Below the pieces are notes generated by a model. It did no database searches, was not told the origin of the DNA, and was given only the letters and a program-made list of their open reading frames with translations. Below are positions 1 through 64,000 of a stretch of DNA of 64,000 bases, one piece after another (the stretch's first letter is position 1; every line of letters starts with the position of its first letter). The position numbers were made by a program, and so were the translations under genes. Source of the DNA: Bryoerythrophyllum caledonicum (Eukaryota; Streptophyta; Bryopsida; Pottiales; Pottiaceae); NCBI GenBank assembly GCA_963971425.1, contig OZ020520.1:23454754-23518753 (forward strand). The letters run 5' to 3'.

Positions 1-118
1 TGAATAATTGAAATCATCAAGAGAGTTTTTTACTTTGCATGTTTGGTATCTATTATGTTTGAGTTTTATTTTTTGATTTCTAACATGAATTTTTTTGTAC
101 TTTCAGATATATATCACA

Positions 119-1280
119 ATGAAAACCTCTCAAGGTATGTATTGGAAGGTGCTATGTGTTGGATTATTTTTAATGAATCCAGTATTGGCATGGATACCTG
201 CAGTAACTCCACCTGCAGATGCAGAGAGCATTTTGTATGCTTTGCGTAAGGAGAATTTTACAGAGTTTGCAAACGTTGTAGATAATGCAATCTATCATGA
301 ACGTTTTCTATTACCATCTCTTTCAACCATTTTTATACCTCCAAACACTGCCACTGATAGAATTTATTCAGATCCTAATCTTAATTTCACAGATTTTGTT
401 TCATATCATATCACCAATAATATCTATTATTATGATGAACTGACAAACTTTTCTGTTGGGAGTCATATTTCTACAATCCTTCCCAACAAAACGTTGTTGG
501 TTACAAGTAACAATCGAAATGATTTCCGCATCAACAATGCTAAGGTTATAGCGAGAGACTTGTGTACTATTCAAACTGTAGCTTGTTATGCTATAAGTGA
601 CATCTTCAATAGTTCAATATGGGGTCAAGCTGGTTCTCCAATGGTTTCTTCTCCAGGTAATACATTATGAAACTTTGATATTTTATTGATTTTTGGTATT
701 TTCTTTGATGATATCAAATTTTGAGTTTGTTCAAGATGTAGAATCTATCAAATATGATTAAATTGTTAAACCTATGAGTATTTGTACGACTGTGAAGTAT
801 TAGATAGAATGAAATTTTCTAGTATCATGAAAATAAGTTCTTTTAAAATATAACTTAAATTACTAAAAAGATTCATATATTGTTCTTGTAGCCTATCCAC
901 CTAATGAAGCTTCTTCAACTCCGCTAGTTGGAGCACCAATCACACCACCAATTGGAGCACCGGTCACAACATCAATTGGGGCACCAATTTATTGGACGCC
1001 GCTAATTGGAGCACCAGTCACAACACCAATTGAGGCACCAACTTCTTGGACGCCACTAGCTAGAGCACCTATCACACCACCAATTGGGGCACCAACTTCT
1101 TGGACGCCGCTAACTGGAGCACCGATCACACCACCAATTGGGGCACCAACTTCTTGGACACCGCTAACTGGAGCACCGATCACACCACCAATTGGGGCAC
1201 CGGTCGCAACGCCAATTGGAGCACCAACTTCTTTCACGCCTTTAATTGGAGCACCAATTACACCACCAATTGGGGCATAG
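119..1280 (+). CDS. FAS1-domain secreted protein with Pro-rich repeat tail
   Basis: Two exons, 119-656 and 892-1280, joined at GT (657) and AG (890-891); predicted 308 aa. ATG 119 lies just after a 3' splice site (AG 105-106), so a 5'-leader intron is likely, and it opens a hydrophobic signal peptide (core VLCVGLFLMNPVLAW). Residues about 30-170 look like one fasciclin (FAS1) domain: a STIFIPPNTA stretch at the H1 position, a YHIT motif at H2, and a closing hydrophobic strand. Five N-glycosylation sequons (NFT twice, NFS, NKT, NSS) fit an extracellular protein. Exon 2 encodes a Thr/Pro/Gly/Ala repeat with unit TSWTPLTGAPITPPIGAP (18 aa, 54 bp). FAS1 proteins with Pro-rich tails act at the plant cell surface or wall. 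No clear GPI signal was seen. The Pro content could support hydroxyproline O-glycosylation, but that is inference. The stop falls inside the repeat. An extra upstream coding exon outside the window cannot be excluded. Confidence 0.78.
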
Positions 1281-1316
1281 GTCACACCGCCAATTGGGGC
1301 ACCAATAACGTATGTT
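892..1316 (+). repeat. 54-bp coding tandem repeat (TSWTPLTGAPITPPIGAP)
   Basis: Degenerate tandem repeat in the last exon of the FAS1 gene. The two central units (about 1091-1198) are nearly identical at 54 bp each. Flanking units diverge and some contain half units (GAPVTT-PIGA). The repeat continues about 12 codons past the TAG at 1278-1280, to a second stop at 1317-1319. In the unit pattern the TAG stands where CCG is found in neighbouring units. Confidence 0.85.
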
Positions 1317-1363
1317 TAGAGTCCAAAGTCCAATTCCATATCACCAACCTATGTCTTGTGGAC

Positions 1364-1440
1364 TGAGACTTAGTGGTGGAACAATGAGAGACTTTATTCA
1401 AGCTAGCCCCTTTGGAGACCAAAATTTTCTTCTTCTTCAT
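1364..1440 (+). repeat. SINE-like short repeat, copy 1
   Basis: Contains ACTTAGTGGTGGAAC followed by a variable C-rich stretch and a TTCTTCTTCTTC tail. The same arrangement recurs at 36942-37033 and 61165-61255. The first part resembles box A of a tRNA gene; no box B was found. The rest of 1281-2050 is AT-rich and holds nothing else recognised; it includes the probable 3' UTR of the FAS1 gene. Confidence 0.5.
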
Positions 1441-2050
1441 AGTCCACTTCCCAATAACTCATCTGTTTCAATTCAGATTCTATAATTACATTTATACATG
1501 AAATGAAATCAAGTTATATGTATAAAACAATTTTTTGTATTCCAGAAGAGTTCTTTAATGTTATCATCAACACTGATACATTATGGTCATGATGATGCAT
1601 AAAGGAATATATATTCCAAATATACAATGAATTTGTCCATTTGGTACATCTTGATATAATCGTGTATAGTTCAGAGGAATTTCGTGAAATTGATTGTCCA
1701 ACATTGGAAAGTGTATAACAACAAGGTCACTTCAAACATTCTTCCAGTTAATTTTCATTGATAAAACATTCATCAAATGTACTTTTCGAGGTTTATAAGT
1801 ATTCCAGCCACTCCTACACTCTAGAAATTAAGACAGGAGACCAATATTGTCACTCTAAATACTACATCAAAAGCTTTGAATTCACATTATCAGTAAAATA
1901 GCAACCAAGAAATGAAAAGAATGAGTTTCAGCACAAACTCAAGAGCTTGATTAATGACCGCTTTCTTGCTTATTAGGTTGAGTCAATCCTAGTGACATTG
2001 AAGCTAAGTGAAACCTGAAAAGAAACTCGTTTTTTAACATAAAAAAAAAA

Positions 2051-3343
2051 TCAAGGTAAAGAGCGGGTGTAGGGCAGGTCGGATCCCAGCTCTGCATGTT
2101 CCTTCCGTTCCTCCTTAACCTGCAAATAAAAAAGAGGAAGGAGCTCAGCAAATCATATATTTACAAATAATATATAAAGTAAACTATCAAAGTTTTCACA
2201 TTCCTTCCTAGTACAATTTTTTGAGGATCATAGTTTCAATTAGAATGCTTTCATCCAGTAACTAGAATTCAATCTGAAGAACACTCACCAGCTGCAAAGC
2301 ATCTTGCAAGTAGGGTTCATATGGGGTTTGCTTTGCCTGCATTAATCACAAAAGGTATAAGTAACGATGCTAGAGTAACATGCAACACATGTGAAGCGTT
2401 ATATATTACATCCCTGTCATCCACTCACCTGTTTGAATCATCATTTACACTGGACGACAGACAACGGCTATGGAAGGTATGCAACACGAAGATTGTAAGT
2501 CTAGACTCCAGATAGTCGAAGTCATTTAGTGTGATACTATATAAGTTTGCCAGTGAAACTTTCTTATGAAGTAAATCATCAAATTTGAAACTCAACCAAA
2601 CCTACGGTTCTCTCTGCAGGAGAATCCTACTATATACCTAAAGAATTGGTCTGCAGAGGAGCATCCAAAGAATAAAGAGCACAAGTACATAAATAGTAGC
2701 AGGCATAAATCCCGATATCGAGATACCTTTCCTTCAATCTCTTCGTAGTATATCATAAAGGGGGGAAAATGCGACGACAGAAATGGAGAAGCAGAGGTAA
2801 CTACAATTATGAGCCAAGCAGTAACTCAAGTCCCCTAAACAGAAAGTGAAGCACCGACGAAACAAATTACTTCTCCACATGCCGAAAGATGAAAAATTCC
2901 GAAGACTTATCAACTTCTCACAGCACAAATACGAGACGAGTAGGCACAGTTCCTAAGCCCGTCCCACACCTTCAAAATCGAGAGAAACCTCACCTGCAAG
3001 TCCTTGGGCAAGTACTGGTGCTTCATCGAGTAGTCCATCGCGCGCTTCAGCCGCTGGTTGCGGTAGTCCACCTCCTGCTGCGGCAGCCGGTTCAGCGCTT
3101 CCTTAATGTCCAGGTCGTACATGTCGTCATACAAGTCGTCGTACCGGAGACCTTCCAGTCCAACCAAAACCCTCAGCACAGGAACCAAAAGCACAATTCG
3201 GGAGAAAACCCGAGAAAGAATTAGGGTTTAAAAGGAGACACACCGTATTTCTTCAGCTCCTTGGCCACCGCAGCCTGATAGCGCCGCGACGCCCAGTTCC
3301 ACACAGGCTCGAAGGCCTTGGTCAGCGCCTGCTTGGCAGCCAT
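2051..3343 (-). CDS. QCR7: Cytochrome b-c1 complex subunit 7 (14 kDa, QCR7 family)
   Basis: Four exons on the minus strand: 3343-3244, 3151-2994, 2336-2289 and 2119-2051, all with GT/AG borders and matching phases; 124 aa, the usual plant length. The protein is a small peripheral, matrix-facing subunit of mitochondrial complex III, needed for assembly around cytochrome b. Diagnostic segments are GLRYDDLYDDMYDLDIKEAL, RLPQQEVDYRNQRLKRAMD, HQYLPKDLQ, the 16-residue exon 3 (AKQTPYEPYLQDALQL), and a C-terminal stretch ending LPYTRSLP. The start is ATG 3343 in a GC-rich first exon; no cleavable presequence is evident, as is normal for the family. The small third exon was located by homology to the known family sequence and has good splice sites. 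A MITE lies about 230 bp upstream of the start, and a broken duplicate of exon 1 lies at 8523-8680. Confidence 0.95.
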
Positions 3344-3568
3344 GGCGGGACGGCAGCGGCAGATCGGTGCCGAGCTCGGGCTATGGCGATGGCGAGAAGA
3401 CTGTCCCCTTCGTGCTCTCGCTCCGCTTCGTCGCGTTGTATTCATTTCACGTCCCGAATGAGGTCCCCGAACGAGATCCCAACCGATATCCCCTACTGAG
3501 ATCGTATAATGGTATACTTTTGAGTTTTGACTTACCAAAAAAAATTTACTATCTCCTTCAAGTTTCAC
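3344..3568 (-). promoter_or_regulatory. QCR7 5' leader and proximal promoter
   Basis: The first 80-100 bp upstream of ATG 3343 are GC-rich and are retained in the duplicate at 8625-8680, so the duplication included the leader. No TATA box is assigned. The promoter is bounded by the MITE at 3571-3778. Confidence 0.5.
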
Positions 3569-3570
3569 TA

Positions 3571-3778
3571 CACTGATTTTGATGTTTAGTGTCATGGGCA
3601 GTAAATGACTTGTAAATGCTGTAAGTTTTCACTCTTGATGAATATTTTTACCGACCATGTCCACTATGATCCCCCTCTTTGAGTAGTATAGATTGTTGTG
3701 CTCTTAGTAAAAAATTATATCAAAAGTAAAAACTTACAAGTCATTTACTACCCATGACACTTAACATCAAAATTAGTG
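3571..3778. mobile_element. TA-flanked MITE, copy 1 (QCR7 promoter)
   Basis: 208-bp element whose ends CACTGATTTTGATG and, on the opposite strand, CACTAATTTTGATG continue as about 55-bp inverted repeats containing AGTAAATGACTTGTAA. It is flanked by TA at 3569-3570 and 3779-3780. No coding capacity. TA duplication and CACTG-type ends suggest a Tc1/mariner (Stowaway-like) origin. A full second copy, with the internal region inverted, is at 63770-63985, and a relative is at 45401-45617. Confidence 0.85.
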
Positions 3779-3783
3779 TACTA

Positions 3784-4022
3784 CCGTACAAGGAGATACT
3801 CAAAACATTTTGTAAACTTCGACGGCAAAAGTGTATCATACACGCATTTGAAAAGTGCAATTTGATTTTTTTCTCCCTGCGGGTAGAGATTCAACATACT
3901 TTGACTCAAAATAATGGCATATTTTCAAAGTACATATTGCATGATAATTATGGATCTAAGGATTACCTTGTGTTAGGTTGTTACGCGCCAATAATCACAA
4001 GTAATGGAGGTGTTTCGCATAT
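3784..4022 (+). repeat. Interspersed repeat R1 (partial copy)
   Basis: Matches 50310-50560 on the same strand and 38590-38760 on the opposite strand. Landmarks are ACAAGGAGATACTCAAAACA at one end and CACAAGTAATGGAGGTGT near the other. Degenerate, non-coding; probably part of a non-autonomous DNA element. Confidence 0.6.
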
Positions 4023-4119
4023 ATAATATGGACTTGCAATAACTATAGGTATAGGAAGTAGCTATTTACTTAGGAAAGCTATATTATTTTCTAAATAGAG
4101 AATTACTTGTTGGGTCTAA

Positions 4120-4460
4120 AATCTGAATAGTGGATAGAAGTATGGCCATTGTCTCTCACGTCCTCTGAATTTGTTAGCTCTCCAACGGATCTTTCCAATC
4201 TCCAATCCATGCAAGCATTAACAAACTATTATGATTTATGTGAACCAAGGTCATACTAAAATGTTCCGAGTGCGTAGACAATGTTCTGCCTAATCTATTG
4301 AGCTCGTAGATTCTCCCAGGCTCTTATGGTCTAGTAAGGCGCTAAGGGTTAAATTGCAATCACACGAAAACACACTCATTCCAACATTATAAGAATATAA
4401 GGAAATAATGGAAAATTGTGTACAATCGTTTGAATCATTTATCAATGTCACATAGCAGGA
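4120..4460 (+). repeat. Interspersed repeat shared with 62155-62370 and 8760-8860
   Basis: 4145-4335 resembles 62160-62370 (shared TCTAATCTATT- and CAGGCTCTTATGGTC-type words). 4370-4460, including TTATCAATGTCACAT, resembles 8760-8860. No gene was recognised. The remainder of 3.78-4.62 kb is AT-rich. Confidence 0.5.
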
Positions 4461-4617
4461 GACGCTCTTACACGCTCCGAAACTAGGGGTGAGGATTTTT
4501 TTAACTTGCTCGATGAGTACTAAAACACCTTTGATTGATATCTTCCCATATCTGCTGCCTTTTATGAAAATAGATAAGATATAATCATGATTTCACATAT
4601 TAAGGATGCATTTAACT

Positions 4618-5510
4618 CTAAATTAAGGTTTGGGCAGGTTCCAACGGTGTCAATTTAGAACATTATTCTTTGAAGTTTTTATTGTAGATGGACATTATAA
4701 AGAGCTTTCTGTGGGTACATTTTTTTTACCAAATCGGACATTTGATGCAAAAGTTATGTCATCTTGAAGCAAATCTTCTCGAGAGTAGGCACATTGGGCA
4801 ACTCTTAAGACTTTTGCTAGGACACTCTACTAAATGTGAGATTTTCAATACTAATAACAATATTATTTCTTTCCATGTTGTAAAAAACTGATTCTTGTCT
4901 TTGATGAAAAATAGCATGTTAATCCAAGTCACACATTTTCACACATTGTTGGGCAAGGTAGCAAAAAACTTCTTCTTTCCTACATTAGAACTAGAGATCT
5001 TAATGTTTTTCACTTTTTTTTTACTACAAGAATTGTTGTAAACCTCCTTATCGACTCTTTGGAATCTCATTCCAAATCATAATTTGTTCACAATAAAATA
5101 GAACATGAATTGGCAATTTTTGAACCTCTACTCCCTGCACAATTGTTTTGCATATGCTATGCCCCTTCTCTACTAATTAAAATTGGTGTACGAGGAATTA
5201 ATACCATGTTTAACATGATGGTATAAACTTTAGACCTTGTGCAGTGCAAAATTTTGACACCAAGTGAAGTCAAAGTCTGTTGTTCCACTCAACGCAAGGA
5301 AGAAAATGAACCATTTTCACTACTTCAAACACTATAATCTTTCAATTTTTGTGGTCAAAGTTGATGAAATTTTGTGAGCATGGTGCTTCATAAGTCTTAA
5401 TTGAGATCCTACGGTTAAAACTAAAACCAAGTTTCTGAATCATTGCACTAGAATCAACACTTTAAAAGTGTTTTTGGTGGAAAATCGTCACAGAAATCTA
5501 GGGGTTAAGT
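4618..5510 (+). mobile_element. Large inverted-repeat element family F1, right arm only
   Basis: A half copy matching the right arm of the full element at 47370-49173: GGGCAGGTTCCAACGGTGTC at the inner side, then TGTCAAA-type and CAAGTGAAGTCAAAG-type words, ending in CTAGGGGTTAA at 5501-5509. No ORF. The facing left arm is absent, so this copy is a remnant. Confidence 0.7.
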
Positions 5511-5548
5511 TCTAGAGCAATATTATGATGTAGCATAAACTATCAGCA

Positions 5549-6040
5549 AGACAATTGAATGACATATCTACCGCTAGCGGAGTTTGCACATAACAACACC
5601 CTTCACGCTTCAACTCAACAAAGGCCATTTTATTCCAATTTTGGATACCATCAAAGTTTGATATGTTGAGTTTGCCAACAAATAATAACCCAACACCTAA
5701 TGGGTTTACAAAGCAACTATTGTAGCTTCTAGCTACTTTGAAGCTTTAACTGCATTTTGCCCAAGAGTCTTATAAGACATGTGCAAATAAATGTTGGAAT
5801 CAATTATCTGCTATCCAAGTTGGAAAAATAATATGGCTTCTTCAACGGAATATTAAGACTAAGCGGCCATGTGATAAGTTGAACTACTAGAGATTGGGAC
5901 CATTTTTCATCCCAAAGCAAATCAATTTAGTGTCATACCATATGGAGTTACGAGCTTCTAGGATGGTACATCTAGTCGTTCACGTTTCTCTTTTGGAACC
6001 TTATCAAGAGTATTCTATTTTTAGAAGAATACAATAGCAT
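5549..6040 (+). pseudogene. Ty3/gypsy retrotransposon integrase remnant
   Basis: Two decayed reading-frame blocks. From about 5549 a QDN-stop-MTY segment leads into LPLAEFAHNN (5568 on), the end of the integrase core around the catalytic Glu, followed by a GYH motif. From 5834 an IKTKRPCDKLNY-stop-RLGPF block continues to HVSLLEPYQE (ends 6010), the C-terminal GPF/Y-type module of Ty3/gypsy integrases. At least two in-frame stops and one frameshift make it non-functional. No LTRs or other pol domains were found beside it. It is cut off on the right by the CACTA element at 6079 and on the left by the F1 arm. Confidence 0.85.
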
Positions 6041-6078
6041 CCGCCCGATACTAGAATTGAGAACCACAAGGTAGAAAC

Positions 6079-8522
6079 CACTACTAGAAATCCAGGGATA
6101 AATAACTACAGTACAAATAACTAACCAGGAAACAATAACTCAACAGTAACTCTGGAACTGCAGAGCTGCCCGTTTCTTGCTGTGAAACTGCCCGAATAAT
6201 TCTATAGTTATTGATTTTTTTGTGGGCAGCGGGGGGAGGAATGCCACATGACTTCTAGTATCATTTGTGTTGTCATTCCTAGGTTTTCATCTAAGTATTG
6301 TCCGGTAGTGTTGATGTGGCAAGTTCGTTGATGATGTGGATTGAGCCTTAGTAGTTAAGTAGTAATACATTTGAGAATAACTAATTAATAACTGCACAAT
6401 AACTCATACAGTAGTATAATTTATGACTAAAAACAAACTCATAGATATTTTTTCATAATTGTTGACGTGGATTGATGCCTATTTACGTCTAGTAGTCCTA
6501 ATGTGTCAAGTATGTGGGTGACGTGGATTGTGCCTTAGTAAGTCTCTAGTAATACATTTGAGAATAACTAATCAATAACTGTAAAATAACTCGTGCACTA
6601 ATATAATCTATGACTAAAAACAAACTCATGGATATTTTTACATAATTGATGACGTGGATGGTTGCCTATTTATGTCTAGTAGTACTGATGTGGCAAGTAC
6701 GCTGGTGACGTGGATTGTGCCTTAGTAACTATGTAGTAATACATTCGATAATAACTAATCAATAACTGTAAAATAACTCGTGGAGTAATGGTGGCTAGGG
6801 TGTTGGCAGCTAGGGTTTGGAGGAGATGAGGGCAAACGCCTTCATTCTCTCACTCTCTCTTGTTGTGGGGTGTGTGTGTAGAGAAAGAGAGAGCTAGAAG
6901 GTGGTAGTGTAGAGTTGTTAGAGTGGTCAAACTGGTTGTTAGGGTTAGGAAAATCCACACCGAGTACTTTGTGAAGGTTTTGTGAAGTATTGACACTCTT
7001 TCCAAACCGTAATGTGTGTTTGGAGGCAAGGCCGAGGGTGTGGACATGAGATCTTGTTCTTAGAGAGTGGTTTTGTGTCGGAGACCTTTCGGATTGAGTA
7101 GATCGGGTCTCATTTCACTACATCCAATCTAGATCTTGTCAATCTATCCACCTCCAATAATTTTTTTAGCATTTTTAGGGCTCCATTTGAAAGAAGAAGA
7201 TCACAAGGGGCAACTCAAATTTTGGTCCGGTGAGCGCCATTTCCATAAAATTCTATATGTTATATCATTTGTCATTTTGTAGTTGTGTAGTGATTATTTC
7301 GTCATTTCAAAGTAATACACTTCTACTTTGTTCAATCATTCCGTAGTTATATCACAGTCACTTTGTAGTTATAAACTTATATTAGAGTTATTTTGTAGTT
7401 ATATCAAACTCATTCTATAGTTATATTAGAGTTATTCTATAGCTATATCACACTCATTCTGCAGTTGTTTTGAGTAAGTATATAGTAATTGTGTAGTAAT
7501 GCATCTGAATGGCTTGTTTAATTACAATTGTGCCTCACAATACCATGTGGAAGATTTAGTATTACAATGTGGAAGATTTAGTACCATGTAGAGATTTAGT
7601 GATATTTTAGAATATCCAACTCCCGAAGCTTAGCCATGACTCAATGTTGGTTTTTGATTAGACATGTATTTTTTGGCATTGGTAGAGATTGTGATACTAC
7701 ATTTTGGTTTAAACTTTGGAGCACTTTGTTGAATGGGACTTCACTATTTATTTACTCTAGTACTTGTAAGCGAATCACTAAGTTTGGATGGGTTTTTGAG
7801 CACATACTGTCTACACAACCCGTAGTAATATATATCTAATAACTAATCAAGTCACTTTAGAATAACTCTCTAATTACTATGCAATAACTATAAAGAATTG
7901 ATCTCAATAACTCTTTAATAACTTTTCAATAACTGTGAAGATACATGAACAATCATTAGAAAATGACTAGAATGAATAATAAAAAACTCTAGAACAACTA
8001 TACAATACCTAATGAATAACTGTGACGTAACTAAAAAATAATTGAAAATATCTAGAGAAAAACTATAAAATAACTAAAAAAAATAACTATGTAGTGCGCA
8101 CATAGATTTCATCCAATCAAACTCCTTTATGTTTAGCAAGTGGGTCCGAAAAGAATTGACACGTAAGTTGCCACATATGATTACACGTCATCAAGGGAAA
8201 CATGTCATCATCCACGTCAACTGCCACTTCAATCTCTATGTCATCGTCAAATCCACGTCAATATCCACCTCAAATTCCACGTGACACTCAAATCCACGTC
8301 ATCACCCACCTCATCATTACCCCATGATGACGTTCCATGTTGGCAAATGGATGAGAAATCCACATGGCAAAAAAGAAACTATAGAAATCAATAACTCACA
8401 ACAATAATTGTACCCGTTTAAAAAATTTCTGCAATTATTCTTTGATTTTGCCTCTTTGCCTAGTTATCGATTGCCAATCTATAACTGAACAAAGAGGCAG
8501 ACCCCTAGGATTTCCAGTAGTG
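6079..8522. mobile_element. CACTA (EnSpm)-type non-autonomous DNA transposon
   Basis: 2.44-kb element. The left end is CACTACTAGAAATCC and the right end, read on the minus strand, is CACTACTGGAAATCC: the classic CACTA terminus. Subterminal regions are packed with AATAACT/ATAACT motifs (6095-6790 and 7840-8470), with the inverse AGTTAT at 7300-7470. Such short subterminal repeats are transposase-binding arrays in this superfamily. The flanking trinucleotides are AAC (left) and ACC (right), an imperfect match to the expected 3-bp duplication. No transposase ORF is present, so mobilisation would need an autonomous partner. 6790-7240 is unique in the window, with no gene recognised. Confidence 0.83.
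6311..6785. repeat. 187-bp tandem repeat, about 2.5 copies, inside the CACTA element
   Basis: The word TGTGGCAAG/TGTGTCAAG recurs at 6314, 6501 and 6688 (period 187 bp). Each unit carries TGACGTGGAT and a run of ATAACTAATCAATAACTG. The inverse motif CCACGTCA is clustered at 8205-8310 near the right end. Confidence 0.85.
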
Positions 8523-8680
8523 ACCGTATTTCTTCATCTCCTTAGCCATAGCAGCGTGGTAAGGCCGCGACGCCCAGTTCCACACAGGCTCGAAGGTCTT
8601 GGTTAGTGCCTGCTTGGCAGCCATGGCGGGATGGTAGCGGCAGATCGGTGTTGAGCTCGAGCTACGGCGATGGCGAGAAG
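8523..8680 (-). pseudogene. Truncated duplicate of QCR7 exon 1 and leader
   Basis: Close copy of 3243-3400. It retains ATG (8624), all 33 exon-1 codons and the first base of the split Gly codon, then runs into the CACTA terminus exactly at the donor site (AAATACG|GTCACTAC instead of AAATACG|GTGTGT). Changes include Ala10 to Thr, Arg21 to Pro, Gln23 to His and Val26 to Met. Exons 2-4 are absent. It cannot encode a functional complex III subunit. Confidence 0.9.
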
Positions 8681-9340
8681 TCTTAAATCAAGGTGGTCAC
8701 ATTAAAATGTATACATAGATCATCTAGCCAAACACTTAAATTGGAATTATATCAAAGCATACACTTATACAACATTATGAGAGAATTAAAAAATCGTGAA
8801 GAATTTTGTATAATTGTTTAAATTATTTATCAATGTCACATTGCTAGTCACATAAAAACAAACTAAATATCATCTTGCCTCATACAAGGAATCTCATAAA
8901 TCATTTTACAAAGAGATGTTTTAAAATCATCAAATAAACAAGAAGATCATATGAAAAATACTCAGTACTCATCAACCCCTACATGATCAAGTGTCCCTAC
9001 AGAGGCCAATTTTTTTCACTTTGAGTGCAATCATCTGTCAATCAAAATTCACAAATTTAATACTATAACATCTCATATAATTGTAGAAGAAGATCCTGTA
9101 GTTACATTCTCAAAAGGCAGTTTTGAATCAATAAAGTAGAGATTCCTCTAAAATTGGACATGGTCCAGAAAGGGAGAAGCGTTTTTGGTGGTCTTTAAAA
9201 TGAAGGAGAACTCAAAATGTAGAACCACCTTCTTCCTCTTCTTGATATTTGGTCCTTATTTATTTTTAATCTTTTTAGCATAGACATAATACTCATGGTA
9301 TCTTTGCTAATGTAGATAAATGATTGCCTACAAAAGAATC
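8681..9340. other. Gene-free AT-rich interval with MITE F2 fragment
   Basis: 8690-8860 resembles 4370-4460. 9030-9170 resembles the F2 MITE family (GAAGAAGATCCT- and AGAGATTCCTCTAAAAT-type words, compare 61889-62100). No coding region was seen. Confidence 0.5.
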
Positions 9341-10832
9341 GGCCATGGAGGAACCCGTACCCGCGCGCGGTAACCGGTTCCCGAGCGCGGTAACCGGTGC
9401 CCGCACACGGGATTCGGTACCCGCGCGTAGACCAGTAACCGTGGGAGAAGGACCCTGGAAGCCGCGCACGGAGACAGACATTCCAACTGAGACTGAAGCC
9501 AGAGAGTCGAGGCGAAGAAGGCTCGAGCTCACAAGACACAGACACTGAGAGAAGGTGAGCGAGAGAGAGGGATTGCGAGCGAGCGAGCGAGCGCGCGCCG
9601 CGCTCTGGTGTCGCCCCGCTGTCGCCTCGCCCTCCGCCGCAGCCAATTCCACTGAGAATGCCGCTCCCGTGACGCGCCGTGAATTTGGAGCCTGGAGATC
9701 AATCAACGCGCCGGTATCCGCGGACAGGGGGTTTCGTCGCCAGTGGAGCGAGTTGCCGGTTATGGAGGTGTGTGGAATGTGGAGGGAGGGGGAAGGGAGA
9801 GGAAGGATGGTGTGAGTTTGCGTTGTGAGGTGCTAGTTAGATTAGAGGAGTGGTATAGAGTTGTGTGAGAGTCTGGACGGCGAGTTTTTGAGGTTGTCGG
9901 TAATGGCGGAAGGATTTGGTCGTGACGGAGTTTTTTTTTTTTGGTAGGAGATGCGGATTTGGTTTTAGTTGTGCTGGGGAGCTTAGTGTTTTGTTGTTGT
10001 CGTTCTGGACTCTTTTTTTTTTTTGGTTTTCTTTTTTGAGGTCTTGGTGTGGTTTGTTGTGGCCCTGTGTGGTTTAAGGCGTTTGCGAGATTTTCTCGTG
10101 CGTGACGGGGTTGTTTGGATGGAGATTTAGGGCGGAGGATTGGTTTGGAGAGTAAGAAATTAGTTTCCATTCACAATTTTTTTGCGACGAGGCTTATGTT
10201 AGTTCTCACCGGAATATGGAGAAGTATAAATCGTTTTTTCCCCCCCTCTCTTAATGGTCTTCCAGTGGACATTCACCGAGGTCGTTGAGTTTAGGGTTAG
10301 CATTAATCGCAGGTGGACCATGATAGATTAAGCTGAAGCCTCTCGCCATGAAGTTTCCTTCCTGTCGCGAAGTATTCTCGAGTTGCTTCTAACCAGCTTT
10401 AGCGGGTGCGACCACTAATCCTCTGTGGAAAACCTCACAGCGGAGGTGCTGTAATGCTTAAGGGTTTACTAGAAATAGCTGGATGCGTAGGTTTGCAGCT
10501 CAGAGTTGTTCCGACGCTCTCTCCGCACACGTGTGGGTAGATTCTCTCTGCGATTTTTTGTATGGCGCTTTCGAATATTTTTTGCAGCTATACTCAGCTA
10601 AAGTGTTGTCATTTACTGATTCCTGAAGAGAAAGGTACTCCTGGTTTGCAGCTGCTTCAATATGACCTAAGCTTTCTTTCCGGTGGTCGAATGAGCTGTT
10701 GAATCATGAAGTATTAGTCATAATTTAGACGTGTGAATAGTTTTTCTTGTTGTAGGTACTGTGAAGTACCTGAGATTGCCTGGCGAAGAATACTGCCCGA
10801 CGATGTACTTTCTGATCTGAAGCGGAGGCAGC
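9341..10832 (+). promoter_or_regulatory. GC-rich promoter and 5' leader region of the HUB gene
   Basis: 9340-9760 is a sharp GC/CpG-rich island in AT-rich surroundings. It contains a 20-bp tandem repeat and a GAGCGAGCGAGCGAGCGCGC tract (about 9578-9597). It is followed by a T/G-rich stretch and then TTGTTGTAG at 10748-10756, a good 3' splice site, so the HUB leader probably contains an intron ending at 10756. No ORF here looks real. Confidence 0.55.
9360..9440. repeat. 20-bp GC-rich tandem repeat
   Basis: Four units with period 20 bp, based on CCCGCGCGCGGTAACCGGTT; the second unit is CCCGAGCGCGGTAACCGGTG and units 3-4 are diverged. It lies in the probable promoter or leader of the HUB gene. 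Confidence 0.8.
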
Positions 10833-13800
10833 ATGGGAAGTACAGAAGAACCTGACCGTAAACGGCGTCATCTTAACAACAGTCATTCTGAATCTCCTCC
10901 AGTTAAGCGGCAACCTGTCACACCTTCATCTGAAGAGAAAAAGGTACGTTTTGTAATTTTACAACTCACTTTATATATCTTATAGTTCAATAGTTGCAAA
11001 TAATATGCTTTCGTTCAGGAAAGAGACTTGGGAAAGAGTGCACTGAAACCTGTCTCTATCTGGAAGAAACTCTGTGAAATTTTGTTGAAAGCAGTGTGGC
11101 TAAGTAAGGCTACCGGTGGTCGGGTGAAATTCCAGGTGGACGCACAAATGTTGCAATATCAAAACCATAAGCTTGCCCAGCTGATTGGTGTCCAGCGCAA
11201 TGAAATAAACGTTTTGGAAGAGAAACTGAGTAAATTACGTAGCAAGCAGGCCTCTTTCGACGAGAATCTCTCAACTGTCAATCGTGTCTGGAATCAGGTT
11301 AGACTTCAACGTTTTCTTCTTTTAGTCATATGTTGTTATTTTCTGCTGGGGTAGCGGGAGTTATCTAATCTTCTGTTTTTAGGATTGTCTGGTACTTTCA
11401 GCAGGTTGTGCGACATAGAAATCCTGATGGAGGATTTTGTAATAACCCCCCTTTTTTGTTTCTTTGAAGATTTTATACCATCCTCTTAAAAACCCGTATG
11501 TGGAGCATGTGTATTACGAATTAGTTCAAGAGTTCATAGATTCATAGATTTGTACGAATCAGTTTAAGAGTTAAAGAGTTCAACATACAAATCTTCACTA
11601 ATTTTAGGAAAAAATCTCTTCTATAGGTTGTGGATGATTTGGAGTCGCTTACAGTACGAGCTAGTGCTACAACCAATGGATTTCATGTCTCGGGATCTGC
11701 TTCCAAGGGTGCGTTTCGAATTTCTTCTTTTGATCGTATTTTCAGCATTTTATGAAATGGGTTCAGTGACTGAATCATCTGATGGTCACTGATTCTTTGG
11801 CATGCAGTAGTTTAAGGTAGTAGTATTATCACGTTGCTTACTGCTAACAGATCAAAATGATTTCTCAGTTCCTCCAGAGGAGACTTTTCTGCAACGATTG
11901 CTTGATAGGGGAGCTACCGAGAGTTCTACAACCAATGGAAGTAATGGTTCGATCGAATCTGGAATTAACAGCCGAAAGGCATCTACTGCCAAGACCATGA
12001 AGCATCTTGTGCAAAGTATTGACCACGAGCGAGCTCGAAATGAAGACTTTGCGAGCACTTCCAGAAATAGCTTCTCTTCTAATGGTGAGGAAAGATACAT
12101 TAAGAGGACTTATTGTTGGTTTTCGAAGACGTCTTCAGACATTAGCATATTGAGATGCGAGGGCCTTTTGTGCTGGGTGTAGCTCCCACCTTGAAACTGA
12201 ATTTTTAATCAATGGAGTTGTTGGCTAGATTCCGCTGGTGCGCACTCTTGCCGTAGTTCATGTTGCTGCACAGCTAGTGTATCTAGAAAATATGATCACA
12301 GTCTTCAGTAAATTCTTAGCTTTTTAAGAGTAAGGAGCGTAGCGAGGATCGTTCTTTGGAATTTGTAGGCGAGTATGATAAACTTAATAACTGTGGCAGG
12401 TAACACCCGCTCACTTGCAAAAACAAACGAGGATCTGTATGCTGAGGCGAAAAAGTTGCGAAGTCTTGTTGATGGCCTTCTTTTGAGGCACCGGGAACTT
12501 TCAGCTGAATTGGGTACTTGCCATGACCTTCAGGCGAAGGACCGAGCTGAGGTCAGAAGATTAACAGGTATTATTTTGCCTTCATCCTCTTCTACCATTT
12601 TGCTTTACTCCAGTTCTTCATGCGACTGGTAGTATCAACTGTAGATATCTACTATGTGCTTACATCTGTGAGTACAGGCAGGAGCTGCTGGAAGATTTCC
12701 ATTGCATGCTGATGATTAGTTTGACACTGTAGGCGAATTTGAAGAAGCTTGTGCTGAACTAGAGGCTAGTAGGCGCCAGTTGACTACCCTCCGCTCTCAG
12801 GATGCAATGCTCTCTGGTCCAACCACGCCCAGTGCCACTCCAACTCGTAAAGTATTTGAATGTGGAGACGGAGGTACGGCACCAGAAAAAGCCTCGAAAG
12901 AAAATTGTCAACTGGAAGCTGGTTTGGAAGAAGCTAAGGTATTGGCTTCTTTCTGTCTTCTACGAAGTTTCGATTCCCGATTCTGGTTTTCGATTAAAAC
13001 ATTCGCTCTGTGAATCATTGAAAATATTATTTTAGCAAATCCAGGTTATGCACCCTTTTAGTCGGTTAGCAATCACCATGAACAATGTTTGCCCTTTAAT
13101 TAAATAAAATAGTGTTTTCGCAAGCAAGATTCTGTATTATCTCCAGTAAGGTAGGCCAGGGAAGCAGTTTATGTAGTTCAGTATCCTTATGAATTGTGTT
13201 GAACAGTCCTTGACGAATTAGTATCTTATTACATGTTTGTCGTTTCAAGTTGCAAGGAGCGGGGATTGACTATCCACATTTACAATTATTTGAAATTATA
13301 TCTTAATGCTGGAATCTTACAATGGTGCTGTTGGATTTTGCAGACATTGGCAGCTCGAAGGCTTACAGAGCTTCAAGAAGCTCTGCATAATCAGCTTGAT
13401 GTTATCCAGAAAATCCAGCATATGCAGGTTTGTCCTTCTTCAAGCTTCAACTAGACTATGTTTCAGTCGACACTTTTCCATGATTATTCGTCATATGTAT
13501 GGTATTGATTTCGCCAGTTGTTTATCTACAGGATGAACTGGATGATCAAGAACATATCATGTCGACTCGACAATATCAGTCACTGAATGAAGAAGTTCAG
13601 TATCTGAGGAGCGAAGTTGAGAAATATCGGGCTATGGTGGATCAGTTACAGGTGCGGTTGTTACGTGATTTTCCACTTACTCTGCTTACAGAAAATTTGA
13701 GTTAGTTCTACTTCAGCTTCTGAATGCATGTCATATGCTCGTAACCACTGTTCTGTTAGAGTGGTTCAAATCAGTGTCACCTTTAATATCATCTGATTGC

Positions 13801-16800
13801 TAGTGCTGGTATTTGGTGAGTCACGTACGTGTAGTTCATAGTTAATATACTTCTAGTTGATTGAATTCATTTATTAAGGTAACTTGGCTCATGTTTGTTT
13901 TTGAACCTCTTATATGTAGGGTGAGCGTGTTTCTCTCCTGCGCCGTGAGAAAGAGGTTACTTTGAAAGCTGAGGCTGGTGATGCAGCTCGAAGGGCAGGC
14001 AGCATTGCAGACGCTCGGTGTGCAGATTTGGAACTAAAGTTACAGCAATGTATGTCTGATTGTGACACTTTGCAACTAAAAGTTGAAGACGCTACTCAAG
14101 CTTCAGGTGTGTTTCTGAGCCGCTACTCATAGGCTGCTCTTTCCCCTTCGAAGGAGCTGTCGTGTTGCCTATGGTTCCAGTGGGTCACTCTCATTTTGGA
14201 GGCCATGTGAACAAATACATGGATTTTTTATTTGTGTTGTGCGAGGGCAAGGGTAATTCCTAGTGGCATCCCAGAATCATCACCACACCACCACGACATA
14301 CGCATATTCTAAAATCACTTGTCGTGTGCACAATTCTGAGAATTGGAAGTTGGGTAGAGTCTCGTTGAATTTGCATTTGCAGGGGCTTTTGATTGACACC
14401 ACCTTGAAACCCGAGCTTCCATGTTGAGCTTGCAATCACCCAAAGAGGAAATCGTCAGTTGCTCATTGTTCATTAACCGTTTGGAATTGGAAGATGAGCC
14501 TAGGGTCTTTGAAATTCTTTTAAAATGAAATACTTTAAGAGGGATTGTTTACTTCATTTGGTGAGGACTTGTACAAGATGGTCAGAGCTCAAAGATATTC
14601 ATGTCTGACCATTTCAACGTTGTATTTAGTTGCTCTAGGTACCATAGGTTGAGAAATTCCCCTCTATACTCTGATTTTAGTGCTACTTCTTATTTCAGTG
14701 TGTAAACCAACTGAGTTGCATTTGAAGGTTTGCAGAAATGTTTTTTTTGAAGTTATCTCACAATGATATCATTACTCTTGGAGACTTGTGGAGTCACCAG
14801 TCTATTTTTTGTTTTAGTCTTTCTCTTGTCTCAAAAGCAAAGTATCTGCTTTTGTAGGGAAAAAAGAGTCGGTAGCTGACCATAAGAAGGTGATAAGCAC
14901 TCTTCATAACGAGATGAGCATTATGCAAGAGAAGCTATACGAATTCAAAGAAGCAAGCTCAGCTGTTCATTCACTACGAGCAGAGCTTCATTCTATGCGT
15001 GCAATTCTGGAAAGAAAAGTAAGTTGATATTTATCTGTTGAAAGACTTTTCATGAATCAAATTGTATTCGTGACGTGCAATTTATTTTATGTTTTAGAAG
15101 GGCATATATCACATGTACAGAAGTAATATTTGTGTTAATCAGACGATTTTTTTATTAGCTTATTTGAGCGAAGAGAACTGGGACTCTGAAGTGTCCCGTG
15201 CTCGCCTTGCATGCGTTAAGGCACTTTTGTTGGCATGTAATAGGAAGTACGCTTAACTTGATAATAACTTGTGAATCTTGTTTGATAATTGCTTACGAAT
15301 GATGCAAGTATTTATCATCAAGTGTTGTGTTGACATTGAATTTATGCACATGCAGACGTTGGAAAGTCGGCTTTTAACTGACCAGTATGATCATCGACTT
15401 GAAGAACTCCATCTAATTCAGGATGAGGTAGCTTCCCCACCTTGGACGTCGTAATGTTGCATCGCGACATGGACTACAGTGGAAGTACTAGGCCCATTTT
15501 ATCGTCAAATCCTTTCAGTAACTGGTACTCCTGTGATCGTGGAAAGCTACGAATTGTCCTGTGATTTAAATATTTGCTGTCAATTTGCAGGCCAGAATTT
15601 TCCAGGAAAGCGGGAAAGAACTGAAGCTTATCTTGGATATGTATGACAGGGAGTCAGATACCCCGAGGTAAAATCTCCATTGCTTGTGACAGTTTGATGT
15701 CGCAGTTTGTCTTTTTGTTTATCAAGCTATGATATTGGATTTTGGGGCTCCAGCGCCCTCCTAGTATGTAGCTGTCGTTCCCTTACAGCTGAAAATGAAG
15801 CATCCAGGATTTAGTACATTGTCTGAATGAGAAGATTGAATGTGATTTTGAGGATTTTATAATAAGGTTTTCGTAGACCTTGTGCAAGGGCTTTATGATA
15901 TTACATTTTCAATCTCATACATAAGTGTGAACATTGGTACCTGGGAAATATCCGGTCAGTAGTTACCGCATGACTAAACCGTCATGTTTGTTTTGGCAGA
16001 GATCTCCGGGAACTACAGCGGGCGGAGTGTAGAGCACGAGCAGAGTTGGAACGACTGCAGTTGGCTCTTGATGAACACAATCTAGAACTTCGCGTGAAAG
16101 CTGCAAATGAAGCAGAGGCAGCATGCCAGCAGAAGCTTACCGCTGTGGAAGCCGAGATTGCTGACCTACGGCAGAATATTGAAGCTTCTTACAGGTAAAG
16201 AACTTCAATCTGAGATTCTATTGCTATGGTGGTATGTCATGAATCATTTCCTGAGGAGTCATGCGACTTCTGTGACTTGTCGTCAGTGCGTCTAAGAAGT
16301 AATTACGTAGTTCAATAACTTTTAGTCTTCACCAATCTGATATATCTGGGGTATCTTCGATGGTGTTCTGTTACAAAGCAAGATGACTTCACTGTACAGC
16401 TCTTACACTTTTCTATTTCTTATAGGGCAGGAGAGAGGAGAGTTTATGAACATCTGATACACAGAACTTCTGACTTTCCTCTTGCAGCCGTCTTCCTGTT
16501 CAGAGCAGATTTAGCTGCTGGAAGCCTGTTGTTTTCAACTTAGTTAGTCGCTAAGTCATTGTTGCTTTCCTCGGTTGTAGGGTTTCTCAAGACTTAAGGG
16601 AGGCTCTGCATGCCAAGAAAGAGGAAGGGGATGCATACATCAGTGAAATAGAAGTATGTTCTTCATCCCTCTTCCTTCGTTATGCCATTTTGCTGCTAAC
16701 AAATGTTCATATAACTACCTGCCTAATTGGCGATTTTGACTTTTTATAGTAGTTGACTTTCCAGGAAGCCTTCAATTTCTTCGTTCCCAGATTCGTCTGG

Positions 16801-18332
16801 CTTCTTGATATGTATTAACTCGGACATTGCAGAACATTGGACAAGCCTACGAAGACATGCAAACCCAAAACCAGAGATTGCTTCAAGAAATCATTGAACG
16901 GGATGAATACAATGCACAGGTGATATTACATGTTGCAATGTGATAACTTACAAGTCAGTTGAATGGTTACTCATTCGCTACTACTTTGGACAGGATTTCC
17001 ATCATCAATTCTCTTAGTTCTCTGCCCTTTACTACTATTTTGTTATGATATGTGGCGAAGTGAGAAAGGTACTTCTTGCATTGAGCAATTTTGTAGTATT
17101 CATATTAATGTTAATGTTTGGATTCAGTTGATGTCAGAAAGTCTCCAAGCTAAACAGTTGCAGACTTCACTACAATCTGAGAAACAAGTGTTGAATGCTC
17201 GTATGCATCATGCAAATTCTGCATCTGAACTCCACAAACATCGAATTGGTCGTTTAGAAGAACAAGTATGTACTTCTGCACTGATTGTATCGTCGATTTT
17301 TTCGGAGTGTTTGAATTTAAAATGTAGACCTCGATGAGTTGGTACGATTCAGGCTTTCCGACGTTTATGGATTTTGACGTTTGAGCTAGACAGTTTTTCG
17401 TTATATGATAATGATCCACTGATATGTCATAGGGAAGTTTTCATGTCGACATGTTGAAAGTGGATAAATTTGTTTGCTGCAGGCTAAAGCATTTATCGAC
17501 CAGCTTGGAAAAGCCACAGATGAGAGTCGAAATCAATCATCAGCAATGGAGAGTGCGAAACGGAAAGCTGTTGAGGTGGAGAAAGAGCTGGCTTCTGCCA
17601 AATCAGCTCTAAGTGCTACTGACAAAGTGTTGGAGGAGCGTGATCAGAAATTGCTCAACGTGAATCTGCAATTAGAGAAGGAGAGGTTCGTAGTTGCCTT
17701 TGATGTTGGAAATAGCCGGGGAATAGCAGTGTAGTAGAACAACACGTTTGTGTTTAGTCATATTAGAAGGTAGTAGTTCTCACGTTTCCATTTAACCAGC
17801 AGTGTTATCTCCAAAACAGACACCACGCAGCCTCGCTGACCTGTGTTTCCTGTGTTACAGGTTTGAGAAGAGAAGGGCGCAAGAGGAGTTGGAGGTTTTG
17901 CATATGAAGACTGCACGACTAAACACTGTCCACGATGGCGGGCCCATGGTGGAACGATTGCAAGAAGAAATCAAGGATTACAAATCCATATTGAAGTGCA
18001 GCGTCTGCCACGACCGACCCAAGGAGGTGCTCTACTATTTCCCTGTGCATTGCGTAATTTGATCGGGGCTGTATCGTGTGAGGTTTTTCGTGTTTCTAGT
18101 ACAAGAGCACTCGTCGGGCAGTCAGGTGCTCCAGGATTGATGATTGTGTTGGGAGTATTTCTTGTGATTGTTGTACTGAAACTAAGCTTTGTGGAAACAG
18201 GTGGTCATCACCAAGTGCTACCATTTATTTTGTAGCCCTTGCATACAGCGGAACTTGGAACTCAGACATCGGAAATGCCCTGGTTGCGGCATTCCGTTCG
18301 GGCAGAGTGACGTGAGAACGGTGTACATTTAA
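10833..18332 (+). CDS. HUB: HUB/BRE1-type E3 ubiquitin ligase (histone H2B monoubiquitination)
   Basis: Nineteen exons, all GT-AG with matching phases: 10833-10943, 11136-11297 (or 11019-11297), 11627-11708, 11869-12084, 12400-12567, 12733-12938, 13344-13427, 13532-13651, 13920-14106, 14858-15018, 15356-15427, 15591-15667, 16000-16194, 16581-16653, 16833-16919, 17128-17265, 17483-17685, 17861-18026, 18201-18332. The shorter exon 2 gives 879 aa, close to Arabidopsis HUB1; the longer gives 918. The N-terminus (MGSTEEPDRKRRH) and the segment IGQAYEDMQTQNQRLLQEII are family hallmarks. Almost all of the rest is predicted coiled coil for dimerisation. A C3HC4 RING closes the protein (C827, C830, C842, H844, C847, C850, C862, C865), including HRKCPGCGIPFGQ. 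HUB proteins act in the nucleus with a Rad6-type E2 to monoubiquitinate H2B on transcribed chromatin. HUB1 versus HUB2 type was not resolved. All key RING residues are present. Confidence 0.95.
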
Positions 18333-19193
18333 GGTGGTTCAGGGAAGGAAGGGGTTTTGCTCTAGTTAGTCAGTCATGGCGTGAGACCCCATTGCATTGC
18401 AAGCAGCAGTGCTCGTTGGATGTTTGGCTAGGTTGGGAGTAGTAGTGGGATTGTACAATTGGGTTCCGTTTTGTTAGGGTATGATTCGTGTCTACCATCC
18501 ACTGGGTCGCCTTTGTTTGCTTCCGAGAATATGTCGCTCATTTAGCAGCCTTTTGCCGAATGTGGGCAGTATATTTAACGTGTTGAACTGTTTTCTCAAT
18601 TTCCATACCTGTTCGTAGTGACAAATCAGAGCTTCACAGACGCTGCCAGATTCATTTATTTAAGATCTTGTTCGAGGCTGCTTCCGGTGCGAAGAAATCA
18701 ATTCCGGTGGGCTTTCTGTTATGACTTGGAATTTATTGAACACATCATCGTTTTGCTGGATTGACTTCTAGTTGTAGAAACTGGTAAATGCAACGTCCAA
18801 GCAAGTAAACCACCTTACAATCGGTGGTTCATACAAGAATGCTGCCCAGTGGAATAAATCAGTATATTGAATCACATCTGTTGATAAGAGTTTTTTTTGT
18901 TGAAAACGAATATTCTCATTCTCATTTGCGAGCAAAAAGATTAGAGAAATTGACTTCACATGGTACATATTGCACAAATAGCAAACCATCTGGATATGAA
19001 CCACGAGGAATCCATGGCAGAAACTTTAAAATGTCCACTTTTTGACTGTTATCTCTGCAACACTCAACGTGATACACTTATCCGAACTATACTCAAGGGA
19101 AACAATTCTAATACATGCGAGTTGAATGTACAAGACAACATAATTGTTTTAAACCTGTGGAGCTGGCAGACTAATGGAATGATATCATTGCAT
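18333..19193. other. Convergent 3' regions of the HUB and F-box genes
   Basis: The HUB 3' UTR probably extends to about 18.6 kb, and the F-box gene on the opposite strand ends at 19194. ORFs here are short and unlike known proteins; no repeat family was recognised. Confidence 0.5.
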
Positions 19194-20312
19194 CTAAATG
19201 TTGAAGGGGGCAACGAGGAGGCTGTGGCAATCACTGAGAGGCTCCACCGGCTGAAAGCACTCCATTTCATGCCAAGAATCCTGCACCATGTCCCACCTCC
19301 AACGAATGCCACAAAAACTGGACACAACAATGGAGTCCTCACATACAACGGCCACCACGGCCAGGGAATTGGCAACATTCATCGTGAACTTGGGCAGATG
19401 AGCGACCTGAGTTATCGTCCTCTTGCCTAACGCAATCTTCCCAATTGTGACCGTGATCGTCTTTGCAGCAATTGTTCGCTTAGAGTAGAACACCCAGAAC
19501 AAGCAACCCGAGGCTACCACCACCTGGGAGGAGTGTAAGTTGATCCACGGACATGGTGGTACTTGAGGCAACGAGTACCAATGAATGTCGGTCCGTCGAT
19601 TTGTGTTTAAATCAAACTTTATGAGGTAAAGAAGTTGGGTATCGAGGTTTGACAGGCACACAACATTGAAGACGTTGTCAAGGATAAATCTTTGGTACGG
19701 GATGAACGAAGCACCAACATCGACATACCTCCACGCCTTATCTATAGAATCGTACATATTGACATATAGAAGCCGAGCTTCCTCATTCATTGGCCGGGAG
19801 CGAAAGCTGAGGATGATTTGGTAATGTTGAGTGACCGCGTCCACCACCACCATGAGGACATTAATGTGGGGTTGTCTAGGGTGCATAGCTGGGGCCGGGA
19901 TCTGGTGGTATTCGTTCTGCATGAGATTGCACACGACATGAGTAGCATCATCATACACTGCGTAGATAAATCCACCACTGGCCGCCATTGTGTGTCTGAT
20001 TCCGGGTCAAAGCTGCAATGCTTTTGTGATGAAGGTGTCGTGGGCGTAGAACACTTTATTGGTTGCAATTTCCAAAAATTGCCATGGACGTGATTCTATG
20101 GAAATGACCTCGGGATTCGCTTCCGACGGCATCAATCTCCGGGTCACGGTGAGCAGACATGATGAGCCTGGCTTGAATATTGGATCCCCCAAGTCACTCT
20201 TCCATTGCTTGCTAACAGCACGGAGACAACACGCATCACACCACGATATGCGAAGCAACACGTTCTCGCGACAATTCATGGGCAAATCTGCCCACGATGT
20301 CCTCCTCGCCAT
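19194..20312 (-). pseudogene. F-box protein gene with one in-frame TGA
   Basis: Minus-strand frame from ATG 20312 to TAG 19194, 372 codons before the stop and intronless, interrupted only by TGA at codon 102 (20009-20007). The N-terminus carries an F-box (WADLPMNCRENVLLRISWCD, then CLRAVSKQWKSDLGDP), the Skp1-binding module of SCF ubiquitin ligases. After the TGA the same frame runs uninterrupted for about 270 codons, with AASGGFIYAVYDD and later tryptophan-rich stretches (HWYSLPQ, FCGIRWRWD) as in plant F-box proteins with a C-terminal substrate domain (FBA- or Kelch-like; the exact type is unclear). The TGA may be a recent loss-of-function mutation, a read-through codon or a sequencing error. 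Without read-through the product is a 101-aa F-box peptide; a second in-frame ATG at 19988 could start the rest. Confidence 0.8.
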
Positions 20313-20735
20313 CCCCAAACCCCAATTTGAGCTGGAGGTCTACTAGCTGCAGGTCTGATCAGTCAATATATATCTCGCTTGGACACGGGACAAAGTTCAG
20401 TCATCTTCAGTTGAGCTGCAACTTATGGTGATAAATGTATAGAAGAGATGATATAATTAGGATAAGTTGTAGTTCAGTCATCCTCAGTTCAGTTCCAGAA
20501 ATAGGATAAAAGTACTAAAGTAATGTTTGCATGGATTAAGGACCTGTATCCTATATGTACATGCATGCATGAAAAGTAATTCATCCGATCATTCTACTTT
20601 TACTTTTATATGTTGAGGTACATGTATAGTTTACTTTTAACCATGAATAACTTTATTCTCATATTGGCAGTTCACTGCTTGAAAATGGGGAATCATTTTT
20701 AACTCTGAGCAATTTCAGGGTGTCCGCTTCATCTA
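20313..20735 (-). promoter_or_regulatory. Upstream region of the F-box gene
   Basis: AT-rich, with TTCAGTCATC-type words repeated at about 20397 and 20472 and no gene. It presumably holds the promoter of the minus-strand F-box gene and is bounded by the TIR element at 20736. Confidence 0.35.
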
Positions 20736-21011
20736 CGCCCAGGGCGAATTGACCCCTGGTTGGTACTTACCTGAGGTGGGCCCCATCTTAATTGCATGGG
20801 GTCATTTTTCTGGCCCTCTTATTTTGGGGGGTCCTGAGGCTTTTTTTGGATTATTTTTTGACAAATTTAAGGCCTACGGCGAATGATTACCCTCGACGAT
20901 CCTTCTTTGCTATAAATAGATCCTCATCCAAAAAAATAGGGGCCAGGTTTGGCCCCACCACCTCGTGGCCCACTCGGGTAAGTACCAACCAGGGGGTCAA
21001 TTCGCCTGGGC
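20736..21011. mobile_element. 276-bp MITE, Mutator-like
   Basis: Terminal inverted repeats of about 45 bp beginning GCCCAGG-CGAATTGACC and containing TGGTTGGTACTTACC. The possible 9-bp target duplication is CTTCATCTA (20727-20735) against CTTCTTCTA (21012-21020), one mismatch. A 9-bp duplication would fit Mutator-like elements. Non-coding. Confidence 0.75.
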
Positions 21012-22479
21012 CTTCTTCTATGCGTTGGTCAGTATTTCACATGGTTAATTCACGTATCACAATGGAGACTGTACAAAAAAAAGTTAGATTCGAGAGATAA
21101 TTCCAAGGTGATACCCGTGTACTACATAGGTGATACCCATTGTGTCCAAACAAATGTGATTTACAAAAATAAATAATTTGGCGGGGATGATTTTAATTTC
21201 TGGCAGGTTCCTAATTTCTTTTTTAAAGTCTTCTTCTTCTTTAACTTTTATACTAGATTGTCTCCCACACGAGCTCCATGGAGATATTTTCATTATTTTT
21301 TTGGATTCATGGTTTGAAAGTTAATACCACTCAAAGTTAGAAATGGGGACTTTGGGCAGCTTCAAAATTTTGCTAGAAGTCTCTATTGACATTGAGATTT
21401 TCCAAACATGTAGAGAATATTACTTTCTTTCAGGATGTAAAAAAAATTCTTTTCTATAGTGTAAAAAATATTTTAACTCAAGTCAAACATTTTTACACAT
21501 TTTGGGCAAGCGGGGAAAAAAACTTCATCTTTTCTACATAAAACCTAGAGAATCTCTTCATATTTTTCACTTTTTATTTTTTCTTTAGGGATTAAGCACT
21601 TGGTCCTTTAGGGGTTAAACCAAGGGAACTTCATGCAAACGAGAAAGTGATGGGGCAATAGGTGGGGCTGGAAATGGTTGAGATTTTATGGGCCCAAGTA
21701 TTATTGTCTCTTCCACAATATCCAGAGAAGTTACTGTTGTCGTGCCACAATGTTAACTCCTAAAAATCCTTGACAATTTCATACCAAAAACACTTCGCAA
21801 GTGCTGATTCTAGTGCAATGAACAAGGAAGGATTTCATTTCCAATTTTAACTGTAGGATTTTAATAAGGACTTATTAAGGAATTTGTTCCAAAAAATTAT
21901 AAACTTTGATTGCACGGATCAAATGATTGTAGTGTTTGAAGTTGAAAAAAAAGTATATTTTCTTCTATGCTCTGAGTGGATCAATAGACTTTGACTTCAC
22001 TTGGTGTCAAATTTTTGCACTACACAAGGTCTAAATTCATCACCATCTTAGGGCCGGTTTACATTAGGCCTGGGGTCGGATGGAAGTCCCGCCAGATTTT
22101 CCTTCAATCCGGCCCCAATTCTTCCATCCAGCCCCAAATAATGTAAAGCATTGAGGCCGGATTCTAGGGCCGGATTTCCAATTTTAAGTGTCTTAGATTT
22201 TCATAAGGCTCAACTAAAAATTATAGAAGCACATACGTCAAGCCTTTGTCTTGGTTTCTTTCCTAGTTTAAAGAAAAATAGGTTTCATATATTTACTTTA
22301 TATGTTTTCTTTCCTTACTACATTTAAAATTAAATAATAAATAAGAGTGTTTTATCTATTTTCATTAAAAAATATTTTTTTCTCTTATTTTTGATAGGTC
22401 TAAAGTAAAAGAGAGTGTTTTTTTCATATATACTAGTGGGGTACCCGTGTCCTCTGGACACAACATTTTTTTGTGTTGA

Positions 22480-22700
22480 GTCCCCACCTCCCCGTCCCCT
22501 AGCCCTCTCCCTCCAATCCATCGTCCCCTCGTCCTTGTCCCCTTGTCCCCCGTCCCCCGTCCCCCATCCCCCATCCCCCGTCCCCGTCCCCGTCCCCCGT
22601 CCCCGTCCCCCGTCCCCGTCCCCCGTCCCCGTCCCCGTCCCCCGTCCCCGTCCGTGTCCCCGTCCCCATCCCCGTCCCCATCCCCATCCCCGCCTCGTCC
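22480..22700. repeat. C-rich (GTCCCC)n simple repeat
   Basis: Imperfect GTCCCC/GTCCCCC repeat just inside the 3' end of Helitron H1. The same array, shorter, is found in the other Helitron copies at 24350-24450 and 24665-24800, so it belongs to this Helitron family. The long ORFs across it are artefacts of the simple repeat. Confidence 0.9.
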
Positions 22701-22941
22701 TTTTTGAAAATGTAATTGTAGAATCTTCTAATTCTTTATGAGATGAATGATGTGGTAGATAGATAGTGTTGTAAACTATATATATATGTTTATTATAATC
22801 TAGAGGCAATCTTAACGTCCAATGAGTCGATCTTACCCCGAGTACTGAGTTGATGTTTCGATCTGGTAGCGTCGCGCCATCTTTGAGGGGCGTCTGCAGC
22901 AGCACATTGACGAAGTCTGGGACATAACTCTCGTCATCTCA

Positions 22942-23740
22942 ACGTTCTTCGGCGCGTAGTCTATGCTTCTTGATTTCAAAGACGCGCTCTGTGACGTCTT
23001 CAAAGAGCGCTTGTATGTCCTTGATTATCTTTTCCAAGCCAAGCAGCTTTGTAATGAGGCGTAGGCACGGGACGTAGTTGCTCATGAGGCACACCCCGAG
23101 CGCGGCAGCGCCTTGCTCACGAAGATGTGGCTCATCATGGAATCGAAGTCCTCTTTGTCCTTCTCGCTCTCGGTCTTGTCTCCGAAGAACCTGTAGTGAA
23201 TGATTCACGTTGAATATCTTGTGATCGACCACTACGGATCTTCTCGCCTTTGTATCAAAGAATTCAGAGAAGAGCGATGAGAACTGATAAAGAGCACCAA
23301 AGTCATGGTAATTAGCATTATATGAACTCTCCATCTGTGAGCATTCACTCTACAGTAGTGGATGTTGTAGCTACATATATAAGTGGATATACCCAATAAC
23401 CTTGCCTGCGACGATTTCCAATTGGGATACCACTCATCGATTACCTTCTGTTGGTGGTCATGCATGTCATGTTGTTCGTCGACACGCGTTTCAACCAGTT
23501 CTTGACGTCGATCGACTAACCTTCCTCGGCGGCCTCAACGATCTCCCTCATGCGAGTTTGAGTCTCGTCCGTTCTCACTCTCTGGTACGACTCCTGCCGC
23601 TTCACGGTAAAGAGCTTGGAGATGCAGATCTTTTGCAGTTGCCGCCAGTAGGACCCATTTGCCATGCTGATGTCCTTCCCGATGTCCGACATCACGTCGA
23701 AGCTCATGGATCGAAGCTCGTGCTCGTGCTTGGGGAGCAA
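22942..23740 (-). pseudogene. Cytochrome P450 gene fragments captured in Helitron H1
   Basis: 23740-23516 encodes a helix-C region with MANGSYWRQLQKICISKLFT and KRQESYQRVRT; the WR...K pattern of P450 helix C binds the haem propionates. 23200-22942 encodes, across a frameshift, RFFGDKTESEKDKEDF and then NYVPCLRLITKLLGLEK with an EKHR-like continuation, typical of the F-G region of plant A-type (CYP71-clan) enzymes. The I-helix, ExxR and haem-Cys motifs are absent. Stops and frameshifts make it non-functional. The intervening 23201-23515 may include captured intron. Confidence 0.82.
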
Positions 23741-24300
23741 ACCCTAACTGTGACCAAAAGTTCGTTTTTCATCCAAAAGCTCATATTTCATCGGCGTGTT
23801 CATCCATCGGTGCGCTCATTTCTCATCCTGTATTCTTTTATAGATATAGATACTTTTTATAATCTTTCTAAGTAAAAATTAAAAGTGTCTTACAAAGCAA
23901 AAGTCCATAAAAAACAAAAGTTTTCACACCGTGATCCCTGACATGTGAGAACAGGAACAACCCATCCATTGCAACTCGGAAGGTTTTCCAAGTGGAACTG
24001 CCCGGCTGCCGATGTGTTCCAAAGATGCCAACCATGATGATCTCAAGCCACTAAAATCTGGACTTGCTAACGCACAGTGTAGAACAATGATATTCCAAAC
24101 TTGGGAACACGTCGGGTATCAAGTCTTCCGTCCTTTCCCGCGCAATGACATCATCGTCCCTCAATGAAGCTCACGATAACCCTAACTGGGGTACGGTAGT
24201 GGTCCCAATGAAGCTCATTTTTCATCGGCGCGTTCATCCATTCGGCACGTTCATTCAAAAGGATCGTTTGTCATCCTGTATTCTTTTATAGGTATAGACT

Positions 24301-24619
24301 CTAGAGTTACCGGTGTCCTCCGGACATAACATTTTTTTGTGTTGAGTCCCCACCTCCCCATCCCCTAGCCCTTTCCCTCCAATCCATCGTCCCCCCCGTC
24401 CTTGTCCCCTTGTCATCCGTCCCCCGTCCCCATCCCCGTCCCCGTCCTTTTATCCAAAACCCTAACTTTTGGCTTTTCATTTTATCCAAAACACTAACTT
24501 TTAGCTTTTCATCCAAAAATGTTTTTCATCTAGGCATTCATCCATTCAACGCTCAGTTTTCATCTAAGCGTTCATCCATTCGACGCGTTCTTCATCCTGT
24601 ATTCTTTTATAGTTATAGA
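24301..24619 (-). mobile_element. Short Helitron H2
   Basis: About 319 bp. The minus-strand 5' end TCTATAACTATAAAAGAATA starts at 24619. The 3' hairpin GTCC-GG-AGGAC is followed by CTAG at 24304-24301. It abuts another Helitron 5' end (TCTATACCTATAAAAGAATA) that starts at 24298, two bases beyond. Internal sequence is the C-rich repeat plus repeats of the word AACCCTAACTTT. Confidence 0.72.
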
Positions 24620-24952
24620 CTAGAGTGTTACCCATGTCCTCCGGACACAACATTTTTTTGTGTTGAATCCCCACCTCCCTGTCCCCTAACCCTCTCCCTC
24701 CAATCCATCCTCCCCCCGTCCTTGTCCCCTTGTCCCCTTGTCCCCCGTCCCCATCCCCGTCCCCGTCCCCGTCCCCGTCCCCATCCCCGCCCCGTCCTTT
24801 TATCCAAAATCCTAACTTTTAGCTTTTCATTTTATCCAAAACCCTAACTTTTAGCTTTTCATCGACGCGTCGTTTTTCATCTACGCATTCATCCATCGAC
24901 GTGTTCATCCATTCGACGTGTTTGTCATCCTGTATTCTTTTATAGATATAGA
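24620..24952 (-). mobile_element. Short Helitron H3
   Basis: About 333 bp; minus-strand 5' TCTATATCTATAAAAGAATA from 24952 (preceded by A at 24953), and a GTGTCC-GG-AGGACA hairpin followed by CTAG at 24623-24620. The CTAG is directly followed by the TC of H2, so the two are head-to-tail with no spacer. Confidence 0.74.
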
Positions 24953-24954
24953 TA

Positions 24955-25187
24955 GAGGTGTGCTCAAAAAGATTTAGCCCCAAATTCTTCTATATATTCA
25001 GCGCCAACGCTTGTTGCGCCTCCAATAGTAGAACAATTTGCGATGTGAAAGCTTCAGAACGTAGCTATGCCTCTTGCGCTTGTTCTGTAGCGAGCACATT
25101 ATTCTCAGATCCTTGTGACGTGCGCAGCTAGCGTTGGCGCTGAATATATAGAAGAATTTGGGGCTAAATCTTTTTTGAGCACACCTC
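24955..25187. mobile_element. 233-bp TA-flanked MITE next to Helitron H3
   Basis: Inverted repeats of about 57 bp beginning GAGGTGTGCTCAAAAA(A)G, nearly perfect, flanked by TA at 24953-24954 and 25188-25189. Non-coding. It lies between two Helitron 5' ends, directly against H3. Confidence 0.85.
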
Positions 25188-25189
25188 TA

Positions 25190-25982
25190 CCATGGTAATT
25201 GATGACAATTTTTCCCCAGATGGCAACTTTCATATAAAACATCATGTACATAAAAGGAAACGATGAATCCCGTTCACCATACAATAATTTACATGTTAAA
25301 GACAATAAAATGTTTCCTCCATGTAATCAAAACCCTCATTTCTCTTCCCATGTAGACCACAAAAAAATTACCTGCATAGTTTCCCATCATTTCTGACCAC
25401 CAAGATGAAACCCTAAACCTAAAATCCGAAACCCTAATGAACATCATGTGTTACTTGGACATGCGCGACTTGCTTTTGGTGAAACGACTTCCCCAATGTT
25501 TTCCAGATGTTGCAACGCTTCCTTGACATTCGTCTTCAACGCTTTCTTCTTGTCTCCCACGAGCTTCTTCTTTGCGGCGTCTACCTCCTCGGTTACCTTG
25601 CTGATGCAATGTATGTTCATAGCGACATTGATTCCTACGCCTTGATCGAGCACTTCGCACATATACTCTTCAGTAGAAAGTTTAGTGTTGCCGATCACAA
25701 CAGACACACTCTCTGTTGTCCATCGCTTGCCTCCGGCACCCATCTCTTTCAATTCCTTGAGCAGTGCCACCAGTTTGTCACGGTCTGGCACAACCTTCTT
25801 TGCCGCTTCGTTCATCCGCTTCGCTTTTGCAAGGATTTTCCCTCTCGCATCTTGAACCACCTTCGTGACGTCGATGTCGATCTCGATCATCCAAGCTCGT
25901 TTTTCATCGGCGCGCTCATTTTTCATCGACGCGTTCATCCAAAAGGATCCTTCTTCAACCTGTATTCTTTTATAGATATAGA
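25190..25982 (-). mobile_element. Helitron 5' segment H4 with captured sequence
   Basis: The minus-strand 5' terminus TCTATATCTATAAAAGAATA starts at 25982 (preceded by A at 25983). No 3' hairpin plus CTAG was found before 24953, so the 3' end was lost or is shared with H3 (24620), in which case H3's 5' end and the MITE are later insertions. Confidence 0.6.
25444..25938 (-). CDS. 164-codon ORF of unknown origin in Helitron cluster
   Basis: Uninterrupted frame from ATG 25938. Charged, helical-looking composition, Lys/Glu/Ala-rich (NEAAKK, LLKELKEM, AAKKKLVGDKKKALK) with little low complexity. No family was recognised. It lies just inside a Helitron 5' terminus and on the same strand as the P450 pieces, so it is probably a captured gene fragment rather than a host gene. 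No evidence of expression. Confidence 0.35.
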   Translation of the reverse strand: MNASMKNERADEKRAWMIEIDIDVTKVVQDARGKILAKAKRMNEAAKKVVPDRDKLVALLKELKEMGAGGKRWTTESVSVVIGNTKLSTEEYMCEVLDQGVGINVAMNIHCISKVTEEVDAAKKKLVGDKKKALKTNVKEALQHLENIGEVVSPKASRACPSNT

Positions 25983-27489
25983 TGTAACTTTAAATTCCTC
26001 TTCCTATTTTGACTATTGGATTTTTCATATATATGTAACTTTAAATTCATCTTCCTATTTTGACTATTGGAAAAAAGAGTTTTATTTACTTTATTTGACC
26101 AAATCCCTTTTTTTGGGTGCATATCCAAAAAGAAGGAGTATTTTTATTTTTTCAAAATTTTAAATTTTAAAAAAAAATTACTTTTTCAAACCAAAATTAG
26201 TTAATTAACTTATATATATATAAATTGACGGTAGCAATTTGAAGGATCCAACAGAGGAACCGAATCCGGCCCTAGATGGGAGTTTGGGCCACCCCAAACC
26301 TCATCTCGATTGCTCCCTTGGGACCGGAAGGTTTGGCGCCAAAACCATGCCACTTAAGGCGACACGTAGGATGAAATGTAGTTCCGGCCGGCCCTAAGTA
26401 TATAGCTCTTGGGTTGGATATTAAAAGATTGAAAGATCATATTGGTTGAAACTTGGAGAGTTCCGGCCGGCCCTCAATCCGGCCCCAAGTATAAACCGGC
26501 CCTTATTAAGCATGATATTAGTTCCTTGTAGACCAATTTTCAAAGTGTGAGAGGAAGTGAAGCATATTCAAAACATTTGTGCAAGGAGTGGAGGTTCAAA
26601 AATTGTCAATTCACGTTTTATCTTTTTCTGAACATAATATGTTTAGTCTTTTAGAATGATAAATCCAAATTGCCAATAAAAGGTTTCTACCACACATTGT
26701 TGTAGAAAAAACAAAGAGTAAGAAATTTGGAGGTCTGTAAGATTTATGTGAAAAAAAAAGAATTATTTCTTGGTACCTTGCCCAACAATGCGTGACAATG
26801 AGTGAAAATGTTTGACTTGGGTTAAAATGCTATTTTTCACCAACTTAGACAAGAATGTTTTTGGACAATATGAGAGAAAATAATGTTTCACGGTAGGATT
26901 GAAAATCTCACATTTGTTGTCATGTCCTAGTTTAACGTTTTTGAAGTTGCCTAACGTGCCCACACTCAAAAAGTTTTTCTTTAAGATGACATAACCTTTT
27001 TTCCATCGGTCCAATGAGATTAAATATTATATTCCCATATACCTTTTGTCTTCTTGCATCTTTGGACAAATTTTTAAGACTTTTAAATATAAAGTGCAAC
27101 CATGGGAATGTGCTCAAGATTTACAGAAACCCACGTGCGGAATTTTGTCATTTGTGGGACAATCATCAAATTCTTTCTTGTTCATCGATGAAGTGTTCAT
27201 TGGGGAAAATAAACTCATACACATTTGAAATTTTTTTTGACAATTTGTAACAACTATTATGCTAAAAAGTATATGTACTTTTTGTAACACTACTTATGAA
27301 CATTTAGATTAAATGTCAACTATGCATGTAGCTATCACAATACTCTAAACTAAATATAAAATATGCAATTGGATTTGCTACATTACTCTATTCTAATGCC
27401 AACTCTGATATTATTTGTCCATTCTAGTATACTTTGTTAAGTTCATAAATTTCACATACTGAAGTTTGTTGTACACTACTAACTATAGA

Positions 27490-27625
27490 TGTAAAAAAAA
27501 GGTCCATTTTATTCTATGCATTGAGAGGATCAATAGACTTTGACTTGACTTGATGTCAATTTTTTGTACTACACAAGGTTGTTTTCCATTGTGGGCAGGT
27601 TTCAATGGTCTCAATTTTGATCATG
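27490..27625 (-). repeat. F1 family fragment
   Basis: Contains CAATAGACTTTGACTTGACT, a TACACAAGG word and GGGCAGGTTTCAATGG, matching F1 (compare 47600-47670 and 4630-4650). 27150-27490 is AT-rich with no recognised feature. Confidence 0.55.
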
Positions 27626-27954
27626 AATTTTTGAAACTTTACATGAAGATGTAGCATAGTAGTAGTTTCCTAGGAATATCATTTTTTTAAGACAAGAATT
27701 TTAAACAAAAGTGATCTTGTTGTAAACTTTGAAAATCTAGGGACTCTGCATATCTGTAAAAATTTGCTTAGAAGACCCATTTTGAGATGTTAAAAACCGG
27801 AGAAGCAAAGAAGCCCATAGGCAACAAGCAAACCGGCAAGAGACAAGATACAACAAGAGCCATAGGAAAAGGCTAGAGCAATGATATCTAACAGGGGAAG
27901 AAAAAACAACAACCAAGCAAATCATTTGCTACAAGTGTCTTTGACATTAAGATT

Positions 27955-28335
27955 TTTCATAAATATAAGTAATATTATTTTCTTTGATAATGTCAAAAAC
28001 CAAATCTTGTCTTCTTAAAGAGCTTTGGTGCTGTAATGACATTCTTGCCTCTTGGGTGGACATGAAGCCTCAATGGCATTCTCCTCCTAATGATCTTAGT
28101 TTAGTTCCTAGGCTTTAACCCCCTTACTAACCTCTAACCTTGGTCTGGGCGCTTACCCGGCCTCGCCGGACCTGGCGGGGTCTGCCTGGCCTTTTGTCTT
28201 CCCTCCCCCTCCTCTTTGCAGTAAAGGTTCTCTTTGCTCGTGTCAAAAAAAAATCTTGTCTTCAGTGTAGAAAAGCTTTTAATCAAAGTCAAACATTTTC
28301 ACACCTTATTAGGCAAGGTACCAATAAAAGTTCTA
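27955..28335 (+). repeat. F1 arm fragment split by a retroposed insertion
   Basis: 27961-28014 and 28251-28320 are continuous with each other when the insertion is removed; they match 48500-48610 (AAAGTCAAACATTTTCACAC and relatives). Confidence 0.6.
28015..28250 (+). mobile_element. Retroposed insertion (LINE/SINE-like) with 13-bp target duplication
   Basis: 236 bp ending in TCGTGTC plus an A run, flanked by the direct repeat AAATCTTGTCTTC at 28002-28014 and 28251-28263. GC- and CT-rich body, unlike its surroundings. The poly-A tail and long duplication indicate target-primed reverse transcription. No pol III box was identified, so a 5'-truncated LINE is the first guess. Confidence 0.8.
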
Positions 28336-28400
28336 ATAGTAGATCATTTTGGTAAACCATGAACCTTTTACTATGAACAATGATTACTAGAGCATTAGAT

Positions 28401-29734
28401 GTATTGTACACTCACACAAGTATACGTACTTTTTTTATTTTGTACGTTTCTACACTACGTTGCTGCCAGCTTTGGCACCTTCTTGAGGGCTGAAAAATTG
28501 GCAATTTACCATGAAATTTTTGGCACAAGATCACCTTTATGTTGAAAACATGTGGGCCAGATTTCAAGGCCAGAAGATAAATACAAAAAAAGATATTCAA
28601 AATCTACCAAGATGTGTAGTTGTGAGCCATTCACAGCTAACCAACTTTGACACTTTCCCAAGGATTGAAAGAATTTTTTTGCCCATGGAATTTTTAGCAT
28701 GAGACCACCTCTATGTTTATAATAAGTGTGCCAAATTCCAAGGCCACATGATCAATAGAAAAAATGATATTCAAAATTGTTTCTCATAGCTACATATTTT
28801 GGTAGATTTTGAAGATGGTTTTCTGTATTCATCTTCTGGCCTTGAATTTTGGCACACATGCTACCAACATGAAGGTGATCTTGTGCCAAAAAATTCATGG
28901 TCAATTAACAATTTTTCCGACCTAGGGAGGGTGCCAAAGTTGACAATAGTGAAATGGTTTCGCTGATTGTTTCCCACAACTACACATGTTGGTAGATTTA
29001 GATTTGTTTCTTTTCTTTTGTGGGTCTTCTTGACTTGAAATTAAGCACATGTATAACCAACATAGATACGGTCTTATATTCAGAATATCATGGGCAAAAA
29101 TAAAAAATTGAATCCTTAGGAGGGTGTCAAAGTTGGCAGCAGTGAAATGTTTCTCACAACTATACATGTTGGTAGATTTCAAAAATCTTTTGATATGTAG
29201 ATATTTTGGCCTTCAAATTTGGCACGCATGTGATCAACATAGAGATAGTCTCATGTCGAAAATTTCATGGGAAAATACCAAAAAATCCAATCCTTGGGAG
29301 TGTGTCAAAGTCGGCTAGGAGTGAAATGTTTCTCACAACTACACATGTTGCTAGCTTTTGATGTAGTTTTAATTGTGTGGATCTTTTGGACTTGAAATTT
29401 TTCACACATATAATCAACATAGAGGTAGTCTCATGCTAAAAATTACATGGGTAAAAAAAATTCTTTCAATCCTTGGAAGGGTGTCAAAGTTGGCAGCTGA
29501 GAAACTTTTCTTACACCTACCCCATGTTGGTAAATCTTGGATATCTTTTTTTGTATAAATCTTCTGGCCTTGAAATCTAGCCCACATGTTTTCAACATAG
29601 AAGTGATCTTGTGCCAAAACTTTCATGGTAAATTGACAAATTTTAGCCCTCAGGACGGTGCCAAAGTTGGCAGCAGTGTAGTGTGGAAACGTACAAAAGC
29701 AAAAAGTACGTATATTTGTGTGAGGGTACTATAC
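28401..29734. mobile_element. 1.3-kb element with about 85-bp TIRs and internal repeats
   Basis: The ends GTATTGTACACTCACACAAG and, reverse-complemented, GTATAGTACCCTCACACAAA continue as TIRs with TATACGTACTTTTT and TTTTGTACGTTTC. The interior repeats a degenerate unit of roughly 200-240 bp, in both orientations, with words such as GTGCCAAAGTTGGCAGC and ACATGTTGGTAGATTT. No ORF of note. Superfamily unclear; TA or no target duplication. Confidence 0.75.
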
Positions 29735-29865
29735 ATGGTACAAGTTTTCTTCAAAATTTTGTCAAATTCTAAGATGATGAATTTGACTTCGATTTTATAA
29801 TGAGTAGATTTTTAGAATCAAGATTTTTTTTTCATTCTTGTTTTAGATTTGGATATTTTAATAAG

Positions 29866-29922
<57 letters not shown>

Positions 29923-30889
29923 GTTTTAATATTATTGTTATTTATTTTTGTGAAAGGTTTAGGAATTGTTTGAAAACACAATATTTTTTCATTGTCATAT
30001 CTAACCCCCTTAAATATCACTTATTAGATTTTCAATTATGTGTGAGTTAGAACAATCTAAAAAAATCTAAACAATTTCTTTTGGAAATTGTTAGGCTATA
30101 AATGGATCAAGTAGGATAAAAACATAATAGCTATTACCACTTTAACATGTAAGTATTGACCAAGGTTGGAATTACTACTATTTATGCTTTATAATACTTA
30201 CTATACTACTAAGTAGAGAAATCTTCTAAACGCTAATGGCTTACATGTCATTTTTAGTCTACTTAATATTAAAAAATCACATTTTGAACCACCAATTGGT
30301 TGTGTTGGCATAAAAAATAATAACATTTAGAATGTAAAGTAAACTCACCAACAAAGCTCTTGACAAAACTTAATAGCAAGGAATAAATCTTGTGTCCTTT
30401 CATGATTTCTGTTGTTTTCTTCCTTAAACTTCCTCTATTGTCATCCCTAGCTCTGTCATTGTGCCACATATGTCTCAATGCATGCTACCTCTCCCTCTTT
30501 GTCTTTGCCTCTCTTCTTTACCTTGCCCTCTATCAAGAGCCTGCTATTTGTCTCTTTGTTGATTGCTCGTTTCCATCCAAAATGTGCGGCTGCATCCTAC
30601 TTTCCACATGCAAATTCTCTATGCATTTTCAATAGTCTAGATTCTTAGATACTAAAAATATATATTTAAAACAATAGGCGTTGTTACATAAATAGAGCAA
30701 TTCTTACATGTAACATTTTTGACATGACTACACTAGAAAGGTATATATAAATGGGTCAAAGAGAGCACAATTGGCAATGTGAAAACCACCAATATAACTA
30801 GTGGAGCTGAAGATTCCAAGGTAATCATGGAATACACCACATTCAGTTATCCAAAAAAACTCAAAAACATCGGAATCCTCTTGGTCAAC
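29735..30889. other. AT-rich interval without recognised gene
   Basis: Apart from the (TA)n tract at 29869-29919, nothing gene-like was seen. ORFs are under 90 codons and of biased composition. Confidence 0.5.
29869..29919. repeat. (TA)n microsatellite
   Basis: About 25 perfect TA dinucleotides. Confidence 0.97.
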
Positions 30890-31015
30890 CTCTTCTGATT
30901 GTCAACAACTAATTCATCCTTCACAAGCCAGTCGTGCTGAAAATCATAACCAAGTTTCAGAACCACTGGCTAGTAAAAGGCGAACCAGTTGTTGAAACCA
31001 TAACTTGGGACTAGA
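30890..31015. repeat. Interspersed repeat paired with 63640-63750
   Basis: Shares ATCCTCTTGGTCA, AAGTTTCAGAACCACT and GAACCAGTTGTTGAAA with the segment just left of the MITE at 63770. Non-coding. 31016-31498 shows nothing recognisable. Confidence 0.65.
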
Positions 31016-31498
31016 AATGAAAGAGCTCTCAACGGAAAGAAATATGAACTCCGATCCCCCAAAGGAGACCAACGTACACGAAGTGTCTGTTTGTTCCCAA
31101 AGAGCCTACGCCTCTCTTTGAATGAATCATAAGCACAAGGTGAGAGATGGTTCTCAGCTCCCCTTATTGTGGGCTTCTTATAAGGCCAACAAGTCTGGAA
31201 AACATGTATACATGCCTTCACTTTGGAGAGCTTGTTGAAAAGGCATGTATGATTGGGCTACATTTCTACTCTAAAGTGGAAGTTGATTGTGGTTGTTGGC
31301 ATGGTGGCAACAATCATGGAGCTTGATAGTTATGGTTAAATGTCTTGAAAGCACCAAACCTCCTAAATCTGCTTTGCATGCTTGGAGTGGTTGTTGGTTA
31401 GAGAAGGGGCCAAAATAAGTATGTGTAAATGAAGAGATTGTCAAAGATATTGGATGGCCAGAGAGATATAGTCTGTGACTTTAGAGAAAGATCTAAAT

Positions 31499-32115
31499 AA
31501 GTGGGTGGCAACAGTAACAAAGTTGATGGCTTCAAAAGACCTGTTGAAGTATTTGGGCAAAAATAGACACATTATGAGAAGCAAGGTCAAATATAGTGGG
31601 TGGTGATAGAGATACAAATAATGGCTACAAAAAAATGAAACACCAAAATAAGTGGATGGCAGTAGAGAGAGTTCATGGCTTTAAAAGAGTTGTTGAAGTA
31701 TTTGGGCGACAAGAGACACATTATGAGAGGCAAGGTCAAAGATAGTGGGTAGTGATAGAGATATAAATAGTGGCTTTATTAAAACACCAAAATAAGTGGA
31801 TGACAATAGAGGCAGAGTTGATGGCTTTAAAAAGATGTTGAAGTATATGGGCAATCGTAGATACGTAATGAGGGGCAAGGTCAAAGATATTGGGTGGTGA
31901 CAAAGATACAAATAATGGCTTTAAAAAAAACACACCAAACTAAGTGGGTGGCAATAGAGATAGTTGATGGCATCAAAAGAATTGTTGAAGTGTTTGGGCA
32001 ATAGTAGACATGTTATGAGAGGCGAGCCTTCTAAGATAGTGAGTGGTAAAACACCAAAATAAGTGAGTGGCAATGAAGACAAAGTTGGTGGCTTTATCGG
32101 AGAAATCTTTAGAAT
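31499..32115. repeat. About 148-bp tandem array, 4.6 copies
   Basis: Units begin AAGTGGGTGGCA or a close variant at 31499, 31650, 31794, 31942 and 32061 (spacings 151, 144, 148, 119). Each holds ATGGCTTTAAAAGA, a TTGTTGAAGTATTTGGGCAA-type segment and GCAAGGTCAAAGATA. The last unit is shortened. Short minus-strand ORFs repeat in parallel but show no domain. Confidence 0.9.
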
Positions 32116-35100
32116 CTGAAGATTCTAAATCTAGGAAGTTCGAATATCTTAGGAACACTTACCAACACAGTTTAGGGCATATGTACACTAAAGTGTACTA
32201 CTTTTGACATCGTAGTGTCACATTTTTGGAACAAATAAGTGTACATAAATGAGAAAAATCACATGCATAAATTTGGTGTAATGATTGACATTACTAATGG
32301 ATCCAAGGGTCCAAGAGCAATTCGCCATTTGTGATCAATATTTGGTTTTATTCACCAAAATCACAGGAAACCGGGAATTCAATAGAAAATTGAAAATAAA
32401 GTTTTTACACTTTTGTTGGTTGGTGAAGGAAGCTAACAAGATTCTACACGTGGGCCTAATTTTATTTTATCTTATTTGTCTTTAGAACAACCCTAAACTT
32501 AAGTTTGGGACCTTTTTAGTGTCACAATGTACCTCCTCACAAGTTTAGCATTTCTAAAAATTCCCTTGTAGAAGGGATTAAATAAATAAATATATTAGGC
32601 CCACATGTAATATCTTGTTGACTTCGTCCACCAATCAATCAAAATGAAAAAATATTTATTTTCAAATTTTTATTGAATTTCTCAGTTTTTGCCCAAAATG
32701 TGTACTACATAGCATACAATGATCCTTTAGGGGAAAAACTTAAAAACCTTCCATAGCTCATATCTTGTACAAAGATCATCCAACTTGGACATTTGTTGCA
32801 ATACCTTTGTCTAAATGCTCTTTACAATAAAATAATAAGTCTTGAAGGTGTACTATGTGTGCACTTTTGTGTATATGTATGTGGCTTATTTAATGTTTGT
32901 TATTGCTGTCAATTTGTTGTGTGTAATAATCTCTATTTATACAACATCTCCAATCTAAGTTGCAATGTGAATAGTGATAGGAACTCCTCCTTTGACCACC
33001 ATTATTATTTGTCACAATGATCACAATGGCATTATAACTATTTGTGAAAACATCATTTATGACAGAAGAAGAAGAACGCCGGTCTCCAAAGGAGTTGGCG
33101 TGAATAAAGTGTATGTTCATTCCACTTCTAAGACCATGCCCACCGGACAAGGATCATTTATGACATTTACATATACCACATGAGATTTTCACAAATATTG
33201 TGCTTCATCAAAAAGTTTACAAAAAATCTTATTCTGGTGAAATGAATACAAAAGAAATCTTGAAATCTTGTTTTGTACCCGCAATTAAGGATCTTCATTA
33301 AACTACAAAAAAAATTGAAATTTGTATGCAAGTTGATTGCACATATTGGAAGATTATTGTGTTTGAAGTGGAAAGAAAAGATAATTTCTTCATTGCATAA
33401 AGAATTTGACTTCTTCTACTATCATTGCGTTTCAAAACAAAGTCTTACTTCTAATATTGTTCATACAATACTCATTTATATGAATTTTTTTTACTATATG
33501 ATACATTTATGCTTGACCAAATTATCAAGTCTATAACTCCTTCTACAATATAATTATGATACATTGTAGTAGAACAATTAAGACCCACCCTTTGTCATCA
33601 AATAGAGGTAGGTTATGCTAAATGTTTATGGATTTCATCTAAAAATGGTAAATATTTGAAGGAAGTATATTATTTCACATATTTATAATTACTGACATTA
33701 TGAAAAAACTCAAAGACTTAAAGGACATAAGCCTTAGGGCTTTTGCTAGACTCAGTGTAGATTCCAACTCAAATTTGTGGATAAGAAGCTCTTCCCTATA
33801 TCAAACTTAGGAATGCAAAGCATATTGGAGCTTTCTATAGCACTTCATTTGGAAAATTATATTTATTTTTAAGTCTCAGATGTCACCCATATCTAAAAGG
33901 TAATTGGAAGCCTAACAAGATTACTATTGCAAATTTTAGTAGACAACAATAGTCAATTCTAGAATCATATCTCAAGTCTCTTAATTGTCATCATTCTTAT
34001 GTTTATATTAGAATTGCATTTTCAATATTTTATGGTCATTGCAAGTATGCCACTTCTTGAATTATTTATTATTAAAAAAATCCTTAACTTCAAAAGGTAA
34101 AAAATATATTATTTTGGTATCAACTCAAAATTTTCCGAAGTCATAAAAATCCACTAAGGACATCATACATTTTCTCTTTGGATCTAGTGAGAATAAAATC
34201 CATATTAACTCAAAGCTAATTCATTTTTAGATCTTACGAAGAATAATTAATTAATTGATTAAAAGTACAATTGTAGGAGCCTCCAATAGTCAAAAGGCCT
34301 ACCTTGGGACTTTTAAATGATCAAAGAAGTGGTTGAAGATGCCTATAGTTTGAAAATGAACGCTTATTATAGAATTGTGCATTGTAGAATGCCAAATTTA
34401 ATATATTTTTACTATTGTAAAGTGAATTTTATTATGAAGATATCAAACAATTTTGCACAAAATGACACTTGTTTCTTTTGATAACCTAAAGTTTTCATTT
34501 CTTGCTATACTTTTGTTTATAAAAATATCAAAACACATAAAATACATCTAATGTGTTTCTTTGATGAGCTTTAAAACACAAAAAAACATAACAACAATTT
34601 TTAAAATCTATTTATAAACTTTGTATTGTTGTTATGTTTTTGTGTGTTTTAAATTGGGCCAATTGTTGTGGTGTTATATTATAGTACATAAGTAAACAAC
34701 TCTTTGTCCGTGCCATGCTTCTAAACATCAAAGGATGATCAAATTCTATGGATGTTGTAGAAAGAAATTCAAGGTATGAATTTAGAGTATAATTTATATT
34801 CCTCTAGCCAACCATGTTTAATGTAACGTGCATACAAAAATTCAGTTGCAACATTATTTTTTAATATAATCTTGTCAAGTTTGCAAATAAAATCTATAGT
34901 TAGTGATTTTTTTCACAATACCTATCCTGCAATGTTAAGCTTTTGCTTATCTTTAATATTAAATCACAACATGCGTTGTTGTCATAATGCTTAGCAATTA
35001 TGAATCAATTTTAATGCATTGAATCACCTAATTGTCTTTGCAAGAAGAACAACAAAATTTGTGGAACCATTGGTATTGACATTCATCTACACTAAAGTGA

Positions 35101-35264
35101 AGGAACATAAGTATGTCAAATTAAACCTTGATTAAACAAATAACATAGAAATAACATAAATATAGTTGAAAATGTAGTAGAGGATGTATCTACTAATACT
35201 AAATGCTAGTTTCCCAACCTTTTTAGAGGAGAAAATTCAAGGACAAATGGTTTTTCTTTAACCC
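32116..35264. other. AT-rich gene-free interval
   Basis: About 3.1 kb with no recognised gene or element except the hairpin at 34570-34653. Reading frames are short and compositionally biased. Confidence 0.5.
34570..34653. repeat. Hairpin with 29-bp arms
   Basis: Arm TTTAAAACACAAAAAAACAT-AACAACAAT (34570-34598) faces ATTGTTGTTATGTTTTTGTG-TGTTTTAAA (34625-34653), nearly perfect, with a 26-bp loop. Possibly a tiny MITE. Confidence 0.8.
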
Positions 35265-35990
35265 CTAATGTTTTGTGACTAATTCACACCAAAAATACTT
35301 CAAAACTATTGATTCTAGTGTAAAGAGTAGAGAAGGCAAAAATAAATAAGAATTCTAATTTTAGCCATGGGATCTTAGTAAAGACTAATACAATCACATG
35401 GTCTTAAAATTTTATATACTAGCTCCATGGATTGAAAGATTATAGTGTTCAAAGCAAAGACAATGATTCTTTTTATTTCCTTTGTCGAGAGGATTAGCAA
35501 AATTTGACTTCACTTGGTGTCAAATTTTGCATCAAACAAAGCCTAACTTTTATAGCATCATGTTTACATGATTTCAAATGCTTGTACACCAAATTTGAGT
35601 AGTAGAAGACAAGCGTGGCATAATTTTTTAAAAATTGAGCAAGGAGCTACGTTAGAAATTACCATTACACATTTTATTTTCTAGTGAACCCTATTTTTTC
35701 TAAAACAAGAGTCCACATGGATTACACCACATTTTGTAATAGAAAAATAAATAAAAGATATCAAGGTCTCAAAATATATGTGGAAAATTAAATGTTATGG
35801 TATTTTCCATGACAATGCGTGAAAATGTTTGACTTTAATTAAAATGATCATTACACTAAGAAAAGATTTTTTTTTACAAGTTCAAAGGAAATAAGATTTA
35901 TTTATACGTATGAAATATCTCAATGTGAAGAGAAGCTTGTAGCAAAAAACTTAAAGTTGCCTGGAGTTAACCAAGTTTGTTGCATTCCAA
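35265..35990 (-). repeat. Degenerate F1 left-arm copy
   Basis: Begins TTTAACCCCTAATG and carries ACACCAAAAATACTTCAAAAC, GATTGAAAGATTATAGTG and TTGACTTCACTTGGTGTCAA, in the same order as 56066-56340. Strongly diverged. Confidence 0.6.
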
Positions 35991-36197
35991 GGAAGGTACT
36001 AGTGTACTGCATTTTCATAATGGCCAAATTCTTCAGGATTTAAAGATTAAATATGAAATGTGAAATATGAAAAAAATAAAATCCTTTATATATACTTATT
36101 TGTTAGTATATACAATTAGGATTGCCAGGAAATTTCCTGCAGTGCTACCTCAAAAACTGCACTGTTGAGTATATTACCCCTAAAGTGGTGTATTTAA

Positions 36198-36759
36198 GGG
36201 CCGCTTCACACTTGGTGGCCAAGTCGAGAGGCCGTCGATTTCCACCAATGAGATTGCTAGAATCGCCAAAGTCCGGACTTTGGGCCTTCATAATTGTGCC
36301 CAAACTCCAAAGGCCGTCGTCCTACATGGCAACTTTTTTGGGTAGTTTTGGCACCAAAGCGACGGCCTCTTGAGCAAAACTTGGATCGCCCATTTTGCTC
36401 GACCCAAACTACAATCGAGAGTCCGTCGATTATTTTTATTAAAATAATCAAAAAGTGACAAGATCTAGACCGTTAGATGAAAGAGACCGAATTTTTGGGC
36501 TGATTTTTTTGGCTGATATTTTTTGCTGATTTTTTTTGGGCTGATTTTTTTGGCTGATTTTTATGCTGATTTTTTTGGCGTAATGATATGGGGTTTGGAC
36601 TTTGGACTTGGCCTTTGGGGCTTCACACCACGACCGGCCAAACCTTCAATCTATGTTATTTAATGTATTTTTTTGGCAAAAAAGTTTGGCCTCTCGCCAT
36701 AGTTTGGCCACTCATTTTGACGGTCGGCCTCTCGACTTGGGCATAGTGTGAAGCGGCCC
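36198..36759. mobile_element. 562-bp PIF/Harbinger-like MITE (GGGCCGCTTCACACT ends)
   Basis: TIRs begin GGGCCGCTTCACACT and continue into CCAAGTCGAGAGGCC on both sides; direct TAA at 36195-36197 and 36760-36762. Internal GGCTGATTTTT repeats at 36497-36578. Related, more diverged copies are at 42984-43933 and 51212-51556. Confidence 0.85.
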
Positions 36760-36941
36760 TAAGAGTCCCTTCCAAGGCCTTGTAGGCATAAAAGGATTAA
36801 GCTCTATAAGTTTGTAGTACAATTCAAGTTCTACAAAAGTACTATTGAGCTCACTACACTAAAAATTTCATTTAGTGTAGTGGACACAAAATATGAACCC
36901 GTACACTAATTGTCAACCACGCAATTAGTGCAGTGATAGAA

Positions 36942-37033
36942 TTAACCCATGCCCGGTGGGCATGGACTTAGTGGTGGAATGAACGGACACTTTACTCACG
37001 CCGGCCCCCCCCGGGGACCGGCGTTCTTCTTCT
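36942..37033 (+). mobile_element. SINE-like insertion with target duplication
   Basis: 92 bp absent from the sister element at 45.2 kb. It is flanked by the direct repeat AGTGATAGAA (36932-36941 and 37036-37045). It contains GGACTTAGTGGTGGAA, similar to the tRNA-Gly box A region, then a GCCGGCCCC/GGGGACCGGC hairpin and a TTCTTCTTCT tail. No box B, so pol III competence is doubtful. Confidence 0.65.
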
Positions 37034-37199
37034 GTAGTGATAGAATAGTACACTAAATGTGCACTACTACATTATTTGTGAACTTTTGTAAAGATTGGAA
37101 TATATCTTTTTTCCCTTGTGCACATTTAGTGTATCATAGTAGAAGAGAATTATGTGTACAAAAAGGTGAAGAAGAGAAAAAATAAAAATTACAAAGAAA

Positions 37200-37760
37200 A
37201 AATTGGAAAAATCAACAAGTGGGAAAAAACAACAATTAGGAAAAAACAACATTTTGGGAAAACAACAAATAGGAAAAAACAACTTTTTTGCAAAAACAAC
37301 AATTAGGAAAAAAACAATTAGGAAAAACAACATTTTCCGAAAAAAAACAAAAACTAGGGAAAAACATCAATTTGGGGGAAAAAGACAATTTACCTTTTGA
37401 AAAGGTAAACTTTTGTAAAAATAAGCTTTTCCAAAAGTAAACATTTGAAAAAGTAAAGATTTGAAAAAGTAAACGTTTGAAAAGTGAACTTTTGAAATAG
37501 TGAACTTTTGAAAAGTAAACTTGGGAAAAGGTAAATTTTTGAAAAAGTAAATGTTTGGAAAAACTTAATGTTTGGAGAAATATTGTTTTGAAAAAGTAAA
37601 GTTTTGAATAGTAAACGTTTGAAAAAGTAAACTTTTTAAGAAGTAAAACTTGAAAAAGTAATCTCTTGAAAAAGTAAGCTTTAAAAAAATTAAATTTTCA
37701 TAAAGTGTACTCTGATGAAGTAATCTTTGATAAAGTAAATTTTGATCAAATAATCTTTTG
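37200..37760. repeat. Low-complexity tandem repeats in MITE copy a
   Basis: 37200-37380: units of roughly GGAAAAAACAACA. 37385-37760: about 15-bp units around TTTGAAAAAGTAAAC. Both are absent from copy b. The ORFs read from them are not credible proteins. Confidence 0.85.
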
Positions 37761-38109
37761 AGAAAGTACACTTGTTTGCAATTAGTGTACTATGGTTAGT
37801 TTGCAATTGTAAACTAATATTGAGAAAGTAATTGTCAACTTGTTTGCAATTAGTGTACTTTGGTAAGTACACTATTCATGTCACTACACTAAATGAAAAT
37901 TTTAGAGTAGTACCTACCCGCCTTGTCCGTTGAAATTCAAAATCCTCCAATTTTAGTATTGTACGTTTGTTTTCCAAAAAAAAAACCAAAAAAAACCCCC
38001 ACCAAGCTACTACTTACGTACATATCCAATATAAGTTGCAAAAATTTATGTTCTAAATTGACATTCAATTTGGTGTGAGCTGTGGGACATCACTAAAAGC
38101 CCACCTAGA

Positions 38110-38760
38110 GACTTTTGGTCTTTAGGATTAACTCCTAAATGACAATTTGTCCTTGCGGGGGACAAATCAATTTTGGGCAGGTTTCTAAAAATATATTTTT
38201 AAAGATAACTTCTTGAAAATTTTACTACAAATAGAAATACGAGTTATCTTTGGGGGGAATTTTCACATTTATTTTTATTTGCACGGAAAAAGTTATGGTG
38301 CTTCAATCATAAAAAGCTTGAATCTTTTAGCAGCTGGGTAGGGTACTATAGAGATGAATAGTGCTACTGTAGAGTTGACAATTGTAGTTTTTTGAGGCGG
38401 GTAGTAGTGAAGGAAAGTTCTTGGCTACCTTCATTGTTTTCACTTATAAATGCATAGAAAATAAGGATTATTATTATTTTTTAAATCTCTATTGTTAGAT
38501 TTAGTCATAAATTTTTTGTTCACCGTTTGGATTTTAGATCCAACAATTATTTCTCTATTAAAAAATTAAAATTGTTTTCCAGAGTAAAGAGCCACTTTCT
38601 ATTCCCCTAGTCATTGCAGGTCCATTCTTCTTATCGTAAACACCTCCATTGCTTGTGATTTTTGGCGTGCAATGACTTAACACAAGGTAGAGTCAACATA
38701 GATCCATTGAGTTTAAGCAATGTGTAATGGAAAAATATGCCATTTTCTTGAATCAAAGAA
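38110..38760 (-). repeat. Interspersed repeat R1, long copy
   Basis: Reverse complement of 50310-50960 over its whole length, with landmarks ACACCTCCATTGCTTGTGAT, AAATATGCCATTTT and GTTATCTTTG. The outer side carries GACAATTTGTCCTTG, similar to the F1/F2 terminal motif. Non-coding. Confidence 0.7.
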
Positions 38761-38811
38761 CACTGAACCTATCCGGGCACAATAGAAAACAATAATTTTG
38801 CTCTCTTCAAA

Positions 38812-38814
<3 letters not shown>

Positions 38815-38866
<52 letters not shown>
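38815..38866. repeat. (AT)n microsatellite
   Basis: About 26 AT dinucleotides bordered by TCAAATGCATATAT on both sides. Confidence 0.97.
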
Positions 38867-38869
<3 letters not shown>

Positions 38870-39384
38870 TATTCAAATGCATATATATTTCAGTTTGTAC
38901 GGTCAAAGTTTGCGAAAAGATATGAGTGTCTTCTTGTAATAGTTAGCTTGATGATCCAACAATTGAAAATAGTGAAAATTTGTTTGAATAAGTCTAATAA
39001 TATATCATCTCAAAGTGACGATATTGGGGTGGTTTTTATGAAGCACAAGACCGGGTCCTTTAGGGATTAATCAAGGTTATATAATGCCACTCAAATGTTT
39101 TTTTTTTACCTCAAGCACATGTATAAGTCTCACAATGTGGTTACTGTCTTCATAACGAATAGGAGTTGAAATAAGTTGTAGAGCCTTAAATTAGATAGAA
39201 TTATGGAATGAACGGTGTAGCTATGCATGGACTTAAGTCTTAGACCATGATAAGTGTGTAAGTTTCAAGCAAGGCATGTCAGGGATTGTCTGCACTCACA
39301 GGAAAACCACTGCCAGATATTTGAACTTGTTACACTAAAAATGTATTCTGCAAGATGGTGAAACTTATGGGGCACTTCCATCAT

Positions 39385-39740
39385 AATGTAAGCCTCCCCA
39401 TAACCAACAAAAACCCATAGCCAACGCTTATAAAATTGGGGTATATCCAACCCTCTTCCATCCCAGTACCACCAACTCAACTCCAAATGGAGGTTTACTA
39501 TTAGTCAAGACCCTTACTTTTGGTCGTTGGTTATGGGGGGTACCTATTGTTGGCCACCCACTAAACATGGCTGCTTAATTTGAAAATTCATAACTAATTC
39601 AATTTTCATCAAAAAAATATGAAATCACTTGGGTTGGAATTGTAATTCTATTGGCTATTATTGAGAAATAGTAGTATTATTATCTCTTCTCTCCATATAT
39701 GCACATTCCTTAACTTGTCGGTTTTAGAGGGGCTTACCTC
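39385..39740. mobile_element. F3 MITE copy (GTAAGCC/AACCAAC ends)
   Basis: About 355 bp with ends TAAGCCTCCCCATAACCAAC and, reverse-complemented, TAAGCCCCTCTAAAACCGAC. The interior has CTCCAAATGGAGGTTT and ATGAAATCACTTGGGTTG. Relatives are at 44645-45190, 51808-52332, 55100-55235 and 60778-61125. Confidence 0.72.
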
Positions 39741-40787
39741 AATGCAAGTGAGCATGACCCAAAACCAACCATTGACTCAATAGTGGCTCACTTCTATACC
39801 ATTGACCCACTTAATGGGTATAGAAGTGGGTCGATGGTTAATTAGAAAGGGTATAGAAGTGGGTCAATACTAACCATTGACTCACTTCTATACCCTTTCT
39901 AATTTTTAGCAAAAAATACAACTTATCAATAATCAATTATGAATTCATTGGTCAACACATATGTCATGTAAAGGCAATCTATATTTCCACCTTAAAATGT
40001 GAGAACAATATAGAATTGGATGGTATTGGGTTAGTGGTTAGTTGTGGATTTTCTTACCTTAATCAATTGAATTGCTTAGATATCATCTTAAATGTAGTAG
40101 ATAATACTAAGCCATAAATACCTTATTTATATTTATTTATTTTTAACCTTGTAAAGACGAGGGGCGGCTATGGCGGGCAAAGTATACGGTTGAATTGTAC
40201 ACAACCACATATCAATTCAATTGACCAAAACCAAACCAGGAAAGGCAAATGTAGAGACATGAAGATCATGGAGTTGATTTGGACAACCATGTGGCCATGT
40301 GAACTCTGCTACTCTCCAAAATTAGCTATGGTCGTCCAATTTGGGTTGGCTTGTCCTTAAAGTATCAAGTCAAGGATGCTTCATTAGTGTCATATCTTCA
40401 TATAGATTGCCATTTACAAATTTCTTTACATAAATCAAATTTAGTTGCAATCAAGGTCTAATCACTAAAATTTCTAAACTACATTTCATCAAAAACATTT
40501 GAAAATTGTCATTCTATGTACCTAGGAGAAAAAATAAAATAAATGAAGAATAGTTCATCTTCAACTATGAGATCTTGAAATCAAATACTAAAAAAACATC
40601 CCAAGCCAATTTTATGATCTTTTCATTGTATGGCTTGGGAGATTATAAAGTATATGAAGTGAAGTGAAAAGAGATCTTGAAACCTTGTTGTGTAGAGACA
40701 TCAAGCCTTTGATTCCTTGTGGGACTAATATTTTGCACTAACAAGTTTGAATTTTCTAAAGATTCTCAAATAACACCATGTCATCTA
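39741..40787. other. Gene-free interval with small palindromes
   Basis: 39740-39905 contains alternating direct and inverted copies of CACTTCTATACC and GGTATAGAAGTGGGTC. 46090-46200 is distantly similar. No coding region was recognised up to 40787. Confidence 0.5.
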
Positions 40788-41305
40788 AGGTAGAGGCACC
40801 CAATTCCAATTGGCCACCCAATTCCAATCAGTAGAGTATGCATGGCATGGTGCATGGAAATGGAAAATGCATGAAATGGTGCATGAAGTGACCCAAAACT
40901 GATAATTCAAAATCTGAAAACACCAGTCATAAACGGCATTAGGTCATGAAGTGTGCAATTTTTGGGTTGCTCCACCTCAATTGAGCTCTCATTGGTGGCA
41001 TCACCTCAAAAGTCAAACAAGGCCGATCGGCATTGGGTACCCTCCATGAGTTGGTTATCCATGGCATGTCTTCTCTCTTTTACTCACTCTCACTTGTTGG
41101 CATTGGGCAAAGGAGGGCACTCAATCTCACCTACTCTATGGTGGTTTTTGGGATTTTAAATTCTATACGAATTCCAAATCTTTGAGATTAAATTTGAAAA
41201 AATATTTGTTGAGTTCCATTCCTAATTCCGCATGTTTCTACATAAATGTTTTTGACATACAATGTCATAACTAGCTTAAGTGATCGGAATTGGGTACCTC
41301 TACCT
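40788..41305. mobile_element. 518-bp TA-flanked TIR element
   Basis: Ends AGGTAGAGGCACCCAATTCC and, reverse-complemented, AGGTAGAGGTACCCAATTCC; TA at 40786-40787 and 41306-41307. Non-coding. Confidence 0.85.
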
Positions 41306-42983
41306 TATTTGTGCACCAATTTACATGGAATAGAAAGGTGGAGCTTTGTCAAATTATAATTTCAACGGATGAATTCCAAAACTTCATTAGAACCATTTGA
41401 ATTTTTTGTGAACTCAAGTTTTCATTAGACCCAAATCCAAACACTTGATATATTTATGTGAAGAAGAAGGAAAGAAATAGAAAGAAATATATCTTATATG
41501 TGAAAATTGGAATTTTGCACGTTGCTCCATAGAGTTTAATATTTATATTTTCTCTTGACGTAAATTTTTTTGAATTATTTGAAAGGTTATTTTAAAAAGA
41601 AATATCAAATATCTTCATGTTAAGTACTCCTACAAAAAAAAAATTAAAATCAGTGGTAGCAAAGGTGTGTTGTAGAGCTACTCAAATTGCCTACCAAGAT
41701 TAAAAAAACTCATTCAAACCCCTCAGTGTTTTTTCCATGTTCATTGATTAAAAAACCATTGTAAACCACCGAAATTAGTACAAATCTCTAAAATCATTTT
41801 TTCCTATAAAAACATTTTAAAAGCCTACAATGTTTTTAAAAGGACATCTCGACATAATCAATTGAAAATGTACTTTTGAGGGGTTCCTACAATCTCAATT
41901 TGGATTATGTTTGAGATTGTAGGAAGTACAAACTTTGGTGTAATTGGGAATTTCTTGATGTTCCTCGTTGGTGGAGTTGCATACTATAACGTCGGATTCC
42001 GCACTACAATGCCAAATATTTCTTCATTTGTAACATAGATGTTCGGCAGACCAAGTATCCTCGACATTTCATTTCACTGAAAATTAGTGAAATATTTTGA
42101 AAATTATTTTTTGAAGATATTGACAGCTAATTTTTAAAATCATTTTTTTCGCTGACTCCAACCCTCATTCCTGTGTTTTCTTCCACCACTCACAGTAGAT
42201 TTGAAGCATGATATTGCTGGCATGGACAAGTCAGGTGGCTGGAATGCGCAAGAAATGCAAACTCATTACAATAGCCGCCTCTTGGTGAAAAAGTAGAAAG
42301 AAATGAGTGAGGGATGTAGCACTCCATTCACGTACCCACTGCGCCGCTGACTAAAAGATGATGCAGGCCAAGATAGCCAGCAGGCTTGACTCACATCCGT
42401 AAGTTTACAGGCAATTTTGCATTCATGATTGTGGAGACATTAACCACAATTGCCAGACTTGTCGCCTGTACTGTAAGCAAATGCCTCCCCGCAGCAAGAC
42501 AATAGCAGACGGGGCTCATCAAATGGTAAAGTCTTACATGGCAGGGGCGTGAATGTCGAATATGAATTATGAGATGGTCATGCGTGACGCCGCTTGCTGG
42601 GCGGGCAGAGAGGCCACAGCCACGTGAGAGCTGCTTAGCTGCCAATTTGGCCATGATGTGGTGTGTAAGAATACCTATCATTGACTGTGTGTGTAAATGC
42701 ATCCCAACCTGTAATTTCCAAGAGAAGGCCCAGACAGTTTTACAGACATGATCGATTATGGCTCGAAATGCTTGCTTGCCTGTTGCAAGTGATGTCTCCT
42801 TGTCAAGTACAAAGTCTCATGAAACTCATATCGTGGACGAGGATGTGAGGCCTAGCAGGGTTGTCATGTGTTGTATGGTAGGAATGCCAATACTTGGCCC
42901 TGTGGGTAAAGGCATCCTACTATGTGTGTCGAGACTTTAAGACAAGAGAAGATTGGGGACATATGGGTAGGCTAAGTTGTTAG
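41306..42983. other. Interval without recognised feature
   Basis: The first part is AT-rich and 42180-42960 is more GC-balanced. ORFs up to 103 codons occur on both strands but resemble nothing known. Confidence 0.4.
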
Positions 42984-43933
42984 CGGGGTTTCACACTACG
43001 GTCGAGGGGTCGGGCAATTCTAGCAATTTGATTGGTCTAGAGCCTCAAACTTGGTCTTTGGGCTTTCAGACTAAGAATGAAGGTCAAGAGGCCAAGTGCG
43101 TCCAAAATGACTACATGACAACACTTTTTGACACCAAGAGTTTAGTCTCTTAGAAAAGGTTTGGGTCAAACGAGGATAGAAACCCAAACTCTTGTCGAGG
43201 TGCCAAACATTATCGTCATCAAAATATTAAAAATCTAACAATATCTTAGCCTTCATGTTGAAACAATAACTTCTATTTTCTTGAAATTTGTACCTCCAAC
43301 TTTTACCTGAATTTTTTATGTAAATATTTTTACCTACAAAATTTAATTAGATATTTTACCTAAATTTTCACCTGAAATTTTTATGTGTGGATATTTGTGG
43401 TGGATTTTTTTTTGTATAATGAGCATTTTGGCCATGTTCTTGATGTTTGAAAACCAAAAATGTATTCTCTTTTAGGCTCCATGGCTAAAGAAAGTGAGAG
43501 AAGAAAATCTAAAAAATAAGCACTAAAATGGATCCAAAATAAGAAGTAAAGATTGACGTGGATTCTCCCAGATAGTTTGAGTCGCAGCCCTTGGGCTTTC
43601 ACACTTCAAGGACTCAAACTCTATAAATTGCAAATTTTGGTGTTTTTTCCAATTCCAAAATTCCGTCTCTTGGCATAGTTTAACCCCTAAAGGACCAAGT
43701 GTACCTATGGGATACAAATGTTTTAACTTTGGCTCTAATTATCTTTTAATTTGGACCATCAAAATTCACACATCATCTCAAATATGTTTAGAAGAAGATC
43801 CTATGGTTACATTCTCAAAGAGTTCGTTTTGGCAGCTTTAATCTATGGAGTAAATATTCCTTTCAAATGCCTCGATTGTTTAGGGGTCGATCTTTGCTGA
43901 AGTTTGGTCCTTGGTCTTAGTGTGAACCCCCCC
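42984..43933. mobile_element. 950-bp TIR element (GGGGTTTCACACTA ends) with nested F2 MITE
   Basis: Ends CGGGGTTTCACACTACGGTC and, reverse-complemented, GGGGGGGTTCACACTAAGAC; TAG at 42981-42983 and 43934-43936. Similar in style to the GGGCCGCTTCACACT family. An F2 MITE lies inside at about 43683-43912. Confidence 0.7.
43683..43912 (+). mobile_element. F2 MITE copy, nested
   Basis: Starts TTTAACCCCTAAAGGACCAA and ends TTTAGGGGTC, about 230 bp, with internal TTTAGAAGAAGATCCTATGG and ATGCCTCG. Other F2 copies are near 46590-47135 (reverse), 47146-47292, 52770-52960 (reverse), 61889-62100 and 9030-9170. Confidence 0.72.
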
Positions 43934-43950
43934 TAGAATAATGTCCTGAT

Positions 43951-44110
43951 TTTTACTTTGCTTGGTCGTGACTCGTAGCTGCTTTTTACTTTGCTTGGTT
44001 GTAACTGCTTTTGACATTGCTTGGTTGTAGCTGCTTTTTACTTTGCTTGGTTGTAACTGCTTTTGACTTTGCTTGGTTTTAGCTGCTTTTCACTTTGCTT
44101 GGTTGCCTGT
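43951..44110. repeat. About 30-bp minisatellite
   Basis: Six units of TTTACTTTGCTTGGTTGTAA-CTGCTTTTGAC type. Not part of an ORF. Confidence 0.88.
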
Positions 44111-44644
44111 TACAAGTTATGGTTGCTTGTCAGAGCAGAAGTCTCATGAACCTCATGTTGTAAAGCCCATGCCTGAAAGCACATGTTATGGATTAACTTA
44201 GTTCACAAGCAAATATTGATTCAGACTGCCCAGATTTAAACCCAACACACTGTTTTTGTTTAGACTGCTTTCGTATGGAAGACCGCGCAAAGTCATACCT
44301 AATCTGCTGACAAGCGGCACCGGAAGTCTTTGATTTCCCACTTCCAAAGTGTATCTTGCAATGAATGAGTTTGCTTGTGCTTGAAGTTACAATAAGTAAT
44401 GTGCATATTTGAAGCAATGTGACCATTCATTGCAATAATCCTTGTAGGTGAAGTTATAATGTATGGTAATCCAGCCTATTACTGCCACAATAAGCAATGT
44501 GCATATTTGAAAGGGATGCATAGTGATCAAGTAAGTTTTTTCAATGACAGTCCTAAGTATTATAATTTCAGTCCAAGTTATTTCATATTTTTCCAATTAA
44601 ATGTGGATTGGTTATGATTTTTCAAGGTGGTTTGTTATATTTTG

Positions 44645-45190
44645 CCTATTATTGGTACTAGGTAACCCCATTAGCGCCGACTAGAAGTAAGGGGTCTTGA
44701 TTAATAGTAAGCCTTGATTTGGAACTTTGCAAGAGTGAATGGGTGAAATGAGGCGGAATGGGACCATATGTAGAGTGGTTGTAATAGAAAGATGGCGGTG
44801 ATGGAATGGGTAAACTTAAGTTGTATTGTCCAGGACACTTAGATAACCCTCCCATAACCGACACCGACAACTTAAGCAATGTGCATATACAGAGAGAACA
44901 AATAATAATACTTTTATTTTTTAGAAATAGCCAAAAGAATTACAATTTCAATCCAAGCGATTTCATATTTTCCCGATTAAATGTGAATTAGTTAATGAAT
45001 TTTCATAGTGTGGTGCCATATTTAGCCAACGGTTACCCCCATAAGCACCAACCAAAAGTAAGGGGTCTTGACTAATAACAAACCTCCATATGGATTTGAA
45101 TGGATGGTAATAAAATGAAAGTGGGTTGGAAATACTCCAATTTTATAGGTGTCAGTTATGGTTTTGGTTGATCACCAAGAAAGGTTACCT
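44645..45190. mobile_element. F3 MITE copies (two, adjacent)
   Basis: One is at about 44645-44830 and the second at about 44831-45190, each with AAGTAAGGGGTCTTGA and an AACCGAC-type end. The second also has ACTTAAGCAATGTGCATATA. 44111-44644 before them shows no gene; an AATAAGCAATGTGCATATTT word at about 44488 is a further F3 trace. Confidence 0.62.
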
Positions 45191-45201
45191 TATTCCCACT
45201 A

Positions 45202-45746
45202 CACTAAATATTGCATTTAGTGTAGTAAACACCAAATACAAATACGTACACCAATTGTGAACTATGCAATTAGTGTAGTGACATAATACTACACTAAATG
45301 CCAACTACTACATTATTTGTGAATTCCACTAAAGATTGGAATTTTTTTTATACTTGTGCACATTTAGTGTATCAATAGTAGAAAAGATTCTAGGGGGCTA
45401 CACTAAAGATGACATTTAGTGTAGTGCCCAGTAAATGACTTGTAAATGCTATAAGTTTTTACTCTTCATGCCAATTTTTACCGAGATAACAACTATCTAT
45501 AGTATTCAAATAAAAGGATCACTATTAACAAAGTTGGTAAAAATATTCATTCATAGTAAAAACCTACAGCATTTACAAGTCATTTACTCGGCACTACACT
45601 AAATGCCATCTTTAGTGTAGTAGGTGGTTGATTGGAGCTCACATTAATGACATTGGTGGCTAAACACTAATTGCCAACTTATCCACAAATAGTGTACCAT
45701 GGTAAATACACTATTTGTGTCACTACACTAAATGCAATATTTAGTA
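45202..45746. mobile_element. TA-flanked MITE with hairpin ends, copy b
   Basis: Ends CACTAAATATTGCATTTAGT and, reverse-complemented, TACTAAATATTGCATTTAGT; TA at 45200-45201 and 45747-45748. It is split by the nested MITE at 45401-45617; without it the element is about 326 bp. Confidence 0.83.
45401..45617. mobile_element. TA-flanked MITE nested in copy b
   Basis: 217 bp with ends CACTAAAGATGACATTTAGT and, reverse-complemented, CACTAAAGATGGCATTTAGT, then AGTAAATGACTTGTAAATGC, shared with the MITE at 3571 and 63770. TA at 45399-45400 and 45618-45619. Confidence 0.86.
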
Positions 45747-45913
45747 TAGTTCAACCCATGCAACATACTTGAGCTAAAGATCTCCCCCCCAAAAAAATCC
45801 ACAACTACAACTTTGAGTGAGAAGCTCAAATACATCATTGAAAATTAAAATGGCGTATTAAGATATTAATGAATTATTAAGATTTCTTAATCCTCCTGGG
45901 GGTCATAATTTAC

Positions 45914-46053
45914 AAAAATATCCGGAGACACTAGGTTGCAGGTTTGATCCCTATCTGTAAAATCTTCTCTCACTTGACAGGAGTGCTGCAAGTTGCCAAT
46001 ATTGCAACTTGTGTGTGCCAACAAAACAAATAAAAACAAAAACAAAACAACAA
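45914..46053 (+). mobile_element. tRNA-derived SINE S1, 5'-truncated copy
   Basis: 140 bp flanked by the direct repeat CATAATTTAC (45904-45913 and 46054-46063). It retains a box B-like GGTTTGATCC, a body ATCTTCTCTCACTTGAC and TTGCAAGTTGCCAAT-type sequence, and an A-rich tail. It matches 51883-52042 on the opposite strand. Confidence 0.85.
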
Positions 46054-46063
46054 CATAATTTAC

Positions 46064-46590
46064 ATTGCCCTATCCGAGCTGCCAATAAGAACAGGAGTAA
46101 CCCAAAACCGACTAGTGACCCAATACCGCTCCTGTCTATGCCCGTCCTTAATTCTGGAGATGAAATATAGCCTATCTTTACATGACTTATGCATTGACCA
46201 ATGAAGGTATGAGTGATGTCACGATCGACTTAGAGGAGGTTCGGAAGAAGTGTCGCTAAACTTAGCAAGAGAGCAGACATGTTCCGGAAAGGCACATGCC
46301 CATTTGATGGTTTCCTCCAGAATCTTCGGCTGCCTAGCTCCCTCCTCTCTGTCCCCTATCTTACTATTCCAGCTGAAAATCCCCTCTTTCTCGTATGCTA
46401 GGGGACAACCCTTTCCCCTATTCCGGCCTTTTGCCTAGGCCCTTAGAGGCGTTTCTACGTTTCCTCACAATAAAAAATGAAAATAAAGACTTGCAATTTA
46501 GAGTTCTTCCCTATTTCTTTTTATAATAATCTATAATTTTTGCTCCATATCGTGAACAAGCCTTTTTAATCAATGGTTTTTTAAAGATTA
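46064..46590. other. Interval without recognised gene
   Basis: 46260-46500 is C/T-rich and ends in an A-rich ACAATAAAAAATGAAAATAA, resembling a 3' UTR or retroposed end, but no target duplication was identified. Confidence 0.35.
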
Positions 46591-47135
46591 ATTCCTAAAG
46601 GATCCAAGCATTTTAGAGGAATCTCTACTCCATTAGAGTTTTCTTGAAAGTCACCAAAAATACACTAGATAGTCACCCCGAATCTGAGGGTCTTAGGTTA
46701 GTGACCGGGACCAAATGCACATGGTGACTTGGTTTGGGAAAGGTGTGAGCGAACTACTGGTCAACTCTTTGAGAATTTTGGGTACTATGGGGGAGCTTTG
46801 GCTTGGATGGGTCAGGGCCCAAGAGCATTGATTGCCAAGCATTTAATTGAAGCAGGAAAAAAAACTAAAATAATGAAATGCCTCATGTTGTCTTTCTTTT
46901 GGTTTTTAAATCTCATACAATCCAGCACCATATTCCTCCTAGCTTGCCTCTTCGAGAAGCGCTTTCAGGAAAAATCTATTGATTAAAAACTACCAAGGTA
47001 GACTTTTTGAAAATTTTATTGTAGAATCTTCTTCTCAACTTGTATAAGATGATGTGGTAACTAAAACCAAATGGATTGAGATATATTTGTGAAAAAATTG
47101 TCCCCCTGAAATGACACTTGGTCCTTTAGGAATTA
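46591..47135 (-). mobile_element. F2 MITE copy in reverse, with an internal insertion
   Basis: Reverse F2 from TTCCTAAAGGATCCAAGC to CACTTGGTCCTTTAGGAATT, interrupted by about 320 bp (roughly 46665-46985) that includes an 85-codon ORF without recognisable domain. The next F2 copy starts almost directly at 47146. Confidence 0.6.
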
Positions 47136-47145
47136 TCCCCTAAGG

Positions 47146-47292
47146 TACCAAGTGATGAAGTTGTTTCCTACATCATTTCATATAAGTTTAGAAGAAGATC
47201 ATATGGTTACATACTCAAAAAATTAATCTTGGCATTTTTTAATCAATGGATTAAAGATTCCTCTGAAATGTCTTGGTCCTTTGGGGATTGAT
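47146..47292 (+). mobile_element. F2 MITE copy, short
   Basis: 147 bp from CCCCTAAGGTACCAAGTG to CTTGGTCCTTTGGGGATTG, with internal GTTTAGAAGAAGATCATATG. Shortest clear F2 copy in the window. Confidence 0.72.
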
Positions 47293-47369
47293 GTTCAACT
47301 TCCAAATGATAAAAGTCCCAAGGTGGGCCATTGCATATCTTGGGCACGTTACCACGGTTGCAATTAATA

Positions 47370-49173
47370 CTAACCCCTAAGGTACCTTGATAGCTTCAGA
47401 CCAAAAACACTTCCAAATTGTTGGATACTAGTGCACTGAATAAAGAAGAAAACAAAAACTTTCATTTCTAGTTTTGACCGTAGGATCTTAATCAAGACTT
47501 ATTAAGTAACATATTCACTAAATTTCACAGACTTGACCGCACAGATTGAAAGATTATAGTGTTTAAAGTTAAGCAGATGGTTCATTTTCTTTCCTGCATT
47601 CAGGTGGATTAGTAGACTTTGATGTCACTTGGTGTCAAATTTTTGCACTACACAAGGTCTAAATCCATTACCATCTTGTTCAGCATGATATTAGTTCCTT
47701 ATACACCAATTTTTAGAGGAAGAGGAGGGGTGTAGCATACTCAAAATTATTGTGCAAGGAATTGTGGTTCACAACTTGCCAATTCAGGCTTTGATTTTTT
47801 TGTGAACTAAATATGTTCTAGATTGATCATTAGAATGGTCAATAGGAAGGCTTACTTTACATATTGTCGTGGAAAAAATAAAAAGGTCAAAAATATGAAG
47901 ATCTCTAAGTTTTAAGTGGAAATGAAGAAGTTTGTTTTTGGTACCTTGCCCAACAAATTGTCACACATTGAATGTGTGACAATGTGTGAAAATGTTTGAC
48001 TTAAATAAAAATTCTATTTTTCACTAAAGAAAAGAATTTTTTTTGACGATATGAAGGGAAATAATTTTACTTGCGAATATTGAAAATCTCACATTCAATT
48101 GAGTGTCCTAGCAAAAGTTTTTGGAGGGGCCCGAGGTGCCTCCTCTCCCCATTTGAAATTCAAAACCTTATAAACTTTTCATCAAATGTCCAATTTAGAA
48201 AAAATAAATATCTCCCACTAAGGTCTTTAAAGTAATGCCCTTCTACGTTAAAATTTCTAAGATGAATGTTGGAAATTGACACCATAGGAACCTGACCAAA
48301 CTTTCACTTGGTCCATTAGGGGTTAAGATGCAAGAAGACAAGAGGTACATGGGAATATATAACGTTTATTCTCATCGGACCTTTGGGAAAAAAATGATGT
48401 CATCTTTAAAAATAAATTATCGAGTGCAAGCATGTTGGGCAACTCCAATTTCTTTTGCTAGGACACTCTTATAGATGTGAGAATTTTAATACTATCAAGC
48501 AATATTGTTGCCTATCATATAGTCAAAAAAATTATTGTCTTTAGTGAAAAATAGCATTTTAACTCAAGTCAAACATTTTCACACATTGTCACACATTGTC
48601 GGGTAAGGTACCAAAAAAACTTCTTCTTCTCCACATATAACTTAAAGATCTTCATCCTTTTTTACTTCTTATTTTTCTAGTACAAGATGTGGTGTAAATA
48701 TTCTTATTGACCGTTTGGATTCTCATTCTAAAACATGTTAACTTCACAAAACAAAAAAATGTGAATTGGCAATTTTTGAACCTCCACTCTTGCACAATTT
48801 TAAAAATATGCTACAGTGCTTTTCTACCTCTAAAAATTGGTGTGAAGATAATTAATACCAATGTTTGAAGGATGGTAATGAATTTAGACCTTGTATAGTG
48901 CAAAAAATTTGACACTAAGTGAAGTCAAAGTTTGTTGATTCTTTCAATGCAATTAAGAAAGTTAACCATTTTCTGCACTTCAAAGACTATGATATGTTAA
49001 TCCAAGTGGTCAAAATTTATGAAATTTTGTGAGTATGTTACTTGATAAGTTTTAATTGAGATTGTATGGTTAAAACTAAAAATAAAAGTCTTTATTTTCT
49101 TCTTTACTCATTGTACTAGAATTGGCAGTTTGAAGTGTTTTCCGTGACATATTGTCAAAGAAATTTAGGGGTT
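47370..49173. mobile_element. F1 large inverted-repeat (foldback-like) element, complete copy
   Basis: About 1.8 kb. The left arm starts AACCCCTAAGGTACC (about 47370). The right arm ends GAAATTTAGGGGTTAA (about 49173). The arms are roughly 750-800 bp each and match over their length (AACACTTC, CTAGTGCA, GTCAAATTTTTGCACTACAC and TTTTCACACATTG appear mirrored). The spacer (about 48120-48400) has CATCAAATGTCCAATTTAG. No ORF. Superfamily undetermined. Confidence 0.8.
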
Positions 49174-50309
49174 AACACCATCTTCTAGAGTCAATAGTAT
49201 AATAGGGCTTCTTCTGACTTTGAAAATTATTAAAAAATTGTCTTAGAAAAGAACTGAGTTCAAATTTATTACTTCAAAAGATCGACTTCAAAGATTTAAC
49301 TCAAAATCATTGACTTGTAATATACATTTTTATAATGATAGTATACGGTGATTTTATTTGTCACGAACTACTTTAATCTTTTGTTTCAAGTATATCAAAA
49401 TTACTACTTAAAAAAAATCTTCCCCTATTCATATATACTTTTCAAAAATACTATATATAAAGTAGTAGAAAATAGGTGATAAAGCCAATGAATTTGGTTG
49501 TGATTTGTATCTACACAACAAATTTTAGTACTCAAGGACCATCACTGGTATCATAGATATTGAAAATACTTTGGATGTTATATAATCTTACCAAGTGAGG
49601 ACCAACAAACACAAGTAAATACTTAATCAAACTTTGTGCTAAACCTCAAAGGACTTAGCTGATACATTTAATACATTGTTTATCATTTATTTTATAAAGC
49701 CACATATCTCTACAGTCAATTTCATAGGCATGAGTTAACACTTTAATGCCGGAGGTCTTCACAAGGCTTAGTTGAATCCACGAGTGTGATAGATCATGCA
49801 CAACAACTAGTAGATAATGCACACCAACATCTACACAATGAGTACATTTCATGTTGATTCCACTTCACAAAAATCATTGTAGCTCTCCAATGCTTGCACC
49901 AATTTGCCCGGGAATTGTTCCATTTGAAGGATATTCACTATTGTCAGACACGTGCACCAAAAAGAAGTGCATCCAACTTACACCTAAGGAGACCTCATCA
50001 AAAATATACCGAATTTGACCCAAAGACAACCATCTTGGCGTTACAGGGTTAATGTTGAAGAGAGCAATGAATCATGATCCAGTGTTTTCCACAAAATACA
50101 TCGGTGACAATTATTTTTTTTCAAAATTGCTTCAAACATGAAGGACCTCACAATGCATGAATGAGGTATATGACACTATTCTTGCTAGTTTAAATCCTAA
50201 CATGTTTCACCCAAACCACCTCAAAAATGCCTCTTTAAGATGAGATGTTGCAAGACTTGTTGATACAACTTTTTACTATTCCCAACCATAGGATTTTCAA
50301 GTTCACTAC
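49174..50309. other. AT-rich interval without recognised gene
   Basis: No ORF above 66 codons and no TIR structure was recognised. Confidence 0.45.
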
Positions 50310-50960
50310 TACAAGGAGACACTCAAAACATTTCGGTTGCACAAATTGTAAGATTCATTCATTTGAAGCGTGCAATGAGTTTTTTCCTTCCATGTACGAA
50401 TAGGGCCAACGTACCTTGACTCAAGACAATGGCATATTTTTCCACTACCATTGCGATTTTTTTTTATGGAACTATGTTTTACCTTATGTTACGTCATTGC
50501 ACACCAAAAATCACAAGTAATGGAGGTGTCTGGAATAAGGAACAAATAATTGTTGGATTTCAAATCCAAATTGTGGATAGAAGAATTATTTATTCTTCTA
50601 TTAATATTTTTAATAAAAAAATATATGTCATAGTTTCTATGCATTATTAAGTGAAAACAATGAGGGTTGTCAAGAACATTCCTTCACCAATACCCACCTC
50701 AAAAGATTGCACTATTCATCTCCATAGTTCTAATATTCAGCATTATAAACATTGCCCCACTACCCAAAACTCAAGCGTTGATGTTTGAAGCACCATAAAA
50801 TTTTCCCTAAAAGAAAAAATAATCTTCTCAAAGATAACATGTATTCCTATTCTAACTAAAAGATCTCTATATTTATCCTCAAAATAAATTTTTTAGGAAC
50901 TTGTCCAAACTCATTTTGTACCCCGTAGGTACAACCTGTCCTTTATAGGGGTTTTGCCAT
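50310..50960 (+). repeat. Interspersed repeat R1, long copy
   Basis: Direct counterpart (inverted) of 38110-38760; the first 250 bp also match 3784-4022. Ends near CCTGTCCTTTATAGGGG. Confidence 0.7.
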
Positions 50961-51211
50961 GCGACATACTTGTGATAATAACCCCCATAAAATAAAAACA
51001 CCCACTCTAGAACTTTGAGTGGAAATTTCATATCCATTTTCCAACTTGAAAAATGAACTCTAATGATTCTTTATGAATTATTGAAGTAAATACTTGTAGT
51101 TCTCCGTATTCTTTGATAGAGTATTTCATTCTTGTACTCATATCATCCAACAATCACTTGCCACCATCTCATTAATGTTACCATCGGTAAGGTGATTGGA
51201 TTAGGAACTAT

Positions 51212-51556
51212 GGGCCGCTTCACACTACAACAAAAGGTCAAGAAGTCGTCAAATTCCACCAATTAGATTGCAAAAATGGCCAAAGTCTGGCCTCTTGGCT
51301 TTTATACTAGTAGCCAAAGTTTGTGACCCTCCATTGTACCTACATGATAGAACTTTCAGAAAGTTATTGTGCCAAGACGATGGTCTCTTGAGCGAAACTT
51401 GATTCGCATTTTTGGTTGATCCAAACTTCCTCTTGAATTTATAAACAAAGTATTCAAACCTTTTTTTCTTAATGAACTTTTCAGTCCAAGACGTTTGGAT
51501 TCTCGCCTTTGTTTGGGCTAAAACTTTGATGGTCAGCCATAGTGTGAAGTGTAGTT
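51212..51556. mobile_element. GGGCCGCTTCACACT-family MITE, diverged
   Basis: The left end GGGCCGCTTCACACTACAAC is intact. The right end (AGTGTGAAGTGTAG) is degenerate. The interior has CCAAAGTCTGGCCTCTTGGC and TGATCCAAACTT, as in 36198-36759. Confidence 0.65.
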
Positions 51557-51807
51557 AGATACAGGCTGTATGTATAGGAGACCACGACGGTCCCACAATG
51601 CACGCTGGTCGACACAATTTTGTAATTCCTAAACAATTAGGATGAGACTATGAGAGGGAATGCAGGACAAAGTTAGCCGCAATGCAGGCACTTGTGTTAT
51701 GTGTATGCCAATCTGCATGCCAGAGGTGACTCAGTGGAGCATTGCACAAGCATCCTTTTACCAAAGAAAAGCTGCTAAATTTCAGCTAATGTTGACTGAC
51801 CAGCTGA

Positions 51808-52332
51808 GGTAAACACCCCACAACCAACAAGTTAAGGAATGTGCATACAATGGACAGGACAAATAACAATACATTCAATTTTTTAAATTTAATTATTATT
51901 TTTTGGCACACACGAGTTGTTGTATTGGCAACTTGCAACGAACCCGTCAAGTGAGAGAAGATTTTGGAGCAACGGATTGAATCCACAACCTCATGGGTAT
52001 CTTACACTATCATCCGGCTAGTTTAGGATCATCTTGGACTGGTACATTCAATTTTCAGTAATAGCTCAACATACTTACAACTTCAACCCAAGTGATTTCA
52101 TATCTTTATGATGAAAAGTGAATTAGTTATGAATTTTCAAAGTGTGTTGCCATGTTTAGTTGATGGCCGCCAATAGGTACCCTCATAAACGCCGACCAGA
52201 AGTTAGGGGTTTTGACTAATAGAAAAGCTCTAGTTAGAGTTGAATGGATGGTATGGGATGAAAGTGGGTTGGATATACTGCAATTTCATAGTTGTTGAGT
52301 ATGAGTTTTGGTTGGTTACCAAGGGGGTTACC
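51808..52332. mobile_element. F3 MITE copy with nested SINE
   Basis: Begins GGTAAACACCCCACAACCAA and ends GTTACCAAGGGGGTTACCTT. The interior carries AACAAGTTAAGGAATGTGCA and GATTTCATAT as in 39385-39740. The S1 SINE at 51883-52042 interrupts it. Confidence 0.75.
51883..52042 (-). mobile_element. tRNA-derived SINE S1, longer copy
   Basis: 160 bp flanked by the direct repeat TACATTCAATTTT (51870-51882 and 52043-52055). Read on the minus strand it has a GGATGATAGTGTAAGATACC head, a box B GTGGATTCAATCC, the shared body CTTCTCTCACTTGACGGGTT, TTGCAAGTTGCCAATACAAC, and an A/T-rich tail. Confidence 0.87.
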
Positions 52333-55089
52333 TTAGTTCACTTTGTACCTCAACTTAGACCAATGGTCAGGGTGGAATAACCCCTTCGCTACCTCCCAAA
52401 GCGATGGACAAAGATGGGTGGGGTCATCACTCTCCCCGTTCCCTTGCTTGCACCCGTCACCCCAATTCTGTAGGCCCACTAAAAACTAAATTCTAAAATC
52501 TCCAATAAACCGGAAACCTCTAATTCTAAATCCTAATCTTTGATCCATGAACTCTAAACCCTAAAACTTGCTTGCTAGGAGTATAAGGAGGGGGTGACCC
52601 CTCTTGGGTGGCAACAAGGGGGTCATTCCTCCATGGCCCATACCAAGCGTCCAAGATAGCTATGAATGACGAATAAAACCAAATCAAAACTACTCTTGTG
52701 AAGTAAATTTAACAAAGTAAAACATATTATGCAAGCTTTAATGTCAATCCATCTATATGCTTAAGTCCAAAAGGACCAAGGCATTTCAGGTGAATTTACA
52801 TTCCATTGATTAAAAATTGTCAAATTTAACTTTTGAGGACGTAACCGTAGGAATTTTTTGGATAAATTTATATGAGACGATGTGGTAAATATTTGTAAAT
52901 TTTGGCCGTACTAGTTGAAAGATTAATTTAATCAAACAGATTTTTATAAAAATATGACTCCCCATGCCAAACCATTGTTTTGATTTTGTTTTGCACCAAC
53001 TAGCCAGTCTATCCAATATCTTGCAGAACAATGTGTAAATGATCAATTCATGTTAATGTGAAACTTCCATGCTAAAGAATTTTAGAAAATTTGTGATCAA
53101 AATTGACAATGTGGGAAATGAAAAACCATCATGGTACACTTGTTGGTCATCTCATAACACTTTTCTAGTAGTAGTGAGCAAATGAAGATAACCGAAGAAA
53201 TTTGAAGATCTTCCACAGTAGATCACAAAATACTTATTGATGTGAATGTAGGAAAATTTATAAAAAATAAAAAATAAAAAATAAACTACAAATTATAAAA
53301 TATAAAATATAGTCTCAGATAGAAATTTCAGGAAGACATCCAAATCTCTTAATTAAAAATAACAAAACGAAATCACTCGCAAACCTAAGTTTAGGACCTA
53401 TCACCGGCCATTTCAAAAAGCCATAGTTAGCTAATTATAATTTGCCTAAAAAGATATGTACACATAGATTTATAGCTTAATCATGACATATCATTAAGAG
53501 AAGGAGTTTAATAATATTAATGAAGACTGAATCCACCGGCCATGCAGCGGAAGATAACAAAATCCACCGGCCATGGAAGGTCCCAACAGCCCCCAAAACA
53601 AACTTCACCGGCCATAAAAGGTCAGAGTAGTTAAGGAAGGTCATAGAGCTCAGATTATTCTATTTACTAAAGTAGTACGGTATGAGAGACGCTCACTCTT
53701 TTCTGAAGGTGATAACATTTTATGCAATAACTTTTCCCACTGAGATACATGCCTTATCTTGAGTAAAAAATCAATAATTGATTCGTAACAATTAGAATAC
53801 CTTGCATGAATTAGAATAATTAGTATACTCTAAGGCCCCCTTCAAATCAACAACTAGATGAAGGAGAGCTCTTTTAGTGAATGTAATGCCCCCTTTGCAC
53901 CAAGTGGTAGGCTTGCAAGCATTAACTACCATGTGGTCAACAAACCCAATTGGAGTTCACACAATCATGTTGTAATCCAGATATTTTGAAATCATGAAGT
54001 AATCACAGTAGTATGGATGAGAATGTTTACATCAATTATGATATCTTAATTGATGTAATTAAGAAATGACTTTTGCATTAAGAAATGACTTTATTTGTGA
54101 AGTAATGACAAGCTACATTTATCCTATGAAATCTAAGAGGTATAGAAAAGTGTGGTGTTAGATAGGTGGTGTTTATGTAGTCCTACCTTAATCCCTAAAG
54201 TTTGTTGACATTTTAGCACCAAACTCATTGAAAACTGCTAGTTTCAATGCATTCAACCCAAAATGCAAATAAACGCATTTTTAGCATATCTAAAAATAGG
54301 ATTTTGTACTAGGATTGTACAAGTGTGTGTGGTAAAATTTTGGTCAATTTGACAGCACAGATTGAAAGATATTGGCCTTTGAAGTGAGACATAAACCTTT
54401 TTTGAGGTCATACTAATTAAACACCTTCAGCAAATTTTGACCACCTTCTATGGCAGATTTTTGCTCTACATGGCGTGATTATCTAATTTTAACTAAAATA
54501 AAATAATGTACACCAAATTTTAGAAGTACAAGAAGGGTAGAAGATGTCTTTAAGAATCTTGCAATGCAACCATGTGCTGATAATTGACAATACACTAACA
54601 AGTTTTGCATATATCAAATCCTTCTCATATTTTTGAAACTCAAGAATCCAAATAGTAGATGCAAAGATTCCCGTTTCTTTTCCAAGAGAATTTTTTAATT
54701 TAGAAATTGAACCAAAATTCTAATTTCTATTGAATATAAAAATAAATTTAAGTTTTGTTGCATTATCTATATACATCATTGAAAATTGTTTGTAACTTTT
54801 GAATTATAAGTCGGATTTCTACAAAAAAATTACGTCAACAGAAAGCCAATAAATGGTTGCACATTCAATAAAAATTTGAGAGTGGAGAACCCCCTAAGAG
54901 ACAATTGTCCTTTAGGGATTAAATCCTTTGCAATATCACCAAAACTCCTCTATCACATGCTTCACTACACCAAATTCTTCAATAGTGCAAGTTACACTTA
55001 TTTTCTTATACAAGGTAAGAAATATTTACATGTATTCAAGATATAGATACTAATCATGTTAACAACATTCATATATATGATCAAGAAAA
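52333..55089. other. Mostly unassigned AT-rich interval
   Basis: Contains a reverse F2 copy at about 52770-52960 (AAAAGGACCAAGGCATTTCA start), four copies of CACCGGCCAT at 53403-53616, and faint F1 traces at 54200-54420 (ACAGATTGAAAGAT). No gene was recognised. Confidence 0.5.
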
Positions 55090-55099
55090 AACACCCAAA

Positions 55100-55235
55100 A
55101 GTAAGGGGTCGTGACTAATAGCAAACCTCCATTTAGAGTTGAAAGGGTGGAAATGGGATGGAAGTGGGTTGGATGTACCCCAATATCATAGCTGCTGATT
55201 ATGGATTTTGGTTGGTTACCAAAGGGGTTATTGAA
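55100..55235 (+). repeat. F3 MITE fragment
   Basis: Contains AAGTAAGGGGTCGTGACTAA, GGGTTGGATGTACCCCAAT and TTTTGGTTGGTTACCAAAGG, the right half of F3. 55236-55638 has no recognised feature. Confidence 0.65.
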
Positions 55236-55747
55236 TAACTGGACGAATGAGAAATCTACAGCTTTAGGAGATCAATCCTTCAACGATGAGGCCATGCACG
55301 AGGCTCTAAATTGTTTAACCATTTAATAGATTTTGCACAATAGAATCTACACAATGAGTACATTTGATGTTCACTTTTGACTCAGAAATCATTGTAGTTC
55401 GTCATCGCCTTAACCGATTGGAGATCAGAAAGATGGGTTAGATGGAAGAAAGCATAGCACACAACCGCTCCGACTAATGCAAATCAATCTAATGGTTCAA
55501 TCAACCGAGGCTCCCCAAAAACAGGCCTCATCCACCACATTTTCGTTCCTTCATCGTTAAAGGGTTAAACATGGTATTATCTAAATCTCTCTTACATTTG
55601 AGCCGCTAGTCGGAAGTGGGCCTTTGACCGAGACAAAAAGCTCACGCACATGTGTGCAAATGAGCATGCGTTGGGGCCCCAACAATCGGTGATGGGTCCC
55701 ACTAAATAAAAGGTAAATTTGAATAAATTTTTTAAAGTATAAATTGG

Positions 55748-56052
55748 TTCCCACTGTAAACGCATTGGGAACTCTTTGGGAATAGGGGAACATGTTGGGA
55801 ACAATGGGAACACGATGGCGAATTCTAAAAACTCATCGGGAACGCAATGGGAACGTTGTGGTAATAATATGGTCCAAAAGGTAAATGAGAAGATGGTAAC
55901 CACAATGGTTTGATTATCCTCTTCTGATTTACCTTTTTAACCATATTATTACCACAATGTTCCCAATGCCTTCCTGAGGAGTTCCCATGGTGTCCCCCAA
56001 CGTGTTCCCAAGTGTGTTCCCCAACGTTCACCGTGTTCCAACTTGGGACCCA
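55748..56052. repeat. Long imperfect hairpin with GGGAAC words
   Basis: The left side has several GGGAAC words and CAATGGGAACGTTGTGGTAA, facing TTACCACAATGTTCCCA on the right; the centre is near 55905. Arms are about 140 bp. Confidence 0.78.
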
Positions 56053-56061
56053 ATTATACTT

Positions 56062-57015
56062 TTAACCCCTAAGGTACCAAGGCAGTATTACACCAAAAAC
56101 ACTTCAAAACTAATGGATTCTAGTGCAATGAATAAAGAAGGTAACAAAAACTTTTATTTTTAGTTCTGACCGTAGGATCTCAATAAAGGCTTATTAAGTA
56201 ATACATGTACAAAATTTCATAAACTTTGACCGTACGGATTGAAAGATTATAGTGTTTGAAGTCAAGCAAATGGTTCATTTTCTTCCCTTCGTTTAGTGGA
56301 TCAACAGACTTTGACTTCAGTTGGTGTCAAAAATTTTCACTACACAAGGTCTAAATCTATTACCATCTTGTTAAGCATGATGTTAGCTCCTTACACACCA
56401 ATTTTTAGAGGTAGATGAGGGGTGTAGCATATTCAAAACAAGTGTTGAAGAGTGGAGGCTCGAAATTTGTTAATTCACACTTTAATTTTTTTTGAACTTA
56501 ATATGTTTTTGATTGATAATCCGAATGGTTAATAAGAAGGTTTACATTACATATTGTTGTGGAAAAAATAAAAAGTGAAAAATATGAAGATCTCTAGGTT
56601 TTATGTGGAAAAGAAGAAGTTTTTTTGGTACCTTGCCCGACAATGAGTGACAATGTGTGAAAATGTTTGACTTGGGTTGGTATGCTATTTTTCATTAAAG
56701 ACAAGAACTTTTTTTTGACAATATGAAGGGAAATAATATTCTTGCGAGTACTGAAAATCTCACTTTCAATAGAGTGTCCTATCAAAAGTTTTTGGAGGTG
56801 CCCGAGGTGCCCGCCCTCCCCATTTGAAATTGAAAACCCTACAACTTTTTCATCAAATGTCCAATTTAGGAAAAAATTGTTTTCCCACTAAGGTCTTGGT
56901 AATGCCCTTCTATGGTAAGAATTTCAAAGATGAATGTTTGAAATTGACAGCATAGGAACCTGACCGAATTTTCAAAAAGCCCGTTTTGGACACTTGGTCC
57001 TTTAGGGGTTAAACA
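56062..57015 (-). mobile_element. F1 element, left arm plus spacer, nested
   Basis: From AACCCCTAAGGTACCAAGGC to CACTTGGTCCTTTAGGGGTT. It lacks the right arm found at 48400-49173 but keeps the spacer words (CATCAAATGTCCAATTTAGG, ATAGGAACCTGACC). Its CCATCTTGTTAAGCATGAT is an empty-site reference for the PIF insertion. Confidence 0.75.
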
Positions 57016-57108
57016 TCCAAATTTCCAATTTTACCTTTTGTTTAGTCGGCCCCACCAGAATCGTTGGGGCCCCAACGCGGGCTCATCCGCACACATGTGC
57101 GTGAGCTT

Positions 57109-57967
57109 AGAGAGAGAGAGGCCAGGACAAGAGCAGTAAAGTTAGTTAGTTAATCTACAGCCCCAGTTGGCCGGAGAATGTGAAACTAAGAGTCCCGGTA
57201 GATGTAGCGATCATGGCGGCTGGAGAACAAAAAGTAGCCAACGGTAGTAGATTCAATAGTGCACCAGCAGCAGTGCAGCACCAAGACCAGAATATTATTT
57301 CCGCGTAACAAGAATTTCCACATCCCAAGGAAAGCCGCAAGACTGGTGATCCCTGTAACTTATTACACTGGTACTAAGCTCACTAACTTGCTACAGTAGC
57401 TTTCCAGGCAACTCGTCCTGCGTGTTGACCGAAAGGAAAATCAGGAACAAGTCGTGCTAGCTGACACACCTATGTTTGCAGCAGCAGCAGGTGCAGAGCA
57501 GACAGGCATCCGGCAGACAGAGCTATGGTGATTCATCAGTGGGGCCAGGAGCGGAGCTGGTGGTGGAGTGAATCTATATAAAGCTCAGGAGAGCTCCCAC
57601 GCAATCTGTGAGCTACTAGCACGGAGGGAGCGCGTCCTGAGAGAGTGGTGGTTGTTTTCTGGTCTGGAACTTGGTTTGTTGAATGAATGAGTCTTGGTCG
57701 GCTTGACCGGGCGCCAGCGGCGGGCTTCACGTCGAAGCTTGCGACTTTCGACCCTGATTTTCCTGCATGCAGTAGTAGTGCTGGTTTGATCAAGGCGTGG
57801 AGTGTGGGTAGCTCGACGACGACGTGGTTGCCGGTCTTTGTAGCGTGCGGGGGAAGGGAGTCATGCACTCGCTGCGTTAGTTCCGTGGTGAGGACGTTTA
57901 AAAGAGCGTGAGTTGGAGGTGAGGAGTGATCGATCAGTTGTTGTTGTTGTTGTGGAGCTGAGTAGAG
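57109..57967 (+). promoter_or_regulatory. Dioxygenase promoter and 5' leader
   Basis: Starts with an AGAGAGAGAG tract and rises in GC content towards 57968. It includes TTGTTGTTGTTGTTG just before the ATG region. ORFs on the minus strand here are shadows of the GC-rich exon. No TATA box is asserted. Confidence 0.45.
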
Positions 57968-59315
57968 ATGTCGCCGTATGCGCACAATGCAGCGGATTTG
58001 GCCGCGGTGCTGGGAAACGCGGACACGACCCGGCGGAACGCGAGCCTGCTCGAGGCGCTGGCGCGGAAGCCGGGCGAGGCGCTGCCGCCCATGTTCGTGG
58101 AGGCGGAGGACCAGCGGCCGGAGCTGAGGCTGGAGGTGGAGGAGGCGCTGGCGATCCCGGTGGTGGACATGGCACGGCGCGACCGAGCCGCGCTGGTGGC
58201 GGACGTGGCTGCGGCGTGCGCTCAGTACGGGTTCTTCCAGGTGGTGCACCATGGCGTGGACGAGGCGCTCGTGCGCCGCTGCGAGGCGGAGGCGCACACC
58301 ATGTTTGAGCTCCCGCTGGACGTCAAGGAGCGCGTGCACCGGCCGCCGCAGACGTCGTTCGGCTATGGTGCCAACACCTGGGTCAACCAGTCAGTCATGC
58401 ACTGGGCCGAGAGCTTCCACATGCAGCTGCACCCCCAGTCCAACATCCGCGACTTCTCCAGCAAGCTCTTTGCCGAGTCTGACCCCACCCGCTTCAGGTG
58501 CATACATACATGCCCCTCTCGATTTTCGCTCCGTCTTATGGCCTCTTTATACATCAGAGGGGATGTGAATTTTGTAGTGCTTGTGGTTCCGTTCTGATGG
58601 TTTTGGATTCGTTGGTTTGGCAGTTCCACGGTGGAGGAGTACATGGGGCAGATAGAGAAGCTGGCACGGGAGCTCTTGGAGCTGTTGACCGAAGGGTTGG
58701 GGCTGGAGAAAGACCGGTTCAACCATTATGTGGAGAATGAGAGGATGATGTCAATGCGGTTCAACCTGTACCCGCCTTGCCCTCAGCCAGAGCTTGCGAT
58801 TGGGTTACGTGCGCACACCGATCCGCATTTGCTCACCATTCTGCACCAGGATGAGGTGGCTGGGTTGCAGGTGTTCATCAATGAGCAGTGGGTCACAGTG
58901 AAGCCACGCCCAGATTGCTTTGTTGTTAATGTTGGAGATCTCTTCCAGGTGCGCCCATTTTCCCACATCTCTTTGGTCAAGCGAGAAATACGACTACACG
59001 GGTTTGGTCAAATGATTGGCTGTGTATTGATGGTAGTGGGTTGCTTGGGATTGATTGCAGGTGTTGAGCAATACTATGTACAAGAGTGTGTTGCACAGGG
59101 CGGCGGTGAATGGAACATCAAAGCGCTTGTCTCTGGCGTGTTTTTTGAACCCTCCTCTGAGTGCCACTGTGGAGGCGCCTCCAGAGCTTATTACAGCTGA
59201 GAGGCCGCAGGTGTACCGGCCCTTTACATGGGGGGAGTATCTGTCAAATGCGTACAAGTTTCATCCAGCCAATGGAGGGGAGCGACATGAACGATTCTTT
59301 TTTAACAGAGGATGA
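57968..59315 (+). CDS. 2-oxoglutarate/Fe(II)-dependent dioxygenase, GA20-oxidase-like
   Basis: Three exons, 57968-58497, 58624-58948 and 59061-59315 (GT-AG, phases match), 369 aa. It has the plant DOXC-class layout: an N-terminal DIOX_N region with IPVVDM and AQYGFFQVVHHGV, then a jelly-roll core with NLYPPCPQPELAIGLRAHTD. Iron ligands are H241, D243 and H297, and 2-oxoglutarate is bound by R307 and S309 (RLS). LTILHQDEVAGLQVF, VTVKPRPDCFVVNVGD and the late FTWGEY most resemble gibberellin 20-oxidases, soluble enzymes that oxidise C-20 of GA precursors. Many land-plant relatives have other substrates, so the substrate is not asserted. Exon 1 is very GC-rich compared with exons 2-3. All catalytic residues are present, so it is probably functional. 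Confidence 0.93.
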
Positions 59316-60777
59316 TGGTTGACCTGAATGTGCAACATAACGGTTTCATGGCAACATAGGTGATGATCCTGGCAACTAGATAAGGGCTGCTAGAAAGAAA
59401 GAAATGCTTACAACCTTTTGGAACAAAAAAGAGACATGACATGAAAGTGGAACATGAAAATCAACTTCAGGATTTTGATGTGGGCCTGACGATGGAGTTG
59501 GCTTTGGAAAATGACTCAGGCTGGTGTGAATATCTGAACAGGGAGTGTGTAGATAGCTGATTGATCAGAGCCTGTGTGGCAATTTTGTAAGTGCTGCAAG
59601 AGGCGTGCACTTAAAATTTGTAGGTACAAGGGGAATTTTTACTTCAATTAGACAACTGGTCGGCTGCATTGTAGTATATTAAACTTAGCATTGTTGAGGC
59701 CTCATTAGGAGGCAGGGAATTGTGTAAGATACCACTTGTATAGCCAAGCTTGCAAGCAATTCTGTACATGGTGCTCCTTTTGCAACCCCTTCCATTTTTT
59801 TACAATAAAAACCTCCCCTTTCTTCTTTTTTTTCCCCCTCCCCTCTTTGTTTGGTGATAATGAAGGTTGTAAATGGCAGCCCTGGAGTGAAAGAAAAACA
59901 TCATGACATGAGACACCCTCAACAATGCCCACAGACAAACCTATAAATTATCTTACTTTAATGTCAAAGAGATGGTTTTGACATGTGAAGATGCTACTTG
60001 AAGTACAAGACTTTTTAGCAGAATGTGAAATCTACTATGACTTGTGTCTGAATTGTGTAAAATACCTTGTGTCCGAATCTGCAATTTGTGTGCCTCGAAA
60101 AGATTCCATCGAATGTCCATGCAAATAAGCATAGGTTCACACACCATCATGTTGACAATGTTTATGGTTTGTGAGGAAAGATGTGGAGGATATTTTGGGA
60201 ACGAGCTTTCCGAGGGCAGGGCAGGGTCAAATTCCAACGTTGAGTGTTTTGAAATCGGGGTTCCTTTTGGGGAGGAATCGGAACTGGTCCACTATGTGGA
60301 AACATTATGTTTAAACGCCGCCTCGAAGTTTGAGAGCGTCACTTTCTCTTCCCCCAAGATCAATTGTCACAATCTTCACGAGCTGTATTATTACCTGCAA
60401 AACTGTTCAGAGTAGATAAGAGCCTCATATAGCATCACCACCACTAAATGGACATCTATCATGTGGGTCAAGTCCTTCACTCAGATCCTGGGATTTGCAT
60501 GCTGCGAGATGATCTTCTCGGCCAACCATGCAAAGTCATGAGGCTCCACAAAACACACAAGTGCTTGTGCTACTATCTGGTTGGAAAACAACACCACAGC
60601 TGTAGCTCGAGCATTCAGTTTCCAATCACCATATTTGCATAGCCAAGAGACATATTCTCCAAATTTTTAAAATACCTGTGTTATCGTAAAGTCTTAAATA
60701 CAAAAAAGAATTAGAGCATGAGAAAAATTCAATTTTTTTGTATTTTGTATTTTTTTTTTGACACCAATGAAATGCAT
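59316..60777. other. Dioxygenase 3' UTR and gene-free downstream
   Basis: A likely poly(A) signal context (ACAATAAAAACC) occurs at about 59801-59812. A 123-codon plus-strand ORF at 60044-60415 has several Cys residues but no recognised domain and is not called a gene. Confidence 0.45.
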
Positions 60778-61125
60778 TAAAGTAACCATCCTGATAGCCA
60801 ACCAAAACCCATAACCGACACCAATAAAATTGGGGTGTATCCAACTCACTTCCATCCCATTATCACCTATTTAGCTCCAAATGGAGATTTTCTATTTGTT
60901 AGGACCACTTACTTTTGGAGGGCACTTGCAGGGTACCTATTGGCAAAACATGGCAATACACTTTGAAAATTCATCAATAATTTACATTTGATCCAAAAAA
61001 TATGAAATCACTTGGGTTGAAATTTTGATTGTGTTGGCTATCACTTAATTTTTAATGTGTTATTAATTGTTCTCTCCATATATGTACATTGCTTAGCTTA
61101 TTGGTTCTGAGGAGGGTTTTACCTT
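60778..61125. mobile_element. F3 MITE copy
   Basis: Begins AAGTAACCATCCTGATAGCC and ends GAGGAGGGTTTTACCTTAG. The interior has AACCAAAACCCATAACCGAC, CTCCAAATGGAGATTTTCTA and ATGAAATCACTTGGGTTG, as in 39385-39740. Confidence 0.72.
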
Positions 61126-61164
61126 AGTAATGGCTATTGATATTTTTGGGCCCTACCTAATGTA

Positions 61165-61255
61165 TGCTCGGTGGGCATTGATTTAGTGGTGGAACAAACA
61201 AACACTCTATTCACGTTGGCCTCCCTTGAAGACAAGAGTTCTTCTTCTCCTAAGC
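61165..61255 (+). repeat. SINE-like short repeat, copy 3
   Basis: CTCGGTGGGCATTGATTTAG-TGGTGGAAC, a C/T-rich stretch, then GAGTTCTTCTTCTCC. Same order as 36942-37033. No target duplication recognised. 61256-61888 contains no other recognised feature. Confidence 0.55.
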
Positions 61256-61888
61256 TAAAGCTCCCCCATGCTACTTCAAGTTCTCTAAGAATTGATCGAG
61301 AATTCCCTCGCACCTAACCCTAGAAAAGTTATAGTTAATATACCTTCTTTTGTTGATCCAATTTACTTGATAAGAGTATTATGTAGGGAGTGACTAAGAA
61401 TAGCTTGCTTGGGTGTTTCATTGTGGCTCTAGACCAATTTCATCAAGTTAAAATAACACCATTTTCAACAAAAGTGCGGATATGCATGAGCAATGTGGTT
61501 TCTGACAAATCTCATCTACTAAATTTCCTTCTCCAATCTACAAGCTGGACTACCTGCCCCCCAAAAGTAATTTCATTTGTTAATGACAACTTTGTAGCTA
61601 TGAATGTACCTTACTCCAGAAGTGTTAAGTATGTGTAAGGCTTCAACTCCTAGTTTTTTTTTCTCTCCAAAGTGCAAATTCAAAACTTTAATCAAAGAGC
61701 CTATTGCCCCACTTCATAGGTACCTAACAAGACACCAATTATCAATATGAAACCACCTTGTTGCCAGAAAGCAACTATGATACATGCCAACCAACACATA
61801 CTCTGCAACAACATGGGGCATCTAAGTTATGTAGGATCCCCTCGTACACCACATGCCTAAAAACCTACATGACTAAAATTGAATTCTA

Positions 61889-62100
61889 TTAACCCCTGTA
61901 GGACAAAGTTTGGGGGCGTGGTTTGACTACAATTATCTTTCAATCCGTAAGGTCAAATTTCACAAAAATTTGCCACATTATCTTATATATGTTTATAAGA
62001 AGATTCGTTGGTTATATTCTTTGAAAGTTCATCTTGGTTGTTTTTAATCAATGGAGTAGAGATTCCTCTAAAATGCCTTGGTCCTTCAACCCTTGAACGT
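61889..62100 (+). mobile_element. F2 MITE copy
   Basis: From AACCCCTGTAGGACAAAG to AAATGCCTTGGTCCTTCAAC. The internal ACTACAATTATCTTTCAATC, GTTTATAAGAAGATT and ATCAATGGAGTAGAGATTCC define the F2 interior best. Confidence 0.72.
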
Positions 62101-62154
62101 CTACAAGGCCCCCGTAGGATTGATTTTGGTGCTTTTGCTCTTCTAACTCTTTCC

Positions 62155-62370
62155 ACAATTGTCCATTGTCTCTCACATCCTCTGAATACATTTTGAACTC
62201 CTCATTAGCTTTCCAACAAATCTCTCCAATCTTGAATCCATGTTGGCGTTAGCAAACTACAGTGATTTCCGTGAAGTGTGGTTGTGCTAAAATGTACCCA
62301 CTGTGTAAATGATGTTCTGGCTAATCTATTATGCTTGTAGATTCTTCCAGGCTCTTATGGTCCACTTAGG
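62155..62370 (+). repeat. Interspersed repeat paired with 4145-4335
   Basis: Shares CCATTGTCTCTCAC, CAGGCTCTTATGGTC and the intervening order with 4145-4335. Non-coding. Confidence 0.6.
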
Positions 62371-62550
62371 CATGTAACCTGTAATATGTAACCATGTAAC
62401 ATGTAATCTGTAATATGTAACCATGTAACATGTAATCTATAATATGTCACCATGTCATTTGTAAACATATAATATGTAAATGTGTAATATGTAACCATGT
62501 AATATGTAAACATGTTACCATGTAATATGTAACCACGTAACATGTAATAT
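62370..62550. repeat. ATGTAA-rich minisatellite
   Basis: Repeats of AATATGTAACCATGTAACAT, with a 28-30 bp period at the left and shorter units on the right. The 67-codon minus-strand ORF here is a repeat artefact. Confidence 0.88.
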
Positions 62551-63639
62551 TGTGTCAATAGTCTTCTCAGTGTTCATTATTGGAGCTTTTGTGGGAGCCC
62601 TACTCACCTTCTTGTGACCGTTATTGCATTATTGTAGTTTTTGTTGAAGGCTTTACATTTCTTTCACAGTTGTCTTTGTTGCTCTTATCTCCTTCAATTT
62701 AAAGTCTACTTTCCTTCTGTTCCCCACAACCAATCCTTGTTATAAGTAAAATATATTCCATCAACTATTTCCTTTTTCCAATGTTGTAATTGTAAACACA
62801 GTTTATGTGAAAACGTCACATTTGCATGTCATGTGACATCAAAAGAATATGGTATTAATATATTAATCGTTTTGCAGGTGATGTGAATAGTACCACACCA
62901 TGTGACATTTTCACAAATATTGTGTTTGTAGTACTACAATATTATTGTTCCCTTCAAAATTGATACACTTTGATTGCATTTCTTGCTACATTAGTGGGTG
63001 GATCATGCATGAAAAACTACAAGCTATTATCTTTGACAATGTCGGTCAAAATTTTGACAAAAAATTTCATCCAAAACCATTAAATATTGTGTAATTCTAT
63101 CTTTTGCACAAATAGTCCACCTGCTCTGGGATTCAAAGAAATCAAAGTCTAATTTGGCTATAGTTGTTAGAAGTGGACAATAGGTGGTTGAAAGTATAGT
63201 CAAAAGGGCTCACAAGAATTCTTTTAGAAGTACATAGTGGGCATGTGTAGCCATTAAAAGTCAGAAATTGGCCACAATATTCTACATGTATGGTGTCGTA
63301 TTTGAACATATTAAGGTTGAGGTCCTGAAATGATCTCCAAATGAAAGATGTTAATTGAAGAATCTTCAATTCAGAGGTGTAAGTCTTGCTAAACTTTAAT
63401 ACCATTTTTGGTATTTTATAGAGTAAAATATGGGGCTCTATATATACGGTTCCCCATTGACATTTAACGGTTGACAACAGTTTCGTAAGCCTTGACATAA
63501 GGGAGCAAAAACATATAGCTTATTATGACATACCATCCAATTCTCTTCTTGACATAAAATTAATCCATGACTACATTGGCATTATCTATGGCACAAACCA
63601 TACATATTGCATTTCATGGCATAACAGCATATAATCCTC
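62551..63639. other. AT-rich interval without recognised gene
   Basis: A minus-strand ORF of 118 codons (63498-63142) has no recognised domain and no convincing start context. Confidence 0.4.
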
Positions 63640-63750
63640 TTGGTCAGACCTCATCTGATAGTCAACAATTGGTTCATAGTCAACAAGGAAGTAATAAACA
63701 AGTTTCAGAACCACTTCACTGTGGAGAATGAACCAGTTGTTGAAAACATT
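63640..63750. repeat. Interspersed repeat paired with 30890-31015
   Basis: Shares ATCCTCTTGGTCA, AAGTTTCAGAACCACT and GAACCAGTTGTTGAAA. Non-coding. Confidence 0.65.
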
Positions 63751-63769
63751 GCGTAGAAAACATGTACTA

Positions 63770-63985
63770 CACTGATTTTGATGTTTAGTGTCATGGGCAG
63801 TAAATGACTTGTAAATGCTGTAAGTTTTTACTTTTGATATAAATTTTTCCTAATAGCACAACAATCTATACTACTCAAAGAGGGGATCATAGTGGACATG
63901 GTCGGTAAAAATATTCATCAAGAGTGAAAACTTATAGCATTTACAAGTCATTTACTGCCCATGACACTAAATATCAAAATCACTG
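63770..63985. mobile_element. TA-flanked MITE, copy 2
   Basis: 216 bp, the inverse of the element at 3571-3778. TIRs begin CACTGATTTTGATGTTTAGT and CAGTGATTTTGATATTTAGT; TA at 63768-63769 and 63986-63987. The interior GATCATAGTGGACATGGTCG is the complement of the 3571 copy, so the two are full-length siblings. Confidence 0.9.
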
Positions 63986-64000
63986 TAGCTATGTTGTAAA

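Follow-up and report, generated by a model that had tools for sequence, protein, structure and literature searches.

Probable serial self-insertion in a head-to-tail Helitron stack of Bryoerythrophyllum caledonicum

Head-to-tail Helitrons are already known from bats, maize, rice, Drosophila and fungi. At maize r1, adjacent head-to-tail elements were read as consecutive insertions, and both orders were discussed, with insertion at A/T at the 5′ end or at G/T at the 3′ end (Du et al. 2008, PMC2267711; here and below, the slash marks the joint or insertion point). In the Helibat/Helraiser system of bats, which inserts at A/T and ends in CTAG with a hairpin, circles with joined ends and bypass of the 3′ end have been described (Grabundzija et al. 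2016, PMC4778049; 2018, PMC5876387). Self-insertion and multiple 5′ termini are reported for FoHeli of Fusarium oxysporum, and the same source lists tandem Helitron insertions in M. lucifugus, Drosophila, rice and maize (PMC5148889). In maize, insertion of Helitrons in the vicinity of other Helitrons is also reported to be favoured (Yang and Bennetzen 2009, as cited in PMC12477314), a clustering similar to the one described below. The Xuan-Feng Helitrons of wheat share with our elements that they are plant Helitrons, and they form circles and insert de novo at A/T; inverse PCR, however, is reported to have found no genomic tandem repeats of Xuan1 (PMC13286980), so that not every plant Helitron need form stacks. 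Whether head-to-tail Helitrons are consecutive insertions or rolling-circle multimers has, in these sources, so far been argued from few cases.

In this study, we describe a block of non-autonomous Helitrons (Table 1) in a 64-kb window of B. caledonicum, the window being the whole stretch of DNA analysed, together with its family in the genome. As at maize r1, elements of the same orientation and unlike contents meet at CTAG/TC junctions, but r1 is one case, whereas here the arrangement is counted at 68 of 233 5′ ends of one family and examined both by position and by the relatedness of neighbours. Unlike the bat system, the members are non-autonomous plant elements known from sequence, and in contrast to the fungal FoHeli, with its non-canonical Helitron2-like ends, these plant elements have canonical TC and CTAG ends. 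What is new is how often members abut, that they do so to the exact base, and that the history of a stack can be reconstructed; dozens of junctions are available in a single family, and those tested favour consecutive insertion.

The first-pass annotation had listed five minus-strand 5′ ends (23850, 24298, 24619, 24952 and 25982) and three hairpin 3′ ends within 22433-25982. All are found, and each 5′ end (5/5) matches TCTATANCTATAAAAGAATACAGG with 0 mismatches; no similar end with up to 2 mismatches occurs on either strand of 20 order-1 Markov sequences of window length. Its reading of these as abutting head-to-tail Helitrons is likewise borne out: the TC terminus of the canonical Helitron1 type is present at all five 5′ ends, the 3′ ends at 22433 and 24620 consist of CTAG (of the form CTRR) and a hairpin that precedes it by about 10 nt, copies sharing these ends are dispersed in the genome, and insertion is at A/T without target duplication, with which the empty site of the block agrees. 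No Rep/helicase ORF is found in the window members of the family. At the third 3′ end, that of element A, the hairpin is separated from the next element by the identical 15 nt, but these read ..CTCTAGAG. This end is best placed at 24299 and not at 24301, AGAG apparently standing for CTAG, and both tandem junctions would therefore have 0 bp spacing. Of the spacings first given, 0 and 2 bp, only the former stands: a genuine 2-bp spacer between A and C is ruled out by the hairpin-to-next-end distance of 15 nt, which is that of other arrays, although by its CTAG letters alone the junction is a 2-bp case and is entered as such in the spacing tally. A and B are, to judge from their sequences, complete members of about 320 bp that abut C and each other at 0 bp; relatives of A elsewhere are up to 90% identical.

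Table 1. Positions of the features discussed, in window coordinates
Feature	Position	Strand	Remarks
PIF/Harbinger-like non-autonomous element	22051..26502		GGGCCGGTTT ends; TTA at 22048-22050 and 26503-26505
Whole Helitron block	22433..25982	-	One insertion, by its flanks; lies in the PIF-like element at CATATATA/TGTAAC on the plus strand
Helitron D, 5′ part	25188..25982	-	Exact 5′ end and fragment of a 410-codon ORF
164-codon ORF in D	25444..25938	-	18 upstream codons; the following 146 residues share the frame of the terminal part of the 410-codon ORF
Palindromic MITE	24955..25187		Inverted repeats I1/I2; TA on both sides; immediately precedes the 5′ end of B
Helitron B	24620..24952	-	Complete, 333 bp; both ends seen and compared with relatives
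Helitron A	24299..24619	-	Complete, 321 bp; 3′ end AGAG, CTAG in relatives
Helitron C, 5′ part	23851..24298	-	Captured fragment; broken at GTA/TAT of the 3′ module, where H1 starts
Helitron H1	22433..23850	-	Complete; carries the P450 fragment
P450 fragment in H1	22800..23708	-	Two exon parts with intron 23444-23191 between them; stops at a CTAG present in the source gene
3′ module common to gene-carrying members	22433..22800	-	ATTATAAT..AGTTTACAACAC..hairpin..CTAG

The host of the block had been annotated as PIF-like, and it combines the terminal inverted repeats (22050-22068 against 26485-26503, 84%) with the 3-bp TTA/TAA duplication of non-autonomous PIF/Harbinger elements, with TTA on both sides. 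A paralogue of its flanks at 47628-47771 is free of the element and reads TTG at the insertion point. The native element sequence amounts to 902 bp, with reading frames interrupted by stops. When the flanks of the block are rejoined, they match the second, intact 51-bp unit of the PIF-like element (43/44; left 13/13 nt, right 30/31), and by these flanks the stretch from 22433 to 25982 is one insertion, starting at 25982 and placed at an A/T.

D, C and H1 are gene-carrying members, and their relatives elsewhere retain parts that have been lost here. Relatives of D extend past its break point in the window, keep the 3′ part missing here and read ATGGTA without the MITE; one of them, L134, is partial and matches D from position 322. 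C, whose stretch in the window contains no CTRR, is 91% identical over positions 202-448 to L059, a partial relative that matches from position 202 and continues to its own CTAG end. The 5′ ends at 25982 and 24298 thus lack 3′ ends of their own because D and C are, by this comparison, truncated. Loss of the 3′ end of C by deletion into D was considered and dropped, since L059 shows a 3′ module of its own, which argues that C was split by H1. A full sister copy of H1 lies at C3:5864871-5866008, flanked by A on its 5′ side and T on its 3′ side, and modules homologous to the 3′ module of the block are present in L134, L135, L059 and L138.

Genome-wide, the family has 233 exact 5′ ends (0 in the reversed control), 68 of which directly follow CTAG, while random A/T insertion, even with 20,000 copies, leads one to expect about 2.6e-4 abutments per 5′ end. 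When gaps between CTAG and the 5′ end are admitted, 74 of 93 matches are at 0 bp (one end among the 93, C3:10752121, being entered twice), as against none at the two internal A/T sites tested (gaps 1 and 3). Of the 233 sites, the 100 that come first in contig order, and thus not a random sample, include 38 abutting ones (36 at CTAG and 2 at mutated ends whose hairpin lies 15 nt away), which are partly non-independent (L051-53 lie in one array); 58 of the other 62 follow A, again with partial non-independence through shared host repeats (L031-33; L038/44/55/71/74/78/126 and near copies; L040/61). Among 57 complete elements from L001-L060, the base before is A in 32 of the 34 not preceded by a CTAG end, and the base after is T in 32 of the 35 not followed by a 5′ end. 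Solo copies of about 320 bp at A/T sites, proposed as a check on the annotation, do exist, with 21 non-abutting complete elements in the same loci.

That the excess at 5′ ends reflects merely an ordinary preference of the family for AT-rich A/T sites is very unlikely. The usual downstream flanks are rich in TATA, and TCTATATCTATA ranks in the top 3% of A/T sites of the window (TCTATACCTATA, in element C, only in the top 11%), but a rank in the top 3% permits about a 30-fold excess, whereas 68/233 exceeds the expectation of at most about 0.026% by a factor of about 1000; this, together with the 0 uses of internal sites against 74, leads us to reject AT-richness as the sole cause. An assembly error behind the tandem junctions is scarcely credible, as these occur at dozens of places with differing neighbours and the nest in the window has consistent empty sites at two levels. 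The family seems often to land exactly on the 5′ end of resident copies, and the counts at neighbouring A/T positions suggest that what is targeted is the 5′ terminus itself. We tentatively propose, at slightly less than even odds, that a main target of the transposase is its own nick site, the precise 5′ terminus of copies already in place, so that about three in ten 5′ ends come to be joined, exact to the base, to a newcomer from a different lineage; the arrays would then be nurseries of composites that have several 5′ ends but a single 3′ end and in which captured gene pieces travel together. Target choice in Helitrons thereby becomes testable with an active element.

The annotation had left the tandem units to either rolling-circle read-through or repeated insertion at Helitron ends. 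As concatemers, they would stem from a circle copied repeatedly, or from a bypassed 3′ end, and integrate as a head-to-tail multimer, and CTAG/TC junctions do occur in Helraiser circles (PMC4778049, PMC5876387). Neighbouring units should then be sister copies and nearest relatives in most arrays. Among 15 pairs of complete, abutting elements, taken from loci chosen for their similarity to A (L001-L030) or for their place on C1 (L031-L060), the neighbour ranks anywhere from 1 to 56 of 56 in similarity (median 25), and the nearest relative is the neighbour in one direction of one pair. This test used 57 of 58 elements, a double start in L054 being dropped, and the 5′ starts L006_967 and L045_161 carry 5 mismatches. 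Another set of 6 pairs, for which 34 of 36 elements were used and two were set aside as mispaired, gave neighbour ranks of 2-31 of 33. Array neighbours also differ in length, and arrays mix 5′-end subtypes. The one partial exception is at L050, where L050_831 and L050_1145 are 97% alike over the first 130 nt, as expected of local duplication. Since neighbours are no closer than random relatives, the stacks would mostly have arisen through successive precise insertions rather than through tandem copying of one element; concatemers are improbable, and read-through falls away as a general source. When divergence is compared between the upstream and downstream members of these 15 pairs, no polarity emerges (Wilcoxon P=0.36), and growth at the 5′ side is accordingly only a possible reading.

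All together, we propose that the block is a non-autonomous Helitron stack built by serial self-insertion, to which we give a probability of about 0.6, held at this level because the left-flank match is short and the relatives of D and C are partial. C would have inserted into D at A/TCTATAT (the join could instead reflect a template switch at the common TCTATA), and H1 into the 3′ module of C. The D-C-H1 nest would then have moved once, from the 5′ end of D to the first 3′ end met, that of H1, and landed in the PIF-like element as a composite in which three 5′ ends are combined with a single 3′ end. The FoHeli model, which runs from the outer 5′ end to the first 3′ end met, likewise yields several 5′ ends and one 3′ end (PMC5148889). 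A would subsequently have entered between the host A and the first T of C, and B in front of A, with the MITE arriving last. As for the mechanism, the Helitron transposase may prefer the 5′ terminus of a resident copy (A/TC, its own nick site) as a target, joining newcomers CTAG to TC in the same orientation.

A nest formed in place is less probable: D, then C and then H1 would have inserted in the PIF-like element, and a later deletion between the directly repeated 3′ modules of the three would have removed two 3′ ends. Relatives of all three carry homologous 3′ modules, the outer flanks pair the 5′ end of D with the last CTAG, and in the 5 informative module columns, where the H1 sister has a letter that neither D copy shares, the window sides with D in 5/5 and with the sister in 0/5. 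Those columns are perhaps private changes of the H1 sister; the surviving module begins with an H1-specific junction and is overall closest to that sister (95.6%, as against 91.6, 85.2 and 89.1%), and an extra deletion of the right extent is required. By moving as a composite, the nest would bring along, in a single step, pieces captured at several places, a point of relevance to exon combination by Helitrons.

As to these pieces, the 164-codon ORF of D has no Pfam family above cut-off and 0 of 201 homologue candidates at E≤1e-3, and no Pfam name was obtained for the 410-codon ORF. The locus of the latter (C2:6024804-6025413) has 93% identity over D positions 95-704; dN/dS between the two ORFs is 0.046/0.169, over a comparison too short to claim selection. 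H1 had been annotated as carrying two P450 blocks. The capture holds, both exon parts read together matching PF00067 (33.5 bits against a cut-off of 22.8, E=2.7e-8), but the blocks are exon parts flanking an intact 254-nt GT..AG intron. Taken singly, the first piece reaches 12.9 bits and the other two do not match PF00067; single pieces gave no PDB match in one search and two chance-level matches in another, and the combined exon parts gave two weak P450 matches (E about 0.002). A donor gene of the kind the annotation had suggested looking for, without Helitron interruption, lies at C7:8508898-8509804; it is 91% identical to the H1 fragment, and 2 of its 3 exon pieces match PF00067.

Within 22433-25982 (the block), the minus strand carries five exact copies of the Helitron 5' terminus TCTATANCTATAAAAGAATACAGG, all beginning with TC, as well as three 3' ends that carry a hairpin, which bears out the count of ends made in the first-pass annotation. 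Neither 5' ends (≤2 mismatches) nor 3' ends (≤7 mismatches) occurred in 20 order-1 Markov sequences of window length. That annotation had placed the 3' end of element A at 24301, with a 2-bp spacer before C. The distance from the hairpin motif GGACA to the next TC is, however, 15 nt at both the B|A and the A|C junctions, as in most arrays compared elsewhere in the genome (14 nt in the array at L029), and the A|C junction is therefore best read as 0 bp, with A ending at 24299.

Helitrons of the block and the adjoining MITE, with positions in the window
Feature	Position	Strand	Remarks
Helitron D	5' end at 25982	-	first in 5'->3' order
Helitron B	24952-24620	-	second in 5'->3' order
Helitron A	24619-24299	-	third in 5'->3' order; last four bases AGAG
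Helitron C	5' end at 24298	-	fourth in 5'->3' order
Helitron H1	23850-22433	-	fifth in 5'->3' order
MITE	about 24953-25189		strongly palindromic; TA flanks on both sides; directly adjoins the 5' end of B

Element A has at least 94 matches in the 437-Mb genome (40 of 1110 candidates scored), among them many head-to-tail sets and also, as the first reading had led us to expect, solo copies between A and T. Exact matches to the 24-nt 5' end number 233, against none for the reversed control. Among the 57 complete elements at loci L001-L060, the preceding base is A in 32 of the 34 without a CTAG end before them, and the following base is T in 32 of the 35 without a 5' end after them. One Helitron copy is found at three places 9742 bp apart with identical flanks (L031-L033; C1:6658564, 6668306, 6678048), a pattern of large tandem duplication.

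Of the 233 exact 5' ends, the first 100 in the list were examined for what precedes them: 38 are joined to an upstream 3' end at 0 bp, whereas 58 of the 62 non-abutting ones follow A. The abutting upstream ends read CTAG in 36 cases; in the other two the CTAG is mutated, with the hairpin of the family at the 15-nt distance. Four of the 36 (L035, L066, L084 and L095) lack the family's hairpin and may come from different Helitron families, a hint of stacking between families. CTAG directly precedes 68 of all 233 exact 5' ends, the expectation being about 2.6e-4 per 5' end even for random insertion of 20,000 copies with the A|T frequency of the window. The genome-wide pattern of CTAG, a gap of 0-30 nt and then CTATAAAAGAATACAGG gives 93 matches (control, 0), with exact abutment in 74, gap 5 in eight (e.g., C1:32334576, C1:32360186 and C6:13964776) and other gaps in 11, including the A|C junction of the window at gap 9; gaps 1 and 3, as expected had internal A|T sites within this terminus been used, are absent genome-wide from the 93. 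Five of the eight gap-5 junctions read CTAG|TATATC, as if the TC of the resident were missing. Ordinary flank preference falls far short of explaining the excess of abutment, since a weight matrix built from 27 ordinary downstream flanks ranks TCTATATCTATA among the best 3% of A|T sites. From these joins we infer a nick-targeting mechanism, in which a putative transposase that nicks A|TC at the donor 5' end would also nick the 5' end of a resident copy and bring the 3' end of the transposing strand to that nick, the same-orientation CTAG|TC joins being the expected product. Published accounts already cover head-to-tail Helitrons, 3' bypass and composites with several 5' ends (PMC2267711, PMC5876387, PMC5148889, PMC4778049); in the accessible parts of the literature searched, mostly outside subscription journals, we found no report of the share of abutted 5' ends or of counts set against neighbouring A|T positions.

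The first-pass annotation had left a choice between rolling-circle read-through and repeated insertion. In 15 complete abutting pairs (30 ranks), the median rank of a neighbour among 56 relatives is 25 (range 1-56), where 28.5 would be expected if neighbours were unrelated; six pairs of short elements give ranks 2-31 of 33, and B and A rank 11 and 21 as each other's neighbours. Neighbouring elements also have different lengths and, in many cases, different 5'-end subtypes (TCTATATC.., TCTCTTATTATA.., TCTCTAATTATA..). Ranks so near the unrelated expectation indicate that serial insertion is the rule in the sampled arrays and speak against read-through in that role. A possible exception is one L050 pair, with 97% identity across the first 130 nt and 75% across the last 130, perhaps the sole local duplication or template switch of the set. 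Upstream and downstream members of the 15 pairs did not differ in divergence (P=0.36), a result that favours neither direction of growth; for maize, Du et al. 2008 (PMC2267711) likewise considered both orders of insertion.

The block lies in a non-autonomous PIF/Harbinger-like transposon (22051-26502) with ends GGGCCGGTTT; the sequence on both sides of this transposon belongs to a repeat present several times in the window. One of these copies, at 47628-47771, spans the insertion point without the PIF-like element, matching the left flank at 96% across 50 nt and the right flank at 78% across 97 nt. It is consistent with a TTA duplication of 3 bp, but itself has TTG. Partial copies of this dispersed repeat lie on both strands at about 4750-5510, 21400-22050 and 26500-27580, with further ones at about 47370-48140, 48330-49180 and 56090-56820; the PIF-like element resides within one copy. 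When joined, the sequences outside 22433 and 25982 match the intact second unit of the PIF 51-bp tandem repeat at 43 of 44 positions, with just 13 nt coming from the left flank, so that a single insertion runs from the 5' end of D to the 3' end at 22433.

In the window, D breaks off after ATGGTA, and the MITE and B-A-C come next. Three loci matching the later part of D continue past this breakpoint, L134 (C11:4333140) as ATGGTA|TCTATATTGAAGCGGGAG and L132 and L136 (both on C15) with TCTATATC, so the entry site in D began TCTATAT, like the family 5' end; after about 60 nt, all three reach the 3' module, the hairpin and CTAG part common to gene-carrying members. The window has 11354 oriented A|T sites, and 9 of them read A|TCTATAT, three of the nine being judged Helitron ends themselves. 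Element C, matching L059 at 227 of 249 nt (C positions 202-448), breaks off at GTA, where H1 starts, and L059 passes this breakpoint via ..GATTATAAAAAGTA|TATATA.. and reaches a CTAG end. A complete sister of H1 (C3:5864871-5866008) shares with it the P450 piece and the junction into the 3' module. The simplest account is composite movement of the D-C-H1 nest by the self-insertion model, described for Fusarium Helitrons as starting at the outer 5' end and stopping at the first 3' end (PMC5148889); transposition would have run from the 5' end of D to the first 3' end met, that of H1. As A and B have their own 3' ends, this model needs them to have arrived after the composite had landed. Nesting in place with deletion between 3' modules is a less likely but credible alternative: the surviving 3' module is nearest overall to the H1 sister (95.6%, versus 91.6 and 85.2% for the D copies and 89.1% for L059), although five columns set the sister apart from both D copies, and in all five the window has the D state and in none that of the sister.

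The P450 part of H1 (22800-23708), recognised as captured in the first reading, has its donor in a gene at C7:8508898-8509804 (91% identity), where two of the three exon pieces read match PF00067 (E=2.5e-13 and 1.7e-55), the short middle piece giving no match. The H1 copy retains a 254-nt intron with GT..AG sites, indicating that DNA, not mRNA, was captured. The captured segment stops exactly at the source gene's CCTCTAG, with T next (L139, about 2404-2407; window 22800), a single case suggesting that a chance CTAG of this gene may have served as Helitron terminator, much like the alternative terminators used after 3'-end bypass in Helraiser (PMC4778049). Several relatives of the source gene share contig C7, at positions between 29 kb and 11.1 Mb, and some of them are clustered, at about 0.69-0.84 and 8.41-8.51 Mb. 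The fragment in D is 93% identical to a 410-codon ORF at C2:6024804-6025413 and holds an uninterrupted 164-codon ORF (25444-25938), 146 residues of which run in frame up to the stop of the C2 ORF; this short comparison gives dN 0.046 and dS 0.169. Elsewhere in the window, ORFs at 57968-59200 presumably resemble, from their residues, a plant 2-oxoglutarate-dependent dioxygenase.
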